Below, piece after piece: positions 1 to 64,000 of a stretch of 64,000 nucleotides of DNA. This DNA is from Cytophagales bacterium (GTDB taxonomy: Bacteria > Bacteroidota > Bacteroidia > Cytophagales > Cyclobacteriaceae). Each line of letters starts with the position of its first letter. Within the stretch, counting starts at the first letter, position 1. Position numbers and translations under genes: made by a program. Location of the stretch: the NCBI GenBank assembly GCA_017303795.1, contig JAFLBR010000004.1, forward strand, positions 248,001-312,000, read 5' to 3'. The notes below the pieces were generated by a model. The model saw nothing but the letters and a program-made list of their open reading frames with translations. It was not told the origin of the DNA and did not search any database.

Positions 1-34
1 AAATAAGCAGAGCCAGAAAAATAATCAAGCGCAT
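1..34 (-). CDS. Possible start of a secreted or membrane protein gene, cut by the window edge
   Basis: An ATG on the minus strand at 34-32 opens a frame encoding MRLIIFLALLI before the window ends. A basic residue followed by a hydrophobic run looks like the start of a signal peptide. It lies about 120 bases downstream of the TPR gene's stop, on the same strand, so it could be the next gene of that unit. Only eleven residues are visible, so the assignment is tentative. Confidence 0.3.
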   Translation of the reverse strand, partial: MRLIIFLALLI

Positions 35-152
35 AGGTTTAGGTTTGCTTGTGAATGTATGAAAAATCTGAAACAGATTTTCAGGAGTTGTTGCTGATGG
101 CAAGAATTTGAAGTGCCGGATATTGCCTCTTCAAAAGAATTTTCTCGGAACC

Positions 153-2192
153 TTAAAATTTTGGGGAACCCTCCGCTTCTGTAAAATCTCCACGCAACGT
201 ACGGTAGCGCTTTCGGGCTTCGGCTGCAAACACACTGCCCGGAAACTTATTTAAAAACTCGCGGTAGATTTCCATGGCCTTGTCTTGGTTTTTGAGATGG
301 CGCTCTTGCAATTCGCCTTGCAGAAAATAAGCATCATCGGCCAGCACATCTTCACTAAACTCCGTTAGAATTTTTTCTAGTAAGGTATAAGCTTCATCAA
401 ACTCTCCGCGCTTCATACGCAGGTTGGCTTCTAACCAATACACATCATCTTTTATTCCGAGGCGATCGGTACTTACCAATTCATTTACCCAAACAGAATC
501 ACTAGACAGTTTTTCATTAAACATGTTTGTCAAATTCTGCTTTTGCTTCTCAAGTTGTTTTTTTAAGTCCAGAAGTTCTTCTTCATTAAGTTGCTTATCG
601 GGTGACCAAAGATTTTTCTGTATGGCTTCTGCACGACTCATTTTTACTTTTCTGAAAACCGTAAAATTTTTCAGTCGCTCTAAAGCAGTTTCGTTTTTGT
701 TTTGAGCAACCAACAATTCTATCGAAGCAAATTCTTTTAACGCAGAACCATCCGGATCGTAAAAGGTATTTTCCTTTATGCGCATACTCAGGTCAATGGC
801 ATCGTTGGCTATTTCGCGCGAGGTTGCCTGCTTTAAAATATCAAGGTGTTCCTGCGACAATAAAAACTCCCCTTTAAAGTACGAGAGCTTAGCATTGCGA
901 AGTTTAGCCTCGTAGCCAACAGGTGTTTCGCGTTGCGATTTTTCTACCTGTGAGTAAAGCAAGGTGGCTTCCCACGGCTCTTCTTTAAGCAGATGAATAT
1001 CACCTAATTCAATTTTTGCTTTTGCTTTCAGGTTAGGAGAAACCCGGTTGTTGGCAATAAGTTGATTCAGGCTTGCTACGGCCGAATCCTTTTCATCCAT
1101 ATAATATGCATACAACAAAGCCTGGCTCAGGTTGGCCTCAAATGCATTGGGGTGCTCCGGATAGTTGTTACGAAAGTTTTGATATTGGCCAATCAGGTAC
1201 TTCACCGAATCGCGGTTTACCGGATATGTTTTTTTCACTTTTGCTTCGCGGGCCTGAATTAATCCTAGGCGGGCCGGAAGTTCGTTCGCGGTCTTAGCGT
1301 ATTCTTTTATTACAAAATTGTAGGCCTTGTCGGCATTATCGTAATCGTTATTGTTTAAGGCAATCTGTGCAATCTCTAATGTTTTGGATTGTTCTTTTTT
1401 AAATCGTTTATCGTAGGCGCGCGCCTGAATAAATGCTCCGTAAAAATTTTTCTGCTGCAGGTTTACCCAGATCAATAAATCGGCAAACACTTCTGAGTTT
1501 TGATTTTGCTGTAGCTTATCGTAAAGCAATCTTTCCAGCGCCTCCAGTTCTTCCGGTTTGGAAAGCAAAATCTGCATGAGGTTTTTTACATAGCTGATGT
1601 TTGCCGGTGTTTGCGTAACGTAGTTCAGATACTCCTGCACCATCTGGTCGCGCTTGCCTGAGATGCGGTAGAGGTTGGCAAGCTCCAGGGTGTAAAGATT
1701 ATTTCCCGCTGAAGCCCTTGCCTGCTGTAAAGCCACAATTGCATACTCCACCTGATTTCGTGCGGCCAGGTAATCGGCCATTGATTTGAGTTTGTACGCA
1801 TCTTCACCTTGTGCCTTGACCAGTGTGCGAAAGTATTTATCGGCTTTGGCAATATCGCCCGACCGTGTGTACACAATGCCCAGATCCATTCGGTACGTAA
1901 GCCGAGGATCGCGCTTGATAATTTTTTCAACGTAATCTTCCGCTTGTGAAAAGCGGCCTGCATCAAGCAAAACGTTAAAATAGTTATTGTGAATAAGCGG
2001 AATGTTTTCATTTTTTTTTGCCAGCTGTTCATACAACACAATTGCTTTTTCTTTTTCACCTTTCAAAATGTATTCGTTCGCAATTTGGATTTCTTGCCCG
2101 TCTTGAGCAAATAGGGGAACAGAAAGAAGTCCACACACAAGGGCCGCTTTTATTCTTATTATATAATATTTAAAATATAAAATAATTATCAT
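153..2192 (-). CDS. Secreted tetratricopeptide-repeat protein
   Basis: This 679-residue protein has an N-terminal hydrophobic segment ending near LFAQ, consistent with export. The rest is almost all helical TPR-like repeats, for example around residues 35-230 and again near 590-670, where pairs such as GEFDEAYTLLEKIL and DKAMEIYREFLNKFPGS are typical. TPR arrays bind other proteins, and no catalytic motif is seen. The first 18 residues (MIIILYFKYYIIRIK...) come from a very AT-rich DNA tract and make an unusual signal peptide. No better start is visible, because the next candidates would remove the hydrophobic core. A periplasmic or outer-membrane-associated scaffold is likely, but the exact role is unknown. 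Confidence 0.85.
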   Translation of the reverse strand: MIIILYFKYYIIRIKAALVCGLLSVPLFAQDGQEIQIANEYILKGEKEKAIVLYEQLAKKNENIPLIHNNYFNVLLDAGRFSQAEDYVEKIIKRDPRLTYRMDLGIVYTRSGDIAKADKYFRTLVKAQGEDAYKLKSMADYLAARNQVEYAIVALQQARASAGNNLYTLELANLYRISGKRDQMVQEYLNYVTQTPANISYVKNLMQILLSKPEELEALERLLYDKLQQNQNSEVFADLLIWVNLQQKNFYGAFIQARAYDKRFKKEQSKTLEIAQIALNNNDYDNADKAYNFVIKEYAKTANELPARLGLIQAREAKVKKTYPVNRDSVKYLIGQYQNFRNNYPEHPNAFEANLSQALLYAYYMDEKDSAVASLNQLIANNRVSPNLKAKAKIELGDIHLLKEEPWEATLLYSQVEKSQRETPVGYEAKLRNAKLSYFKGEFLLSQEHLDILKQATSREIANDAIDLSMRIKENTFYDPDGSALKEFASIELLVAQNKNETALERLKNFTVFRKVKMSRAEAIQKNLWSPDKQLNEEELLDLKKQLEKQKQNLTNMFNEKLSSDSVWVNELVSTDRLGIKDDVYWLEANLRMKRGEFDEAYTLLEKILTEFSEDVLADDAYFLQGELQERHLKNQDKAMEIYREFLNKFPGSVFAAEARKRYRTLRGDFTEAEGSPKF

Positions 2193-2476
2193 TATTGGTG
2201 TGCATATGTGTATAACTACTGTTACTCAAACGTGTGTTTAGGTTTTGTGGATACCTTAGCTTACTAGTTTATTTGTTTTGAATTGGTTTTACAAGATAAT
2301 GGATATTTGTTAACATTTTTTGTGAATAGTTAATGGGCGGAAAGGTGTTGTTAACAAGTGGTGGATAGGTGCTTTCGAGAGGTGGATTTTAACAATTGCT
2401 CCCTAGACTTTTTATGGATTGAAAAGCCATGTGGACTACATGATAATTTATCCACGGCTTTAACAAGTTATTCAGA
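2150..2476. other. Candidate replication origin (DnaA-box cluster beside an AT-rich tract)
   Basis: The 279-bp gap between two minus-strand genes holds several DnaA-box-like nonamers. TTATACACA is present exactly on the minus strand at 2207-2215. One-mismatch relatives of TTATCCACA lie at 2246-2254 (minus strand) and 2448-2456 (plus strand). Weaker two-mismatch forms lie at 2321-2329, 2360-2368 and 2468-2476. TTAACA occurs four times in the same orientation, at 2310, 2351, 2389 and 2460. The neighbouring 2150-2192 is almost pure A/T and could be an unwinding element. The two parS-like sites upstream of mnmG, 4.4 kb away, fit an origin region. The assignment is inferred from motifs only. Confidence 0.42.
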
Positions 2477-4082
2477 ACTTTATCATCAATGGCCCGTACT
2501 CCCAGTTGGCTCTTATTGGAAACGAATACTTGCCTTCTTCAGATTTGTAGTAGTAAACTTCTTCGGGTTCTGTCGGCATTATAAAGTTTCCCGGATCCCA
2601 TTTTCCATTTCCGTTCCTATCGACAATGTACCGGAACTTGTATTCCTGGGCTTTCACGAATTTGAAAGTATGCTCTTTTATGTTTTTAATTTCATCAACA
2701 ACTTTGTCATCGTTTGTTACAAGCTGCAGTATGTAATGGGTTTGCGTTGTTTCTACCTTAACGGTTACTAGCCCAGTGTCTTCCTCTTTTAGAAATTTTA
2801 TCTCTTTAGTTATTTGCTTAGATGTATCTCCCACATTTGAAATGAAGGCACCCGTTGTATATATCAGTGCTAATGGCAACTTGTTTTTAGCAGATGAAGT
2901 GTCAATAGGTATTGTTTCAGTTTTGATCTGAATGGTATGGCGGATAGTATCAATTGTAAAGTTGCTTATCGCTATTGGTTTTTTAGTAGCTGAATCATAA
3001 CGAATGTATATACTATCTGGCAAAATTGATTCTAGTGGTTTATTGAAAGATAGTTTGTGAGCATAAATTCTCTTTTGGTGATTATAGGTTTCCTGAATTT
3101 CTTTTAGAAGAAATCGCTCCTCTGCCATTTTAGTTTCTGATCGTTTGATATAGATGGTTGAGTCGCTTGTTTGGCCAAGGCTATCGATAGCAAACATTTT
3201 GGTTTTGATCGAGTCGGTGTTTGTAAAGTTGTGGTAGAAGATTACTTCGTTGGTATTGTCTCCGTAGGAGTAGGGAATTAATTTATCAGAAACTACAGAC
3301 ACAGAGTCTAACCCTTTGTTGTACCGAACACGCGAAGTTTTTTCCGTATGCCGGACTGCCATTAGTTGTAAGGGACGGGCGTCTATTGCAATAAGACTGA
3401 CTAATGCTGAGTCAGCATTTTGGTTTAATATGATAGGCAATGTTTTGAAGCCAAATCTTTCAGTCTTACTGTCGACTTTAAGGTTTTTGTTTTTATCATC
3501 AAATGCATAAACGTAGTAAGTGCCCGGTTTAAGATTCTGTATAGAGAAGACTCCCTCCTTGTTACATTTGGTAAAATATGTGGGTGTGTGATTGTAGATG
3601 TTGAAGGTATCGCTCTGATATAGTGCAACGGTAATTTTATCAGGAGCTTTTTCTGAGAATGTTTCTTTAACTCTTCCGGCAATTATCAGCGAGTCTATAA
3701 TGGGACCAGTACTGAATGCAATGCGTAAATTTTCTGCCGGGTTTCCTTCATTTAAATCCTGGACACCATCACGGAAATTAATGTTGTAGGTGGTATTCTC
3801 TTGCCACTTGTTTTGTGGCTCTATGATAAGCTTGTTTTTTTTGACAATAAACTTGGTGTCTTTGCCTGGAGAAGGTGTAATCAGAATTTCCTCCTTAGCA
3901 TCCTTCAACTTTATCGGTTCACTAAAAGTTAGTTCAAGTTCTGTACCCTTAAAGTTTTTCTGATTGTTTGCCGGATTAGAATACTCAAGCTCGGGTGCGG
4001 TTTCATCCTTGGGGCCACCGGTTGGCGATGTAACACTTGCACATGCATAAGCCAGAAATAATATAGGTATAAGTTTCTTCAC
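2472..4082 (-). CDS. Ig-like (Big_5/SbsA-type) lipoprotein
   Basis: This is a 536-residue lipoprotein. The signal peptide MKKLIPILFLAYAC ends in a lipobox cysteine. Residues about 25-130 (SPTGGPKDETAPELEYSNP, then TFSEPIKL and GVQDLNEGNPAENLRIAFST) are the bacterial Ig-like Big_5 pattern seen in many Bacteroidota surface proteins. A second beta-rich segment with PGTYYVYAFDDKNKN follows, resembling a carboxypeptidase-regulatory fold. The start is GTG and overlaps the methyltransferase stop (GTGA), which indicates translational coupling. It probably sits at the cell envelope. Its ligand is unknown. Confidence 0.8.
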   Translation of the reverse strand: MKKLIPILFLAYACASVTSPTGGPKDETAPELEYSNPANNQKNFKGTELELTFSEPIKLKDAKEEILITPSPGKDTKFIVKKNKLIIEPQNKWQENTTYNINFRDGVQDLNEGNPAENLRIAFSTGPIIDSLIIAGRVKETFSEKAPDKITVALYQSDTFNIYNHTPTYFTKCNKEGVFSIQNLKPGTYYVYAFDDKNKNLKVDSKTERFGFKTLPIILNQNADSALVSLIAIDARPLQLMAVRHTEKTSRVRYNKGLDSVSVVSDKLIPYSYGDNTNEVIFYHNFTNTDSIKTKMFAIDSLGQTSDSTIYIKRSETKMAEERFLLKEIQETYNHQKRIYAHKLSFNKPLESILPDSIYIRYDSATKKPIAISNFTIDTIRHTIQIKTETIPIDTSSAKNKLPLALIYTTGAFISNVGDTSKQITKEIKFLKEEDTGLVTVKVETTQTHYILQLVTNDDKVVDEIKNIKEHTFKFVKAQEYKFRYIVDRNGNGKWDPGNFIMPTEPEEVYYYKSEEGKYSFPIRANWEYGPLMIKF

Positions 4083-4963
4083 GATTTTTTAGCAATGTAT
4101 ATCAGGCTCGAATATTCACCTGAGTTTCTGGCGGCCCGGTTCGATTTCCAGGCTTGGTGAAATGCCCGAAAGTATCTGGTGAATGTACCGGCATCTGGTT
4201 CTTTGTAGGTTTCGCTGAGCAAGGAAACGTAGTAAGCATCAAGTTTCATCGGCAAAATTTTTTGCACATTAAATCCAGCGTTACTCAATATTTGTTTCAT
4301 GGTTTGCTGATTAAAGTGCCACAAGTGGCGGGGCACATCATAGGCGGCCCAATAATTTTTATAATGAGTTGCATCGGCACTTTTATAGTTGGGGACAGCA
4401 ATAAAAATGGTGCCAGAAGCCTCTAGCCTTTTACTAAGTTCAGTTAGAATTTTATTAAGATCATGAATGTGTTCAAGCACGTGCCATAGTGTGATTATGG
4501 AGTAGGTTCCATTAGCGCTTTCAATGTTCTCATACACGGTAGCGTTTTCACTTGCTTTTGCTCTGGCGTCTGATGATGGCTCTACCCCGGTTACGCTCCA
4601 GCCTTTGCTTTTCATGTGTGCAAGAAAGCTTCCGGTTCCACAGCCGTAGTCGAGGAGTGTTTTCTGCTGAGCAAAAGAAGTCATGAGCTGTTGCTTCCAA
4701 TTCAGTGTATAACTTCTCGCTATCCGGTATAAGCGGTCCATTAAACTGCCCGATCCACCCGTGTGCGAGATATACTTTTCTGATTTGTAATAACTATGAA
4801 TGGTGTCAGCTGTTGGTCGCGGATTTGTAACTGTGAATCCGCAGCTGATGCAGTTTACCAAACCAAAGTCTTGTTGGCTAACCGTATAATCCTTAGCGGT
4901 AAGAAATGAACGGAATGAGTTAGCCTGACAAACGGGACAAACTGAAATTGTTTCAAGTGTCAT
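4079..4963 (-). CDS. Class I SAM-dependent methyltransferase with N-terminal zinc-binding cysteines
   Basis: At 294 residues, the protein opens with CPVC (8-11) and CISCGF, a small metal-binding knuckle typical of the Methyltransf_23-type enzymes that act on envelope sugars or lipids. The SAM-binding motif I is LLDYGCGTGSFL near residue 108. Post-motif WHVLEHIHDL and IAVPNYKSAD follow, as expected. The start is immediately adjacent to the mnmG stop with no spacer, and the stop overlaps the next gene, so the three genes form one unit. The substrate cannot be told from the sequence. Confidence 0.85.
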   Translation of the reverse strand: MTLETISVCPVCQANSFRSFLTAKDYTVSQQDFGLVNCISCGFTVTNPRPTADTIHSYYKSEKYISHTGGSGSLMDRLYRIARSYTLNWKQQLMTSFAQQKTLLDYGCGTGSFLAHMKSKGWSVTGVEPSSDARAKASENATVYENIESANGTYSIITLWHVLEHIHDLNKILTELSKRLEASGTIFIAVPNYKSADATHYKNYWAAYDVPRHLWHFNQQTMKQILSNAGFNVQKILPMKLDAYYVSLLSETYKEPDAGTFTRYFRAFHQAWKSNRAARNSGEYSSLIYIAKKS

Positions 4964-6826
4964 TTACTTGCCAAGATACACGGTTAGAATGGAAACATCG
5001 GCAGGAGATACTCCGCTAATGCGAGACATCTGCCCAATGGTTTCGGGACGAATGCGTTTTAGTTTTTCCCTGGCTTCAGATGACAATGCCTTCACGCGAT
5101 CATAGTCAAAGTCGGGAAGGATTTTATAGTTCTCCAGACTTTCAATTTTCTCGGCCAGCTTTTGTTCGCGCTCTATATACGATTCGTACTTCAGGTTTAT
5201 CTCCACCTGTTGTTGTACTTCAGTGTTGTATTTGTCTATTGACTTTTTGATTCGACTATCAAGTTTAGCCAACTCACCTATTCCAATTTGTGGTCTTCTT
5301 AAAAGTGAAACAACCGAAACTTTCTCAGGTATAGGTGAGGTGCCGAGTTGTTCAAGTTCAGCGTTTACTACTTCCGGTTCAGCTCGCATTTCTTGTAGTT
5401 CTTTCGCGAGGCGGTGCATACCGTTTTTCTTGGTAAGCACTTTTTCAAAACGCGCTTCGCTGGCCAAACCAATTTTATAACCAAGTTCCGTTAAGCGTAA
5501 ATCTGCATTGTCCTGGCGTAACAAAATTCTGTATTCGGCACGGGATGTAAACATGCGGTAAGGCTCTTGTGTGCCTTTGTTCACAAGGTCATCAATCAGT
5601 ACCCCGATGTAGGCTTCAGATCGTTTCAGGATAAACGGCTCCTTATTGTGAACCTTATTGTGTGCATTTATTCCGGCCATTAGCCCCTGACAGGCCGCTT
5701 CTTCATAACCCGTTGTACCATTGATTTGTCCTGCAAAATACAGATTATCAATTAGTTGTGTCTCTAAAGTTGTTTTTAACTGTGTAGGCGGAAAGAAGTC
5801 GTATTCAATAGCATAACCAGGCCTAAACATTTTTGCGTTTTCAAAACCAGGTATCAACCGAAGGGCTTTGTATTGAATGTCTTCCGGAAGGGATGTGGAG
5901 AATCCGTTCACGTAAATCTCAACTGTGTTCCAGCCTTCTGGTTCTACAAAGATCTGATGGCGCTCGCGTTCAGCGAAGCGATTGATTTTGTCTTCAATAG
6001 AAGGACAGTAGCGTGGGCCAAGTCCTTTAATCCTACCCTGAAACATGGGCGACTTGTCGAAGCCTTGTTCAAGTTGTTTATGCACGTTTTCGTTCGTGTA
6101 GGTAATCCAGCAGCTCAATTGTTTTTCCAGAGCCTTTGTGTTGGTGAACGAGAACTTGCCCGGATCGTTATCACCCGGCTGCTCTTCCATTACCGAGTAA
6201 TTCAAGCTGCGGCCATCAATTCTGGGCGGAGTGCCGGTCTTCATTCTACCGGCTTCAAATCCAATGTCTATCAGTTGTTCTGTAATTCCTGTGGCTGATC
6301 GTTCGGCTGCACGCCCGCCACCAAAGTTCTTCTCTCCTATATGAATTTTTCCATTCAGAAAGGTTCCGTTGGTTAGCACCACGGCTTTACCCATTATCTC
6401 AATTCCCAAAGAGGTGCGCACACCAACAACTCTGTTTTCTCTAACAACCAACCCGCTCACCATCTCCTGCCAGAAATCTAAATTCTGAGTTTGCTCTAAA
6501 GCCAATCGCCATTGTTCGGCAAAGAGCATTCTATCGTTTTGGGTTCTGGGGCTCCACATTGCCGGGCCTTTTGAAAGGTTCAGCATCCGGAATTGAATCA
6601 TGGACTTATCTGAAATTATCCCGGAGTATCCGCCAAGGGCATCAATCTCACGAACAATCTGGCCCTTGGCTACGCCCCCCATTGCTGGATTGCATGACAT
6701 TTGGGCTATGGTGTTCATGTTCATCGTAACCAACAGCACGCGCGACCCCATATTAGCAGCAGCGGCAGCAGCCTCACATCCGGCATGACCGGCACCCACA
6801 ACAATTACATCGTACTCTGGAAACAT
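4964..6826 (-). CDS. mnmG: tRNA uridine-5-carboxymethylaminomethyl modification enzyme MnmG (GidA)
   Basis: MnmG is the FAD-binding subunit that works with the GTPase MnmE to modify wobble uridine 34 of several tRNAs. The dinucleotide-binding motif VIVVGAGHAGCEAA is at the N-terminus. The family signatures MSCNPAMGGVAKGQIVREID, TGTPPRIDGRSL and CPSIEDKI are present, and the C-terminal helical domain ends in SRISGVSPADVS. An upstream TTG would add nine residues translated from a parS-like site. The ATG at 6826 (MFPEYDV) is the better start and gives 620 residues, a normal length. It is the first gene of the mnmG-methyltransferase-lipoprotein group. Confidence 0.97.
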   Translation of the reverse strand: MFPEYDVIVVGAGHAGCEAAAAAANMGSRVLLVTMNMNTIAQMSCNPAMGGVAKGQIVREIDALGGYSGIISDKSMIQFRMLNLSKGPAMWSPRTQNDRMLFAEQWRLALEQTQNLDFWQEMVSGLVVRENRVVGVRTSLGIEIMGKAVVLTNGTFLNGKIHIGEKNFGGGRAAERSATGITEQLIDIGFEAGRMKTGTPPRIDGRSLNYSVMEEQPGDNDPGKFSFTNTKALEKQLSCWITYTNENVHKQLEQGFDKSPMFQGRIKGLGPRYCPSIEDKINRFAERERHQIFVEPEGWNTVEIYVNGFSTSLPEDIQYKALRLIPGFENAKMFRPGYAIEYDFFPPTQLKTTLETQLIDNLYFAGQINGTTGYEEAACQGLMAGINAHNKVHNKEPFILKRSEAYIGVLIDDLVNKGTQEPYRMFTSRAEYRILLRQDNADLRLTELGYKIGLASEARFEKVLTKKNGMHRLAKELQEMRAEPEVVNAELEQLGTSPIPEKVSVVSLLRRPQIGIGELAKLDSRIKKSIDKYNTEVQQQVEINLKYESYIEREQKLAEKIESLENYKILPDFDYDRVKALSSEAREKLKRIRPETIGQMSRISGVSPADVSILTVYLGK

Positions 6827-6836
6827 CTTGGTTTTT

Positions 6837-6852
6837 GGTTCCACGTGAAACA
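6837..6852 (+). other. parS-like ParB-binding site 1
   Basis: GGTTCCACGTGAAACA matches the widely conserved parS palindrome TGTTCCACGTGAAACA at 15 of 16 positions. It lies 10 bases upstream of the mnmG start codon. parS sites near the origin load ParB for chromosome segregation, and gidA-adjacent sites are common in bacteria. Confidence 0.7.
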
Positions 6853-6874
6853 ATCAGAACCCTAATCTCTGGTG

Positions 6875-6890
6875 GGTTCCACGTGAAACA
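6875..6890 (+). other. parS-like ParB-binding site 2
   Basis: This is a second, identical copy of GGTTCCACGTGAAACA in the same orientation, 38 bp from the first. It occupies the 67-bp gap between mnmG and ybeY. Duplication of a 16-bp sequence in so small a gap is unlikely by chance. Confidence 0.7.
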
Positions 6891-6893
6891 TCT

Positions 6894-7313
6894 TTATTTA
6901 CGCAAAGATAGGCAAGCTTCCTCTGTTTTGCGCATGAGGGCTTTTTCCGAAGGCTTCTTGTCCTTAAAACCGATTAAGTGCAAAATGCCATGAATAATAA
7001 CCCGGTGAAGCTCCGTGTCCAGGGTTGATTTGAACTTCAGGGCATTTTCGGCCACCCTTTCTGTGCTGATATAGATTTCAGCCTCTATTGGCTCAGCTTT
7101 ATCAGAAAGACGGAAAGTTATGATGTCAGTAAGGGTATTGTGGTTTAGAAACTGCTGATTGATGCTTAACAGGTAGGCATCGGAACAAAACACATAGCTA
7201 ACTTCCAGAAAATCGGTTTTGTGCTTCTTGGCTATGGTTTGAATCCAGGCCGAAGTCTTTTTCTTATTGAAACGAGGTAAGGGAACGTCCGCAGCGTGAA
7301 ACGAAACCCGCAT
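6894..7313 (-). CDS. ybeY: Endoribonuclease YbeY (rRNA maturation factor)
   Basis: YbeY is a metal-dependent RNase that takes part in 16S rRNA 3'-end maturation and ribosome quality control. The 139-residue protein carries the family block YVFCSDAYLLSINQQFL, then LTDIITF, then the metal site VIIHGILHLIGFKD. The usual third histidine of HxxxHxxxxxH is an aspartate here, which keeps a possible metal ligand. The ATG shares a base with the stop of the upstream ATPase gene (TGATG), implying coupled translation. Confidence 0.95.
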   Translation of the reverse strand: MRVSFHAADVPLPRFNKKKTSAWIQTIAKKHKTDFLEVSYVFCSDAYLLSINQQFLNHNTLTDIITFRLSDKAEPIEAEIYISTERVAENALKFKSTLDTELHRVIIHGILHLIGFKDKKPSEKALMRKTEEACLSLRK

Positions 7314-7714
7314 CAGTTGATATAGAAGCTTAACTCAACAACCTTTCCCTGATTGGTGAAATCAACTTCATCGGCAAGGTGTTTCATCAGAAAGATACCG
7401 CGGCCACCAGGCTTCTCCAGATTTTCTGGTGCTGTTGGGTCGGGCAGATTATGGTAATCAAAACCGGAGCCCTCATCCTCTACCCGGAATTTAATCAGGC
7501 CCTCCTCCAGCGAAAGCGCAAGAGAAACGTTTTTACCAGAGTCGCTACGATTTCCGTGCTTAATGGCATTGTTAACAGCCTCGGTAACGGCTATCATAAT
7601 ATTGCCGTAGATATCGTCATTGAGCTGATATTTATCCTTGGCATTATCGATGAAGCTTTCAATCATTCTGATGTTTTCAGAAAGTGAAGGGATTTCAATA
7701 CGGATGTTCTTCAT
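7313..7714 (-). CDS. RsbW-like ATP-binding protein (anti-sigma/serine kinase fold)
   Basis: This 133-residue protein is a stand-alone GHKL ATPase domain. The N-box is AVTEAVNNAIKHGN (near 46-59), the G1 box is VEDEGSGFDY, and GGRGIFLMKHLAD forms the ATP lid. RsbW/SpoIIAB relatives bind sigma or STAS-domain partners and phosphorylate them. No partner gene is adjacent. The ATG at 7714 (MKNIRIEI) is preferred over a TTG three codons upstream. It lies in a tight run between the DUF4175 gene and ybeY. Confidence 0.88.
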   Translation of the reverse strand: MKNIRIEIPSLSENIRMIESFIDNAKDKYQLNDDIYGNIMIAVTEAVNNAIKHGNRSDSGKNVSLALSLEEGLIKFRVEDEGSGFDYHNLPDPTAPENLEKPGGRGIFLMKHLADEVDFTNQGKVVELSFYIN

Positions 7715-7724
7715 GCCGGCCAAC

Positions 7725-10700
7725 TTAGTCTTGAGTTTTAATACGCTTAAAATATTCGCCTACCTCCTGCTTGTAATAAGGAAAAAGCCTTGGAGGCACG
7801 GTTTTCAGCAATTCTACTTCTTTTTCCTTTAATCTTAAATATTCATCAAAAGCACGCGGAATTTCGTTGCTATAATCCTTTGCCGATTCTCCTTTTCGCT
7901 CATCATCCAGGTCTTGCTCACGCATCGACTTTTCAGATTCCAGCAACCGACTTAGAATTTCTTTCTGGCGCTGAATGGTTTGCTCTGTAATCTGTTTGTT
8001 AACCAAATCCATTTCGGTTTGTTCCATTTTCATGGGAATATCATCGCCCATACTTTGTCCGCCTTGTTGTTTTAGTTTTTCCTGCATCTCTTGCAGTGCC
8101 CTGCGAATGCGCTCTTGTTCTGCAGCCATGCGTGCAAACTCTTCTGACAACTCGCGCCCCTGCTTGCCACCACCATTTTTCAACTCCTGCATTTGCTGGT
8201 TAAGCATCTCCTGCATTTTGCCAAGCGAGTTGGGTTGCCCCGATTTCTTTTTGCCTTTACCAGGCTTGGCGTTGGCCATCATGTTCATCATCATTTCAAA
8301 ATGATCGTTCAGCATTAAAGCCAGGTTGTTAATGCTTGTCATAGACAATTGCATTTCGGTGCTGGCATTGGCTTTTCGCCTTTCCTTAATGTTATACACC
8401 GCTTTGTCGATGTGATCGTTTAACTCGCCCACCTCTTTTGTAACGACAGAACCCATGAAAGGATCTTTCTTTGAAAGGGATAACAAGCTGTCTTCCAACA
8501 CTTTAGCATCGTCTTTAATCTTTAACTGGTTTTGAGAGAGAGTAACATAACGCGGGTCTGTCTGCTGAATTGGACCAAAATCTTTAATCAATCCCTCCTG
8601 ATCAAACGAAAGTTTAACCAGACCATGAATGATCTGGCGCAAGCTCTCTAAGTTTTGTTGATCCATTTCCATCTGCATAGCGCTTTGCATGCCCTCCATT
8701 TTTTTTGCCATCTCTTTCATTTTAGAGATTGCTTTCTTCTGTTGCTGACCCGATTTTTTGTTGTCGCCCTTGTCAAGAGATTGTTCACTCTCCTCCTGCG
8801 ATTCGCTGATTTCTTCCTGCGATTCCGCATCAGAACTTTCTTCTTTGTTTAGCTCTTCGCCAAGTTTATCAAGTTCATCCAATTGTTGCTCCAGCGCATT
8901 AAACTTCTCTTTTAGATCTTGCTGTTCTTTGGTAAGGTCTTCTTGTGAGGGTTTGTTTGAACTATCATTCTTCTTATCGTCTTGCTTTTCGGTTTTCTCC
9001 AAAAGTTCTTCTTGCTTTTTGGTTTGCTCTTTCAATTCCTGAACAGCCTGATCGAGTTTATAATCGTATTGAAGTTCTTTAAAGAGTGATAGTGTTCGCT
9101 CCAATTCTTTCTCAAGATTTATCTCTTTGCGATCCAGCTTCTCCAACATCTTCTGCATCTGATTCACATCGGTGTTTTCCTGTAGCAGCTTTTGAAGTTC
9201 ATCAAACATTTTTTTGGTTTCTTCATCAAGCAACTCATTCATCAGTTTTTGAATTTGCTCTGATTTCTCCTTGATGCGTTCGTTCTCCTCTGAGAAAGCA
9301 TCTTTCTTTTGTTCGAGTAACGCGTTTTCTTTTTGTAATTCTTTGATGGCTTCGTCCAGTTTTGTTTTCTGATTCAATAAATCCTCCAGCATCTTTTTAT
9401 CCTGCCAATCCATAGATTGTTTGCCGCGCAACTTTTGCTGTGCATCGTCTATGGACTTTTGCAATTCGCGGGCACGCTGAATGCTCTGGTCTATTTTCTG
9501 TTCTGCTGATTGTTGATTCTGAGCAATCTCAGCTTTCAACTGATCTTCTCCTGGTAAAGCGAAAGTATAATCTGCGCTTCGGGCCGACTTGCGACCGTTA
9601 ACACCATCATTATCCCAAACCTGAAGATGATAAACCAACTTGTCGCCAGGCTTTAGCTGGATGGAATCAATTGCCCATTGGAAAAAGAAATTTTGTTGTT
9701 TGTTATTCCGGGCAATAGGTATGCTTCTTTTTTGGCGGACTGCTTCTTTGCTTCCGGAGATAACAGAATAATTTAGTTGAAGCGCGGTGAGGCCGTAGTC
9801 ATCGGTAATGGAGCCACCCAACAAAATATTTTTATACAAAACGGAGTCTTGCAGATTTTCGACCGCTATTTGCGGAAACTGATCTTTTAAAACATCAACC
9901 CGATACGCAAGCCGATCTTTGTTTTTGCTTTCTTCATTTTCAAGTTCAATCCAATAATTTTCGGGGTTTTGAAAGGACTTATTGAAAGTGAATAAGTTAT
10001 TGTCAATGAGCTGCATCTCATTAGGATTTCCCTCGGCAAAAAACAGCGTTGCTTTTTGTGCATAGGCCGTAGCAATAGACCACGTAACTTTTGTTCCCTC
10101 CGGCACTTCTAAATTTCCGGCATTGTTAAGCTGTTGCGATCGCAAACCCAGATACGCAGGATAATCCAACAAGACATTTAAGCCGGTTATCTCTGGTCGG
10201 TTTATAATAGATAAAGTAAAACCAGAAGAGAAAAATCCAGAAGCCTCAAACACAAAGTCAACAGGTTGTTGAATGTTATCAAATGTGTATTCAAAAAGTC
10301 CGGCATTAGCCGATTGCATTTTCCAGCGAAGGTCTCCGGCAACAATGTAAACGGCATCAGGCAATGCTTCTCCCTCTAGCTTTAGCGAAAGCGTAAAATC
10401 TTCGTTGAAGAATGCTGAAAGACTCTTGTTTTGAATATTAAACTTAAAAGGAGCCTGAGGAGAAAACTCCTGATTGAATTGTACGATTCGTTTTGTACTC
10501 TCAGTAAAGATTCCTGAATTGAAAATCAACAACACAACGATTACTCCGAATGGAATTAACAGGTATCTTAAATATTTTCGGTTCGACTTTAAATCAATGG
10601 CACTTTCAAAGGCAATGTCTTGCATAGAGATTGCTTTTTGTGAAATGCCCGCCTCGGCCAGCGCATTGTTGCCTTGCGCACTTAATTGCAACAGGTTAAT

Positions 10701-11024
10701 TAGTTTATCCGAAACATGCGGAAAATAACTTCCGATAAGTCGTGCGCTTTCTTCTTTGCCCAATCCTTTTTTATAGATAATCCATTGAAGGGGTTCGCGC
10801 AAGAAACGCAGTACAGCATAAGCCGCTACAACAAAAAACGAACTGAAGATGAAGAGCCGGCCTGTTTTACCAAGCCAAAGATTATACTCGATAAGTGATG
10901 CCAGCAGAAAGTAAGCCAGCAGCAGGGAGAGCGAAAGAATTACACCGCGCAACAACAGATTAAGGTAGTACCTTTTTGTAAAGGCATTAATCTTCTCCTC
11001 AATCTTGCTTGTGCCCGCAGCCAT
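7725..11024 (-). CDS. Large DUF4175-type membrane protein with a long coiled coil
   Basis: At 1099 residues, the protein begins with two membrane segments (about 24-45 and 55-75) and a third near 150-170. A beta-rich region of roughly 200-480 resembles that of the DUF4175 family. Residues about 490-760 are an extreme Q/E/K-rich coiled coil. A second helical region rich in methionine and glutamine (MQEMLNQQMQELKNGGGK) follows, and the C-terminus is charged. No enzymatic motif is visible. The protein is anchored in the inner membrane and could span the periplasm. The ATPase, ybeY and mnmG genes follow closely on the same strand. Confidence 0.8.
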   Translation of the reverse strand: MAAGTSKIEEKINAFTKRYYLNLLLRGVILSLSLLLAYFLLASLIEYNLWLGKTGRLFIFSSFFVVAAYAVLRFLREPLQWIIYKKGLGKEESARLIGSYFPHVSDKLINLLQLSAQGNNALAEAGISQKAISMQDIAFESAIDLKSNRKYLRYLLIPFGVIVVLLIFNSGIFTESTKRIVQFNQEFSPQAPFKFNIQNKSLSAFFNEDFTLSLKLEGEALPDAVYIVAGDLRWKMQSANAGLFEYTFDNIQQPVDFVFEASGFFSSGFTLSIINRPEITGLNVLLDYPAYLGLRSQQLNNAGNLEVPEGTKVTWSIATAYAQKATLFFAEGNPNEMQLIDNNLFTFNKSFQNPENYWIELENEESKNKDRLAYRVDVLKDQFPQIAVENLQDSVLYKNILLGGSITDDYGLTALQLNYSVISGSKEAVRQKRSIPIARNNKQQNFFFQWAIDSIQLKPGDKLVYHLQVWDNDGVNGRKSARSADYTFALPGEDQLKAEIAQNQQSAEQKIDQSIQRARELQKSIDDAQQKLRGKQSMDWQDKKMLEDLLNQKTKLDEAIKELQKENALLEQKKDAFSEENERIKEKSEQIQKLMNELLDEETKKMFDELQKLLQENTDVNQMQKMLEKLDRKEINLEKELERTLSLFKELQYDYKLDQAVQELKEQTKKQEELLEKTEKQDDKKNDSSNKPSQEDLTKEQQDLKEKFNALEQQLDELDKLGEELNKEESSDAESQEEISESQEESEQSLDKGDNKKSGQQQKKAISKMKEMAKKMEGMQSAMQMEMDQQNLESLRQIIHGLVKLSFDQEGLIKDFGPIQQTDPRYVTLSQNQLKIKDDAKVLEDSLLSLSKKDPFMGSVVTKEVGELNDHIDKAVYNIKERRKANASTEMQLSMTSINNLALMLNDHFEMMMNMMANAKPGKGKKKSGQPNSLGKMQEMLNQQMQELKNGGGKQGRELSEEFARMAAEQERIRRALQEMQEKLKQQGGQSMGDDIPMKMEQTEMDLVNKQITEQTIQRQKEILSRLLESEKSMREQDLDDERKGESAKDYSNEIPRAFDEYLRLKEKEVELLKTVPPRLFPYYKQEVGEYFKRIKTQD

Positions 11025-11108
11025 ACGTTTTGATTAAAACGAACTTAACCGAAAGATAGTTTTCAGCAGGCCTAAGATAGGGCTACCCATTTCAGAAATC
11101 AAGCCCGC

Positions 11109-11489
11109 TTATGGAGTGTTTGGGCTTTCGCCAAATTGCCAACCATACTCTATTTCGAAATACTCCAACACATGCATCTTCAACAGCTTTTCTTGTTCCA
11201 GCAAATCAAAGTGGGGTAGTTTTTTAATGAGTTTCCAATGTGGCCAGCCTTGTTCATCCTGGCCCTCCAGCGTATAATAGCCGGCTAGACTCAATACTTT
11301 GCAGATAGCGATGTGCAAAAGATCTTGTTTTTCTTCTTTGGTAAATAGCGCAGGCCCGCGGCCAAGTTCCTGCAAGCCGATCAGAAACAAAACCCCGTTC
11401 AGGTCTTTCGGCTTTTTGGTAACGGTTTTTTCAAGTTCGGCCAGCAGCGCTTGCCACCTGCGTTGTAAATCGAGATCGCGTTGAAACAT
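11109..11489 (-). CDS. Conserved hypothetical cytoplasmic protein
   Basis: This 126-residue soluble protein has no signal peptide or membrane segment. Its start is RDLDLQRRWQALLAELEK and its middle is LNGVLFLIGLQELGRGP, followed by a helix-rich C-terminal part with HWKLIKKLPHFDLLEQE. I do not recognise a named domain. The start codon overlaps the stop of the carboxymuconolactone-decarboxylase-like gene by one base, so the two are probably co-translated. Confidence 0.7.
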   Translation of the reverse strand: MFQRDLDLQRRWQALLAELEKTVTKKPKDLNGVLFLIGLQELGRGPALFTKEEKQDLLHIAICKVLSLAGYYTLEGQDEQGWPHWKLIKKLPHFDLLEQEKLLKMHVLEYFEIEYGWQFGESPNTP

Positions 11490-11830
11490 CAGGCTTTGCT
11501 TAGTTCATCCCAATACTCAAATGCCCTGCGCAAGTGCGGAATTACAATGGTGCCGCCTACCAATGTGGCTACACCCATAGCCTCATGTACTTCGGCAGTG
11601 GAAAAACCTATCTCTTTGCATTTACCGAGGTGGTATTTTACGCAATCATCGCAGCGCAATACCAGCGAGCAGGTTAATCCAATCAACTCTTTCGATTTTA
11701 CATCCAAGGCCCCTTCCTGATACGCATTGGTATCGAGGTTAAAAATTCGTTTTATAATCAGATTATCGCCAGCCAGAATCTTATCGTTCATTTTGCTGCG
11801 GTATTCGTTAAATTGCTCTACCAGTCCCAT
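11489..11830 (-). CDS. Carboxymuconolactone decarboxylase/AhpD-family protein
   Basis: The 113-residue form starting at 11830 (MGLVEQFNEYRSKMN) carries the CMD fold signature KSKELIGLTCSL followed by RCDDCVKYHLGKCKE. The CxxC plus histidine is the redox-active site of AhpD-like proteins. AVHEAMGVATLVGG completes the helical core. Such proteins reduce peroxidase partners or act on lactones, and the two roles cannot be separated here. A start 14 codons upstream exists but would run into the divergent comF gene. Confidence 0.85.
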   Translation of the reverse strand: MGLVEQFNEYRSKMNDKILAGDNLIIKRIFNLDTNAYQEGALDVKSKELIGLTCSLVLRCDDCVKYHLGKCKEIGFSTAEVHEAMGVATLVGGTIVIPHLRRAFEYWDELSKA

Positions 11831-11852
11831 AGAAATTAAAAATTTTTCAAAG

Positions 11853-12575
11853 ATGGGTTCAAAACAGATCAAATCAAACGCAAGCCCGGTGCTTCATCTG
11901 TTGCGCGATTTTGTTTCGCTGGTTTACCCCAATTATTGTCTGGGCTGTTCCAACTCATTGTATAAGGGCGAAGACATCTTATGCACATACTGCATCAGCA
12001 ATCTGCCCAAAACCAACTACATCTATAATTATCAAAACCCGGTACTGCTGCGCCTTCAAGGTAGGTTGAAATTAAAATATGGGTTGGCGTTTTTGAAGTT
12101 TCGCAAGCACGGACTCATTCAAAAACTCTTGCATCAATTAAAGTATAATAATCACCCTGAAGTGGGCGAGATTCTGGGCCGTGTGTTTGGTCGTGAAATG
12201 TTTGAGAATGGCTATGCAAATGAGTTTGATGTAATTATACCCGTGCCGTTACATGCCAGCCGCAAGCGGGCGCGTGGCTATAACCAAAGTGCCCATATTG
12301 CAAAAGGTCTTGGCGAAGCATTGGAAATTCCTTGGGATGAATCGATAAGCACCCGAACAGTTAGCACTAAAACCCAAACACGTAAAACAAAAACCGAGCG
12401 CTGGCATAATGTTGAAACCGTATTTGATATTCTGGATGAACAGAAAATCCGCGACAAGCGCATACTGCTTGTTGATGATGTAATGACTACCGGAGCAACA
12501 TTAGAAGCATGCGGAACTCAACTATTACAAGCCGGATGCAAAGAACTAAGTGTGGCCTGTCTGGCCGAGGCATAA
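11853..12575 (+). CDS. comF: ComF-family phosphoribosyltransferase-like protein
   Basis: ComF proteins are required for DNA uptake in naturally competent bacteria and are linked to single-stranded DNA handling. The 240-residue protein has the N-terminal zinc knuckle CLGC...CTYC, conserved IPVPLHASRKRARGYNQS, and the PRPP-binding motif RILLVDDVMTTGATLEA near the C-terminus. The ATG at 11853 (MGSKQIK) is chosen. A longer frame extends back through the divergent gene and lacks family similarity. The gap to the divergent CMD gene is only 22 bp, so their promoters must overlap the coding regions. Confidence 0.92.
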   Translation: MGSKQIKSNASPVLHLLRDFVSLVYPNYCLGCSNSLYKGEDILCTYCISNLPKTNYIYNYQNPVLLRLQGRLKLKYGLAFLKFRKHGLIQKLLHQLKYNNHPEVGEILGRVFGREMFENGYANEFDVIIPVPLHASRKRARGYNQSAHIAKGLGEALEIPWDESISTRTVSTKTQTRKTKTERWHNVETVFDILDEQKIRDKRILLVDDVMTTGATLEACGTQLLQAGCKELSVACLAEA

Positions 12576-12609
12576 AAAAACCCTCCGGGTTTCGGAGGGG
12601 TTTTTTTTT
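12574..12609. terminator. Bidirectional intrinsic terminator between comF and gldJ
   Basis: CCCTCCG and CGGAGGG (12581-12599) form a perfect 7-bp stem around a 5-base loop. It is preceded by A7 and followed by T9, so it can stop both converging genes. Confidence 0.9.
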
Positions 12610-12624
12610 CTTAAGAAGAAAGTC

Positions 12625-13923
12625 TTAGTAGTTAGATCCGGCACGGATCATTGCGCAACGGAAACCGATAGTAGCGGTTGCAGAGTCTTCATCTAAAAAT
12701 CTGCGTGTACCTGGCGACATCCAATACGCAACATCTTTCCATGAACCTCCTTTGTACACACGTACTTTATCAGAGATCAACGAGATAAAGCCTTGTGGGT
12801 TTTTAGTGTATTCATAAGTACGAATGTTCTTGGTAGTTCCGTCAGGTAACGTTACTGTAGAATCTTTAGCATTCTTCTCGTAACGGTTTCTGTATTCCTT
12901 ATGGCTATCAATAAAGTCATCTCTACGGATAGGGTTAAGGTCATCGAAATCCTGATGCGACAATGGTCTGTACACGTCCATCACCCACTCACTTACGTTA
13001 CCGGCCATATTATATAAACCGTAATCGTTAGGAGGATATTCGTAGATATAAGAAGTAATTAACGCACCATCATTCAAGCGGCCAGCAATACCGGCATAGT
13101 CACCACGACCGCGTTTAAAGTTGGCAAGGAAAGCACCCATTTGTTTTCCGTAAGGATTACGAAGTGCGTGGCCATCCCAAGGATAAATCCGTTGGTGAGT
13201 TTGCATTTCATCTAACCACTGAGTACCGATAAGTGCTTGTGCAGCATATTCCCACTCAGCTTCTGTTGGAAGGCGGTATGCAGGAATTACAACACCAGAC
13301 TCAAGTGGAATGCGACCAGCACCTGTTTCAGGAGCAGCAATACCTGCTTTCTCAGCAAGGTCAGCATTTACTTTAGCAGTACGCCATTTTGAGTATTCGT
13401 TAGCTTGCTTCCATCTTACACCCACTACAGGGAAATAACGGAAACCAGGGTAACGGAGGTAATGATCTACGTAAGGATCGTTGAAAGCCAGGTTAGAAGT
13501 CCAGACAGTTGTATCTGGTAGAGCTAATGAATAAGCCTTGCCACCATCTACCTTGGTAGAGTCAACAGAAAGATAATACAGATATTCTAACCAATGAACG
13601 TTTGCAATTTCTGTTTCGTCCATATAAAAAGTAGCAACAGAAACTGTCCTTTCAATATTATCGCGGAAAGACATCACATCCTCTTCCATCGACCCCAAAA
13701 CGGTACGACCGCCTTCAATAAGCACCATATTTGGCGCATCTGGCTGAGAGTTATAGGGCATTACGGCAAAGCCTTCGGCATTATCGCGGGTATAGCGCAA
13801 GCCGGTGGCTGTACTGATCTGACCAGGATTTTGGGCCGTTGGCTTGCCACCCTGACGCAGGAAACAAGACGAAACGGTTAGAGATAGCCCCACTAAAAAC
13901 AGGAGTGACTTGAAATACTTCAT
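12625..13923 (-). CDS. gldJ: Gliding motility lipoprotein GldJ
   Basis: GldJ is an outer-membrane lipoprotein with a formylglycine-generating-enzyme-like (SUMF) fold. In Flavobacterium it is essential for gliding and stabilises GldK and type IX secretion. The start at 13923 gives MKYFKSLLFLVGLSLTVSSC, a good lipobox, and 432 residues. GldJ-like features are SATGL early on, MVLIEGGRTVLGSMEEDVM, FYMDETEIANVHWLEYLY and RLPTEAEWEYAA. MAGNVSEWV and YKGGSWKD are SUMF-core motifs, and GFRCAMIRA ends the protein. The catalytic cysteine pattern of true FGE enzymes is not evident, as expected for Gld proteins. Confidence 0.9.
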   Translation of the reverse strand: MKYFKSLLFLVGLSLTVSSCFLRQGGKPTAQNPGQISTATGLRYTRDNAEGFAVMPYNSQPDAPNMVLIEGGRTVLGSMEEDVMSFRDNIERTVSVATFYMDETEIANVHWLEYLYYLSVDSTKVDGGKAYSLALPDTTVWTSNLAFNDPYVDHYLRYPGFRYFPVVGVRWKQANEYSKWRTAKVNADLAEKAGIAAPETGAGRIPLESGVVIPAYRLPTEAEWEYAAQALIGTQWLDEMQTHQRIYPWDGHALRNPYGKQMGAFLANFKRGRGDYAGIAGRLNDGALITSYIYEYPPNDYGLYNMAGNVSEWVMDVYRPLSHQDFDDLNPIRRDDFIDSHKEYRNRYEKNAKDSTVTLPDGTTKNIRTYEYTKNPQGFISLISDKVRVYKGGSWKDVAYWMSPGTRRFLDEDSATATIGFRCAMIRAGSNY

Positions 13924-14075
13924 TTGAGTTAGGTTATACATAAAAGTAACCGCTAATATAAATAGATAAATACATGTTTTCCAAAGAGTAGTGTTTTTTT
14001 GATAAATCCTTAATAGAAGCACCAACCCCCGGAACCGATTGCTTTAACGCCCCAAACTGGCGGGTAGTATCTCCG

Positions 14076-17000
14076 TTAACCGGCATCTATTGCAGCCAGC
14101 CGATAATCGGCCAGCGGGGCCAGGATTTCAATGGCCGAATTCACTGATTTTATCGATTCAATTATCAGCATTTGTTTTCCGCCACTTTCTTTCATGCGGC
14201 AGCGCTTGCTGTGGCCTTGCACAAAGCCCAAAACCTTGCCAAAGGTTTCCGATTTAAAATACTCATCGTTACCGGAAACAAAGTAGCTCCGCATTTTCTC
14301 GTTCTTAAGACTAATCTTTTCAAAGCCCAGCCTTTCGCCAATCCAGCGCAAGCGTACGGAATTAATCAATTGTTCAACAGCTTCGGGTATTGCCCCGAAA
14401 CGATCTTTCAAAGAATCGCGGAAAGCGGTTAATCCTTTTTCATCTTTAATGTTATCGAGTGTAGCGTATAACTGTAAGCGCTCGCTGGTGTTGTTGATGT
14501 AGGTATCAGGAATTAAAATTTCAAGATCCGTTTCGATGGTACAATCCATCACCAATGTTTTGGCTTTGGCCGATAACTCTTCGGCAAACAATTCTTTAAA
14601 CTCTGTCTCTTTTAATTCCTGAATGGCATCGTCCAGAATTTTATGATACGTATCAAAACCCAGATCAGTAATAAATCCGGTTTGTTCCGCGCCAAGCAAG
14701 TTACCGGCACCGCGAATATCCAGATCGCGCATGGCTACTTTAAACCCATCGCCCAATTCAGAAAATTCTTCCAGTGCCGCTAATCGCTTGCGCGAATCGG
14801 ATGACAAAAGAGAACTGGGCGGAGTAAGTAAATAACAAAATGCTTTTTTATTAGATCGACCAACGCGGCCGCGCATCTGGTGCAAATCGCTAAGCCCAAA
14901 CATGTGGGCTTGATTAATAATAATAGTGTTGGCGTTGGGAATATCCAATCCAGACTCAATAATGTTGGTGGACACTAACACATCATACTCAGCTTCAATA
15001 AACTTGAGCATTACTTTCTCCAACTTGTCGCCATCCATTTGCCCATGTGCAATACCAATCCGCGCATCGGGCACGAGTTTAAATATAGTGTTGGCCAATT
15101 GTTCAATATCGCTTACGCGATTGTGTACAAAAAATACTTGTCCGCCTCTGCGTAACTCAGTACTCACAGCATCGCGAATGGTTGCTTCATCATACGTATG
15201 CAACTCGGTAGTTACCGGCTGACGGTTGGGTGGTGGTGTGGAAATAATACTTAAATCGCGCGCACCCATTAATGAAAAATGTAATGTGCGCGGAATAGGC
15301 GTAGCAGTAAGCGTAAGCACATCAACATTTACCTTCAGTTCTTTTAAGCGATCTTTTACTTTCACACCAAACTTCTGCTCTTCATCAATAACCAGTAAGC
15401 CCAGGTTTTTGAATTCCACATCTTTACTCACTACCCGGTGTGTACCGATAATTATATTAATGTTTCCCTCTTTTACTTCTTTAATTATTTGTTTGATTTC
15501 TTTATCAGTTTTGAAACGTGATACATAATCAATTTTCACCGGCATGTTGGCCAGACGATCGGAGAATGTACGATAATGCTGCATAGCCAGGATGGTAGTG
15601 GGTACCAACACGGCAACCTGTTTCCCTTCGCTGGCGGCTTTAAAGGCTGCACGAATGGCAACCTCGGTTTTTCCAAAACCTACATCGCCACACACCAACC
15701 TATCCATAGGGTGTGGCTTTTGCATATCGCGTTTTACATCTTCGGTAGCTTTAGCCTGGTCAGGTGTGTCTTCATAAATAAAAGAAGACTCCAGTTCGGC
15801 TTGCAGAAAGCTGTCTTCGCTATACGCATAACCAGGTGCGGTTTTGCGTTTGGCATAAAGATCAATCAACTCTTTGGCGATGTCTTTTACCTTTTTCTTA
15901 ACCTTGGCCTTCTTACTGTCCCACTCGCCACTGCCTAATTTGCTGATGGCCGGAGGTGTACCATCTTTACCCGAATACTTAGAGATTTTATGCAGTGCGT
16001 GAATGCTTACCGTAAGCAGATCATCATCGCGAAAGACAAGACGAATGGCTTCCTGCTCTTTGCCATCTACAACTTTTTTCTCGAGGCCGGCAAACTTACC
16101 TATTCCATAATCAATGTGCGTAACGAAATCACCTGGTTGTAACGTTTGAAGTTCACGAAAGGTGAGCGCCTTTGATTTAGTGAATTTCTCTTTCTGCTTA
16201 TAACGATAAAATCGTTCAAAAATCTGGTGATCGGTATAACAAACTACTTTGGTAATGTGATCGACAAAACCTTCCCGCAAGGAAAACTCCAACGACTGAA
16301 ATTTTAATTCGGGATGCAGCTCTTCGAAAATGCCGTGGAGGCGTTCAACCTGGCGTGGTTGTTCGGTAGCTATAAAATTGCCGTATTGCTGTTGCTGATG
16401 CTCCAGCAAATTTGCAGCAAGCAACTCAAAATTTTTATTGAACGAGGGCTGGGCTGAAGAAGAAAGTGTAATGGTGTTGGTCGATTTAAAAAATCCGCGC
16501 GCGCCAAACTCCACGCAGGTAAAATTCTCTAAACTCTTTAGGGCAACCTCGCCTGAGTTAAATAAGTGATGGGGTTCCAACACCACTTTGGTGTTTCCGC
16601 TTTCGCGAAGAATTTTATCGAACGATGAACTAGCTTTTTGAAAACAAGCCTCAACAATATCCCGGCAAAGTTCTACATCTTTAATCCAGACTTTGGTTGA
16701 AGGCGAAATAAAATCGAAGAAAGATTGGCGTTCTTCCTGCACCAAACGCGTTTGCACGTTAGGCATGAGGCTAACTTTTTCCAAGGTATCTACCGATAAC
16801 TGTGAACCCGGATCGAACGAACGGATGCTGTCCACCTCATCGCCAAAAAGTTCAATCCTGTATGGCAACTCGTGTGCATACGAAAACACATCTATAATAC
16901 CACCGCGCACAGCAAACTGTCCGGCTTCGTAAACAAAATCTGTTTTCTCGAAATCGTAACTATGTAAAAACTCTTCCAGAAAATTCAGATCAAGACTTTC

Positions 17001-17462
17001 GCCTTTGGCGATAACAAACGTATTGCTGGCAAGCGACTTTTTGTTGATTACTTTTTCGGCAAGCGCTTCGGGATAACTAACAATAATATTTCCCTCCGGA
17101 TGTTGGCCCACAATGTTTAGCACTTCGGCCCGCATCAGAATATTGGCATTCTCTACCTCATCGTAATCGTACGGGCGCTTGTACGACATAGGAAATAATA
17201 AAACTTCCTTCGCGCCAAGCAGTTGTTGCAGATCGTTAACTAAGTAAGCGGCTTCTTCTTTGTTTTGTGCAATGAGCAGGTGCGAGGCACGTACACTTTT
17301 ATGGAGGGCGGCAAAAAGTACAGCATCGAGGCTGCCGTGAATTCCTTTTACCCGAATTTTTATTGCACCGGACGTACGAATCCCCTCGGCCAATGTTTGT
17401 ACTACACTGTCCGCCTTAAAAATGGTGAGAAAATCGTGCGCCTTCACAAAATCAGGGCGCAA
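14076..17462 (-). CDS. mfd: Transcription-repair coupling factor Mfd
   Basis: Mfd removes RNA polymerase stalled at DNA lesions and recruits UvrA. The 1128-residue protein has the UvrB-like N-terminal region, then the RNA-polymerase-interacting CarD-like domain (LQPGDFVTHIDYGIGKF, near 450). The translocase follows, with Walker A VCGDVGFGKTEVAIRAAF and the DEEQ box VIDEEQKFGV. Helicase motifs TLTATPIPRTL and QMRGRVGRSNKKAFCYL come next, and a C-terminal TRCF domain ends the protein. The frame opens with TTG at 17462. A GTG five codons in (17447, MKAHDFLTIF) is an equally plausible start. Confidence 0.96.
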   Translation of the reverse strand: MRPDFVKAHDFLTIFKADSVVQTLAEGIRTSGAIKIRVKGIHGSLDAVLFAALHKSVRASHLLIAQNKEEAAYLVNDLQQLLGAKEVLLFPMSYKRPYDYDEVENANILMRAEVLNIVGQHPEGNIIVSYPEALAEKVINKKSLASNTFVIAKGESLDLNFLEEFLHSYDFEKTDFVYEAGQFAVRGGIIDVFSYAHELPYRIELFGDEVDSIRSFDPGSQLSVDTLEKVSLMPNVQTRLVQEERQSFFDFISPSTKVWIKDVELCRDIVEACFQKASSSFDKILRESGNTKVVLEPHHLFNSGEVALKSLENFTCVEFGARGFFKSTNTITLSSSAQPSFNKNFELLAANLLEHQQQQYGNFIATEQPRQVERLHGIFEELHPELKFQSLEFSLREGFVDHITKVVCYTDHQIFERFYRYKQKEKFTKSKALTFRELQTLQPGDFVTHIDYGIGKFAGLEKKVVDGKEQEAIRLVFRDDDLLTVSIHALHKISKYSGKDGTPPAISKLGSGEWDSKKAKVKKKVKDIAKELIDLYAKRKTAPGYAYSEDSFLQAELESSFIYEDTPDQAKATEDVKRDMQKPHPMDRLVCGDVGFGKTEVAIRAAFKAASEGKQVAVLVPTTILAMQHYRTFSDRLANMPVKIDYVSRFKTDKEIKQIIKEVKEGNINIIIGTHRVVSKDVEFKNLGLLVIDEEQKFGVKVKDRLKELKVNVDVLTLTATPIPRTLHFSLMGARDLSIISTPPPNRQPVTTELHTYDEATIRDAVSTELRRGGQVFFVHNRVSDIEQLANTIFKLVPDARIGIAHGQMDGDKLEKVMLKFIEAEYDVLVSTNIIESGLDIPNANTIIINQAHMFGLSDLHQMRGRVGRSNKKAFCYLLTPPSSLLSSDSRKRLAALEEFSELGDGFKVAMRDLDIRGAGNLLGAEQTGFITDLGFDTYHKILDDAIQELKETEFKELFAEELSAKAKTLVMDCTIETDLEILIPDTYINNTSERLQLYATLDNIKDEKGLTAFRDSLKDRFGAIPEAVEQLINSVRLRWIGERLGFEKISLKNEKMRSYFVSGNDEYFKSETFGKVLGFVQGHSKRCRMKESGGKQMLIIESIKSVNSAIEILAPLADYRLAAIDAG

Positions 17463-17470
17463 ATATAAAC

Positions 17471-17517
17471 AAGGTTTACAACCTTGTTAATCTGCCTAAA
17501 CAAAGGTTGTAAACCTT
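17471..17517. repeat. Perfect 15-bp inverted repeat between divergent mfd and membrane-protein genes
   Basis: AAGGTTTACAACCTT (17471-17485) and its exact reverse complement (17503-17517) are separated by 17 bases. They fill the short divergent intergenic region. Each arm is itself nearly palindromic. It could be an operator for a regulator of one or both genes. Confidence 0.5.
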
Positions 17518-17531
17518 TTTACCTTTGCAGT

Positions 17532-17723
17532 ATGTACCACTTCCGGTTGTTAATACTATTGATTGCGCTAACCTCTTTTTTGTTTTTAATAATAGGGTTG
17601 TTTAAACCGTGGGTTATGTTGTGGTGGGAAGATGTGCAGAACCGGAAGAAGGTGATTAAATTATATGGTACCACAACCTTGCTTTTTCTGGTGCTGTATT
17701 TCATATTGGGCTTTTGGATTTAA
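17532..17723 (+). CDS. Small two-span membrane protein
   Basis: At 63 residues, it has membrane segments at about 5-24 and 43-62, linked by a basic loop with KPWVMLWWEDVQNRKKVIKLYG. Similar short proteins with a KPW..LWW..QNR core occur in Bacteroidota, but no function is known. The start at 17532 (MYHFRLLI) is preferred to a longer frame that would translate the inverted repeat. Its stop overlaps a possible start of the next gene (TAATG), so they are likely co-expressed. Confidence 0.7.
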   Translation: MYHFRLLILLIALTSFLFLIIGLFKPWVMLWWEDVQNRKKVIKLYGTTTLLFLVLYFILGFWI

Positions 17724-17728
17724 TGATT

Positions 17729-18217
17729 ATGAAAAAACTACTGCTAATTATTTTAATGACCTCCCTGTTTGCCTGCACCCGCGAGCAAAAGAAAGAAGCT
17801 CAAGCTGAACCCGTGGTGATTAATGAGTTGCCGCACTTAAGGTTTACCAATCTGGATGGAACTGCTACCAGTACCCGAAACCTGGAAACCCCATTGGTGT
17901 TGATTTTATTCTTTACTGATTGCGACCACTGCCAACGCGAAGCGCAGGACGTTCAAAAAAATTTGGAGTTATTCAAAGGAAAAAATATTCAGTTCATTTC
18001 AGCGAACGACATGCCATTGATACAAAAGTTTGCGGTTGACTATGGTTTGAGCAATGAACCCAATGTAAAATTTGGCCGCGCTGAATCAACAGATGTGTAT
18101 ATGAACTTTGGCTCTATACCCACGCCTGCTATTTATGTGTACTCCGCTGAAAGGCGATTGGTAAGATCGTTTAAAGGAGAGACGCCAGTAGTGGAGATTG
18201 CGGGAGCGTTTAAGTAA
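17729..18217 (+). CDS. Thioredoxin-fold lipoprotein (TlpA/AhpC-TSA-like)
   Basis: This roughly 162-residue lipoprotein has the signal MKKLLLIILMTSLFAC with a lipobox cysteine. The fold is thioredoxin-like: LVLILFFTDCDHCQREAQD holds a CxxC (CDHC) site, and SIPTPAIYVYSAERRLVRSF provides the cis-proline and the following strand. It is probably a periplasmic thiol-disulfide oxidoreductase. An alternative start two codons upstream (17723) would overlap the previous stop. Confidence 0.82.
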   Translation: MKKLLLIILMTSLFACTREQKKEAQAEPVVINELPHLRFTNLDGTATSTRNLETPLVLILFFTDCDHCQREAQDVQKNLELFKGKNIQFISANDMPLIQKFAVDYGLSNEPNVKFGRAESTDVYMNFGSIPTPAIYVYSAERRLVRSFKGETPVVEIAGAFK

Positions 18218-18219
18218 GA

Positions 18220-19266
18220 TTAAGCCCTTCTCAGCAACCATCCAACGCCAACCATAACCAACACAGTAAGCGCAATAGCCCAATAATTTGTTTTGCGGGC
18301 TTCAACGGATAGACTGTAATCGTGTAACAGAAATTTAACCGCAGGCGGGGCCCAATAGGCCGAGTTACCCGAAACCGAATCGGCATTGGTGTTTACAATC
18401 GTCCACGGCATATGGATGGCGTGTGTGTACTTACCATCGTAGGCAGTAGAAATGAAATTGATTTTTCTTTCGAGGTTGTTTTCAGCCAGAACATAATCCG
18501 GAAAGGAATCTAATCGCAGCGGAATCTGTAACGAGTCAGCAAAGAATTGAACAAAATCGTCTTCAAGATCTTTATCTGCTAAAACGATCTGGTAAAGCTT
18601 CTCTTTGGTGGCCAAGAGTTTCTTAGCATGATCGGTGTTAGGCAATTGTTTGTTCACTTGTTCCAACAACAAACTAAAGTACGCTTCAAAGAATGCCCGG
18701 TTGCCATAATGATCGCTGATCTTTTCATTTAATTGTTTCAGGTATAAACTATCGGCAGGAGTTATGGCTTTGCCTTCTGCCGGAAGGCGATTGATAAACT
18801 GAAAATCTTCGGGCGTAAAAAACTCTGTAGTGGGGTAATCCAATCGGTTAATGGCATGGTAGGTATCGGAGTAAACCAGGTAGGTAAAAAACCACCGGAA
18901 CTTTTTATCGAACGAGCTGGTAACCCGAAACAGCGTATCGTTTTGAGAGGCCAGATGCTGGTTAGCTTCTTCGCTTGAGACAAAATGTTTTTTATATCCG
19001 ATAAACTTTTTGTCCTCACCCGGTTTCAGGTAAGCCGGAATCTCCGCGCTATCCAACGCTTGCCATTCATTCAATTGGATGGTGTCAATAAAATGAATGA
19101 ATGATTCTTTTAATTTTTTCTGCTTCTGCTCAACCTCCAGGTAAATAGTTTTATCCAATTGCCCATCCGGATGCACGGTGGTTTCCATCGATACAGTATG
19201 TTCGCAGGCCATAAGTGTGGTTAACACAAAACCACAAACCCAAATGGAAAATTTATTCTTTATCAT
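18220..19266 (-). CDS. Lipoprotein with a C-terminal membrane anchor, in a sigma-factor operon
   Basis: This 348-residue protein is of unknown function. The N-terminus (IWVCGFVLTTLMAC) ends in a lipobox, and the mature part begins EHTVSMETTVHPDGQLDKTI. The C-terminus has a single hydrophobic span, YWAIALTVLVMVGVGWL, followed by LRRA. A protein lipidated at one end and membrane-spanning at the other is unusual. The start overlaps the anti-sigma gene, so it belongs to that operon. It may be part of the signal-sensing or the target of the sigma factor. Confidence 0.75.
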   Translation of the reverse strand: MIKNKFSIWVCGFVLTTLMACEHTVSMETTVHPDGQLDKTIYLEVEQKQKKLKESFIHFIDTIQLNEWQALDSAEIPAYLKPGEDKKFIGYKKHFVSSEEANQHLASQNDTLFRVTSSFDKKFRWFFTYLVYSDTYHAINRLDYPTTEFFTPEDFQFINRLPAEGKAITPADSLYLKQLNEKISDHYGNRAFFEAYFSLLLEQVNKQLPNTDHAKKLLATKEKLYQIVLADKDLEDDFVQFFADSLQIPLRLDSFPDYVLAENNLERKINFISTAYDGKYTHAIHMPWTIVNTNADSVSGNSAYWAPPAVKFLLHDYSLSVEARKTNYWAIALTVLVMVGVGWLLRRA

Positions 19267-19708
19267 AACCTTTTGCTTTTAAGCGTTCTGTTAACCGTAT
19301 TGTTTTTGCCTCGTGCTGTTGCGGGTTAGAGATGTATTCGGAAGAGTTTAATACCGGCCCAACAGTAGCTGGCTTAAGAAAAGTTTTTTCAACCAGCAAC
19401 TCGCTACCCAACCAGAAAAACATAACGAGCAAACCGGCTGCATATCCTGCTCGCGCCAGGTTTAGAAACCCAAATGAGAAACGCGCTTTTTGTGGAGGCA
19501 ATGCCTGCATAATTTTCTGCGTAAGCGCTGCCGCATGTACAGGTTCGGCTTGTTCAATTTTGCTTACCCACTGTTGTTCGGTTTTAATAAACGCCAAAGC
19601 CTGCGCACAAGCAGCGCACATAATAGTGTGCCGCGTAAGTTCTTCCTTTTCGGAAGCAGTCAATGCATCAAAATGCATCAATAGTTCTTCACTTTGCTGG
19701 CAATTCAT
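19253..19708 (-). CDS. Anti-sigma factor with zinc-finger (ZAS-like) domain
   Basis: This 151-residue protein has an N-terminal MNCQQSEELLMHFDALTASE and a metal site RHTIMCAACAQ, matching the HxxxCxxC of ZAS anti-sigma domains. One membrane span lies near 80-105 (LARAGYAAGLLVMFFWLG), and a short periplasmic tail follows. It should sequester the ECF sigma factor encoded immediately upstream. The genes overlap by four bases (ATGA). Confidence 0.87.
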   Translation of the reverse strand: MNCQQSEELLMHFDALTASEKEELTRHTIMCAACAQALAFIKTEQQWVSKIEQAEPVHAAALTQKIMQALPPQKARFSFGFLNLARAGYAAGLLVMFFWLGSELLVEKTFLKPATVGPVLNSSEYISNPQQHEAKTIRLTERLKAKGYDKE

Positions 19709-20277
19709 AATTCAGAAATGTTTTGAGTCTGGTAATGTTGTTTCAGAAACTTTCCAATAGCTAACCGCGCATGGTACAGGTTGCTTTTAATTTTATCCTC
19801 GGTTGTTTCCAGAATTTCAGAAACCTCAAGTGGTGAAAGTCCTTGAAGATCGCGCAGCACAAAAATTACTTTTTGCAGATGTGGCAATTGAGCGGCCGCC
19901 TCTTCAACGGCTTTAATCAATTCAGCTTGTTGCAAAACCTGATCGCCACCGCTTGTGTGAATCTTTTCAACTTGTTTTTCGAGATCAATCGTCATGCGGT
20001 TTCTTTTATGGTGTGCCGACTTCAGCACATCTAAACAAATGTTGGTAACAATACGATAGAGCCAGGTGGTTAATTTTATCTCAGCATTATATTGCCTCAA
20101 GTTTTTCCAAAGCCGGATAAAAGTTTCTTGTGTAGCATCTTCTGCATCTTGCGGATTGTTAAGTACCCGAACAGCCACGGCATACACAAAATGCTGGTGC
20201 GTTTCGGCAAGCTGGCGAAAGGCCACGCGGTCGCCCGAGGCTGCCTTTCTGATAATCTCAGGTTCGGTTTCTGACAT
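19705..20277 (-). CDS. ECF-type RNA polymerase sigma factor
   Basis: At 190 residues it contains sigma region 2 (FVYAVAVRVLNNPQDAEDATQETFIRLWKNL) and region 4 (LPHLQKVIFVLRDLQGLSPLEVSEIL, then KSNLYHARLAIGKFLKQ), with no region 1 or 3. This is the ECF architecture. It heads a three-gene operon with its anti-sigma factor and a lipoprotein. ECF operons usually autoregulate from the upstream gap, here shared with a divergent padR gene. Confidence 0.93.
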   Translation of the reverse strand: MSETEPEIIRKAASGDRVAFRQLAETHQHFVYAVAVRVLNNPQDAEDATQETFIRLWKNLRQYNAEIKLTTWLYRIVTNICLDVLKSAHHKRNRMTIDLEKQVEKIHTSGGDQVLQQAELIKAVEEAAAQLPHLQKVIFVLRDLQGLSPLEVSEILETTEDKIKSNLYHARLAIGKFLKQHYQTQNISEL

Positions 20278-20358
20278 TCCTGTGTTCGGTAGTGATACGA
20301 GGCTGCTGAGTCTGGGTAAAAAAATCTGAAAGAAATTAACGAAAGGTACAATCTTTCA

Positions 20359-20384
20359 TTTTTCAGACCATTTCTTCTGAAAAA
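20359..20384. promoter_or_regulatory. 9-bp inverted repeat in the sigma-padR divergent region
   Basis: TTTTTCAGA (20359-20367) and TCTGAAAAA (20376-20384) are perfect arms with an 8-bp spacer, about 50 bp upstream of padR. It is a plausible dimeric-regulator site, though unproven. Confidence 0.35.
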
Positions 20385-20434
20385 CAGAAACAAATAACAC
20401 AACCTTCCGTTAATTGCCACATTAACGCATTTAA

Positions 20435-20761
20435 ATGAAAACATATCTGGGCGAACTGGAAGAGCTAGTGCTGCTTACCATAGCCACTTTGGGCGAAGAA
20501 GCGTATGGGGTTTCTATACAACAGGATTTGGAAAACCGATGCAACCGAAACATTAGCATTGGTGCGCTGCACAGTACCATTACCCGATTAGAAGAAAAAG
20601 GATTTTTAAAATCGTGGTTGGGCGGAGCCACACAAGAACGCGGGGGCCGCAGCAAACGTTTCTATGAAATTACTCAGGCCGGTAAAAAGGCTGTGGCCGA
20701 AGCGAAAAGCGTGCGCGATGAATTATGGAGTCTTTCAAAAGTTAAACTTTCGGTAAAATGA
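20435..20761 (+). CDS. PadR-family transcriptional regulator
   Basis: The 108-residue winged-helix protein begins KTYLGELEELVLLTIATLGEEAYGVSIQQDLE and has the wing segment GALHSTITRLEEKGFL...RSKRFYEITQAGKKA. It lacks the long C-terminal dimer helix of larger PadRs, as in PadR-s2 types. Its stop overlaps the start of the permease gene (ATGA), so it most likely controls that transporter. Confidence 0.9.
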   Translation: MKTYLGELEELVLLTIATLGEEAYGVSIQQDLENRCNRNISIGALHSTITRLEEKGFLKSWLGGATQERGGRSKRFYEITQAGKKAVAEAKSVRDELWSLSKVKLSVK

Positions 20762-23352
20762 AGCCACCCAAACTTGCGCGCCAAATTTTCGAATGGTATT
20801 GCGGTCTGGCGAAAGTTGAAGATTTACTTGGTGACCTGGATGAGTGGTTTTACTTGAACATTAAGTCGAAATCATTATTTCGTGCCCGCGTTTTGTATTG
20901 GAAACAAATTTTCTTGTTGATGTTTTCTTACGCAATTAAGAAACGGAAACGAGATGCTAAGCACGGTCACTATTCCTCTTCTGGTTTTTCGTTTGATATG
21001 TTGCATAATTATCTGAAGGTAGCTGTTCGCAATCTGTATCAATACAAATACTTTTCTATCCTCAATGCCTTTGGTCTGGCGGTGGGCATGACGGTAAGCC
21101 TGCTTCTTATTTCGTTAGTGACTTTCGTTCGAACCTATGATAACTTTCACACACATGGAGATCAGATTTATACAATTGTTAGCGAACGCACCGAAGGTGT
21201 AGAAGAATCTATCTGGGCAACGGCCCCCCTTGTATTAGGCGAACACCTGCAAGAACACCCAGACGTACAAGAAGTAGTGCGCATTCAAGCTAACTTTCGT
21301 GAAGAAGTTAAACACGCGCAAGGAACACTTTCGTTGCGGGGTTATTATGTAGAACCAAATTTTCTAAAAGTATTTACCTATCAAATTACACAAGGAAATT
21401 TTGAACAGGCACTGACCAAACCCAACAGCATTATTCTGACGGAATCGGCAGCCATGAAGTTCTTTAATTCAACAGAAGTGCTTGGTAAAATCCTTGAGCT
21501 GGAGCGTGGTGGATTGCTAGAGGTTGGCGCAGTAATGAAAGATCACCCAATCAATACGCATTTGAAGTTTGATGTTCTGGTTTCCTATGCAACACTTCCT
21601 CCGTTACAAACATCGTTAAGTGAACAATGGACAAACTATGAACGGGAATATTTATATGTGCTGCTGGCAGAAAACGGAAGTCAAACCAAAGTAGATGATC
21701 AACTTAATAAGATAGCAGCAGAGGCTTATGCTGCGCTTCCAGTAAAAGTAAACTTTGCTACAAAACACATCCGGGAAATTGCAATGGGTGCAGATTACCG
21801 AATGGCTATTGGCCCGAAGTGGGAAGCCTCGGGCATGATTGTGTTTGGTATAATTGCTTTACTGATTTTGTTACCAGCCTGCTTTAATTATACAAACATC
21901 TCCATTGCCCGCGCCTTAAAACGCGCAAAAGAAATTGGGCTGCGCAAAACAATGGGCGGACAAAAAAATCAAATCTTCTTTCAGTTCATTACGGAAACGG
22001 TGGTGATTTCATTGGTGTCGCTGACAGGGGCAATACTCATTTTCTTTCTTATCCGGCCGGAGTTTCTAAACTCGCTGGCAGAATCTACATCCATTGATCT
22101 TAGCCTTACGCCACGCATGCTTTTATACTTTATATTTTTTGCTTTGGGCACGGGATTAGTAGCTGGAATTTTTCCGGCACTATACTTCGGTGGACTTAAT
22201 CCTATTCAAGCCTTAAAAAATAAAGCTCATGCAGCCTCTTCAGGTATGCGTGTTCGTAAGGTGTTAACTATTTTTCAGTTTGCATTATCATTTGGTTTTA
22301 TATTATGCCTTGTTGTTTTTAGTCGTCAGTATCAATACTCCATCAATTTCGATTTTGGATTTAATAAAGAGAACATAGTTGATGTGCAATTGCAAGGTGT
22401 GAAGGCTGAGTTAGTGAAGACTGAATTTTCAACGTTAGCTTCCGTTCAATCTGTTGCCATGGCATCCGAATTAATGGGACTAAGTTATTCCAGCACATGG
22501 GTGAAGAATGCGGATAAAGATTCTGCTGAAGTGAATCAGCTGTTTGTTGATCGAAATTACCTTGCCATGTTTAACCTTACATTGTTGGCAGGAAAAAACT
22601 TTCCGGAAGAAACCTGGCAGCGTGAACGATTTATTATTGTTAACGAAGAGTTTCTGAAACATTATAAAATAGAAACTCCGGTAGAAGCCATTGGTCGTAC
22701 CTATCTGGTGGAGGGAAATGAACTTGAGGTATTAGGTGTTGTGAAGAATTTTCACTTTGCTTCGTTGCGCTATCCGATTGATAAATTCTTTTTCAGGATG
22801 AACCCCGAACACTTTGCCTATGCGCACTTAAAAGTTAATTCGGGTGATGCCTATGGTATGTTTACTGAATTTGAGAATCGCTGGAAGACGCTAAACCCAG
22901 AGCAAAAACTAGAGGCTGATTTCTTTGAAGAAGAATTGAATGAAGGCTATAGCAGTTATGTCGTAATGATTAAGATCGTTGGTTTCCTCGGCTTGCTGGC
23001 AATTACCATCTCACTACTGGGAATGCTTGGTATGGTTGTCTATACATCCGAGACGAAAGCCAAAGAAGTAAGCATTCGCAAAGTAATGGGCGCTACGGTG
23101 TATAATCTAGCATTTCTGCTTTCCAAGGATTATTTCAAACTGATGGTATGGGCCATTCTGTTTGCTGTGCCCATCACAACAACGATATTTTATTTGTTGT
23201 TTCCCCGATTGCAATACTACAGTGTGAGCCTTACACCTTGGGATATTTTATTAAGCGCAGCAATTTTGTTAGGGCTTGGCTTTGTTACCATTGCATCACA
23301 AACGCATAAAACAGCATCTGCTAATCCAGCCGATACCCTGCGCTCAGAATAA
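20758..23352 (+). CDS. MacB/FtsX-family ABC transporter permease with permease-prefix domain
   Basis: At 864 residues, residues 1-75 (PPKLARQIFEWYCG, then VEDLLGDLDEWF) match the permease prefix domain seen in PadR-linked transporters. A MacB-type periplasmic domain follows the first membrane span (FGLAVGMTVSLLLISLV). Two FtsX modules of three to four spans each lie near 350-470 and 735-850, marked by ARALKRAKEIGLRKTMGG and SETKAKEVSIRKVMGA. No ATPase is encoded alongside, so it must use one from elsewhere. Such permeases may move lipids, peptides or act mechanically on the envelope. Confidence 0.9.
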   Translation: MKPPKLARQIFEWYCGLAKVEDLLGDLDEWFYLNIKSKSLFRARVLYWKQIFLLMFSYAIKKRKRDAKHGHYSSSGFSFDMLHNYLKVAVRNLYQYKYFSILNAFGLAVGMTVSLLLISLVTFVRTYDNFHTHGDQIYTIVSERTEGVEESIWATAPLVLGEHLQEHPDVQEVVRIQANFREEVKHAQGTLSLRGYYVEPNFLKVFTYQITQGNFEQALTKPNSIILTESAAMKFFNSTEVLGKILELERGGLLEVGAVMKDHPINTHLKFDVLVSYATLPPLQTSLSEQWTNYEREYLYVLLAENGSQTKVDDQLNKIAAEAYAALPVKVNFATKHIREIAMGADYRMAIGPKWEASGMIVFGIIALLILLPACFNYTNISIARALKRAKEIGLRKTMGGQKNQIFFQFITETVVISLVSLTGAILIFFLIRPEFLNSLAESTSIDLSLTPRMLLYFIFFALGTGLVAGIFPALYFGGLNPIQALKNKAHAASSGMRVRKVLTIFQFALSFGFILCLVVFSRQYQYSINFDFGFNKENIVDVQLQGVKAELVKTEFSTLASVQSVAMASELMGLSYSSTWVKNADKDSAEVNQLFVDRNYLAMFNLTLLAGKNFPEETWQRERFIIVNEEFLKHYKIETPVEAIGRTYLVEGNELEVLGVVKNFHFASLRYPIDKFFFRMNPEHFAYAHLKVNSGDAYGMFTEFENRWKTLNPEQKLEADFFEEELNEGYSSYVVMIKIVGFLGLLAITISLLGMLGMVVYTSETKAKEVSIRKVMGATVYNLAFLLSKDYFKLMVWAILFAVPITTTIFYLLFPRLQYYSVSLTPWDILLSAAILLGLGFVTIASQTHKTASANPADTLRSE

Positions 23353-23597
23353 AAAAACCTGCGGACTGCAATGAGGTGTAATCATTTAACCTTATATGGT
23401 GCCGCAGGAACATAAATTTTTTAGAAATCCAAAAAGCATTGCGGATGAAAGTTGTAACTTGATCATTCAATTAAAATGATAAACCATGAAATGAGCATAA
23501 ACCAAACTATACCCAACGGCATGTTAATAAATCTGCCATTAGATAGGGGAGGTTTCAATATGCGAATTCCATGTGACCACTTAAAAAAAATTAACAC
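23353..23597. other. Intergenic region with a possible long-loop terminator
   Basis: CCTGCGG (23358-23364) pairs with CCGCAGG (23402-23408), and inner AGGT/ACCT could extend the fold. A short T-run follows at 23418-23423. This may end the permease transcript. The remaining bases up to the OsmC start show no recognisable site. Confidence 0.35.
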
Positions 23598-24008
23598 ATG
23601 AAACGATCAGCAACAGCCAACTGGAAAGGAACCGGTAAAGAAGGAAAAGGCGTAGTATCTACCGCCAGCACCGTATTGAACAACACGCAATATTCATTCA
23701 ACTCGCGCTTTGCCGAAGGCGTAGGCACCAACCCCGAAGAGTTAATTGCAGCCGCACACAGCGGATGTTTTGCCATGAAGTTGAGTTTTGTTTTAAACGA
23801 AGCCGGCTTTACAGCCGATGATTTAACGGTGAAATGTACCATCAACTTCGAGAATGGCGCGATAACCAACTCGCATTTAGACTTAACGGCTAAAGTGCCC
23901 GGTATTACAGCCGAAAAATTTCAGGCATGCGCAGCCGATGCTAAAGCCAACTGCCCGATTTCAAAATTGTTGAATACGGATATTACGATGGAGGCGAGGT
24001 TGGGATAG
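23598..24008 (+). CDS. osmC: OsmC-family peroxidase
   Basis: OsmC/Ohr proteins reduce organic hydroperoxides with two cysteines. This 136-residue protein has the N-terminal ANWKGTGKEGKGVVST, the glutamate-containing NPEELIAAAHSGCFAMKLS with the peroxidatic cysteine, and the second cysteine in ANCPISKLL. The short N-terminal sheet and GTNPEELIAAAHSGCF favour the OsmC rather than the Ohr subgroup. It is monocistronic, with a convergent neighbour. Confidence 0.9.
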   Translation: MKRSATANWKGTGKEGKGVVSTASTVLNNTQYSFNSRFAEGVGTNPEELIAAAHSGCFAMKLSFVLNEAGFTADDLTVKCTINFENGAITNSHLDLTAKVPGITAEKFQACAADAKANCPISKLLNTDITMEARLG

Positions 24009-24068
24009 GGAACCATCATGTCTTTCGGATTTAAGAATGAAAACCCAAAGAACGGAATGACTATTTGT

Positions 24069-25712
24069 TTAGGGTATTGTCTTTAACACCGGACTCTTGT
24101 CTTTTGTCATCTCCCAATGCCCAAGCGTTATCGGAATACAACCAATTGCATTGAGTTGATCGAAGAAGTCTTTTACCAGAAAAGGCTGCTGCAACAATTC
24201 TTTTTTTCTTGCAAATTCTGCCATGGTGTTTTCCAGCAGGTATTTACCAGTAATGTAGCTTGTTCCATAACCGGGCTGGCGCAGATAAAGGTGTTGTTCA
24301 AAAATTAAAAGTTCTTTTTCCGTTTTCATCCAACCGCGCGGAGTGTATTCTGAATGAATTTTTCCGGCCTCTTCCATGGTTAACTCATTGGCATGCGCAT
24401 ACAGTGAGCCGAGGCCACGGGCGGCACGCTGTGCAATCATGATGTACACGATCTCTTTCACCCGCGGATCATCGTTGTACAAGCCAGCCTGCATAAACAT
24501 TTCTTCTACCGCAGTGGCGGTGCCTTCATTGCGGGAATCAAAAATGTTGTATAGCGATGGTTCTCTGCGAATGACACTGCTGTGTGGTTCGTTATCCATC
24601 TGTGCCAACTCAAACCAATGATAGAAGTGTGAGTAAAGCGGGCGCGGATCATAGTGCAAACCAATTACAAAAAAATTACGCTTCTCTGCGGGCACAAAAT
24701 TACCGAGGTGTGCACGCAAGGCGGGTTCAAAATATTCTTTAACCGTTATAATTTCATCTTTCTCTAAAAAGCTAAGTAAACTTTTAGCGGAGCGTTCGGT
24801 TAAGGCAGCAAAAGCTTCGGGAGTATCAGCTGGCATTAACTCTGGTAACGCTCGGTTGCGATGTTCTTCCAGTTTTAAAGCCGACCACGCACGGGCAAGT
24901 TCGCGCTTCAATAAAAGCACTTCATCATCCCACGTAAGTGGAACGAGGTGCACGTTTTGTAAATACCACGTGTAGTTTTCTTTTCCTATTCCAGAGGGGC
25001 CGGTTTTGGAAGCCGATTCTTTTTCTAGCCAGGCAACTAAATCATTGGTGGAGGCAATCGCTTCATTTACTACTGTTACCACATCTGTTTGAGCACTTAC
25101 TCCGGGTAAAGCAAGTATGCTTTTTAAGTCTTCGCTTTGGGTACGGATATCGTGAATGCCAACGGTCCATAAATCTTTGGCATTGCCTGTAAGGTTTACT
25201 TTGGCTTGACTGTTTAAGGGTTCAATTATGCGAAGCTGGTTGATCAACTTTTCTTTGCTTTCGGGCGAAAGCGGAAAAGTATATTTCCATAAATCAAGGA
25301 TGGCCGCATGGGTTGGCCCTTCATGTGCAGGAACATCGCTACGTTCCATCCATAATGTTTTGTAAAAGGCTGGGTCTCGCTCCCATGGGCGCATTACCCG
25401 ATGGTCAAAATCCAAACCATTCATTTCAGCTTTTACTATATACCAATCTACTTGTTGATTGATTGGCCAGCCGGCTGTATCGAACTGTTGCAACCGTTGT
25501 TGCCAGGCTCGCAATTCTTCCTGTTGTTTTTTCATGGCCGCTACCGAGTAATCAGGCACGCCATCTTTAAACATCGGCCGCTGAAAGTCGCGCCACTCTT
25601 TGAAGAGCGTTTCTAACTCGGCATAGGTCTTAGCTTTAGGAGCATTAGTCTCAACTGGTTTGGAACAACTGATGAAAAGGAGTATCAGTATAATCGCAGT
25701 GAGGTTTTTCAT
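24069..25712 (-). CDS. DUF885-family lipoprotein (putative metallopeptidase-like)
   Basis: The start at 25712 gives [16 protein letters not shown], a lipobox, and 547 residues. It shows DUF885 hallmarks, including [10 protein letters not shown] and a C-terminal region with [16 protein letters not shown] and [15 protein letters not shown], equivalent to the EGWA and PG.A..Y..G motifs of the family. The usual zinc-binding HExxH is not seen at the expected place, so peptidase activity is uncertain. It lies convergent to osmC. Confidence 0.8.
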
Positions 25713-25744
25713 AAAGCGTGGAATTATCAATAAATAATCGAAAC

Positions 25745-25752
25745 CAAAAGTA
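25745..25752 (-). promoter_or_regulatory. Possible -7 element for the DUF885 gene
   Basis: TACTTTTG on the minus strand matches the Bacteroidota -7 consensus TAnnTTTG and would start transcription about 25 bases before the ATG. The nearest TTG for a -33 box is 26 bp away, longer than usual. Confidence 0.35.
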
Positions 25753-25795
25753 CAAAAGTTCAGTTTGGTTGATAAAACCAAAATCTGGAAATTGC

Positions 25796-26272
25796 TTAGC
25801 GTGATTTGTTTTTGATGCGAGTCAGTTCTTGCACATCATACTCGTCTAATAAACCTTTTGGTCCTGCGCGATTAAGATTTTTTTTATTCTCGATTAACAG
25901 GTCAATTCCAATTATTGGAATCCGATCATTTCCAATGGCAAAGAACTGAGAACTCTCGCTGGCTTGACGATAGTTAACGGCAGGTGTAAAAGTCAGGACA
26001 TCTACGGCATTAGGTTCAAAGCCAAAGGCAAGAAATAAAGGCTTTTCAAATTCTTCCGGTTGCAAATCACCATTGTCTAATCCGAGTTCTTGAAACGAGT
26101 TCAACAATCGCTGCCCGTTTTCTCTTGAGGGCTCAATTAACAAATCAAGATCACCCGTACCTCGACTCACACCGTAATAAATGGCAGCAAAACCTCCAAT
26201 AATTACAAAGTTTACTCCATTTTTCAGGAGTGTGCGAACTAACTTTTCATGGAAGGGGCTAAACAAACTCAT
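25796..26272 (-). CDS. Nucleotidyltransferase-fold protein (AbiEii/DUF6036-like)
   Basis: This 158-residue protein has the pol-beta-type nucleotidyltransferase signature: [14 protein letters not shown], then [11 protein letters not shown] with the metal-binding DxD-type acidic pair. The C-terminal part ([29 protein letters not shown]) resembles antitoxin/toxin-associated NTases. The gene overlaps the preceding small gene by 14 bases. NTases of this kind often act in two-gene toxin-antitoxin modules, but catalysis here is not shown. Confidence 0.8.
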
Positions 26273-26444
26273 TACTTTTTTTTACCTGTACCTTTAGCCC
26301 CTTAAAAGAATAATCAAATCCGGGTTTTTCCATACGTTGCATCCATGTTCTTAAAATGGCAAGACGTTCTTCTGGTTTCAACGACTCAAAATGTTTTTGC
26401 CGTTGCTCTGTGATTTTCTCGGGTGAAGTTCTAACTACCTTCAT
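26259..26444 (-). CDS. Small basic protein paired with a nucleotidyltransferase
   Basis: The 61-residue product, starting MKVVRTSPEKITEQRQKHF, is basic and helical, with SLKPEERLAILRTWMQRM in the middle. It has no named domain. The overlap with the nucleotidyltransferase gene suggests a partner or antitoxin role. The ATG at 26444 is used rather than one five codons upstream. Confidence 0.65.
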   Translation of the reverse strand: MKVVRTSPEKITEQRQKHFESLKPEERLAILRTWMQRMEKPGFDYSFKGLKVQVKKSNEFV

Positions 26445-26550
26445 GCGTACAAGATACAAGGAAAATAATAAATTGAAGTGGTTTTGAATCTGGGTTAGTT
26501 AGCAACCCCTTGTGGAAATTTATCAACCGCAAACATTATCGTTAACAAAC

Positions 26551-26580
26551 AAAAAACCCGGAAGCACTCCGGGTTTTTTA
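26551..26580. terminator. Intrinsic terminator downstream of fadE
   Basis: CCCGGA (26557-26562) and TCCGGG (26568-26573) form a 6-bp GC-rich stem with a 5-base loop, flanked by A6 and T6. It can end the fad operon transcript on the minus strand. Confidence 0.85.
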
Positions 26581-26600
26581 TAACTCCAATCTAAGGTGCG

Positions 26601-26640
26601 GCTCTTCGCTCCTGGGGGATTCTTCGCTGCACTCAGAATG
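26601..26640. repeat. REP-like short repeat overlapping the fadE stop codon
   Basis: GCTCTTCGCTCC is followed by GATTCTTCGCTGCACTCAGA and ATGA. ATTCT and AGAAT can pair around a TTCGCTGCACTC loop. Similar ATTCTTCGCT...CAGAAT tracts are scattered in many Bacteroidota genomes. The fadE stop codon TGA lies inside it. Confidence 0.45.
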
Positions 26641-28432
26641 AATACTCCCCCTTCTCAATTACATGCTTGGCTACTTTGCGTCTAGCGTTTTTTAAATTGT
26701 ACGGTTCCACTTTTGTGAAGCGTTTTAAGCCCATCAACATCAGGCGTTGTTCATCGCCTTCCGCAAAGGAAGTAATAGCACTCTTACCGGCAGATGCAGC
26801 TTTTTCGATTGCATGATGTAAATAGATCAACGCAAGTTCTTTCTCCATCTCACACGCTTGTTCGCCACGCGTGCTGATTAACTTTTCTACCCGCAACAAC
26901 ACCGATTCAGCCACATACCCTTCAATCAGCATATCGGCCAGGTTCATTAAAATCTCCTGCTCTTCGGAAAGCTTCATCATAAATTTCTGCACCGCAGCAC
27001 CACTTACCATCAACCCGGCTTTCTTCAGATTGCGTAATGCTTTCTTTTCTTTGGCAAACAAGGTTGTATCATCATCGCTGCCAAAGTCGGGTATCGACAT
27101 CAATTCTTTTTGCACAGCCATAGCGGGATTCATCAAATCGAGATGACCTTTCATGGCGCGCTTCAACAGCATGTCGATAGTAAGCAACCGGTTAATTTCG
27201 TTGGTGCCTTCAAAGATTCTGTTAATGCGTGCATCGCGATAGGCACGATCCATTGGCCCTTCGGCTGAGAAACCCATACCGCCATAAATCTGCACACCTT
27301 CATCCACGCTGTAATCCAACACTTCCGAACCGTGTACTTTCAGAATCGCGCACTCAATGGCAAACTCTTCCAATGCTTTTAATCTCGCTTGCGCAGAATC
27401 CATACCGGCAGCAATAAAGGCATTATACGCATCGTCAATATTCTGGCTGGCGCGATAGTGGGCCGACTCCGAAGCAAAGATGTGCGCAACCACATCGGCA
27501 ATTTTATGTTGAATGGCACCAAACGATGCTATCGACACTCCAAATTGTTTGCGCTCGGTGGCATACTTGATAGCTTTTGAGATAGCCATCTTACTTCCGC
27601 CAACGGCAGCAACACCAAGTTTAATGCGCCCAACATTCAGAATGTTAACCGCGATCTTAAAACCGTTCTCGCGTTCGCTCAATAGATTTTCAACAGGCAC
27701 TTTACAATCGTTGAAGAAAATCTGGCGCGTGGAGGAACCTTTGATGCCCATCTTCTTTTCTTCTTCATTCATGGTTACACCACCAAACGTTTTCTCAACA
27801 ATGAATGCACTTAGATTTTTATCATTGTCAATTTTGGCGAACACTACATACACATCGGCAAAGCCACCGTTGGTAATCCACATCTTCTGACCGTTGATGA
27901 TATAGTGTTTCTTATCTGCCGAAAGCACGGCTTTCGTTTTGCCCGAGTTGGCATCGCTACCGGAATCAGGTTCAGTTAAACAATACGCAGCTTTCCACTC
28001 GCCCGAAGCAAGTTTGGGAATGTATTTTTTCTTCTGGGCATCATTACCATAATAGAGAATCGGCAACGTGCCAATACCGGTGTGTGCCGAAATAGCCACA
28101 GCAAATGAATGACCCGCACCCAACACTTCGGCTACCAACATAGTGGTGTTGAAGTCCATACCAAAGCCACCGAGTTCTTGCGGAACGGAAGTACCCAGTA
28201 AACCCAACTCACCAGCCTTATCCAATAACTGCGGCATCAACTCTGGATTTTTCATTGAATCAATTTCATCCAATCGCGGATGAATCTCCTGCTTTAAAAA
28301 ATCCTTGCACGTTTGTGCAATCATCTTTTGCTCTTCATTAAAATCTTCCGGAATAAAAACTTCCTGCGCCTGAGTTTCTCTGATCAGGAACTCTCCACCC
28401 TTGATTGCTTTTTTTTGTTCTACTGCATTCAT
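26633..28432 (-). CDS. fadE: Acyl-CoA dehydrogenase FadE
   Basis: FadE performs the first oxidation of fatty acyl-CoA beta-oxidation using FAD. The 599-residue length matches B. subtilis FadE (about 594) and the very-long-chain type with an extra C-terminal domain, rather than 380-residue short-chain enzymes. Signatures are AAYCLTEPDSGSDANS, KMWITNGGFADVYVVFAK, ATERKQFGVSIASFGAIQHKIAD and the catalytic-glutamate block INRIFEGTNEINRL. The C-terminus (GEYSF) runs directly into a repeat that supplies the stop codon. It is the last gene of the fad operon. Confidence 0.94.
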   Translation of the reverse strand: MNAVEQKKAIKGGEFLIRETQAQEVFIPEDFNEEQKMIAQTCKDFLKQEIHPRLDEIDSMKNPELMPQLLDKAGELGLLGTSVPQELGGFGMDFNTTMLVAEVLGAGHSFAVAISAHTGIGTLPILYYGNDAQKKKYIPKLASGEWKAAYCLTEPDSGSDANSGKTKAVLSADKKHYIINGQKMWITNGGFADVYVVFAKIDNDKNLSAFIVEKTFGGVTMNEEEKKMGIKGSSTRQIFFNDCKVPVENLLSERENGFKIAVNILNVGRIKLGVAAVGGSKMAISKAIKYATERKQFGVSIASFGAIQHKIADVVAHIFASESAHYRASQNIDDAYNAFIAAGMDSAQARLKALEEFAIECAILKVHGSEVLDYSVDEGVQIYGGMGFSAEGPMDRAYRDARINRIFEGTNEINRLLTIDMLLKRAMKGHLDLMNPAMAVQKELMSIPDFGSDDDTTLFAKEKKALRNLKKAGLMVSGAAVQKFMMKLSEEQEILMNLADMLIEGYVAESVLLRVEKLISTRGEQACEMEKELALIYLHHAIEKAASAGKSAITSFAEGDEQRLMLMGLKRFTKVEPYNLKNARRKVAKHVIEKGEYSF

Positions 28433-28522
28433 AGTCTTTAGTATTGAGTAAAATAGTCCTGAGTAATAGTTTTTGGAATCACAAAGTCTCAGGACTCAAG
28501 ACTAAGGACTCGCTACTAATTT
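28433..28522. repeat. Imperfect inverted-repeat tract filling the fadA-fadE gap
   Basis: The tract contains AGTCTTTAGT at 28433, AGTCCTGAG at 28455-28463, its perfect complement CTCAGGACT at 28488-28496, and ACTAAGGACT at 28501-28510. It can fold into one hairpin in the fad mRNA. The same words build the repeats that enclose the four-helix-bundle gene 1.2 kb upstream. There is no open reading frame inside. Confidence 0.75.
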
Positions 28523-29698
28523 CTAATTCAACATCTCATAAATCCCTGCCACTCCCTGTCCGCCACCTACACAAGCCGTAACCATTCCATACTTTTTGTT
28601 GCGCCTGCGCAGTTCGTTAAATAATTGTACCGATAAACGTGCACCGGATGAACCCAGCGGATGACCGACTGCTATTGCACCACCATTTACATTCAGCTTT
28701 GTTCTGTCTATGCCCAACTCTTTCACCACAGCTAATGATTGTGCAGCAAATGCTTCATTGAGTTCGAACAGATCAATGTCATCTAACTTCAGTCCGGCAA
28801 TTTTTAATGCTTTAGGAATTGCCGCTACCGGACCAATACCCATAATGCGTGGATCAACACCGGCAGTAGCATAACTTACCATGCGTGCAATAGGTTTTAC
28901 ATTCAGTTGCTTAACCATGCGCTCGCTCATCACCAGAACAAACGCAGCGCCATCCGATGTTTGTGAAGAGTTACCAGCCGTAACACTTCCACCCATCGCG
29001 AAAACGGGTTTTAGTTTTGATAGACCTTCCACGGTTGTATCCGCACGAATGCCTTCATCGGTAGCTACTACAAACTCGCGCGTTTTCTTTTTCATGTTTT
29101 CATCTACGTAAACTTCCTTTACGGTGATGGGCACAACTTCATCTTTAAACTTGCCTTCTTTCCATGCAGCAGCAGCTTTCATGTGGCTCTCGTATGAAAA
29201 CTGATCTTGTTCTTCGCGCGTGATTTTGAATTGCTTTGAAACTTCTTCGGCCGTAAGGCCCATGCTGGTATAGTATGTAGGGTTGTCTTTGGCGATGGTA
29301 TAATTAAGCGCAGTTTTAAAACCCATTACCGGCACCAGCGACATAGACTCGGTGCCACCGGCAATAATGATATCGGCTTGACCTGCTTGTATGCGATGAC
29401 TTGCTATCGCGATGGTTTCCACACCCGATCCGCAATAGCGGTTTACTACCATGCCGGGTGTGTCAAGACCCAAGGCCAGCAGCGCGATCATGCGCCCCAT
29501 CTGCATGCCTTGATCAGCTTCGGGCACTGCGTTACCCACAATCAGGTCGTCCACCATGTTGTTTTCGAGTCCGGGAACGGATTTAACCAAATGCTTAATC
29601 ACATCTGCGGCTAAATCATCGGGCCGTGTAAAACGAAAGCCTCCCTTTTTTGCTTTGCCTACTCCTGTTCTGAATCCTGCTACGATGTATGCGTCCAT
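28523..29698 (-). CDS. fadA: Acetyl-CoA acyltransferase (thiolase) FadA
   Basis: This 391-residue thiolase cleaves 3-ketoacyl-CoA in the last beta-oxidation step. The nucleophilic cysteine is C89 in VNRYCGSGVET. The active-site histidine lies in GGAIAVGHPLGSSGAR, and the second cysteine in VTACVGGGQGVAG. Length equals B. subtilis FadA. The ATG is immediately preceded by repeat-derived ACTAAAGACT, the same ten bases that precede fadE. Confidence 0.96.
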   Translation of the reverse strand: MDAYIVAGFRTGVGKAKKGGFRFTRPDDLAADVIKHLVKSVPGLENNMVDDLIVGNAVPEADQGMQMGRMIALLALGLDTPGMVVNRYCGSGVETIAIASHRIQAGQADIIIAGGTESMSLVPVMGFKTALNYTIAKDNPTYYTSMGLTAEEVSKQFKITREEQDQFSYESHMKAAAAWKEGKFKDEVVPITVKEVYVDENMKKKTREFVVATDEGIRADTTVEGLSKLKPVFAMGGSVTAGNSSQTSDGAAFVLVMSERMVKQLNVKPIARMVSYATAGVDPRIMGIGPVAAIPKALKIAGLKLDDIDLFELNEAFAAQSLAVVKELGIDRTKLNVNGGAIAVGHPLGSSGARLSVQLFNELRRRNKKYGMVTACVGGGQGVAGIYEMLN

Positions 29699-29712
29699 AG
29701 TCTTTAGTAGTT

Positions 29713-29735
29713 AGTAAATAGTCCTTAGTCTTGAG
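29713..29735 (+). repeat. Terminal inverted repeat, fadA side, of the four-helix-bundle cassette
   Basis: The 23-bp arm begins AGTAAATAGTCC and ends AGTCTTGAG. It is the exact reverse complement of 30135-30157. Related words (AGTCTTTAGT at 29699 and 29741) extend the similarity on both sides. The downstream copy forms the stop codon region of the enclosed gene. Confidence 0.9.
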
Positions 29736-29738
29736 TAA

Positions 29739-30101
29739 TTAGTCTTTAGTAAGATTTAGTGATCGTTTTAAAGACCAGTTCATTTTTTGAATTTCAGTAA
29801 TATCTGATTGAAGTGATTCGAGAGCTGATGAATCAATAAAATTTATTCGTTGTGCAATGATCAATTGAGTATCAAGTTCACAAATAGACCCATTGGAGAT
29901 GCCTAAAAAATTATTAAAATCTTTTTTGGTATTTCGTCCTGCCCCCTCTGCAATATTTGAAGGTACCGAAACGGCACATCGCCTTAATTGAGAGGTCAAT
30001 CCATATAACTCCTCCTTAGGAAAGGCATTAGTTGCTCCGTAAATCCTTACAGCCAAGTCCACTGACTTTTGCCAAACTTTAAGTTCTTTATAATTATTCA
30101 T
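29739..30101 (-). CDS. Four-helix-bundle (23S rRNA intervening-sequence, S23-type) protein
   Basis: The 120-residue protein matches the S23/IVP family first found in the intervening sequences of Leptospira 23S rRNA. It starts NNYKELKVWQKSVDLAVRIYG and carries the hallmark SVPSNIAEGAGRNTKKDFNNFL, followed by GSICELDTQLIIAQR. The family is related to the Avd accessory proteins of diversity-generating retroelements, and its molecular role is unclear. The length is normal and the frame intact. The ATG at 30101 is chosen over a TTG three codons upstream. It interrupts the fadN-fadA gap and is enclosed by perfect inverted repeats. Confidence 0.93.
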   Translation of the reverse strand: MNNYKELKVWQKSVDLAVRIYGATNAFPKEELYGLTSQLRRCAVSVPSNIAEGAGRNTKKDFNNFLGISNGSICELDTQLIIAQRINFIDSSALESLQSDITEIQKMNWSLKRSLNLTKD

Positions 30102-30134
30102 CAGGTTCAATTTTTTTAGTTACACAACTAAATG

Positions 30135-30157
30135 CTCAAGACTAAGGACTATTTACT
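30135..30157 (-). repeat. Terminal inverted repeat, fadN side, of the four-helix-bundle cassette
   Basis: This is the exact 23-bp complement of 29713-29735, lying 34 bases upstream of the enclosed gene's ATG. A second, degenerate copy (CTCAGGACTAAGGACTAACC) adjoins it at about 30156-30175. The tract reaches the fadN stop codon at 30184. Confidence 0.9.
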
Positions 30158-30183
30158 CAGGACTAAGGACTAACCACTCAATA

Positions 30184-32583
30184 CTAATTTCTAAGAGGTT
30201 TCCCCCCTGTCAAAATAGATTGAATTCGCTCCAGTGTTTTCTTCTCTCCCGTCAATGACAAAAATGCTTCGCGCTCTAAATCCAATAAGTATTGTTCTGT
30301 TACTTCTTGTGGTGATGTTAAATCTCCGCCACACATTACATTGGCAATCCACTTAGCAATTTTTGCATCGTGCTCACTAATGTAGCGGCCCATCTTCATG
30401 CCTTGTAATCCCGCAAGGAATAACGCCTGACCGGTGCGGCCCTGCACTTTAATATTCTTTGCTTGTTGCGGCATAGAGTAACCCGCTTCCACTAAGTCAA
30501 GCACCGCTTGTTTGGCATCAGCAATCTGGCGGTCTTTATTCATGCTTACGCGATCGAGTTTTTTAAGAATGCCCAACTCGCGAGCTTCTTCGGCTGAGGT
30601 TGCCACTTTTGCTGTCGCGATAGTCATAAATGCATTTTGTAATGCATTTAGTTCTACATCGCCTTCTTGTAGTGAATCGCTTACGCGCTTAGCAAATTCT
30701 TTTGTGCCACCACCACCCGGAATCAGACCTACACCAACTTCCACCAAACCAATATAAGTTTCAGCAGCAGCTTGCGCGATGTCGGCATGCATAGTCATTT
30801 CGCAACCACCGCCCAACGTGCGGCCTTGCGGAGCAACCACAACCGGAATCGAGGAATAACGCAAGCGCATCACCGAATTCTGGAACGCGCGAATCATAAA
30901 ATCGATCTCATCATAATCCTGTTCGATGGCATACATAAACACCAGACCCAGGTTCGCGCCCAGCGAGAAGTCGGGACCTTGATGGCCAACTACCAAGCCT
31001 TTGTAATCTTTCTCGGCCAGATCAATGGCTTTATTCATGCCTTCAATTACACTGCTGCCGAGCGTATAACTCTTAGAGCTCCACGAGAAGTTGAGTACGC
31101 CATCGCCAATGTCAGTAACTTTTGAGTCGGCATTTTTCCAAACCACGCTGTCGCTCTTACTTTCCAGAATAATAAAGCTTTCGCGACCCGGAATGGATTT
31201 GTATGACTTAGAAGGAATGTCGTAATACTTTTTGGTGCCACCTTCGGTTTTGTAAAATGATTTATTGCCCGCAGTGAGCATATCGTACACCCATTGATTG
31301 GGTTTGTAACCTGCGGCTTCCATTTGGGCAATACTTTTTTCAACACCCACAGCATCCCATGTTTCGAACGGGCCAAAATCCCAACCAAAGCCACCGCTTA
31401 CGGCATCATCAATACGGAAAAGTTCATCGCTGATTTCAGGAATGCGATTGCTCACATACTTGAACAAATCGAAAAACATATCGCGATAAAAATCACCGGC
31501 TTTGTCTTTACCGGCCAGCAACACTTTAAAGCGATCGCGCAGATTGTCGATAGTTTTGGTGGTTTCGAGGGTAGCAAACTTTGCTTTTGCTTTGGGCTGA
31601 TACTCGAATGTTTTAAGATCGAGTGTAAGAATTTCTGTTTCGCCTTTGGCGTTTTTAGATTTCTTATAAAAACCCTGACCGGTTTTATCGCCCAACCATT
31701 TATTCTGCTCCAGTTTACTAACCGCTTCGGGTAACTTAAACATTTCGCGGCCTTCATCATTAGGCAAGCCTGCATACAGGTTGTTGGCAACTTTTACCAA
31801 GGTATCCAAACCCACAACATCCGAAGTACGGAACGTAGCAGACTTGGGTCTGCCAATTACCGGGCCGGTAAGCTTATCGATCTCATCTACGTTAAGATCA
31901 AATTTCTGCATCGAGTCAATCACTTTCAATAAACCCCAAACACCAACGCGATTGCCAATGAAAGCCGGAGTGTCTTTACATAACACCGTTGTTTTGCCCA
32001 GGAACAAATCGCCATAGTGCAATAAGAACTTGGTTATTTCCGGATCGGTCTTGGCAGTAGGAATAATTTCCAACAGTTTCAAATACCGTGGCGGATTAAA
32101 GAAGTGTGTGCCGGCAAAGTGTTTTTGAAAATCTTCGCTTCTTCCTTCGGCCATTAAGTGAATAGGAATACCCGAAGTATTAGAGGTGATGAGTGTGCCC
32201 GGAGTGCGATGCTTCTCTACTTCATCGTACACTTTCTTTTTGATGTCGAGGTTTTCAACCACTACTTCAATTGTCCAGTCGTAGTGTTTGATCTTAGGCA
32301 TATCATCGGTAAAGTTTCCGAGCGTAACGCGCGAAGCAAACTTTTTACTGAAGAGCGCAGCCGGGTTTGCTTTAAGCGTTGCTTCGAAGGCAGTGTTCAC
32401 AATTCTGTTTTTCACAGCGGGATGATCGAGCGCGAGGCCCTTTTTCTTTTCATCTTCGGTAAGTTCGCGCGGTGCAATGTCGAGCAGCAACACCTGCACA
32501 CCAATGTTGGCGAAGTGGCACGCAATACGCGAGCCCATAATACCGGAACCTAAAATGGCAACTTTGCGGATGGGTCTATTCAT
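30184..32583 (-). CDS. fadN: Bifunctional 3-hydroxyacyl-CoA dehydrogenase/enoyl-CoA hydratase FadN
   Basis: This 799-residue enzyme catalyses the two middle steps of beta-oxidation. The NAD-binding motif VAILGSGIMGSRIACHFA is N-terminal, with FFNPPRYLKLLEI in the dehydrogenase active-site region. The hydratase domain follows (about 480-680): GHQGPDFSLGANLGL, the oxyanion segment GRTLGGGCEMTMHAD, and GLVEVGVGLIPGGGGTKE with the catalytic glutamate. The order dehydrogenase-then-hydratase is that of B. subtilis FadN, the reverse of E. coli FadB. It follows marR by 28 bp. Confidence 0.94.
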   Translation of the reverse strand: MNRPIRKVAILGSGIMGSRIACHFANIGVQVLLLDIAPRELTEDEKKKGLALDHPAVKNRIVNTAFEATLKANPAALFSKKFASRVTLGNFTDDMPKIKHYDWTIEVVVENLDIKKKVYDEVEKHRTPGTLITSNTSGIPIHLMAEGRSEDFQKHFAGTHFFNPPRYLKLLEIIPTAKTDPEITKFLLHYGDLFLGKTTVLCKDTPAFIGNRVGVWGLLKVIDSMQKFDLNVDEIDKLTGPVIGRPKSATFRTSDVVGLDTLVKVANNLYAGLPNDEGREMFKLPEAVSKLEQNKWLGDKTGQGFYKKSKNAKGETEILTLDLKTFEYQPKAKAKFATLETTKTIDNLRDRFKVLLAGKDKAGDFYRDMFFDLFKYVSNRIPEISDELFRIDDAVSGGFGWDFGPFETWDAVGVEKSIAQMEAAGYKPNQWVYDMLTAGNKSFYKTEGGTKKYYDIPSKSYKSIPGRESFIILESKSDSVVWKNADSKVTDIGDGVLNFSWSSKSYTLGSSVIEGMNKAIDLAEKDYKGLVVGHQGPDFSLGANLGLVFMYAIEQDYDEIDFMIRAFQNSVMRLRYSSIPVVVAPQGRTLGGGCEMTMHADIAQAAAETYIGLVEVGVGLIPGGGGTKEFAKRVSDSLQEGDVELNALQNAFMTIATAKVATSAEEARELGILKKLDRVSMNKDRQIADAKQAVLDLVEAGYSMPQQAKNIKVQGRTGQALFLAGLQGMKMGRYISEHDAKIAKWIANVMCGGDLTSPQEVTEQYLLDLEREAFLSLTGEKKTLERIQSILTGGKPLRN

Positions 32584-32611
32584 TTTACTTCTTGTTTTGT
32601 CAATTGGTGAG

Positions 32612-33073
32612 TTACGGCCTGTTATTCACTACTAAATCTTTATAAATACTATTCTTCTCAATCATCTGATTAATTCCCTGCACTACTTCAAAGAAGGCAT
32701 TTAGTTTGGTAGTCGAGAATTCTTCGCGCACAGCATCGTTAAAACGAAGCACGGTTTCGCGGGCAAACTCTCTTTTCTTTTTTCCTTCTTTGGTAAGAAA
32801 TACTCTTACTGAGCGCTTGTCTTGTTTATCGGTCTGTTTATAAATAAGTCCTTTTTCTTCCATCGATTTTAATAAACGGGTAAGGCTGCGTGGTTCCAAA
32901 CCCATCAGCGGGCCAATCTTGGTTGCTGGTGTGCCTTCATCGCTATGGATAGTAAGCAGAGCAAAGCCAATTGACATGGTACCGTTATAGCGCGATGCCT
33001 GTTGGTTATACATACGCGCAATGCTGTGCCAGGCGGCCTTTATATTATAGTCTATCGTTTCCTCTCTTTTCAT
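32612..33073 (-). CDS. MarR-family transcriptional regulator of the fad operon
   Basis: The 153-residue protein starting MKREETIDYNIKAAWH has the winged helix TKIGPLMGLEPRSLTRLLKSMEEKGLIYKQ and wing KQDKRSVRVFLTKEGKKK, typical of MarR. It is the first gene of the unit containing fadN, fadA and fadE, so it probably represses them in response to an acyl-CoA or fatty acid. A longer start (14 extra codons) would extend over the putative operator and is rejected. Confidence 0.9.
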   Translation of the reverse strand: MKREETIDYNIKAAWHSIARMYNQQASRYNGTMSIGFALLTIHSDEGTPATKIGPLMGLEPRSLTRLLKSMEEKGLIYKQTDKQDKRSVRVFLTKEGKKKREFARETVLRFNDAVREEFSTTKLNAFFEVVQGINQMIEKNSIYKDLVVNNRP

Positions 33074-33085
33074 GTATTTCAAACG

Positions 33086-33115
33086 ATGCCGAAGGTAAAG
33101 AAAAATATTCGGCAT
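33086..33115. promoter_or_regulatory. Candidate MarR operator
   Basis: ATGCCGAA (33086-33093) and TTCGGCAT (33108-33115) are perfect 8-bp arms with a 14-bp spacer, starting 13 bp upstream of the marR ATG. Two half-turns of symmetry right at the promoter fit autoregulation by a dimeric winged-helix protein. The minus-strand TACCTTCG between the arms is one mismatch from a -7 box. Confidence 0.5.
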
Positions 33116-33226
33116 GCATACTATCTTGATTTAAAAAAATTTCTGGCTGCCACATCTTTATGGGGTAAGGGTTTTTAGGCTGCCCGCTCAGACCGGGCTT
33201 ACCTTTAGTTTACTAAACCCATCCGC

Positions 33227-34126
33227 ATGAAAACTCTTTTCTGGCTTTTGATTTTAAGCCTCGGTTCAATTTCGGCTTATGCACAAGATGCCGTGAAGCA
33301 AGCCGCGGCCAGCACGTGCGCCTGTATGAAGGAAATAAACCCCGATGACTACAGCGATAAAGATGATTTAACACTAAAAATCTTTGGTTGTTTGGGTGCT
33401 GATATTGACGCGGCAGAAAAAGCTTTGATCAAAGCAAAAAAGGTTAAAAAAGATGAACGGTTGCAAGTGCTGGATATAGTGGGTGCCGAGGTGCGCAAAC
33501 AATGCCCAGAACAATTTGAACGCCTGAAAAAAGAAGAAGTTAAAACCGACCCTGCTTTGCTGAAGATTGGAGATCAGGAAGATTTTACCACTGGCTTTAC
33601 CGATGCCGTCTGCCGTTGCATGGGCACAAAGAAAAGTATGGACGATTGTGCCAAAGAAACAATAGGCGCCAATGAAGCGCGGATGGAGAAGCAATTTGGC
33701 GACAACATGTTTAAAGCCATGATGGGCTTGTTTAGCGATGTGCTTTTTGAATTGGCTGATAGATGCGAAGTGGGAGCTTCCGATAAAGCAATTGCAAAAC
33801 TTCAGGCTTACCCCAAAGCCACCGGTAATTGTAAAGAAATCATTATTGGAACGTATGAAACAGAAATGATTTTGGGAAAGAACACGATTAAGATAACCGC
33901 CAATCGCTATACAGAATACAGTGCTGATGGTAACATAGCCGAAGATTTTACATTGGAATGGAATGGTTGCGCAGCAACACTTACGGTGGAGAGTGCTTCT
34001 TCTGACATGTTGAAGAAGGGACAAAAAATAAGCATGCAGGTAAGGCGTGCTTCGCAAGATGGTTTTGTCAGCGTAATAGATTATGGTGGGTTGAAAGCGG
34101 GCGGATTGTTTGTGAAGGTTAAGTAA
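33227..34126 (+). CDS. Secreted protein with duplicated cysteine module
   Basis: The 299-residue protein has a signal peptide (MKTLFWLLILSLGSISAYAQ). Two similar cysteine-containing helical modules follow. The first has STCACMKEI, IFGCLG and RKQCPEQ (about 30-106), the second AVCRCMG, DDCAKE and DRCEVG (about 127-183). The C-terminal part (IIIGTYETEMILGKNTIKITANRYTEY) is beta-rich and lipocalin-like. No named domain is recognised. It is the first of a run of plus-strand secreted-protein genes. Confidence 0.8.
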   Translation: MKTLFWLLILSLGSISAYAQDAVKQAAASTCACMKEINPDDYSDKDDLTLKIFGCLGADIDAAEKALIKAKKVKKDERLQVLDIVGAEVRKQCPEQFERLKKEEVKTDPALLKIGDQEDFTTGFTDAVCRCMGTKKSMDDCAKETIGANEARMEKQFGDNMFKAMMGLFSDVLFELADRCEVGASDKAIAKLQAYPKATGNCKEIIIGTYETEMILGKNTIKITANRYTEYSADGNIAEDFTLEWNGCAATLTVESASSDMLKKGQKISMQVRRASQDGFVSVIDYGGLKAGGLFVKVK

Positions 34127-34158
34127 AAATCAAAAACATAACTTAAAAACGGATCGAT

Positions 34159-34707
34159 ATGAAAACCAGTCTCTTCATTGTATTAATCGTGTGTTCACAT
34201 GTTGCAATGAGTCAGAAATGTATGTTCACCCGGCAGGGCATGGATTCATTTTCGGGCGAGAAAATCAATTCAATCACGCATACCAATAGTGGATGGACAT
34301 GGAGTTCGGTTAAGAAAGGTGATAAGTATTTTATTGAAATGACTTTTCTGCACGCAGGCGAATTGAAAATCAGCATGACAAAAAAGGATTCTATGTTGAT
34401 TAAACTGGAGAATGGCGAAGTGCTCACATTATTTCCGGCTCGCGAAGTATTACCCGCACCAGCAACTATTGGCAATGATACCGACCCCGATAATATTGGC
34501 CCTGCTATTCGCAGAACCGTAACATCTTATTCTCCGGCCTTTGAAGTATCGAAGCAGGTTTTCGAAACGCTCTCAAAAAGTCCGCTGTTAGCCATCCGCT
34601 TTTCATTTACAGAATTACCCTTCGACTTTGATTTTACAAGGCGACCGTTAAAGCGATCAACCAACAACATCATCAGGCAAGCAACATGCATACTTGCTGT
34701 TGATTGA
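34159..34707 (+). CDS. Secreted protein of unknown function
   Basis: The 182-residue product has a signal peptide ending near HVAMSQ and then CMFTRQGMDSFSGEKINSITHT. The middle (LHAGELKISMTKKDSMLIKLENGEVLTL) suggests alternating beta strands. No known motif is present. It begins 32 bp after the preceding gene, so the two are probably co-transcribed. Confidence 0.75.
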   Translation: MKTSLFIVLIVCSHVAMSQKCMFTRQGMDSFSGEKINSITHTNSGWTWSSVKKGDKYFIEMTFLHAGELKISMTKKDSMLIKLENGEVLTLFPAREVLPAPATIGNDTDPDNIGPAIRRTVTSYSPAFEVSKQVFETLSKSPLLAIRFSFTELPFDFDFTRRPLKRSTNNIIRQATCILAVD

Positions 34708-34903
34708 TCTAATTAATAAATCGTAATTACTCCCCCATCGCATTTCAACTGGTTCCGGTTGTTTAAACCAGCGACTCTATACCCGTTTATCGGATTCATT
34801 TTTTTATGACGAAGATCATGTTTGTGCATGGTTAACAATCATGTGGCAGCTTGTTGGGCCTACCTATTCTTGTACTGTGAAACAAGAAGAAAACCCAGAA
34901 GCC

Positions 34904-35479
34904 ATGAAAACGATCATAAAAAAAACCCGATTTGCAATTCTGTTTGTACTGGTATTTTTCCATACAGCCCTATGGGCGCAACAGAGTTATAAACTAAGCG
35001 GCACACCCAACATTACCATAGCCGGAACCTCTACCATGCATGATTGGACAATGACCTCCAAACAAGCAACCAGCCAGGCACAATTTGAAATGGATGCTGC
35101 CGGCCAGCTAAGCAAAGTAAATTCAATAGTAGTAACCATTCCTGCCGAAAGTTTAAAGAGTGGTAAAGGTGCAATGGACAAGAATGCCTACAACGCACTT
35201 AAAACCGACATGAATAAGGACATCAAATTTCAACTTACATCGGCTACCGTAAATGGTAGCAACATAGTAGCGCAGGGCACCTTAACCATAGCCGGAAGTT
35301 CAAAACCTACCGAGCTTACCGTTACTGGTAAACCAGATGCAAACGGAATTCGATTTCAGGGTTCCAAGAAAATTAAAATGACTGAGTTTAATGTAGAGCC
35401 GCCTTCATTCATGTTCGGCTCAGTTAAAACAGGCGATGAGATTACCATAACCTTCGACATCACCCTATCAAATAAGTAA
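34904..35479 (+). CDS. YceI-family periplasmic protein
   Basis: YceI proteins are extended lipocalins that bind polyisoprenoid lipids or quinone-like molecules. This 191-residue protein starts MKTIIKKTRFAI with a signal peptide ending LWAQ. The YceI pattern follows: SGTPNITIAGTSTMHDWTM, IPAESLKSGKGAMDKNAYNALKTD, and LTIAGSSKPTELTVTG. The start at 34904 removes 21 unlikely codons. It is directly upstream of the porin gene (43 bp). Confidence 0.9.
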   Translation: MKTIIKKTRFAILFVLVFFHTALWAQQSYKLSGTPNITIAGTSTMHDWTMTSKQATSQAQFEMDAAGQLSKVNSIVVTIPAESLKSGKGAMDKNAYNALKTDMNKDIKFQLTSATVNGSNIVAQGTLTIAGSSKPTELTVTGKPDANGIRFQGSKKIKMTEFNVEPPSFMFGSVKTGDEITITFDITLSNK

Positions 35480-35522
35480 ACATAAATCAATCTGTAAAAA
35501 TCACCTTTAAAAGTTAAATGTT

Positions 35523-36875
35523 ATGAAAACAAAATCCGCAACCCTAAGAAGTCTGCTGCTGGTGTTTGGCCTCATGTTAGGCTGGACAGCCTGGGCACAG
35601 CAACCTACCATACAATATTGGAGACCTTACGATAAGCGCGGTATCAATGTATTCGAAACCTCGAAAGAAGATACTGTTATTTATGATGGCTTGAAGATGC
35701 GCCTCGGTGCAGGCTTTACACAAGGCTATCAAAAATTTAGTCACAGCAATGGTTTAGCAGCACCCGCACTTTATGAAATGGGTGGTGGCTTTCCTCTCGC
35801 ACAAGCAAACTTCAATATAGATGTGCAGCTTTATGATGGTGTTAGTCTTAACCTGGTGTCTTATATGTCATCTCACCACCACAACGAGTTTTGGGTAAAA
35901 GGTGGGTATCTGCAAATTGATAAAGTAGGTTTTTTGAAAAGCGAATTCTTCGATAACCTGTGGAAAAATCTTACGCTGAAAGTGGGCCACATGGAAGTAA
36001 ATTATGGCGATGCACACTTCCGCAGAAGCGATGGTGGCCACACATTATGGAACCCGTGGATTGAAAACAATATCATGGATGCCTTCACCACAGAAATAGG
36101 CGCGGAGTTATATTTTAAAAAAGATGGCTTCCTGTTAATGGGTGGTTTTACCGATGGCGAAATTCAGGGTAACATTTCAAATCCGTCACAACCTGATGGT
36201 GCCAAACGCAAACCATCTCTGTATGCTAAAATTGGTTTCGATAAACAATTGAATGATAACCTGCGCGTAAGGCTTACTGGTTCAGCCATGACAACCAAAT
36301 CTTCTGCCAGCAACACGTTGTTTGGTGGCGACCGCACGGGCTCTAACTATCAATACGTAATGGAAAACGCACCCGTAACATTAACCGGAAATGCTTTCTC
36401 TGGTAGGTTTAATCCTGGCTTCCGCGATAACATCACAGCTTTTGTTATCAATCCCTTTGTAAAATTCAACGGACTGGAAGTGTTTGGAACGTTAGAATGG
36501 GCTAAAGGCAACAGTGCATTTGAAAATGGCGAAGGCGCAACTTATGCCGCACAAGACGATCGCAAAGCAAGCCAAACTGCTGTTGAAGCACTTTACAGAT
36601 TTGGTAAAGAAGAACAGTTTTATGTTGGTGCGCGCTACATTAAAGTAGATGCAACTGTGGCCGAAGGCTATACCGCTGCAGCAGCCGGAACCAGATACGA
36701 TATAACAATAGACCGCACTTCTTTTGGAGCTGGCTGGTTTATTACCCGCAACATCTTGTTGAAAGGAGAATATGTAACTCAGAATTATGACGGCTTCCGC
36801 GATACCGGTGCAAACAACCGTTTCTATAACGGTAAGTTTGATGGTTTCGTGATTCAGGGTGCAATCTCCTTCTGA
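35523..36875 (+). CDS. Outer-membrane porin-like beta-barrel protein
   Basis: The 450-residue protein has a signal peptide (MKTKSATLRSLLLVFGLML...AWAQQ) and a long run of amphipathic strands, such as LTLKVGHMEVNYGDAHFRRSDGG and RLGAGFTQGYQKF. It ends in FDGFVIQGAISF, and a terminal phenylalanine is typical of outer-membrane barrels. No plug domain or TonB box is seen, so it is a porin rather than a TonB-dependent receptor. It lies between two YceI-family genes. Confidence 0.82.
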   Translation: MKTKSATLRSLLLVFGLMLGWTAWAQQPTIQYWRPYDKRGINVFETSKEDTVIYDGLKMRLGAGFTQGYQKFSHSNGLAAPALYEMGGGFPLAQANFNIDVQLYDGVSLNLVSYMSSHHHNEFWVKGGYLQIDKVGFLKSEFFDNLWKNLTLKVGHMEVNYGDAHFRRSDGGHTLWNPWIENNIMDAFTTEIGAELYFKKDGFLLMGGFTDGEIQGNISNPSQPDGAKRKPSLYAKIGFDKQLNDNLRVRLTGSAMTTKSSASNTLFGGDRTGSNYQYVMENAPVTLTGNAFSGRFNPGFRDNITAFVINPFVKFNGLEVFGTLEWAKGNSAFENGEGATYAAQDDRKASQTAVEALYRFGKEEQFYVGARYIKVDATVAEGYTAAAAGTRYDITIDRTSFGAGWFITRNILLKGEYVTQNYDGFRDTGANNRFYNGKFDGFVIQGAISF

Positions 36876-36897
36876 TAAGGTGGGATGGTTTATGGGT

Positions 36898-36930
36898 GAG
36901 TTCCGGTCAGGGGTGGCCGGAACTCTGTGT
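36898..36930 (+). terminator. Hairpin after the porin gene
   Basis: GAGTTCCGG (36898-36906) and CCGGAACTC (36917-36925) form a perfect 9-bp stem with a 10-base loop. Only a short T-run follows (TGTGTATTTT), so termination may be partial. Confidence 0.6.
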
Positions 36931-36936
36931 ATTTTA

Positions 36937-36944
36937 TAACTTTG
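36937..36944 (+). promoter_or_regulatory. Possible -7 element for the second YceI-like gene
   Basis: TAACTTTG matches the Bacteroidota -7 consensus TAnnTTTG exactly, 16 bases upstream of the ATG. No clear -33 TTG lies at the right distance, because the region holds the porin hairpin. Confidence 0.4.
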
Positions 36945-36960
36945 AAAAGGTAAAACAAGA

Positions 36961-37560
36961 ATGAAACGCGCACTGATTTTATTCATGGCAGTAATACTCT
37001 GGAGTTCGTTCAGCACTTCTCCGGTATTGTTACATCGGTTTATTGTGCAGCCAGAAAGCACGCTGGTTGTTACAGGCAAAACCAATGTAAACTCTTTTCA
37101 ATGCACCACTTTGTATTGCGGGCGTGATACGCTGGTGCTTCGCGAAAGCGTTGGCACGCCTCCTGTTTTTTTAAAAGGCAATGTACAACTTGATGCCTCG
37201 GCATTTAGTTGTGGCATGCAATTGATGACCAACGATTTTAATAAGACGATCAAAGCAAAAGAACATCCTGCCATTGCTATTGATTTTATTTCGTTTGAGA
37301 GAACACCTGTTTATGGTTGTACCGAAGAACGTTTTAAAGGGCGCATGAAAATAAGCCTTGCGGGAATAACCAAAACATTTGATGTGGATTGCGCGATTGA
37401 AGCCAGGAGCACCGGAATAATTTATCTGCGGGGCAACCGGGCATTTGAGTTTGCCGATTTTAATCTAACAGCCCCATCGCGTATGATGGGTATGGTTAAG
37501 GTGGAAGATAAACTTGAAGTTAAGTTTAATCTGGCACTTAAGATTGATCCGAATCTATAG
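36961..37560 (+). CDS. YceI-like lipid-binding domain protein
   Basis: The 199-residue exported protein starts MKRALILFMAVILW. It shows a divergent YceI fold: STLVVTGKTNVNSFQCTT, VQLDASAFSCGMQLMTNDFNKTIKAKEHPAI and FKGRMKISLAGITKTFDVDCAIE. Several cysteines, absent from the other YceI in this cluster, could form disulfides. Together with the YceI-porin pair upstream it makes a symmetric group. Confidence 0.8.
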   Translation: MKRALILFMAVILWSSFSTSPVLLHRFIVQPESTLVVTGKTNVNSFQCTTLYCGRDTLVLRESVGTPPVFLKGNVQLDASAFSCGMQLMTNDFNKTIKAKEHPAIAIDFISFERTPVYGCTEERFKGRMKISLAGITKTFDVDCAIEARSTGIIYLRGNRAFEFADFNLTAPSRMMGMVKVEDKLEVKFNLALKIDPNL

Positions 37561-37627
37561 TAGTGCTCTATAAATCGTCAAGACGGCTTGAAGGCTAAAG
37601 CATACAGCCGTCAGACGACTAACACTG

Positions 37628-38458
37628 TTACCCTCTCAATTTATCGAGATATAATTTTGAAGCCTGCTCTACCCAACGGTCGCGGGCAATACGACCCGGA
37701 AAAAATTCAATTACTGATGATACCCGTTCAATACTTTCTTCAGTGAGCTCACTGATTTGCCGGAAGCTGAAAATGCCAGCTTTGTTGAGTTTAACTTCAA
37801 TGCCCGGCCCAATACCATTAATCACTTTTAGATCATCCACTTCGCGCGTAGAGGTTGAAGTTTGCTGAGTTTGGGCGATGCTACTTTTGGCAGAACGCTT
37901 TACCTGCTTTAGTTCATTCAGTTCAACTTCTAACTTTTGCTTTTCCTGTTTGCTATGCGCGGCTTCCTGATTGGCTTCGTTAAAGCCTTGTTGTAAATCG
38001 CTAACGGTGTGTTGCAAAACCGCAATTTGTTGTTGCAGCAGGCCCTGTTCGCCTTTAAAAGTTTCTTCTACTGTTTTCAGGCGCTCATTCTCGCGCGAAA
38101 TAGTAAGAAAGTCGGCCCGAAAGGTTTCGCGGGCCCGGTTTAAGGTTTGCTCTGCTTTTTCAGATTGTTCGCTGGCAAGCAGTACCTCCTGTTTTTTTGT
38201 GGCAAGTAAAATTTTCAGTTCTGTGTTTTCAGCTTCGGCCTTTTCTATGTTTTGCTGGCGCAGAAACCAGGCAATTCCAAATCCGATAAACAGCGAAACA
38301 ACTACAATTATTAAGATCTCGGCAATAGCCAAAGCCGACTCGTGCGGGTTAATGTTTTCAGGTTTAGGGTCAAGACCCTTTATCCAGAACAAATACCAGA
38401 AAGCTGCCAACAGGCACCAAACGGCAAAAGACCCCACAAGTAAATAGACAGAACGCAT
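37628..38458 (-). CDS. Membrane-anchored coiled-coil protein with C-terminal helix-hairpin-helix domain
   Basis: Starting at 38458 (MRSVYLLVGSFAVWCLLAAF), the 276-residue protein has two membrane spans (about 3-24 and 45-68). A long coiled coil follows (about 70-195), then a C-terminal domain VDDLKVINGIGPGIEVKLNKAGIFSFRQISEL. INGIGPGIEVKLNKAGI is a helix-hairpin-helix of the type found in DNA-binding or ribosomal-like modules. Similar membrane coiled-coil-HhH proteins occur widely, but their role is unknown. Confidence 0.8.
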   Translation of the reverse strand: MRSVYLLVGSFAVWCLLAAFWYLFWIKGLDPKPENINPHESALAIAEILIIVVVSLFIGFGIAWFLRQQNIEKAEAENTELKILLATKKQEVLLASEQSEKAEQTLNRARETFRADFLTISRENERLKTVEETFKGEQGLLQQQIAVLQHTVSDLQQGFNEANQEAAHSKQEKQKLEVELNELKQVKRSAKSSIAQTQQTSTSTREVDDLKVINGIGPGIEVKLNKAGIFSFRQISELTEESIERVSSVIEFFPGRIARDRWVEQASKLYLDKLRG

Positions 38459-38484
38459 TGGCTTTTCGGTAAAGAATAGAGTTG

Positions 38485-38512
38485 CAAAAATAAAAAAAGG
38501 CTCGACATGCAA
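38485..38512 (-). promoter_or_regulatory. Promoter-like TTG-N17-TAnnTTTG for the coiled-coil gene
   Basis: On the minus strand a TTG (38512-38510) is followed after 17 bases by TATTTTTG (38492-38485), the full Bacteroidota -33/-7 pattern. The start codon lies about 27 bases downstream at 38458. Confidence 0.5.
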
Positions 38513-38538
38513 CCTGATTTACCGATAAAGCGTCTTAG

Positions 38539-38559
38539 ATACATAATTCACTTATGTAT
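38539..38559. promoter_or_regulatory. Palindromic operator upstream of padR
   Basis: ATACATAA (38539-38546) and TTATGTAT (38552-38559) are perfect arms with a 5-bp spacer, ending 9 bp before the padR ATG. ACAT/ATGT half-sites resemble known PadR-family operators, so autoregulation is likely. Confidence 0.6.
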
Positions 38560-38568
38560 TAATGATTT

Positions 38569-38901
38569 ATGCATTCGCCTGAGCTGCTGAAGGGTACCCT
38601 TCAAACTATTGTATTAAAAGTTTTGAAAGATAATGGCCGTATGTATGGCTATGAGATTACCCAACGGGTAAAAGAACTTTCGGATGATCGGATTCTTATT
38701 ACCGAAGGCGCCTTGTATCCCGCACTTCATAAACTGGAAGCTGAAGGTATGCTGAAAACAGAAACCGAAAACATTGGCAAGCGAGTGCGCAAATACTATT
38801 CACTTACGCCACAAGGTCGCAGTTTGGTAAAAGAACGGGTAAATGAATTTGTTGAGTTTATTAAAACAATGGGGAATGTGCTGCAGGTAAACTTAGGATG
38901 A
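38569..38901 (+). CDS. PadR-family transcriptional regulator
   Basis: The 110-residue protein begins SPELLKGTLQTIVLKVLKDNGRMYGYEITQRV and has the wing RVRKYYSLTPQGRSLVKERVNEF, with no long C-terminal helix. It precedes a long ABC permease gene, as does the PadR at 20435. The two PadRs are clearly different proteins. A palindrome sits just upstream. Confidence 0.93.
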   Translation: MHSPELLKGTLQTIVLKVLKDNGRMYGYEITQRVKELSDDRILITEGALYPALHKLEAEGMLKTETENIGKRVRKYYSLTPQGRSLVKERVNEFVEFIKTMGNVLQVNLG

Positions 38902-38908
38902 AATTCGT

Positions 38909-38963
38909 TTCTGGTTTCTTGTCGCTGGCAACATGTCGCCAGTAACCAGAGGCCAGTAACCAG
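38909..38963. repeat. Short repeat cluster between padR and the permease gene
   Basis: CCAGTAACCAG occurs twice in tandem (38939-38949 and 38953-38963). CTGGTTTCTTGTCGCTGG just before it contains inverse-complement words (CTGGTT/AACCAG). The tract occupies most of the 70-bp gap and could form hairpins. Confidence 0.55.
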
Positions 38964-38971
38964 CAACAACT

Positions 38972-41671
38972 ATGAAGCTAACGGAAGACCATATCTCCTA
39001 CATCATCAAAGACCTGAACTACCGTGGCATTGTGGCAGATGGAATTCAGGATGAGTTGATAGATCATATCTGTTCAGCTGTGGAGGCAGAGATGGAAAAA
39101 GAGAAGCGATTTATAGATGCATACCATACTATACTTAAAAGATTTGGGCACACTGCGGGGTTGCGCGAAACACAAAAACAAACCATACAATCAGACAACA
39201 ATAAGCCAAAAGATATGCTGAAGAATTACTTTACTGTTGCCATGCGCAATCTGCGCAAGCATAGTTTTTATTCATTGATAAATGTAGCCGGGCTTTCCAT
39301 AGGGCTGGCCATTTGTTTCATCATTGTTCTGTTTGTACGAAACGAGATTAGTTATGACAAGCATTTTGCAAATGCAGATCGCATCTACCGTATTAAAAGC
39401 GATTTAAAATTTGGTGGAAATCATTACAACATGTTGTATGCACCTCCGCTAATGGGCCCTACATTGGCAGAAGAATTTCCGGAGGTAGAAGCCGCGGTTC
39501 GCTTTCGCGAAAGAGGTTCGTATTTGGTAAAGCGCGATGTGGAGAACATAAAAGAAGATCATGTAATCTGGGCCGATAAAGATTTCTTTAAAGTATTTTC
39601 AATACCGGTGCTTGCGGGTAACGCACAAACTGCGTTGGCCGAACCTAATTCCATTGCGGTAAGTAAACGTGTAGCTGATAAGTTTTTCCCCAATGAAGAA
39701 GCGCTTGGCCAAACATTAATTCTGGACAATAATCAGAATATGAAAATTACGGCCGTGTATGAAAACATCCCCACCAATACACATTTTCATTTTGATATTC
39801 TTATTGCTATGGAAGGCCTTGACGAGGCAAAGCGCAACGTATGGTATAGCAACAACTTTCAAACATATTTTCTGCTACGCGATGGAGCCGATGCCGCACA
39901 ATTGGAAAGCAAACTTCCGCAATTGATTATGGAAAGAGCGATGCCACAATTAGGGGAGATATTAGGCGGTGACTTTTCGCCAGAAAAATTTGCCGCAGCC
40001 GGCAATAAAATGGAATACACCTTACAACCACTCTTAGACATACACACTAAAAGTTCGTTGCAGGGTGAGTTTGAACCTAACTTTGACATTGCGTACGTGT
40101 ATTTGTTTTCAGCAATTGCACTTTTCATTCTCATCATCGCATGTATCAACTTCATGAATTTATCTACTGCCCGCTCGGCCAACCGCGCTAAGGAAGTGGG
40201 CATTCGTAAAGTAATGGGTTCGTTCCGCTCGCACTTAGTGCGGCAGTTTCTTACCGAATCAGTTTTATTAAGTTTCATTTCAATGTTACTCGCTTTAGGG
40301 ATTGCTTATCTCTTGCTTCCGGTTTTCAACGAACTATCCTCGCGCCAACTGTTTCTTCCTTTCAGTGAACCGGTTTTTTATTTGGTAGTGCTAAGTGCAG
40401 TTTTAGTAGTGGGTATTTTAGCGGGAGTTTATCCTTCATTTTTCCTTTCGGCATTTAAACCGGCAAGCGTATTAAAAGGCAGCGTAGCGTTGGGTATGAA
40501 GAGTGGATTTATAAGAAGTGCGTTGGTGGTGTTTCAGTTTGCCGTTTCTATTTTGTTGGTTATTGGAACACTGGCCGTCTATCGCCAGCTTAGTTATATC
40601 CAAAACAAAAAACTAGGTTTTAATAAAGATCAGGTTTTGGTAATTGAAGATGCTTATGCATTGGGTAATAATCGCATGGCTTTTCGCGATGAAGTAATGC
40701 GCAGCGGAAAAATGGAGTTATCTACCATGACGGGTTATTTGCCCGTAAGCGGAACATGGCGTAACGATAATCCGTGGTGGGTAGAAGGTCGCGATCCCGG
40801 TGTGCAGGAAAATATGGTAAGTGTTCAGTGCTGGCAAGTGGATTATGATTATATCAAAACGCTGGGCATGCAGGTAATTCAAGGTCGGGATTTTTCATTG
40901 GATTTTCCTTCCGATTCATCGGCAGTTATTCTAAACGAAGCAGCATTGAAGTCCTTCAACTTTACAGGCGAAGTTCTGGGAAGTAAAATTGCAACTTTTG
41001 GCAATTTTGAAAATGGTGAGATTGATCGGGAGAAATTAGAAACCTTAAATGTAGTTGGGGTAATCGAAAATTTTCATTTCGAATCGCTGAAGCAAAATGT
41101 AACACCGGTAATTATTTATTTGAGTGATCAGCCACGCGGCCCCATCTCATTCCGGTTTCAGTCTAAAAATGTAAAAGATGTTATTGAAACCGTGGAGGCA
41201 AAATGGAAAGCGCTTGCTCCGGGCCAGCCGTTCAATTATTATTTTCTGGACGACCGCTTCAGTAGCATGTATGCGAACGAAACCCGCCTAGGAAAAATTA
41301 TTGGAATCTTTTCAACACTTGCCATTGTGGTAGCGTGCTTAGGTTTGTTTGCGCTTACGGCTTTTACAGCCGAACAACGCACCAAAGAAATTGGGATCCG
41401 CAAAGTGTTAGGCGCAAGCGTAAGCAGCATTGTGTTATTGCTTTCAAAAGAATTTGGCAAGTTGATAGCGATTGCTTTTGTGTTGGCAGCGCCCGTAGCC
41501 TGGTATGGCGTTAGCTGGTGGCTGAAAGACTACACCTACAAAACCGAAATTGGAGTTGGATTATTTCTATTTGCCGGACTTGGCGCATTTGTAGTAGCAT
41601 GGGCAACCATGAGTTTCCAATCGTTTCGTGCGGCCAGTAGTGATCCGGTAAAGAGTTTGCGGAGTGAGTGA
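38972..41671 (+). CDS. MacB/FtsX-family ABC transporter permease
   Basis: At 899 residues, the N-terminal 75 (LTEDHISYIIKDLNYRGIVADGIQDELIDHICSAVE) are a soluble helical prefix unlike that of the permease at 20758. The first span is INVAGLSIGLAICFIIVLFV, followed by the periplasmic MacB-type domain. Two FtsX modules are marked by SANRAKEVGIRKVMGSFRSHLV (near 410) and TAEQRTKEIGIRKVLGASVSSI (near 810). No ATPase gene is adjacent. Control by the preceding PadR is inferred from the gene pair. Confidence 0.9.
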   Translation: MKLTEDHISYIIKDLNYRGIVADGIQDELIDHICSAVEAEMEKEKRFIDAYHTILKRFGHTAGLRETQKQTIQSDNNKPKDMLKNYFTVAMRNLRKHSFYSLINVAGLSIGLAICFIIVLFVRNEISYDKHFANADRIYRIKSDLKFGGNHYNMLYAPPLMGPTLAEEFPEVEAAVRFRERGSYLVKRDVENIKEDHVIWADKDFFKVFSIPVLAGNAQTALAEPNSIAVSKRVADKFFPNEEALGQTLILDNNQNMKITAVYENIPTNTHFHFDILIAMEGLDEAKRNVWYSNNFQTYFLLRDGADAAQLESKLPQLIMERAMPQLGEILGGDFSPEKFAAAGNKMEYTLQPLLDIHTKSSLQGEFEPNFDIAYVYLFSAIALFILIIACINFMNLSTARSANRAKEVGIRKVMGSFRSHLVRQFLTESVLLSFISMLLALGIAYLLLPVFNELSSRQLFLPFSEPVFYLVVLSAVLVVGILAGVYPSFFLSAFKPASVLKGSVALGMKSGFIRSALVVFQFAVSILLVIGTLAVYRQLSYIQNKKLGFNKDQVLVIEDAYALGNNRMAFRDEVMRSGKMELSTMTGYLPVSGTWRNDNPWWVEGRDPGVQENMVSVQCWQVDYDYIKTLGMQVIQGRDFSLDFPSDSSAVILNEAALKSFNFTGEVLGSKIATFGNFENGEIDREKLETLNVVGVIENFHFESLKQNVTPVIIYLSDQPRGPISFRFQSKNVKDVIETVEAKWKALAPGQPFNYYFLDDRFSSMYANETRLGKIIGIFSTLAIVVACLGLFALTAFTAEQRTKEIGIRKVLGASVSSIVLLLSKEFGKLIAIAFVLAAPVAWYGVSWWLKDYTYKTEIGVGLFLFAGLGAFVVAWATMSFQSFRAASSDPVKSLRSE

Positions 41672-41685
41672 TACTTAATTGGAAT

Positions 41686-42045
41686 TTAACGCCTTCGCTT
41701 TCTGGGCAAACCAGACGCACGACCTAAATATTTAAAGGAATCAACCAGTAGAAAGGTACCGGTTATGCCGGTGGCACCGCCAGCAATTAATAGACCTTGG
41801 CCAAGCTTATCATTGCTTCGGCCTAACATTAAACCGCCAGCAATGGTAACGGAATAGCCAATAGTTGCGAGGGCAATTCCTCTTTGGAATTTTGCCTGTG
41901 CCTGGCCAAGATTTACTTTAACCCGATCCATATCTTGTTGCAAGCGCAATACTTGCTGGCGCAGGCTATCTTCGGGTATAAGTGTTTGAGCTTGCGATGT
42001 GCCCGCCAGAATCACCAACCAAACGATGATTAGAAACTTAATCAT
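41686..42045 (-). CDS. Small exported protein with glycine-rich hydrophobic segment
   Basis: Starting at 42045 (MIKFLIIVWLVILAGTSQAQ), the 119-residue protein has a signal peptide, a short coiled coil (EDSLRQQVLRLQQDMDRVKVNLGQ), and two glycine-rich hydrophobic stretches (ALATIGYSVTIAGGLML and GLLIAGGATGITGTFLLV). It ends in a basic tail, LPRKRRR. No family is recognised. It is convergent with the permease gene and follows the LytTR regulator. Confidence 0.65.
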   Translation of the reverse strand: MIKFLIIVWLVILAGTSQAQTLIPEDSLRQQVLRLQQDMDRVKVNLGQAQAKFQRGIALATIGYSVTIAGGLMLGRSNDKLGQGLLIAGGATGITGTFLLVDSFKYLGRASGLPRKRRR

Positions 42046-42091
42046 TACTAAAACAGATTTTACATTTAAAACCACATTAACTCAAAAGTGT

Positions 42092-42847
42092 TTAGTGATT
42101 CAACCAATCTTTAAAAGCTTTTAATCTATCACGACTAACCACCAACGGAAAATCCGAAACTTTGAAAAGATTAATCTCTAACCGATTGTTTTGCGTACGT
42201 ACTTCCTGAATCGCGTCAATGCGAACAATTGCCTTGCGGCTGATTCTGAAAAAGAAACCCGGATCAAGTAGTTCTGATTCCAGTTCTTCCAGCGTATGAT
42301 CAATTACATATTGTTTTTGCTCATTCGAAACCAGGTACGAAATTTTGCCATCAGCAAACAAATAAGAAATTTCTGCTACGGGAATATATTGAATGCGCGT
42401 GCCCTGCTTTACCAGAAAGCGCTTTTTGTAAGCATTTGCCTGTAACAGTTCGCGAACAAATTCTTTGGTTAATCCTTCGTTCTTATCATCAGGATTTAGT
42501 CGCTTGAATTTATTTAATGCAAATGTTAACTCTTCAAAGCGTACCGGCTTCAGCAGATAATCTATGCTATTATATTTAAATGCTTTAATAGAATAATGAT
42601 CGTAGGCAGTTGTAAAAATTACGGGCTTGAAATACGGAGTCTGATCAAACAACTCGAAACTTTTTCCATCGGCTAATTGAATATCCAGAAAGAGTACATC
42701 AATATCATTATGATGGGCCAGGTACTGCGATGTTTCCTGGACAGTATCTAACGGGCCGGCAATGGTAATACCCGTATCGTACTTTCTAATCATCTCTTCC
42801 AGCCGTTCGGCTGCCAGCTTCTCGTCTTCAACTATTAAAACCTTCAT
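42092..42847 (-). CDS. LytTR-family response regulator
   Basis: The 251-residue regulator has an N-terminal receiver (VEDEKLAAERLEEM, phosphoacceptor aspartate in VLFLDIQLADGKSF, and TAYDHYSIKAFKYNSIDYLLKP). A C-terminal LytTR DNA-binding domain follows (KQGTRIQYIPVAEISYLFADGK). It overlaps the sensor kinase gene by four bases (ATGA), so the two are a coupled LytS/LytR-type pair. Targets are not known. The fasciclin gene upstream is a possible one. Confidence 0.93.
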   Translation of the reverse strand: MKVLIVEDEKLAAERLEEMIRKYDTGITIAGPLDTVQETSQYLAHHNDIDVLFLDIQLADGKSFELFDQTPYFKPVIFTTAYDHYSIKAFKYNSIDYLLKPVRFEELTFALNKFKRLNPDDKNEGLTKEFVRELLQANAYKKRFLVKQGTRIQYIPVAEISYLFADGKISYLVSNEQKQYVIDHTLEELESELLDPGFFFRISRKAIVRIDAIQEVRTQNNRLEINLFKVSDFPLVVSRDRLKAFKDWLNH

Positions 42848-43899
42848 CCGTTCTCACTTTCGTACGATAATTTTATTAATGGAACTTTTACCACAAAGTT
42901 TGGTTGGGTAATCACTTCTACGCCTTCGCGACCAACCAGAAAAGTATAGCGCGACTTAATATTTTTCAGCCCGAGTTTTGATGATGTTTCCTGAACGGGC
43001 TTTGGTTGCAGGTTGTTTTCTACAACAATTTTATTGACCTCTGGCTTTCCGTTCTCTATATAGATTTTTATCTCTAATGGATTTTTCTTGGAAACCACAT
43101 TGTGCTTAATCGCATTTTCAATCAAAAGCTGAAGTGTAGCTGGTGCGATGTAATAATCTTTTTTAATCTCTGGAATTTCGTGTGCAATGTTGATGTTTTC
43201 CTGAAACCGCATTTTCAACAGGTAGTAGTAAGAGTTTATAAACTCCAGCTCTTCCCGTAAGGGAATTAATTTTTGATCTTGATTATAGAGCAAATACCGA
43301 TAGACGTTTGAGAGTTGTTCAATAAACCGCGCGGAGGTATCCGGATCGCGATAGACCAGCGAGGAAAGAACGTTTAATGAATTGAAGAGAAAATGTGGAT
43401 TGATCTGGCTGCGCAAGGCATCAAAGCGAGCCTCAATACTTTGCTTCTTTAATTGCTCGGCTTCAACCTGTACCATTTTATATTTGTTCATATAAAACAC
43501 AATGGCATTAAGGCAATGCAGAAAAAGGTTTATTCTAAAGCTGAAGCCCAACGAAAGCGTAAGCGCCAACCAGAACGCATCTTTTTCGAGTTGGTAAAGC
43601 GAAGCAAGTGCAATTGAAATAAGACTTGCGATAACAGCCACCACCACAAGGCTAAGCGCAAAATGAATAATAAGCGGATGGATTTTACTTCGCAGGAAAA
43701 CCCGAATGCGCCCAAGGTTGCGCTGCAACAAACGGTTGGTTTCCCAAACTAAAAAAACCAATGCCGATACCGATGTGATAAAAAGTGGCTCAGGTAAGTT
43801 AATACCCAGAAAGGAATGGCCCGTTGTTAGCAAAATGTTTACATAAGAGTAAACACTCAGCAAAACAATAAATATGTACCGCTGTCGGATGCTAAACAT
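42844..43899 (-). CDS. LytS-type sensor histidine kinase
   Basis: The 351-residue kinase has several N-terminal membrane spans (about 8-28, 35-55, 75-100 and 115-140). The His_kinase signature DALRSQINPHFLFNSLNVLSSL includes the phosphorylated histidine, and the ATPase domain carries LLIENAIKHN (N-box) and SKLGLKNIKSRY (G-box). It lacks a recognisable sensor domain beyond the membrane region. Its gene overlaps the LytTR regulator gene. Confidence 0.92.
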   Translation of the reverse strand: MFSIRQRYIFIVLLSVYSYVNILLTTGHSFLGINLPEPLFITSVSALVFLVWETNRLLQRNLGRIRVFLRSKIHPLIIHFALSLVVVAVIASLISIALASLYQLEKDAFWLALTLSLGFSFRINLFLHCLNAIVFYMNKYKMVQVEAEQLKKQSIEARFDALRSQINPHFLFNSLNVLSSLVYRDPDTSARFIEQLSNVYRYLLYNQDQKLIPLREELEFINSYYYLLKMRFQENINIAHEIPEIKKDYYIAPATLQLLIENAIKHNVVSKKNPLEIKIYIENGKPEVNKIVVENNLQPKPVQETSSKLGLKNIKSRYTFLVGREGVEVITQPNFVVKVPLIKLSYESENG

Positions 43900-43941
43900 A
43901 ATGTATGGTATAACAACAAAATCAGCCTACGGTTTAATGAA

Positions 43942-43976
43942 AGATGCCCGGACAAATTATCCAGGCATCTTTTTTA
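43942..43976 (-). terminator. Intrinsic terminator after the fasciclin gene
   Basis: AGATGCC (43942-43948) pairs with GGCATCT (43964-43970), and inner GGA/TCC extend the stem. On the minus strand the stem is followed by TTTCATT, and on the plus strand by T6. Confidence 0.7.
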
Positions 43977-43989
43977 AAATTTTTAGGAT

Positions 43990-45405
43990 TTAGTCGCCAG
44001 GCACCAATACAGCATTGATGGTGTGGATAACGCCATTTGTACCCAACACATTCAATAATGCAGCTGTGCTGCTTAACTGCGCAACAGTACCACCGCTGGA
44101 TGTTACAGTGCCATTAGTTGCACTTATCGTAACATTTCCATTTAAGGTAGGCACCGCACCGTTTACCAGATCTGTAGAAAATACTTTGCCAGTGGCTGTT
44201 GTAGGTGCTGAAACAATGTGGTGTTGCAACACCGCAGTTAACAAACCAATTTCAATATCGTTGATGCCGTTAACCTCCAACGCATCGTAAAGCGCTTCAA
44301 AAGCAGCATCGGTAGGAGCAAAAACAGTAAGCTTAGAATCAGCATTTGAAGCCGCTTGTAATAATGCCGGTACCCGCCCTAAAGCCGCCACCAACTGAGT
44401 AAACTGTGGCTGTGTAGCTTGTGAAAGCGAAGTAGCAATAGCGCCTACTGTTTGAGATGGCGGTAGCAAAGTGCGATCAATAACGTGCACTACACCATTA
44501 TCCGCTATAATATCGGTTGTCGTTACCCGGGTAGTTCCATTTATAAATACACCGGTTGTTCCGCGATTGCTCAGGTAAAACTTACCACCCAAGGTTGTGA
44601 TTTCAGAATTAACAGGAGCCGTATTGGTTGGAAGTTGTGCCGCTCTTACTTCGCTACCAATTACATGGTAAGTAAGCACAGCATCCAAAGTAGACTGATT
44701 CGGTAACGTTGTTATACCAGCCGCAGTAAACGCTGCATTAGTTGGTGCGAAAAGTGTTTTCTTAGTGTTGCTTAATAGCGTTTCAAGAATTGACGGACTT
44801 GCTGCTTTAACGGCTGCAATCAGCGTAGTAAAATTCTTGTTGAAGTAAGCGGGCTCTACAATAGTATTTACAAATCGACCGATTGAAGCCGGAACTAAAA
44901 CCTGATCCACAATATGAACCACACCATTGGTTGCGCGCACATCGGCTGTTACTACCTGCGCACTTCCATTCAGGCGTATTCCGCCCGATGTTGTTACAGC
45001 AATGTTTTCGCCATTGGCAGTAGCTACATTTCCGGCTGTAAGTTGTGTAGACAACACTGTACCAGAAGTAATAACATGATATTGCAACAAAGATTTTAAT
45101 ACATCTTCGGGCACGTCATCAATACTGGTTTGGCCTACAGCAGTAAGCAATGCAGCAAATGCATCGTTAGTAGGCGCAAATACAGTGAAATTGCCAGAAC
45201 CGCTTAAAGTGGTAACCAGATCAGGATACTTGGTTAAAGCAGTTACCAGTGAAGACAAATTACTTTGGCCCTGTGCCAGTGCAACAATACTTTCAGTAGG
45301 CTGAGGTGTGTCCTCATCGTCATTACAGCTGCTGATTGAAACAACAATCAATGCAACCATCGCAAAGCTCAAAATGCCAGACATTAAGTTTTTCCAGATT
45401 TTCAT
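43990..45405 (-). CDS. Fasciclin (FAS1) three-domain lipoprotein
   Basis: The 471-residue protein has a lipobox (ALIVVSISSC) followed by an acidic linker. Three FAS1 domains follow at about 40-165, 180-315 and 325-470, each with the H1 motif (FTVFAPTNDAFAAL, TLFAPTNAAFTAAG, LTVFAPTDAAFEALY) and the H2-like NGVVHIVDQVLVP, NGVVHVIDRTLLPP and NGVIHTINAVLVP. FAS1 domains mediate adhesion or matrix binding. It is likely exposed on the outer membrane and may contribute to surface attachment. Confidence 0.92.
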   Translation of the reverse strand: MKIWKNLMSGILSFAMVALIVVSISSCNDDEDTPQPTESIVALAQGQSNLSSLVTALTKYPDLVTTLSGSGNFTVFAPTNDAFAALLTAVGQTSIDDVPEDVLKSLLQYHVITSGTVLSTQLTAGNVATANGENIAVTTSGGIRLNGSAQVVTADVRATNGVVHIVDQVLVPASIGRFVNTIVEPAYFNKNFTTLIAAVKAASPSILETLLSNTKKTLFAPTNAAFTAAGITTLPNQSTLDAVLTYHVIGSEVRAAQLPTNTAPVNSEITTLGGKFYLSNRGTTGVFINGTTRVTTTDIIADNGVVHVIDRTLLPPSQTVGAIATSLSQATQPQFTQLVAALGRVPALLQAASNADSKLTVFAPTDAAFEALYDALEVNGINDIEIGLLTAVLQHHIVSAPTTATGKVFSTDLVNGAVPTLNGNVTISATNGTVTSSGGTVAQLSSTAALLNVLGTNGVIHTINAVLVPGD

Positions 45406-45581
45406 AATTAAAAGTTTAAATGAAACAGTGCCGGAACAACGCGCCTTTTGGCTGGCTAATGTGATATGTGAGCTTATAGGGTTTCTTTAAAGGAGTGAGG
45501 GGTTAAAAATTATGTGTGAATGGGATAACAGAAATTAGCACGTTAAGAGAATGAGGCATCCTCTATTCAAAGCCAGATCAT

Positions 45582-47171
45582 TTACTGATCAGCCTTATTG
45601 TCTGAAAAAATGCTGCGATCCAGCGTTCGCTTAAACCCGAGGGCTTCATTTATTTTGGCCACTACTTCATCCAGTTCGCGGCCAGCCACCTGAATTTGTT
45701 GAATGATATGTTCACGTTCTGCACCCGCTACTTCAGAATAGCGCACCAGATTTACCAGCCCAAGCAAGCGACTTAATGGTGCGCGCAGCAAATGCGAGTT
45801 GATGTAGGCATATTCCGCCAGGCGATTGTTTTGTTTCTCAAGCTCTTCGGTACGTTGCAGTACCCGCATCTCCAGGCTTTGATTGATCTGAATTATTTCA
45901 GCCTGCTTTTCAAGTAATGCCGCTTCATAGTTTCTACGTTCTTGCGTCATGATGGAAAGCGTAACAATATCGGATAGTGCCTGCACAAACAAGATGTCTT
46001 CGTTTGCCCAATTTTTTTCTTGCCGATGCTCGCAACAAATTACGCCACCCAACTTGCCCGAAATAAAGTATGGGCTATCCATCATCGAAACAATGTTTCT
46101 GGGAACAAGGTATTTTTCTTTGAGCTCGCGCGTTTGCCAATGTATCTGGGCGTTCACAGCAGGAATAACCTGCTCCAGCATTAATGCTTTATAGTATTCC
46201 GGAAATTCTTCCAGTGTTAAATCCACTTCAGGTTTTAAATCCAGATGGAGAACATCGGTTATTTGTACGCAAACGATTTTGTGGGCATCAGGATGATAGC
46301 GCCAGACACTCACGCGATCAATACCCAAACTTTTACTTACTGTCTGGGTTATGTAAGCGAGCGCTTCTTCCAGTTGGCCAAAGTTAATGGTGTAGCTTTT
46401 GGTAATGGTGAGCAGTGTTTGCCAATGGCGCCCCAGCACTTCATTGCGCGTCATAATCTCTTGCACGCGTTCTTGCAACAACTGATTAATTTTTTCAATA
46501 CTTCGGTTTTGCGAGTGTAGTAATTGATTTTGTTTTTCGATAAAAGATTTCTGTGCTTCTATCTCGCGGTGCTGGGCAATGAGTCTGTTTTTACGGGTCT
46601 CCAGTTTTTTGTTTTTTGAGTTTACTTTCGCCAACAGGCTGGCGTGTGTAAGATGAAACAGACAGGTAAATACAAATACGATTACTACAAGGCCGGAGTT
46701 AGCAGCAAGGCTGCGCCAATGACTGTTCTCAATTGCTCCGGGAGGCGATCCACCCAAAAAGAAAATCAGAATAGAGCCAAGTGAAATGATTGCCCAAATG
46801 GTTGCAGCGCGTTGGTTAATCAGCAGGTTGGCCATTACAGGCATAACAGCTAACCACGGCAACACCAGCGATAGAATTCCGCCCGAGGTAGCAACACCCA
46901 GGCAAAAGCTTATCCACAATGTGGCAATAAGACTGTGCGCAATTACGGTTAAGGGTATTGGCAATCGCAGTAGAAAAATCTGTACCAATACAGTAATGCT
47001 TAATCCGGAGAAAACCATTCGTGGTACCCGAAACTCAAAATGCGGATGCACCAGATAATAGCTTGTGCTGATCAGAATTTCGACCAACGCAAAGTAAACT
47101 ACGAGCTGAGCCTTGTAGTAAGCTTCGCGGTTTGTGCTGTAGTGGGTAAGAAGGTGCCGGAATAGGCTCAT
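45582..47171 (-). CDS. Membrane GAF-domain sensor with kinase-like dimerisation domain but no ATPase
   Basis: At 529 residues it starts with six or so membrane spans (about 20-190). A coiled coil follows, then a GAF domain (about 255-425, SKSLGIDRVSVWRYHPDAHK) and a second coiled coil. The C-terminal segment YINSHLLRAPLSRLLGLVNLVR resembles the HisKA dimerisation helix of sensor kinases, and LDEVVAKINEALG follows it. The protein stops soon after, with no N-, D- or G-box, so it cannot itself be a kinase. It may form heterodimers with a complete kinase or act as a signal-binding regulator. Confidence 0.85.
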   Translation of the reverse strand: MSLFRHLLTHYSTNREAYYKAQLVVYFALVEILISTSYYLVHPHFEFRVPRMVFSGLSITVLVQIFLLRLPIPLTVIAHSLIATLWISFCLGVATSGGILSLVLPWLAVMPVMANLLINQRAATIWAIISLGSILIFFLGGSPPGAIENSHWRSLAANSGLVVIVFVFTCLFHLTHASLLAKVNSKNKKLETRKNRLIAQHREIEAQKSFIEKQNQLLHSQNRSIEKINQLLQERVQEIMTRNEVLGRHWQTLLTITKSYTINFGQLEEALAYITQTVSKSLGIDRVSVWRYHPDAHKIVCVQITDVLHLDLKPEVDLTLEEFPEYYKALMLEQVIPAVNAQIHWQTRELKEKYLVPRNIVSMMDSPYFISGKLGGVICCEHRQEKNWANEDILFVQALSDIVTLSIMTQERRNYEAALLEKQAEIIQINQSLEMRVLQRTEELEKQNNRLAEYAYINSHLLRAPLSRLLGLVNLVRYSEVAGAEREHIIQQIQVAGRELDEVVAKINEALGFKRTLDRSIFSDNKADQ

Positions 47172-47318
47172 GTAAAAGTGTAATCGGAAAGGAAGGTAGC
47201 CAAATAGAATTAAATAATTTCAATTGCAGGGTTTTCTGCGCATTAAAAATATCCGTGCTGCTGGGTATTCCTTTATTTTATTAAAAGAATCAACTTTGAC
47301 AGACTTAACACTTAACCT

Positions 47319-48044
47319 ATGAAGAAACTATTTTTTCTGCTTTTGCTTTTGATCTGCGGATTAGCACAAGCGCAAACACAACCTCCGGCCGAAGCTGAAA
47401 AACTGTTTAACGAAGGCCTTGACTTAAAATCCAAACAACAATATGCTGAAGCCGTTCAAAAGTTTACAGAAGCCATAACCATTTTTCCGTGGAGTTTTGA
47501 TTACTGGCATCAGCGTGGCTTTGTGCGCATTGATATGGGCCAGTATCATGAAGCCATTGCCGACTTCAGTTATATGTTATGCTTTAGCCCGAAGCATTTA
47601 CGCGCACGATTAGAGCGGGCCTATGCGTTAAAACAAATTGGAAACAGACGCGAAGCATTAGAGGAATATAGAATTGCAGTACAAGATCATCCTACCGATT
47701 ATCAGGCAAACTATGAGTATGGTTATTCTCTTATTGATTTTGAAGAATACACCAAGGCAGCAGAATACATGAAGAAAGCTGCGGAGTTGAATCCGGAAAG
47801 TGGTGATCCGCTTTATGAACTTGCTTACGCCTACCTTAAAAGTCAGCAATATCAAAAAGCACTTGATAATTTTATAAACGCACAAGCTAAACTTGGCGAG
47901 CGCACACCACCCAAATATTATTTACACATTGCCGATTGTCAGGTTAAGCTGGGTAAAAAGGCTGAGGCCTGTGCGAACTATACCAAAGCCGAACAACTAA
48001 GAGTGGAAGGCGCAGCAGCAGCCCGCGCAACAAATTGCAAATGA
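47319..48044 (+). CDS. Secreted tetratricopeptide-repeat protein
   Basis: The 241-residue product has a signal peptide (MKKLFFLLLLLICGLAQAQ) and five or six TPR units, such as AEAVQKFTEAITIFPWSFDYWHQRG, YHEAIADFSYMLCFSPKHL and YTKAAEYMKKAAELNPESGDPL. It is presumably a periplasmic scaffold. It converges with the next gene, with one base between the stop codons. Confidence 0.87.
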   Translation: MKKLFFLLLLLICGLAQAQTQPPAEAEKLFNEGLDLKSKQQYAEAVQKFTEAITIFPWSFDYWHQRGFVRIDMGQYHEAIADFSYMLCFSPKHLRARLERAYALKQIGNRREALEEYRIAVQDHPTDYQANYEYGYSLIDFEEYTKAAEYMKKAAELNPESGDPLYELAYAYLKSQQYQKALDNFINAQAKLGERTPPKYYLHIADCQVKLGKKAEACANYTKAEQLRVEGAAAARATNCK

Positions 48045-48045
48045 T

Positions 48046-49365
48046 TTAAAACCGGATTGAGAGAACAAGCACAACCGGAACAGTTAACACAAACTCAGAA
48101 GATTTTTGTTTGCTGTCGGGCATGCTGGTGAGTTTGGTTGTATCGCGAATATATCGCAGGTAATAAGTAGCTTCGGTGCCAAGTGTAATCCTATCGCTTA
48201 GCAAAAACATTAGCCCCGCACGTGGACCTAATCCAAAGAAATTGGTGGTGGTTTCTGTTACGATGTTCCCAATAAACTGGTCAGTAGTTTCGGTGCGCGA
48301 TTTTGATCCGCCTAAAACAAGATCGTAACCATGTAAAACAATCCAGCGCTTACCTAATTCGTGTTTACGTTCGTAACCGATTCTAAAAGCGATATCGCGA
48401 TTTATAGTTTCACGTTGAACCCCATTGTTATCGTCACTAAACTTTACACGCGCGAATGTAAGGCCAAGACCTATACCCCTGCCTGTGCGGGTTGAGTTAG
48501 AAGCGAATTGTATTCCAAATGGATTGTTGGTGGGCGTGCTGTTGGGATTCAGATTAATAATCTGCCGAAGCAAAGGATTTACCTCAAGCCCGAAATAGTT
48601 TACCCAACCCTTGTTTGAAAGTACTGAAGGCTCTGGCTCAGATGGTGGTGCTATTTTCTTTGTTTCGGGTTTTGGATTTTCTTTCGCATCCAAAACACTG
48701 GTTTGCGGTAGTGGCCGTGTTATTTCCGTTTGAGTTTTTGGAAACACCTGCACGGCAGCTCCGGCACAATTATTTTCGGCCACAATATGTTTTATTAACG
48801 TTTGTTCATCATACCGAAGCGCTGTAAAGTAGGTGAACAAACTATCGCCACAATTTACTTTCTCAAACAAAGTTTGTTTAAATGATTCGTTCAGATTAAT
48901 TCCTGAAGTAGTGCGATACTTTTTATAAACCAATTGTTCGATTGGTGCATTGGCGTTGCTAATAAAAAAGCGTTTCAGTCCGCCACCTTCGTACACATAA
49001 AGCGAAGTATTACCATTCACTAAAGTCCAGAGAAAAAGTTCTTCCGTATGCCATTCCGGATCTTGCGTGTAACTGAGTAGTGGGCTTTCATCGCCCGAAA
49101 TATCAAGCTGAACTTTTGCCCGCTTTAGTTTGAATAATCCCTGAATAGAAATTTCAGACAGTTCGCTCAGCGCTTTGGTTTGCGGCTGCTCTTTGTAACT
49201 GGCGAGGTAAGTTAAGGCCCCATGAGCCGACCAAGCTTCGGGTTTAATAAAACATTCTGTCTTTTGATTATTGAGGTCAATAAAATACCCCTTTTCATAG
49301 GCAGATTGTGCGTGCAACAAACAAGAGAAAAGCAAGCCGCCAATCAGGCAAGTAAAGAATCTCAC
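48046..49365 (-). CDS. Outer-membrane beta-barrel protein of unknown function
   Basis: The 439-residue protein uses a GTG start and has a signal peptide (MRFFTCLIGGLLFSCLLHAQ). The N-terminal half (SAYEKGYFIDLNNQKTECFIKPEAW) is soluble, and a proline-rich linker follows (PNPKPETKKIAPPSEPEPS region). The C-terminal 170 residues have alternating strands ending in PVVLVLSIRF, with the terminal phenylalanine of outer-membrane barrels. No named family is recognised. It could act as an envelope anchor. Confidence 0.75.
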   Translation of the reverse strand: MRFFTCLIGGLLFSCLLHAQSAYEKGYFIDLNNQKTECFIKPEAWSAHGALTYLASYKEQPQTKALSELSEISIQGLFKLKRAKVQLDISGDESPLLSYTQDPEWHTEELFLWTLVNGNTSLYVYEGGGLKRFFISNANAPIEQLVYKKYRTTSGINLNESFKQTLFEKVNCGDSLFTYFTALRYDEQTLIKHIVAENNCAGAAVQVFPKTQTEITRPLPQTSVLDAKENPKPETKKIAPPSEPEPSVLSNKGWVNYFGLEVNPLLRQIINLNPNSTPTNNPFGIQFASNSTRTGRGIGLGLTFARVKFSDDNNGVQRETINRDIAFRIGYERKHELGKRWIVLHGYDLVLGGSKSRTETTDQFIGNIVTETTTNFFGLGPRAGLMFLLSDRITLGTEATYYLRYIRDTTKLTSMPDSKQKSSEFVLTVPVVLVLSIRF

Positions 49366-49378
49366 GGAAAAGGAATTA

Positions 49379-50587
49379 CTATTTAGTCTTAAAAGGATTG
49401 GAGAACCGCTGATCGGAAATCATCTGGTAATCGGTAAGGGTTGTAAGAAATGCCGCAATAGCTTTTACTTCACCCACAGTCATATTCATTTGCAGAGGCC
49501 TACCATCAACTCCTTTCAAACGATGATCAAGGTTAGGGCTGTTGTTAATGCCGCGGCTATAATGTTCAATTACTTCTTCCAATGTTTTAAACCGACCATC
49601 GTGCATATAAGGTCCCGTAAGTTCTACATTCCGTAAAGAAGGAATTTTGAACTGACCGCGGTGTTGCTCAGCCTGCGTGGTTTCCATTAGCCCCATATCT
49701 TTTGGTGAAGCATCTAAACCGATATTGGCAAAGCCATTGGCATCGTGGCAGGTGTTGCAATTGAATTTGTTAAAAAAGAGCTGGCGGCCTAATTCTTCCT
49801 GTGCGGATAAGTTAACCATGGGGACATTATTGGTTAAAGAGTTTGAAGGCCTTATATCGAATGTAGTTGCATTATTGCGAAACATCATAGCGCGATCAAA
49901 CTTAGATTGATTGCTGCGGATGCTCAACAGAAACGCACTTAGTCCTTGCGAAATTCTTTCGGCAGTAACCGTTTGTTCACCAAAAGCACTTTGAAACAAC
50001 GGTTTGTATTCCGGAATTGCATTTAACTTTTGAGCCAGTGCATCCATATCATGAATCCCCATTTCAATGTGATTCATAATCGGGCGCGTTACCATTAATT
50101 TCAGATTGCTTTCGCGACCATCCCAGAAAAGTGAAGTTGGCGTAGCCACAAAATCAGGCGACACGGGTACGCCCGGCATGTATCCAATTACACCTGGGTC
50201 AATTGTAGTAGTATCATTGCTGGTTGTATCGGTACCGGGAAGCACGAATGCAGAGAATGCGTCGGAAATAATATTTTGAATAGCCATAGAGTTACGCGGT
50301 GTAACTCTGTTCTCGAAGCCGCGACTCAGCTTGGCATTGTCAGAGAAAGCAAGGGTTTGTTTGTGGCAACTGGCGCAAGAAATACTGTTGTTAAGTGAAA
50401 GGCGGGTATCATAAAAAAGTACCCGGCCCAATGTCGGCACATCGTCCGAAACTCCAGACACCGAATAAGAAAAAGGCTCGGCAGGTAGTTCGAGAACCAT
50501 TTCACGACTTCCGTTTTCGAATGGCTCGCAAGCTAATACAAAAACCATTACAGCCGCAGCAATTGTCCAGGTGGCTTTCATTTTCAT
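49379..50587 (-). CDS. Di-heme cytochrome c peroxidase (CcpA/MauG family) lipoprotein
   Basis: CcpA-type enzymes reduce hydrogen peroxide using cytochrome c. The 402-residue form starting at 50587 (MKMKATWTIAAAVMVFVLAC) has a lipobox. The first heme motif is CASCHKQ (71-75), the second CNTCHD in LFFNKFNCNTCHDANG. Downstream, YMHDGRFKTLEEVIEHYSRG is a family signature. A longer N-terminal GTG start is possible but unlikely. It precedes the outer-membrane protein gene on the same strand. Confidence 0.92.
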   Translation of the reverse strand: MKMKATWTIAAAVMVFVLACEPFENGSREMVLELPAEPFSYSVSGVSDDVPTLGRVLFYDTRLSLNNSISCASCHKQTLAFSDNAKLSRGFENRVTPRNSMAIQNIISDAFSAFVLPGTDTTSNDTTTIDPGVIGYMPGVPVSPDFVATPTSLFWDGRESNLKLMVTRPIMNHIEMGIHDMDALAQKLNAIPEYKPLFQSAFGEQTVTAERISQGLSAFLLSIRSNQSKFDRAMMFRNNATTFDIRPSNSLTNNVPMVNLSAQEELGRQLFFNKFNCNTCHDANGFANIGLDASPKDMGLMETTQAEQHRGQFKIPSLRNVELTGPYMHDGRFKTLEEVIEHYSRGINNSPNLDHRLKGVDGRPLQMNMTVGEVKAIAAFLTTLTDYQMISDQRFSNPFKTK

Positions 50588-50757
50588 CACTCTACAGGGT
50601 TAATTCAAACAACAGTTATACAAGGTATCAAAAACCTTAAACAATTTGACACCGGGTTTGTGAAAAGAGTTGGAAAGGAAGTCGCAACCGGCTTGGTGAA
50701 TTTGCAAAGCGGGCTGCCTTACCATAAATTCGAAGTTTTTAAGCGGAATTTATCCCC

Positions 50758-52251
50758 ATGACCAAAGCTTCGCGTACCCCCAAAACCGATGTAGTGCTAA
50801 TGGGCGCTGGCATAATGAGTGCCACCCTTGGCATGTTATTAAAAGAGCTGGACCCCAATCTCTCCATCCACATTTTCGAACGGCTCGACAAAGCCGGAAT
50901 GGAAAGTTCTGATGCCTGGCATAATGCAGGCACTGGCCACGCAGCATTTTGCGAACTGAATTACACACCCCAAAAAACCGATGGCGCAGTAGAATGTGGT
51001 AAGGCTTTTAAGATTGGTGAGGCCTATGAAGTATCGCGCGAGTTCTGGGCTTACCTGGTAGAAAAGAATTACATAACTAATCCAACTGATTTTATTGCCA
51101 AAGTGCCGCACATGAGTTTGGTGTGGGGTGCCGATAATGTTGATTTTCTGCGCAAGCGTTATGCCGTAATGAATGCAAATCCTTTGTTTAAGGAAATGAT
51201 TTATTCAGAAGTGCACGATGATATTGCAGCGTGGGCTCCGATTGTTATGCGCGGTCGTACAAAAAAACAACCCGTTGCCGCTACACGCATGGAGATGGGT
51301 ACTGATGTAAACTTTGGTGCGCTTACGCGAAGCATGATTGAACAACTGAGCAAAATGCCGGGCGTAACCATTCACTTTAATACCGAATGTCTTGATCTTG
51401 ATCCCGATGGAAAACACGGTTGGGATGTTTTTGTGCGCGACTTGGAAACAGGCGAGAAGAAAACCGTAAACACGCGCTTTGCTTTTATTGGTGCGGGAGG
51501 TGCCACCTTACATTTATTAAAACGTGCCGAAATAAAAGAACGCAAAGGTTATGGTGGCTTTCCGGTGAGCGGTTTGTGGCTGAAATGCAATAACGAAGAG
51601 CTGATTCAAAAGCATCACGCCAAAGTATATGGCAAAGCATCGGTAGGTTCGCCCCCTATGTCGGTGCCCCATGTGGATACGCGTTTTATCAATGGCAAAA
51701 AAGAATTATTGTTTGGGCCCTTTGCGGGATTCTCAACTAAGTTTTTGAAGAATGGTTCATTGATGGACCTTCCCAACTCCATTAAGTTAGATAACCTGAT
51801 GCCCATGATTTTTGCCGGCATTAAAAATGTACCATTAACTAAATACCTCATTCAACAATTAAGACTTAAACCAGAAGATCGCCACGCAGCTTTGCGCGAA
51901 TACGTTCCGTTTACCAAACAGGAAGATTGGGAGCTGCTTGAAGCCGGCCAGCGTGTGCAGGTTATTAAGAAAGATAAAGACAAAGGTGGCGTGCTGGAGT
52001 TTGGAACCGAGTTGGTTGTTTCAGAAGATGGAACTGTTGCCGCATTGCTGGGGGCATCACCCGGTGCATCAACGGCTGTGGCTATGATGATTGAACTGAT
52101 TCAAAAATGTTTTAAGAAACAAAGTCAATCGGAAGCCTGGAAAGCTCGCCTGCATGAAATGGCACCATCATTCGGGCAATCTATTTCTAAGAATGATAAG
52201 TTGGTGGAAGATTCGCGTAAGCGAACCAACAAAACACTTAAGCTTGCCTGA
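50758..52251 (+). CDS. mqo: Malate:quinone oxidoreductase
   Basis: Mqo is an FAD-dependent, membrane-associated enzyme that oxidises malate to oxaloacetate with quinone as acceptor, in place of or alongside NAD-malate dehydrogenase in the TCA cycle. The 497-residue protein has the FAD motif DVVLMGAGIMSATLGMLLKE and the Mqo signatures SSDAWHNAGTGHAAFCELNYTP and PVSGLWLKC. Near the C-terminus is LLGASPGASTAVAMM. The length is typical. Confidence 0.95.
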   Translation: MTKASRTPKTDVVLMGAGIMSATLGMLLKELDPNLSIHIFERLDKAGMESSDAWHNAGTGHAAFCELNYTPQKTDGAVECGKAFKIGEAYEVSREFWAYLVEKNYITNPTDFIAKVPHMSLVWGADNVDFLRKRYAVMNANPLFKEMIYSEVHDDIAAWAPIVMRGRTKKQPVAATRMEMGTDVNFGALTRSMIEQLSKMPGVTIHFNTECLDLDPDGKHGWDVFVRDLETGEKKTVNTRFAFIGAGGATLHLLKRAEIKERKGYGGFPVSGLWLKCNNEELIQKHHAKVYGKASVGSPPMSVPHVDTRFINGKKELLFGPFAGFSTKFLKNGSLMDLPNSIKLDNLMPMIFAGIKNVPLTKYLIQQLRLKPEDRHAALREYVPFTKQEDWELLEAGQRVQVIKKDKDKGGVLEFGTELVVSEDGTVAALLGASPGASTAVAMMIELIQKCFKKQSQSEAWKARLHEMAPSFGQSISKNDKLVEDSRKRTNKTLKLA

Positions 52252-52320
52252 CCGATTTGTACAGTATTGTAAATAGCACTGTTCATTTTTCAACAGGTGC
52301 GATCAACCCGATAAACACTG

Positions 52321-52350
52321 AACTGCGTTTTTAATTTAAAAACGCAGTTT
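52321..52350 (+). terminator. Terminator hairpin after mqo
   Basis: AACTGCGTTTTTAA (52321-52334) and its reverse complement (52336-52349) are perfect 14-bp arms separated by one base, so a smaller AAAAACGCAG stem with an AT loop forms. A short T-run follows. Confidence 0.7.
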
Positions 52351-52414
52351 TAGTTTGCTGATGTTTTTGTGAATGGTTTTTGCTATTCAGAGCTTGTACA
52401 AAAACCTGATTGGC

Positions 52415-52726
52415 ATGCAACGCTCGTCCTCAACCTCTACTGTACTTATTGTTATCATTCTGGTTTTCACTTTTCCATTTTGGATTGGCCTTGGTGCCGG
52501 TTTGTTTGGATTGATAGTGGGTTTGTTTACCGGATTAATCGGGTTGATTGTTGGCTTGATCGGGGCTGTGGCAGGAATTATTGGCGCAATCTTTAAAGCC
52601 TTATTTGGCTGGGGCGATTGGCACCACGGCTGGCATTTTAATGGGCCCGATATGAATGGCTTTACCTGGTTTTTGCTGTTGATAATTGGGGTGTTGATTA
52701 TTACCCGGAATAAGAGTAAGAAATAA
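52415..52726 (+). CDS. Glycine-rich membrane protein
   Basis: At 103 residues (start MQRSSSTSTVLIVIIL), the middle is a very hydrophobic glycine-repeat region, with GLGAGLFGLIVGLFTGLIGL followed by IVGLIGAVAGIIGAIFKALF. This is followed by a tryptophan/histidine-rich loop (GWGDWHHGWHFNGPDMNG) and a last membrane span. GxxxG packing implies tight helix association, possibly in oligomers. No domain is recognised. The longer start is unlikely, because it would extend into a leader after the mqo terminator. Confidence 0.65.
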   Translation: MQRSSSTSTVLIVIILVFTFPFWIGLGAGLFGLIVGLFTGLIGLIVGLIGAVAGIIGAIFKALFGWGDWHHGWHFNGPDMNGFTWFLLLIIGVLIITRNKSKK

Positions 52727-52780
52727 TTAAAGTTGGCGATTCGTAGAGACACTAATCGTGGCAAGAGAAAAAATTAGCGA

Positions 52781-53767
52781 CTAATAATTCAATTGCTGCC
52801 GCATGTGATACAAGTGATTGATTAACGCCTGCTGCCAATCGGTATCGGCATCCCACTTGTTGCCAAGAAAAAGATTTCCATACTCTAGTTGCTTCACATA
52901 AAATTTATAAACGGTAGCGTTAGCCGGAATGGTTTTTAACTGTGCTTCATTATTAACGATGGCTGCCGAAGCGAGCGCATTGCCAGGCCTGGCGTTATCG
53001 TACTCTAAAAGTTCGCGGGCTATTGTGCCGCTTGTTCGCACAAACCGGATTATGGTTTTAAATCCTTTTATTTCAAGTTCAGGTTCTGGTAAATCGGCAT
53101 TTACAATTTCATATTTCACGGGAAAGTGTTCTTTCAAAATCTGTTCTAATTGGGCATCGTCTTTTTCATTACCCATAGAAGGCACTGCTACTTTAAATGA
53201 TTTTACAAGGGAGGTGTACGTTTCATTTCGCCTGCCATCAAAATATTTAAATGTATTTCCGGTTTCAGGAAAATCGTTAACCAACAGGTTTTGTTTTTTC
53301 TGATTGCTGACCGCGAACCGAAAAACAGTTAGCAACAATTCTTTTAATACCGGATTACTTTGTTGCCAGCCTGTTGCCCCGGCATCGAACAATGTAGGCT
53401 TTCCATTAAACCGAAAAAACGTAAGGTTATAGTTAGAGGATTTTGTGAAAAGAATAATGAACGTAATGTTGCGCGTGTTCAGGTATCGTACAAACGCTTG
53501 CTGCGGATCGGCCCCGGCCAGCACGCGATTGCTTTCAAAATAAGCCACCGCATCAATGCCTGTTTGTTGAAAAGCCTTTTGTGTTTCTTCCAGATCTTTG
53601 CGACTTAAAGAATTTTCGAATAGAACAACTGCCCGTTGCGCGAGCAAGCCATCAGGCACCACATTGGTTAGTGCGAGATTTTTTACAATACTTTCAGGAG
53701 TATGCGCCAACTGAGCCAACGCAACAAAAGGCAAACAATTAAGTAAAAGAAGTAACCTTAAATTCAT
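52781..53767 (-). CDS. Secreted protein of unknown function
   Basis: The 328-residue form starts at 53767 (MNLRLLLLLNCLPFVALAQ) with a signal peptide. The body is alpha/beta, for example QRAVVLFENSLSRKDLEETQKAF and TRNITFIILFTKSSNYNLTFF. I do not recognise a family. It probably acts in the periplasm. Confidence 0.75.
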   Translation of the reverse strand: MNLRLLLLLNCLPFVALAQLAHTPESIVKNLALTNVVPDGLLAQRAVVLFENSLSRKDLEETQKAFQQTGIDAVAYFESNRVLAGADPQQAFVRYLNTRNITFIILFTKSSNYNLTFFRFNGKPTLFDAGATGWQQSNPVLKELLLTVFRFAVSNQKKQNLLVNDFPETGNTFKYFDGRRNETYTSLVKSFKVAVPSMGNEKDDAQLEQILKEHFPVKYEIVNADLPEPELEIKGFKTIIRFVRTSGTIARELLEYDNARPGNALASAAIVNNEAQLKTIPANATVYKFYVKQLEYGNLFLGNKWDADTDWQQALINHLYHMRQQLNY

Positions 53768-53812
53768 GTACACGACTAACGCCAGAAAGTTATAAACTAT
53801 TGCGAAACATTT

Positions 53813-54133
53813 TTACAGACCAATATAAACACCATCGGTTTCAATTTTAATCGGGTAAGTTTCCAGATCGGCTGAGCGTTGTTGATACTCGCGACCTGTG
53901 CGCAAATCAAACTGATAACCATGCCACGGACAAACAATCTCGTTCGCAAAGTTAACCTTGCCTTTGCTTAACGATTCACCGTTATGCGTGCAACGGTTGC
54001 TTACAGCAGCGAGAGAATCGCCCTGCCGCACCAGGCAAATTCGTTTTTCATGCACCACCAGTAAACGAGGATCGCGCTCGGCCATCCGATCAACAGCATC
54101 TTGCGAACTATTGAAAATCTTTACCCAGTTCAT
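53813..54133 (-). CDS. Rieske-type [2Fe-2S] ferredoxin
   Basis: The 106-residue protein contains both halves of the Rieske cluster site: CTH in SNRCTHNGESLSKG and CPWHGYQFDLRTG, about 17 residues apart. No signal or membrane helix is present, so it is a soluble cytoplasmic ferredoxin similar to those that feed oxygenases or nitrite reductase small subunits. No partner is seen next to it. Confidence 0.9.
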   Translation of the reverse strand: MNWVKIFNSSQDAVDRMAERDPRLLVVHEKRICLVRQGDSLAAVSNRCTHNGESLSKGKVNFANEIVCPWHGYQFDLRTGREYQQRSADLETYPIKIETDGVYIGL

Positions 54134-54154
54134 TCGGTAAAGATAAATGGTTTT

Positions 54155-54799
54155 TTAAACCAACCGGTTTTGAACCGCCTTTTGTACGGCTTCGGTTTTA
54201 TTGTTTACCTGAAGCTTGCAATAAATGTTCTGAATGTGTTTGCGTACCGTACCGGCACTAATAAAAAGATTGGCCGCAGCCTGATCGTAAGTAAGACCGC
54301 TTTTTAGTTGTTCGAGTAATTCTATTTCGCGTGGAGTAAGTCCGAAATCCTGTTGCTGAATAGTATGCGCCAACGGATTGCGCAGGAGCTTAAGTGTTTT
54401 AAAAGCTATGGCTGCGGACATAGATGCTCCGCCCGCAGTAGTTTCTTTAATAGATCGCGTAAGCATTTCGGCAGATTCTTCTTTTAAAAGATAGCCCGAA
54501 GCCCCGGCCATAATGGCTTCCAGAATTTTCTCGTCATCATCAAAGGTGGTAAGCATAATTACTTTGATGTGCGGATATTTTTGTGTGAGTTGGCGCGTGG
54601 TTTCAATACCGTTTAGCTCCGGCATCTGAATGTCCATCAACACAAGATCAACCACTGCATCGCGTTGCAACGCCTGCAATAACTCTTTACCATCAAACGC
54701 TTTGTGTTTAATTATAAACTCAGATGTTTGCAGTTTTTCTACAATTGCTTTTAGTGCAAAGGTGTTGTCTTCGGCTATGGCTATTCGAATGGGCATCAT
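54155..54799 (-). CDS. NarL/LuxR-family response regulator
   Basis: The 214-residue regulator (start at 54799, MMPIRIAIAEDN) has a receiver with phosphoacceptor aspartate in DLVLMDIQMPELNGIE and a LuxR helix-turn-helix, LTPREIELLEQLKSGLTYDQAAANLFISAGTVRKHIQNI. It is the likely partner of the TPR histidine kinase two genes upstream. The outer-membrane protein gene lies between them. Confidence 0.94.
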   Translation of the reverse strand: MMPIRIAIAEDNTFALKAIVEKLQTSEFIIKHKAFDGKELLQALQRDAVVDLVLMDIQMPELNGIETTRQLTQKYPHIKVIMLTTFDDDEKILEAIMAGASGYLLKEESAEMLTRSIKETTAGGASMSAAIAFKTLKLLRNPLAHTIQQQDFGLTPREIELLEQLKSGLTYDQAAANLFISAGTVRKHIQNIYCKLQVNNKTEAVQKAVQNRLV

Positions 54800-54812
54800 G
54801 CAAGGATGAAAT

Positions 54813-54840
54813 AAATCCTGCCTCGTATGAGACAGGATTT
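54813..54840 (-). repeat. Hairpin between the outer-membrane gene and the response regulator
   Basis: AAATCCTG (54813-54820) pairs with CAGGATTT (54833-54840), extended by CTC/GAG across one mismatch. On the minus strand it follows the outer-membrane gene and lies 14 bp before the regulator ATG. It could attenuate or end transcription. Confidence 0.5.
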
Positions 54841-54927
54841 GGTTTGAAGATAAAACACAGAAATTACTTTTCTGCATTCGTGTAGAAAATAGCCAGTGAT
54901 TTGGTGGTTTTTTTTAATGCAATCTTT

Positions 54928-55770
54928 TTAGTCCCAATGCAGCCAGTTAAAAGAAGCCACCACTCCAAATGTGGTAATAACGGAGTTGGCACCAACACGC
55001 TCCAGCGTTACATTGTCGTTATAGAAGAATGATTCTTTGTAATCGAAAAATTGAGCATACGCAGTTAGCGTAACCCTTCTATTAACAACAGCCGATGCTT
55101 CAACCGTAATGCGCTTGCGGCCACCCAAACCAAATTTGTCGTTCACATCTCGTTTTAAAAACCAATCGTAACTAAGCGTTAAGCGCGAATGGTCTGCAAG
55201 ATTCTTAAAAGGCTCAAAAATATTTAAACCTGTTCCAAAAGAAAGCGCACCAACTTCTCCGCCTCCGATGCCATTATCAATAGCATCGCCATTGCCTTTG
55301 CTATCAGCTTCGGCCACACCAATACCCTCAAAGCCTGCCTGCAAGGTTGGCCCGATAAAATTTTGTTTGCCGGGCGACCACGCTAACTGACCGTAGAGAA
55401 ACTTATCGTTAAAAAGATAACGCGAATCGGCACCAGCACCTTTCCGATCTTCCCAATCGCGCAGTTTGGGGCCAGGAGTTTTCATAATACCAAGTCCGGC
55501 AAGACCACCCATTAATAAACCACTGGCGTCCATCTTATGCCAGGTTCCTTCATCATATTGTTCTTTTGTAAACGAAACGATTAGGCCAGCGGCAAAATCA
55601 TCGGCCCCGTTGTTGCCCATCAGGTAAGCTGTTTTAAGGGAGTTAACCTGATAGCCAATTCCAAAAGCTGCATAGTTATCTTCTTGCGCAAAGCTTATGT
55701 TTACTAAAGCCAGCATCGCGCCAAGCAAAGCCAGGCGAGTTTTGTGGAGGTTAAAAAATCTGAGTTTCAT
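54928..55770 (-). CDS. Outer-membrane protein linked to a two-component system
   Basis: The 280-residue protein has a signal peptide (LALLGAMLALVNISFAQ). The N-terminal part has FGIGYQVNSLKTAYLMGNNGADDF, a repeated glycine/aspartate-rich loop region follows, and the body is mostly strands, ending in TTFGVVASFNWLHWD. Terminal aromatic residues and alternating hydrophobicity suggest a beta-barrel, although a final D is less usual. Its upstream region carries a 7-2-7 palindrome, so it is a likely target of the adjacent regulator. Confidence 0.75.
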   Translation of the reverse strand: MKLRFFNLHKTRLALLGAMLALVNISFAQEDNYAAFGIGYQVNSLKTAYLMGNNGADDFAAGLIVSFTKEQYDEGTWHKMDASGLLMGGLAGLGIMKTPGPKLRDWEDRKGAGADSRYLFNDKFLYGQLAWSPGKQNFIGPTLQAGFEGIGVAEADSKGNGDAIDNGIGGGEVGALSFGTGLNIFEPFKNLADHSRLTLSYDWFLKRDVNDKFGLGGRKRITVEASAVVNRRVTLTAYAQFFDYKESFFYNDNVTLERVGANSVITTFGVVASFNWLHWD

Positions 55771-55771
55771 A

Positions 55772-55799
55772 TTTCAATTTTTTGAAATCAAAATTGAAA
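55772..55799 (-). repeat. Leader inverted repeat at the outer-membrane gene start
   Basis: TTTCAATTTT (55772-55781) and AAAATTGAAA (55790-55799) are perfect 10-bp arms with an 8-bp spacer, ending one base before the ATG. It could sequester the start region in mRNA. Confidence 0.45.
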
Positions 55800-55817
55800 C
55801 ACTGTGCAAGCTACTTC

Positions 55818-55837
55818 AATACGATGAACATCGTATT
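55818..55837. promoter_or_regulatory. Perfect 20-bp palindrome, 7-2-7 type operator
   Basis: AATACGATG and CATCGTATT flank an AA spacer. The inner TACGATG-AA-CATCGTA is two inverted heptamers with a 2-bp gap, the arrangement described for NarL-family binding sites. It lies 47 bp upstream of the outer-membrane gene ATG and within 5 bp of the kinase stop codon. Confidence 0.6.
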
Positions 55838-55842
55838 TGCGC

Positions 55843-57729
55843 TTAAAGCGGAAGGTGTGCTGTAACGGTTGTACCGGGATGTGATTGAATATGAAGTTTT
55901 CCGCCCAGACCACTTATGCGCTTGTGCATACCGGTTAACCCAAAGCCACTTCGGGGCGAGTCAGGGTTAAATCCTTTACCATTGTCGGCAATGGTTACCG
56001 ATAATTGTTCGTGTGAAGCAAGTCCAATTTCGATATTGATTTGAGTGGCTTCAGCATGTTTATGTGTGTTGTTAACAGCTTCCTGCACAATACGAAAAAG
56101 ATGATTGGCTACCTGCGCGGTGATAATCTGATGCGGGTTTGCATTAACATTAATAGCAATCGGAATTTGTGAACCTGTTAAAATGTAATCGCGCAGTTTA
56201 ATTACAAACTCTTCCAGCGTGGTGGACTGGTGATTCATTAACCAAACTGTTTTGCGCAACTCGCGAATGGTTTCGGCAGTCAGTTTTTTTACATCGCTTA
56301 AGCGCGGACTGTCAACTTCGTTTTGCAATGCCCCGATGGAAGCATTTACAAAAGTAAGTTGCGAGCCAATGTTATCGTGCAGTTCCTGCGAAATGCGCAA
56401 ACGCTCTTCCTGCAATGCGTTTTGTGTGCGGGCTTCTGCCAGTTCGGCTTTGAGTGTAAGTTGCTGCTGCCGCGCACGGGCGTTTCTATAAAGAACAAAC
56501 CCAACCAGTAAAATGGCTGCTACTCCGGTTAAAATTAAAACCAATTGATTATCGCGTTTGCGAATCTCCAGTTCGCCTTGCGCAAGCGATGCCTGGCTTT
56601 CGGCCAGTTCGCGTTCTTTCTTTTCGGTTTCGTATTGAATTTGAAGTTCGCGCACTTGTTTTACTTTTTCGGTTTGAAACAAACTATCGCGCAAGCGTAA
56701 ATGATTGGATTGATGCGTGAATGCATCTTTGAAGTTTCTGGTTTTGCGATATAAATCGGCTAACAGCAAACTGGCATCGGCTTGTTGTTGCAGGGCTTCG
56801 GCAGCTTGTGCAGTTTGCAGGGCTTGCTGCGAAGCGGTAATAGCAGCCGCAGTTTGCCCACTGGCATTGTACACTTCGGCTAACTTCAGGTAGCAATAGG
56901 CAAGTTCCTTGCGATTGTTATTGGCCCGATGGTTTTCAATGGCGCGCTGTAAAAAGGTAATAGCCTCAGCGGTATGGCCTAACTTTCCGTGTGCAACACC
57001 AGCATTACCAGTGGCTACAGCTTCAAAGCGCACATAGCCTAATTGATTAAAAAGTTTTTCGGCTTGTAAAGAATAGTATAACGCGCTATCATAACGCTGC
57101 ATAGCAATAAAAACCGAACCCATATTTACCTGGCACACGGCTGTTTCGTAATCGCGTTTTAAAGAAACGAATTTTCTCAAGGCTTCTATATAGTTGGTGA
57201 TGGAGTTTTGATAATCGCCCATTCCTTTAAACACCACACCCAGATTAACATTTACCAATGCCAGTTTTATTTCGCTGCCGTGTCTTTTGTAAAGTTCATA
57301 CGCTTTCAGGTAGGCTTGCACGGCATCGCTGTAGCGACCTTGTTCATCGTAAATAACGGCAATGTTATTAATTGTATTAGCCATGCCCAGCGAATCTTTC
57401 AGGCGCGTGCGGATTTGCAATGAGCGTTCATCGTAGGCCAGTGCTTCGGGGTAGCGACTTTGTACCTGATACGTGATGGCGAGGTAGTGCAGCGTTTCAG
57501 CAAATAATTCCGTGTCGGTTTCGCTTTGCAGATTTAATGCCTGCATGCCGTATGAACGGGCTGAGTCGGCCTGCACATAGGCATAGGCATAACAAAGTGT
57601 GTTTAAGGTTTTAATTTTTGTTTCGCCTGCAGAAACTTTTACAACCTGCTTAAGCGAATCAATGTTTTCCTGTGCTGTTGTCGAAAGACTGAAACAAAGA
57701 AAGAGCAACCCAAAAAAAGACCGCATCAT
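55843..57729 (-). CDS. TPR-containing sensor histidine kinase (HisKA_3 type)
   Basis: The 628-residue kinase (start 57729, MMRSFFGLLFLCFSLSTTAQ) has a periplasmic array of about seven TPR units (residues 60-350), a coiled coil, and a membrane span (LVLILTGVAAILLVGFVLYR). The HisKA_3 dimerisation motif LRISQELHDNIGSQLTFVNAS includes the phosphorylated histidine. The ATPase domain has RIVQEAVNNTHKHAEA, DNGKGFNP and GFGLTGMHKRI. This architecture typically pairs with NarL regulators, and one is encoded two genes downstream. Confidence 0.94.
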   Translation of the reverse strand: MMRSFFGLLFLCFSLSTTAQENIDSLKQVVKVSAGETKIKTLNTLCYAYAYVQADSARSYGMQALNLQSETDTELFAETLHYLAITYQVQSRYPEALAYDERSLQIRTRLKDSLGMANTINNIAVIYDEQGRYSDAVQAYLKAYELYKRHGSEIKLALVNVNLGVVFKGMGDYQNSITNYIEALRKFVSLKRDYETAVCQVNMGSVFIAMQRYDSALYYSLQAEKLFNQLGYVRFEAVATGNAGVAHGKLGHTAEAITFLQRAIENHRANNNRKELAYCYLKLAEVYNASGQTAAAITASQQALQTAQAAEALQQQADASLLLADLYRKTRNFKDAFTHQSNHLRLRDSLFQTEKVKQVRELQIQYETEKKERELAESQASLAQGELEIRKRDNQLVLILTGVAAILLVGFVLYRNARARQQQLTLKAELAEARTQNALQEERLRISQELHDNIGSQLTFVNASIGALQNEVDSPRLSDVKKLTAETIRELRKTVWLMNHQSTTLEEFVIKLRDYILTGSQIPIAINVNANPHQIITAQVANHLFRIVQEAVNNTHKHAEATQINIEIGLASHEQLSVTIADNGKGFNPDSPRSGFGLTGMHKRISGLGGKLHIQSHPGTTVTAHLPL

Positions 57730-57782
57730 ATCAGGCAAAGTAATGCGCAAACATCGCGCAAGCAAACCTTTAGTGTAAGGAA

Positions 57783-57822
57783 AGCACCAGCATAAATTTA
57801 TTCACTGAATTATGCTGGTGCT
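57783..57822 (-). terminator. Terminator hairpin after the M1 peptidase gene
   Basis: AGCACCAGCATAA (57783-57795) and TTATGCTGGTGCT (57810-57822) are perfect 13-bp arms with a 14-base loop. On the minus strand TTTCC follows, a weak T-run. Confidence 0.65.
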
Positions 57823-57830
57823 GATTTTAA

Positions 57831-59795
57831 TTACTCTTTTGGCCACACATTATCTTTCACTTCAGTATCCGGAAAGCGACCGTAAGGATCTAAGGTTATC
57901 TTTTTGATTTTGCGATCACCAAAAGTTAAACCGGCTTCGAATGTGCGCTTGCCATCAAACCAAACCGATACCGGCCAGGTAACAATAGCGGTGTTGGCAT
58001 CAAGCATTTTAGCATTATCCATTTTTTTAAGTGCTGCACCTTCGGTTTCAAACTCAACTTTCAACACAACGGGCGATGGCATCTCTCCGGCCTGATGTAT
58101 GGTTACGGTTGTTTTTCCCTTAGCGGATTTCACATCTTTAATAGAACCATTAACCGACTCGGTTGTCCATAACCAATAATACCAGAACCATTCTAAATCC
58201 TGATCAAGCGCATTGTTCATAAAGAAAATATAATCCCAAGGCGATGGATGTTTGTAACTCCAGGCTGCTGTATATTCCTTCATCGCTTTGATAACCGCTT
58301 CATCGCCCACAATGCCACCCAGCATAGAAAGCATGAGCGGAGTTTTTTGGTACGTTTGAAATCCATAGTACATACCAGCATCATTGGCACTCCACATCAT
58401 TGGTGGTTCGGCTTCTTCACCACTTATGCGGCCGTAACTTTGACCAAGCCCATCCAGATTATACGGTTTACCTTCAGCATCAGCATCTGAAAGAATGTTC
58501 ATGTATTGATTAAAACCTTCATCCATCCAACCGTAACGGGTTTCGTTTGTGCCTAACATCATGGGCCACCATTGATGTGCCGTTTCATGATCGGCCGCAC
58601 CCTGGTTGGAATTTATTACCATAGGATACTCCATACCAGCACTTGGCCCATCTTGAAGTGTAAGTTGTGGAAACGGATAAGGCGCCCACAGTTTTGAATA
58701 ATACTCTAATGCATGGCGTGTAATCTTACCAGCTTGTTCAAAATATTTTGCTCGTTCAGGTAAGTACACCATGTAAATAGGAACATAACCCTTGCCGGGG
58801 ATGTTAGCCCGGGTTGCTTTCCAGATAAAGTTTTCGGCTGTAGCCCATGCAAAGTCGTTTACTTTATCGGCAACAAAATGCCACGTTAGTTTTTCACTGG
58901 TAGCTGTGCGGGTTTCGGTTTCGCCAACCAATGTTATTTCTTCATCGGAAGTAAGAACGGTTGTTAATCGTTGGCGCGTAGTTTCAGTTAATACTTCATT
59001 AGGGTTTTGAAGCACACCCGTTCCGCTTACAATCCAGCCACCAGGCACGGTAATGCGCACATCAAACTTGCCGAAGTTGTTGTAGAATTCGGCAGGCCCG
59101 AGGTACGGACTGGTTTCCCAACCGCGCAGATCATCGTACTTGGCTAAGCGTGGAAACCATTGTGTGGGTTGAAACAGTTTGCTGTCGAAGCGTTGTGTCA
59201 TGCGGTGGCCGCGACCATTCGGGCCTCCGGGTAATTTGGTATGCCAGGCAATTTCAAGTTCGGCTGTTGTTCCGGCTTTGATGGCTTCATCTAAAATGAG
59301 TGTAGCTACCGTGCGATTAAGATTTACCACTGCCAACTTCGGTGCTTCGTTACGCATAGCAGGGGTTGCTTTCAGATCAACTTGTTTGCCCGCGATTTTA
59401 ATGCTGGTTACAATCATGCCTTCGGTGGCTTCTGCAGGTGTGGAGGAACCGCGAGGTACATCGGCCCGGAAGATGTTATGATCCAGGCGCAGCGCTATTG
59501 TTTTAAGATCGTCTTTACTATTATTATGAATGATAATTTTTTCGGAACCGGTAATGGTTTGTGTAGCCGGATCAAGGCTTGCTTGAATAGTGAAGTCCGT
59601 TTCTAGTTGCCAGTAATTGGGGCCGGGCTTACCTGAGAAATCGCGCGTGCCGGCATCAAAAGCTTTGCGGATGGAGTTTGTCAGGGGCACATCTTTGCGG
59701 ATGGCGCGAGTGGAGGTTTCAATGGATTTACGAGGTTGACTTTGTGCAAGCGTTACCAGGCACAACAACAAAAGCGATAAGACACGGAATTTCAT
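57831..59795 (-). CDS. M1-family metallopeptidase
   Basis: M1 enzymes are zinc aminopeptidases. The 654-residue protein starts at 59795 (MKFRVLSLLLLCLVTLAQSQ) with a signal peptide. The zinc site HETAHQWW is followed after exactly 18 residues by the third ligand, E in GWMDEGFNQYM. The exopeptidase motif normally read as GAMEN is GMEYP here, a lineage variant that may alter specificity. The N-terminal beta domain spans about 60-270. It is probably periplasmic or secreted. Confidence 0.92.
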   Translation of the reverse strand: MKFRVLSLLLLCLVTLAQSQPRKSIETSTRAIRKDVPLTNSIRKAFDAGTRDFSGKPGPNYWQLETDFTIQASLDPATQTITGSEKIIIHNNSKDDLKTIALRLDHNIFRADVPRGSSTPAEATEGMIVTSIKIAGKQVDLKATPAMRNEAPKLAVVNLNRTVATLILDEAIKAGTTAELEIAWHTKLPGGPNGRGHRMTQRFDSKLFQPTQWFPRLAKYDDLRGWETSPYLGPAEFYNNFGKFDVRITVPGGWIVSGTGVLQNPNEVLTETTRQRLTTVLTSDEEITLVGETETRTATSEKLTWHFVADKVNDFAWATAENFIWKATRANIPGKGYVPIYMVYLPERAKYFEQAGKITRHALEYYSKLWAPYPFPQLTLQDGPSAGMEYPMVINSNQGAADHETAHQWWPMMLGTNETRYGWMDEGFNQYMNILSDADAEGKPYNLDGLGQSYGRISGEEAEPPMMWSANDAGMYYGFQTYQKTPLMLSMLGGIVGDEAVIKAMKEYTAAWSYKHPSPWDYIFFMNNALDQDLEWFWYYWLWTTESVNGSIKDVKSAKGKTTVTIHQAGEMPSPVVLKVEFETEGAALKKMDNAKMLDANTAIVTWPVSVWFDGKRTFEAGLTFGDRKIKKITLDPYGRFPDTEVKDNVWPKE

Positions 59796-59970
59796 ATCAG
59801 GATAGAATTTATTGGCAGGCAACTTAAGAAAGAAAATCAGGCATTGCCAGAGGAAAGGGATGAGGGGTTATTAATGGCATCCGCATCGTAACTTAAAATA
59901 ATTTAGAACATTTGAGATTTGTGAGTTTGTTTCGTGTTATTTTAAAGCGGCATATTCTTAGTTAAGAAAA

Positions 59971-60855
59971 ATGAAAAAAGCTTTTTTGATTATACTACTA
60001 CTGGTTGTCCTTACCTCTGAAGGACAAATCAACAATCAGGAATTTTACAATCTTGTAAAGCTTGGAGAGATATACTCTAAAAATGTCAATGCTACAGGTA
60101 ATGATTTCAAAAAATCGGTCGAAGAACTCAGAACACCTGAACTTAATCATATTATTGACGCATTAATTGCAATTGGAGAAGGTGATGGAAAACTTTTTTC
60201 TAAGGAGTTTCTCTCCAAGCCATCCAAACAAGAATTAAAATATTGGTATGTGCTCAGGGAAATCCATTACAATAACCAATCGAAAAAGTCGGAACCAATT
60301 TCTAATGAGAACATTGCGAAAGAAACTATAGAAAAGGAGATTGATAGTCGTTGGTTATTGGATAACTACTATTATCGTATTCGAGGAGGAATCGCAAAAA
60401 TGTTTAATGACAAAGACTTAAGTATTTATGACATTGACCTTAATAATTACAGTTTAGAAACCGAAACAGAAAAGGCTATTTTATTTTTTTCTGTTTCAAC
60501 AGCACTTACTCAGAGATTTCAGGTACTTCAAATGATGAAAAACTATGATAAACTTCTTGAGTTCGCGACCAAACTGCCAACCTTTAATGGGAAACCATAT
60601 TATGAGTTTAAGTCATTTGACTTTGAGGATTTTGAATGGATTGGTTATGACAAGACTGAATTCTACAAGGAAAGGCATTTAGGTGGGCTTTACTCAGTAT
60701 TGAACGGACACTTAGCGGCTCTTTCTGAAAAAGGTAAATCGGTCGAGATGAAAAACCTTTACTTTAATTCCATTCTATTTACTCCGCAATACTTCAAATA
60801 TTCTGGAGGTATGGAGAATGATTTAAAAAAACTTTACGATCAGTCGAAAAAGTAA
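59971..60855 (+). CDS. Exported protein of unknown function, AT-rich
   Basis: The 294-residue product starts MKKAFLIILLLVVLTSEGQ, a signal peptide. It is largely helical, with RTPELNHIIDALIAIGEGDGK and KETIEKEIDSRWLLDNYYYRIRGG. No domain is recognised. Its codons are visibly richer in A and T than those of the genes on both sides, which hints at acquisition. It precedes the M20 genes on the same strand by 29 bp. Confidence 0.72.
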   Translation: MKKAFLIILLLVVLTSEGQINNQEFYNLVKLGEIYSKNVNATGNDFKKSVEELRTPELNHIIDALIAIGEGDGKLFSKEFLSKPSKQELKYWYVLREIHYNNQSKKSEPISNENIAKETIEKEIDSRWLLDNYYYRIRGGIAKMFNDKDLSIYDIDLNNYSLETETEKAILFFSVSTALTQRFQVLQMMKNYDKLLEFATKLPTFNGKPYYEFKSFDFEDFEWIGYDKTEFYKERHLGGLYSVLNGHLAALSEKGKSVEMKNLYFNSILFTPQYFKYSGGMENDLKKLYDQSKK

Positions 60856-60884
60856 ACGAGATTATTTTTACCTAAACTCACGGA

Positions 60885-62192
60885 ATGAAAAACATCTTTT
60901 TTATTATCATCATCGTAAGCTTTACAAATGTTGTTTTAGCCCAACCCACAAAACTTCAATCCAAAACCGATGCTGATGCAAAAGCATTAGAATCCAAAAT
61001 GATAGAACTGCGGAGATACTTTCACGAAAATCCGGAACTCTCAAACCGTGAATTTAGAACCAGCGCAAAAATTGTTGAACACTTAAAATCACTTGGGCTT
61101 GAAGTTCAATACCCCGTTGCCAAAACCGGTGTGGTTGCGTTGTTGAAAGGTGCTAAGCCCGGCCCGGTGGTAGCCTTACGTGCCGATATGGATGCGTTGC
61201 CCATTACCGAAAGAAACGGATTACCCTTCGCCTCTAAGGTTGTAGCCGACTTTGGCGGACAACAAACCGGAGTAATGCATGCCTGTGGCCACGATGCACA
61301 CATGGCGATGTTATTAATTGCAGCCGAAATCTTAGCCAAACATAAAGCGGAACTAAAGGGAACTGTAAAATTTATTTTTCAACCAGCAGAAGAAGGCGCA
61401 CCTGCTGACGAGTGGCCCGGTGGCGCTGAGTTAATGGTGAAAGAAGGCGTGTTAGAAAATCCTAAAGTAGATGCCATCTTTGGTTTGCACGTTCAATCGT
61501 TGCTTCCTTCCGGACAAATTGCGTATCGCAGTGGTGGGCTAATGGCTTCGGTTGATGGTGTGGATATAAAAGTGAAAGGCAAAGGTGCACATGGTGCCAC
61601 TCCGTGGGATAGTGTCGATCCGATTGTAGTAGCGGCACAGATTATACAAGGCTTGCAAACTATTGTAAGCCGACAAACAGAATTGACAAAAGCTGGAGCC
61701 GTAGTTACCATTGGCAGTGTGCATGCAGGTGTACGCAGAAATATTATTCCCGAAGTAGCAGTGTTGGAAGGAACCATCCGCACGTTTGATGACGACATGC
61801 AAAAGAAGGTGCATGAGAAGATTAAACTTACAGCAGAAAAAATTGCGGAGGGCTCGGGCGCAACAGCGGATGTAAATATTCTGGTCATGTATCCGGCCAC
61901 AGTTAATCATGCCGAACTTACCAGCAAGATGGCGCCCTCACTAATTCGTACTGCAGGCGAAAAAAATGTAGTGGTAACACAACCGGTTACCATGGCCGAA
62001 GATTTTTCGTTTTATCAACGCAAAGTGCCGGGCTTCTTTTTCTTTTTAGGCGGTTATCCGGCACACCTCAATCTTAAAACTCAACCTACCCACCACACAG
62101 CCGACTTTATGATTGACGAAGCTGCGATGCTTACCGGTGTAAAAGCGTTGGTGAATTTAACGTTGGATTATTCAGAGGGCTGGAAGAAATAG
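60885..62192 (+). CDS. M20-family metal-dependent amidohydrolase, copy 1
   Basis: The 435-residue protein has a signal peptide ending near VLAQ. M20D signatures are present: ELRRYFHENPELSNREFRTS, VALRADMDALPITERNGLPFAS, and metal-binding MHACGHDAHMAMLL. FQPAEEGAPADEWPGGAEL, VDAIFGLHVQ and TMAEDFSFYQRKVPG follow. Such enzymes hydrolyse N-acyl amino acids or related amides. The second copy follows after 30 bp. Confidence 0.93.
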   Translation: MKNIFFIIIIVSFTNVVLAQPTKLQSKTDADAKALESKMIELRRYFHENPELSNREFRTSAKIVEHLKSLGLEVQYPVAKTGVVALLKGAKPGPVVALRADMDALPITERNGLPFASKVVADFGGQQTGVMHACGHDAHMAMLLIAAEILAKHKAELKGTVKFIFQPAEEGAPADEWPGGAELMVKEGVLENPKVDAIFGLHVQSLLPSGQIAYRSGGLMASVDGVDIKVKGKGAHGATPWDSVDPIVVAAQIIQGLQTIVSRQTELTKAGAVVTIGSVHAGVRRNIIPEVAVLEGTIRTFDDDMQKKVHEKIKLTAEKIAEGSGATADVNILVMYPATVNHAELTSKMAPSLIRTAGEKNVVVTQPVTMAEDFSFYQRKVPGFFFFLGGYPAHLNLKTQPTHHTADFMIDEAAMLTGVKALVNLTLDYSEGWKK

Positions 62193-62222
62193 AGAAAACT
62201 TTTTAACTAACAACATAAACCC

Positions 62223-63524
62223 ATGAAGCCCTTTTTCCTGATTGTCATTTGTCTGTTCACTACTCAAATTATTGCGCAGGTAAATCCCAAACTACAAACC
62301 AAACTCGATCAGCAAGCAAAAGAAATTGAAACCCGCGTAGTAGAATGGCGCAGGCATCTGCATCAAAATCCGGAGCTATCCAATCGCGAAACACAAACCG
62401 CTGCGTATGTGGCCGAGCATTTGAAGAAGTTGGGATTGAAAGTACAAACCGGAGTGGCGCACACAGGTGTGGTTGCTTTATTGGAAACCGGTAAACCCGG
62501 ACCGGTAATTGCGTTGCGTGCCGATATGGATGCCTTGCCTGTAACAGAACGAAACAGTTTGCCATTTGCATCGAAAGTAAAAACAACATTTAATGGGCAA
62601 GAGACTGGCGTGATGCATGCCTGTGGGCACGATAGTCACGTAGCCATTTTAATGGGCGTGGCCGAAATATTGGTAAAGAACAAAGCTGAGTTGAAAGGTA
62701 CAGTCAAGTTTATTTTTCAACCGGCAGAAGAAGGTGCACCTGTTGGCGAAGAAGGTGGTGCATCAATGATGGTAAAAGAAGGTGTGTTACAAAATCCAAA
62801 AGTGGAGGCAATCTTTGGGTTGCATATTAGTTCCGTTACTCCGCTGGGAAAACTTACCTACAAGCCCGGTGGTATGATGGCTGCGTCTGACACATACTCC
62901 ATAAAAATTTTAGGTCGCCAGGCACATGGCTCTACTCCGTGGATGAGTATTGACCCAATTGTAGTATCGGCACAAATTATTAATGGGTTGCAAACTATTA
63001 TCAGCAGGCAAACGGAGTTAACCAAAGAAGCTGCGGTAATAACCGTTGGCCGGATTCAATCGGGCATTCGCGAAAACATTATTCCCGAAGAAGCATTCTT
63101 TGCTGGAACCATTCGCACGCTGGATACCGACATGCAGGATAAAATTCATGAGAAGATAAAACTAACCGCCACCAAAATAGCAGAGAGTGCCGGAGCAAAA
63201 GCTGAAGTAGTTATTCGCAGAGGTACACCCGTTACGTATAACGATCCTTCACTTACACAAAAAATGATTGCGAGTTTGCAGAAGGCTGCCGGTGCTGCTA
63301 ACACATTTGAGATTAATGCGATTACCGGAGCGGAAGACTTTGCATTTTATCAGAAAGAAATTCCGGGCTTCTTCTTTTTTCTGGGTGCTATGCCACCCGA
63401 TACCGATCCGGCCAAAGTACCTTCACACCACACACCCGATTTTATGATTGACGAAACGGCATTTGTTACGGGTGTAAAGGCCATGCTAAATGTGACGGTA
63501 GATTATTTATTTGCGAAGAAATAA
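62223..63524 (+). CDS. M20-family metal-dependent amidohydrolase, copy 2
   Basis: The 433-residue paralogue aligns with copy 1 along its entire length, including RADMDALPVTERNSLPFASK, MHACGHDSHVAILMG and FQPAEEGAPVGEEGGASMM. ITGAEDFAFYQKEIPG is near the end. A signal peptide (PFFLIVICLFTTQIIAQ) precedes. The differences after FQPAEEGAP (VGEEGGA versus ADEWPGGA) lie close to the active site and may change substrate. Tandem duplication is evident. Confidence 0.93.
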   Translation: MKPFFLIVICLFTTQIIAQVNPKLQTKLDQQAKEIETRVVEWRRHLHQNPELSNRETQTAAYVAEHLKKLGLKVQTGVAHTGVVALLETGKPGPVIALRADMDALPVTERNSLPFASKVKTTFNGQETGVMHACGHDSHVAILMGVAEILVKNKAELKGTVKFIFQPAEEGAPVGEEGGASMMVKEGVLQNPKVEAIFGLHISSVTPLGKLTYKPGGMMAASDTYSIKILGRQAHGSTPWMSIDPIVVSAQIINGLQTIISRQTELTKEAAVITVGRIQSGIRENIIPEEAFFAGTIRTLDTDMQDKIHEKIKLTATKIAESAGAKAEVVIRRGTPVTYNDPSLTQKMIASLQKAAGAANTFEINAITGAEDFAFYQKEIPGFFFFLGAMPPDTDPAKVPSHHTPDFMIDETAFVTGVKAMLNVTVDYLFAKK

Positions 63525-63539
63525 GCACAACAATGTAAA

Positions 63540-63569
63540 AAGACAATCTGAGCAAAATCAGATTGTCTT
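63540..63569. terminator. Bidirectional hairpin between converging genes
   Basis: AAGACAATCTGA (63540-63551) and TCAGATTGTCTT (63558-63569) are perfect 12-bp arms with a 6-base loop. The stop codon of the minus-strand gene is inside the stem. A T-rich tail follows on the plus strand. Confidence 0.78.
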
Positions 63570-63888
63570 AATTCTTCTTCCAGATCAATATACCATCTGT
63601 TGCAGCAGTATGAAACTCCGGACAGTTGCCATCGCCATTGCCGGTTATGCCGCCTGATGGATGACAAATAAGATTGCAGTTGGAATCATAAACAGAATTG
63701 AACATATCGCAGCAATCGGCAGCTACGTAATAAACAATCTGATCTTCAAACCTGTACCGCCACACTTCAATAGGTTGCGGATCGTCTTTAATTAAACCCT
63801 TAACACAAGCAGGCGCATCAATGTCAACGGTCTCGCAGGTCATGTTCAGAAAAAGGGCAGCAATAAAAATCAACGCGAGTTTTTTCAT
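63568..63888 (-). CDS. Small cysteine-rich lipoprotein (DUF6970-like)
   Basis: The 106-residue protein starts MKKLALIFIAALFLNMTC, a lipobox. The conserved pattern VWRYRFEDQIVYYVAADCCDMFNSVYD, then NLICHPSGGITGNGDGNCPEF, resembles DUF6970 proteins of Bacteroidota. The cysteines probably form disulfides in the periplasm. Its ATG overlaps the stop of an upstream gene that leaves the window (ATGA). Confidence 0.75.
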   Translation of the reverse strand: MKKLALIFIAALFLNMTCETVDIDAPACVKGLIKDDPQPIEVWRYRFEDQIVYYVAADCCDMFNSVYDSNCNLICHPSGGITGNGDGNCPEFHTAATDGILIWKKN

Positions 63889-64000
63889 AACTCTTCATTT
63901 ATGGTTACTTCCTCCAGACACGTAATTTTTACGGTAGGGCCAACCATACAAATACTGGCCCCTTCCACTTCTTCAAAGCCGATGATCACTTGTTTGCCAT
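63885..64000 (-). CDS. 3' end of a gene running out of the window
   Basis: A minus-strand frame gives 37 codons ending ...CLEEVTINEEL and TGA at 63885-63887. It overlaps the start of the small lipoprotein gene by four bases, as do many coupled pairs in this window. The readable part contains GKQVIIGFEEVEGAS and CMVGPTVKIT, not enough to name a family. Confidence 0.55.
   Translation of the reverse strand, partial: GKQVIIGFEEVEGASICMVGPTVKITCLEEVTINEEL

Follow-up and report, generated by a model that had tools for sequence, protein, structure and literature searches.

The intervening sequence (IVS) of Coxiella rRNA is a 444-nt element with a 28-bp stem and a sense reading frame for an S23 protein, and tandem GACAGAT heptamers lie ahead of this frame (PMC4990558). 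RNase III cleaves the element in vitro, at a site that the authors position at the first heptamer repeat (PMC4990558). Heptamers before one rRNA-IVS S23 frame, that of Coxiella, are already in print (PMC4990558). According to the same paper, the function of S23 proteins is not known, and a Xanthomonas S23 protein is described there as a homopentamer (PMC4990558). The PDB entries of two relatives, 2GSC and 2RLD, contain five chains apiece. In a fish-pathogen genome, a four-helix-bundle gene lies between the guanylate kinase and nicotinate-mononucleotide adenylyltransferase genes and is listed as belonging to a phage region (PMC5524665).

Two further systems combine small repeats with intergenic positions. 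RAYT genes adjoin their own class of REP, and REPs occur mostly as inverted pairs (PMC3116915). Heptamer arrays such as TAACTGA occupy spacers of Bacteroidetes, Beggiatoaceae, and Cyanobacteria, often at start or stop codons, and the spacers of relatives are shorter and lack the arrays (PMC4679880). The available text of that paper contains none of the terms "S23", "four helix", and "intervening", and the arrays it describes are direct repeats (PMC4679880), whereas those that flank S23 genes are inverted pairs. Searches of an open-access library brought up no paper recognised as an account of S23-heptad cassettes in operons.

The window analysed here is a stretch of 64,000 nucleotides from a Cytophagales bacterium. 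Open reading frames and profile matches identify a minus-strand operon composed of a fadN-like 3-hydroxyacyl-CoA dehydrogenase/enoyl-CoA hydratase gene (30184-32583), a fadA-like thiolase gene (28523-29698), and a fadE-like acyl-CoA dehydrogenase gene (26633-28432). Its FadA is closest, among the named loci, to those of two Flammeovirgaceae assemblies (91 and 90%) and of one from Cyclobacteriaceae (89%). Between fadN and fadA, on the same strand, is an S23 (23S_rRNA_IVP) four-helix-bundle gene of 120 aa (29739-30101). Its frame is intact from the ATG at 30101 to the end of the stop codon at 29739, and an alternative upstream TTG start would give 123 aa. The match to Pfam PF05635 (E 1e-40; 138.6 bits against a cut-off of 33.8) makes it a member of that family, and NCBIfam NF008911 and TIGR02436 both score above cut-off. 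These matches and the reading frame confirm the intact S23-family gene that an initial annotation, made from the sequence alone, had placed here. Only IVP/Avd-type families matched in the Pfam and NCBIfam scans, with no match to a transposase or nuclease family. The similarity to the Avd proteins of DGRs is weak (bAvd 20.0 bits and NF033474 24.7 bits, with cut-offs of 40 and 80), and none of the five genes scanned around the cassette (25796-32583) is a reverse transcriptase. An Rfam scan of the window gave no match.

The S23 gene is enclosed by two arms, which are degenerate 7-bp tandem arrays and extend to the stop codon of fadN on one side and the start codon of fadA on the other. Named by the S23 sense, the 5' arm is a TTAGTCC-like array at 30127-30172 that can be followed to 30186 and begins in the fadN stop codon; in register it reads AAATTAG TATTGAG TGGTTAG TCCTTAG TCCTGAG TAAATAG TCCTTAG TCTTGAG. 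The 3' arm (29698-29743) is the inverted array, ending in GACTAAG GACTATT TACTAAC TACTAAA GACTATG, and its last unit holds the fadA start codon. Reading of the sequence shows that the exact 23-bp repeats reported earlier, at 30135-30157 in the 5' arm and 29713-29735 in the 3' arm, are reverse complements. Imperfect similarity, previously put at about 39 bp, reaches beyond them; the extended arms are 46 nt each and 87% complementary. In the predicted RNA fold of 29690-30192, the exact repeats pair into a 23-bp stem that closes off the S23 frame (z -5.15), and 0 of 100 shuffles folded as well. The next junction, fadA|fadE, is filled from stop codon to start codon by an S23-less hairpin of the same heptad as the S23 arms (28433-28522), which lies above the 99th percentile of shuffles. 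Among relatives, TGA stop codons go with TTGACA-type units (L028, L033) and TAG stop codons with TTAGT-type units (L025, L027).

The window cassette, consisting of the 5' heptad arm, the S23 gene, and the inverted 3' arm, shares several features with rRNA intervening sequences. Its S23 frame is in sense orientation, on the strand of fadN and fadA, and its inverted ends form a long stem (23 bp as predicted here, 28 bp in Coxiella; PMC4990558). Tandem heptamers precede the S23 frame, as they do in Coxiella, and the operon cassette is sporadic at a conserved site among relatives, as rRNA IVSs are (PMC4990558). Unlike an rRNA IVS, it lies between mRNA cistrons and outside any 16S or 23S rRNA gene or helix. 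Operon S23 frames are also conserved (dN/dS about 0.1), in contrast to that of Coxiella, for which decay is described. RNase III cuts the Coxiella IVS in vitro (PMC4990558) and may cut the operon cassette. The initial annotation had suggested an IVS-like element in an mRNA. That suggestion is supported in part: the sense frame, inverted arms, long predicted stem, and sporadic presence agree with it, but the cassette does not lie in an rRNA gene and for this reason is not filed as a classical IVS.

We give an about even chance to the reading that the cassette is related to the rRNA intervening sequence but resides in operons, and that its arms form a cleavable stem. Cassettes occupy intercistronic junctions, in bacteria mostly in sense, so that the host promoter could supply the S23 message. 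The arms would pair in the polycistronic RNA into a stem, of 23 bp in the window, whose loop contains the S23 frame. RNase III may then cut this stem, which would release the S23 piece and separate the fadN mRNA from the fadA mRNA; such separation would be tolerated because both cistrons are complete. We infer for the operon cassette the fate of the Coxiella IVS, because both are assembled from matching parts in one order and because the cassette's arms are predicted to pair better with their own partners than with arms from elsewhere. S23-less heptad hairpins would be the same element minus its gene, either decayed or non-autonomous. The S23 protein, kept by selection, presumably aids persistence or spread of the cassette by binding its own arms. 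It probably serves the element rather than the operon, since its presence is sporadic and its types interchange. If this reading is true, core metabolic operons of many bacteria have a built-in cleavage point between cistrons.

Inverted heptad arms are a general feature of S23 genes. In named genomes, lag-7 self-similarity of at least 16/24 was found in 59 upstream and 57 downstream flanks of 95 S23 genes, compared with 6 of 190 random windows, and lags besides 7, 14, and 21 gave at most 6. Loci with identical DNA or protein, flanks under 100 bases, or cores under 240 bases were left out before inversion was counted. Inverted arms reaching a score of 14 were then present at 113 of 167 S23 genes, compared with 5.3% when flanks were swapped between loci. 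Where both flanks are heptad arrays (n = 88), inverted similarity exceeds direct similarity in 79 cases and direct exceeds inverted in 8, with one tie. Among 30 distant S23 genes sampled afresh, inversion recurs in 25 (direct in 7; swapped 22%). Ten cyanobacterial plasmids were fetched from 32 records with an S23 match, and inverted arms flank 7 of their 10 S23 genes versus 13 of 90 swapped pairs; the swapped-flank background is not uniform across the three sets (5%, 14%, and 22%). The plasmid units include GGGAACA and AGGGAGT, with 8-bp units in two loci. One plasmid locus (L372) has direct rather than inverted arrays, which counts against the operon-IVS reading. Viral contigs (L194-L217) have lag-7 similarity in 15 of 21 and 8 of 21 flanks, compared with 5 of 42 controls.

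The heptad sequence itself differs among lineages and includes AGTCCTT, AGATTTG, AGTATTA, AGTACCA, AGACACA, and AGGCAGT. Polarity is more constant: AG exceeds CT in 5' arrays by 85:7 (7 ties), and CT exceeds AG in 3' arrays by 77:7 (1 tie). Over whole flanks of the fresh 30-gene set, the ratios are 27:3 and 21:8. Across many Bacteroidota and cyanobacterial plasmids, period, inversion, and polarity mostly persist while the heptad sequence changes between lineages. The predicted arm-arm RNA duplex has a median of -41.6 for own partners versus -29.9 for swapped ones, and own partners are lower in 132 of 167 cases. No compensatory double changes occur in 13 arm pairs of a Flavobacterium set, which counts against the operon-IVS reading. 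At five distant S23 loci (L347, L348, L349, L350, and L357), units of 6 and 7 bases appear by eye to take turns, with CAG kept constant.

S23 genes of PF05635 were found in 171 of the 196 family genomes searched. Of 192 S23 genes, 74 are at fadN|fadA, 45 at fadA|fadE, and 73 elsewhere, in a set biased by the deliberate fetching of fad loci. In the named set, fetched by S23 similarity alone, S23 is at a fad junction in 37 of 76 usable loci, 76 of 80 having been kept after removal of frames that scored below 90 bits or covered fewer than 90 profile positions. Junctions checked by NCBIfam in example loci include odhB|lpd (L055), sdhA|sdhB (L122), rpoB|rpoC (L141), atpD|atpC (L162), nrdB|nrdA (L163), and rnfG|rnfE (L176). 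Two more lie between the two subunits of methylmalonyl-CoA mutase (L191) and between citramalate/isopropylmalate synthase and leuB (L170). N-terminal reading alone adds ten odhB|lpd-like loci and two sdhA|sdhB-like loci (L144, L146). In cyanobacterial plasmids, sense S23 genes are found by annotation at cas6|cas4 twice and at cas10|cmr3 (L368, L372, L376), and an annotated plasmid has an antisense S23 at an nrdB|nrdA junction.

Bacterial S23 genes are co-oriented with both neighbours in 158 of 172 cases; 9 more have one neighbour missing, and 5 differ. In the fad survey, all 57 of 57 share the sense of fad. Viral S23 genes have heptad flanks and mostly stand opposite to their neighbours, with only 5 of 20 co-oriented with both, and 3 of the 10 cyanobacterial plasmid cassettes (L369, L370, L371) are antisense to both neighbours. 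Both sets count against the operon-IVS reading. Antisense and viral cassettes fit more readily with a DNA-level parallel to RAYT/REPIN, by which heptad hairpins would be extragenic palindromes that move at the DNA level. An S23 gene between two inverted arrays would then be the autonomous form, its non-autonomous offspring would be the hairpins that lack S23, and RNA cutting would be incidental.

The genome of the window supplies further points for this parallel, which we nonetheless consider unlikely. The exact 12-mer GACTAAGGACTA occurs 30 times in the genome, compared with 0 for the backwards-read pattern. Enrichment is confined to the exact 12-mer; a TTAGTCC-type 13-mer with up to two mismatches is at background level (226 versus 259). 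Around the GACTAAGGACTA sites are seven inverted pairs, all with the polarity of the cassette, which enclose none of the four S23 genes of the genome (the window copy included). The arm 12-mer is ruled out as a marker of S23 genes, since there are only four such genes and most arrays are elsewhere. The search for the arm repeat together with S23 genes proposed in the initial annotation thus had a mixed outcome, in that the repeat has further copies in the genome, most of which have no S23 gene with them, and S23 genes elsewhere share the arm design but not the arm sequence. The other three S23 genes of this genome (L002, L003, and L004, on contigs 8 and 7) are flanked by GGTCGAT-, GGTTACC-, and GATTAGT-like heptads. 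GGTTACC arrays are present at 24 genome sites and 0 in the control, while GATTAGT was rejected as a genome-wide repeat (38 matches versus 45 in the control). A long TAATTAG tandem array with TGATTAC-like units on both sides is located at G000:C12:250816-250990.

The resemblance to REPINs is one of arrangement: an S23 gene sits beside inverted repeats, gene-less hairpins of the same repeat are dispersed in spacers, and RAYT genes likewise adjoin their own, mostly inverted, REPs (PMC3116915). The window's fadA|fadE hairpin, with its likeness to the S23 arms at fadN|fadA, belongs to the same picture. The differences lie in the protein and the repeat. S23 is a four-helix bundle that, in the Pfam and NCBIfam scans, matched neither a nuclease nor a transposase family and is not a REP-associated tyrosine transposase, and its repeats are 7-bp tandem arrays of fast-changing sequence, unlike REPs or REPINs. 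The strong co-orientation of bacterial cassettes with their operons also speaks against movement as DNA palindromes. Finally, agreement between heptad sequence and S23 type is confined to short range. A fixed correspondence of the two held in 12 of 12 cases versus 4 of 180 for a motif chosen post hoc but in only 6 of 30 fresh loci, so that no more than a short-range link is retained; the fresh-locus result also counts against the operon-IVS reading.

The cassette could also be a host-useful regulator. S23 and its heptad stems would then adjust how core polycistronic mRNAs are processed, how stable they are, or in what stoichiometry they occur, and would be retained for doing so. Ninety fad loci were surveyed, namely the 30 closest and a further 60 selected, in most cases one from each genus, out of 180 genomes in which FadA was matched; the fadN|fadA junction was measurable in 85 and the fadA|fadE junction in 76. 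S23 is at fadN|fadA in 31 of the 90, at fadA|fadE in 26, and at both in 11, while 44 have S23 at neither (unmeasured junctions included). The measured S23-less junctions are shorter than 55 bp in 29 of 55 cases at fadN|fadA and 19 of 49 at fadA|fadE. Of the remainder, 16 of 26 at fadN|fadA and 11 of 30 at fadA|fadE contain a hairpin that exceeds the 99th percentile of shuffles. Where one fad junction of a locus has an S23-less hairpin and the other an S23 gene, the hairpin is similar to the arms of that gene (mean 18.3, cross-locus 12.9; rank 1 in 7 of 17). S23 presence is sporadic at conserved fad junctions among relatives. The empty sites that the initial annotation had proposed looking for at fadN-fadA do exist, and empty, hairpin-only, and filled states all occur.

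The same alternation is seen within the genus of the window, where 23 loci were examined and 22 cover the fadN|fadA junction. The S23 type of the window, with TTAGTCC/TTGAGTC arms, is carried by 4 of these 22. A second type, 25-27% identical in examples and with GGCAGTA or TTGACAN arms, is found in 6, a third type in 2, and no S23 in 10. By eye, four of the ten S23-less junctions are heptad hairpins (L030, L034, L036, L045), four are plain, and two (L032, L035) resemble arm remnants.

The S23 frame is under purifying selection, and its protein is used. Median dN/dS is 0.10-0.13 in four groups, with dS computable for only 4 of 15, 32 of 36, 8 of 21, and 2 of 36 pairs, and pN/pS is 0.22-0.25. 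On a FastTree phylogeny of 192 S23 proteins (123 columns, many unresolved forks), the junction label changes 31 times compared with 87.5 after shuffling, so that much inheritance is vertical and junctions keep their lineages for some time; this counts against the operon-IVS reading. However, S23 distance correlates with FadA distance at only 0.175 across 115 fad-junction genes. Pairs with FadA less than 12% different have S23 more than 50% different in 29 of 125 cases at fadN|fadA and 47 of 118 at fadA|fadE. Similarity between arms is tied more closely to S23 distance (partial r 0.32) than to FadA distance (0.09). The cassette appears to have been replaced or moved more often than its host operon. 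The alternation of junction states, together with unlike S23 among relatives with like FadA, weakens the idea that S23 is a plain ancestral operon gene.

Purifying selection, the recurrent position between subunits of one enzyme or pathway, and the clustering of junction labels on the S23 tree are what a host-useful regulator would lead one to expect. The finding of S23 at fadN|fadA in only 31 and at fadA|fadE in only 26 of the 90 family loci, the presence of different S23 types or none at one junction within one genus, and the 29 of 125 close FadA pairs with unlike S23 make this explanation a doubtful one.

A broader extension of the operon-resident IVS reading, which we regard as speculative and unlikely, is that S23 genes mark minimal mobile elements that cross phyla. 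Each element would be a four-helix-bundle gene between inverted 7-bp arrays that spreads through operon junctions. Spacer heptamers of Bacteroidota and cyanobacteria would derive from it as arms and relics, with the rRNA IVS as a special case that landed in rRNA. Cyanobacterial STRR are heptamer arrays of the same sort. Templated extension in steps of one repeat, primed by sequence at the site such as a stop codon, would generate the arrays and would explain their constant period, changing sequence, and fixed polarity, as well as arrays that start inside a stop codon. If S23 proteins belong to heptad-hairpin cassettes, the origin of rRNA IVSs and the source of bacterial heptamers become one testable question.

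Heptads are common in S23 neighbourhoods and commoner still beside S23. Within the same loci, 85 of 126 S23-adjacent spacers bear an array versus 28 of the 82 remaining spacers. Five genomes, sampled in pieces, gave counts of 18/178 (the genome of the window), 1/96, 4/81, 5/103, and 3/85, of which 1/96 and 4/81 are from two genomes without PF05635 hits. One genome without a PF05635 hit (G068) nonetheless has heptad arrays, which counts against the operon-IVS reading. It is very improbable that replication-slippage heptamer arrays, a known feature of bacterial spacers (PMC4679880) that also occurs here without S23, merely coincide with a small gene tolerated among them, given the excess of arrays in S23-adjacent spacers over the five genomes, the excess of inversion over swapped flanks, and a polarity at S23 genes that generic arrays lack. 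In generic arrays, polarity is 11:13 for co-directional, 4:2 for convergent, and 1:1 for divergent spacers in a test that mixes single arrays and hairpins, so that polarity is not upheld as a property of every heptad array. Avoidance of G before start codons is a possible alternative cause of the polarity at S23 genes.
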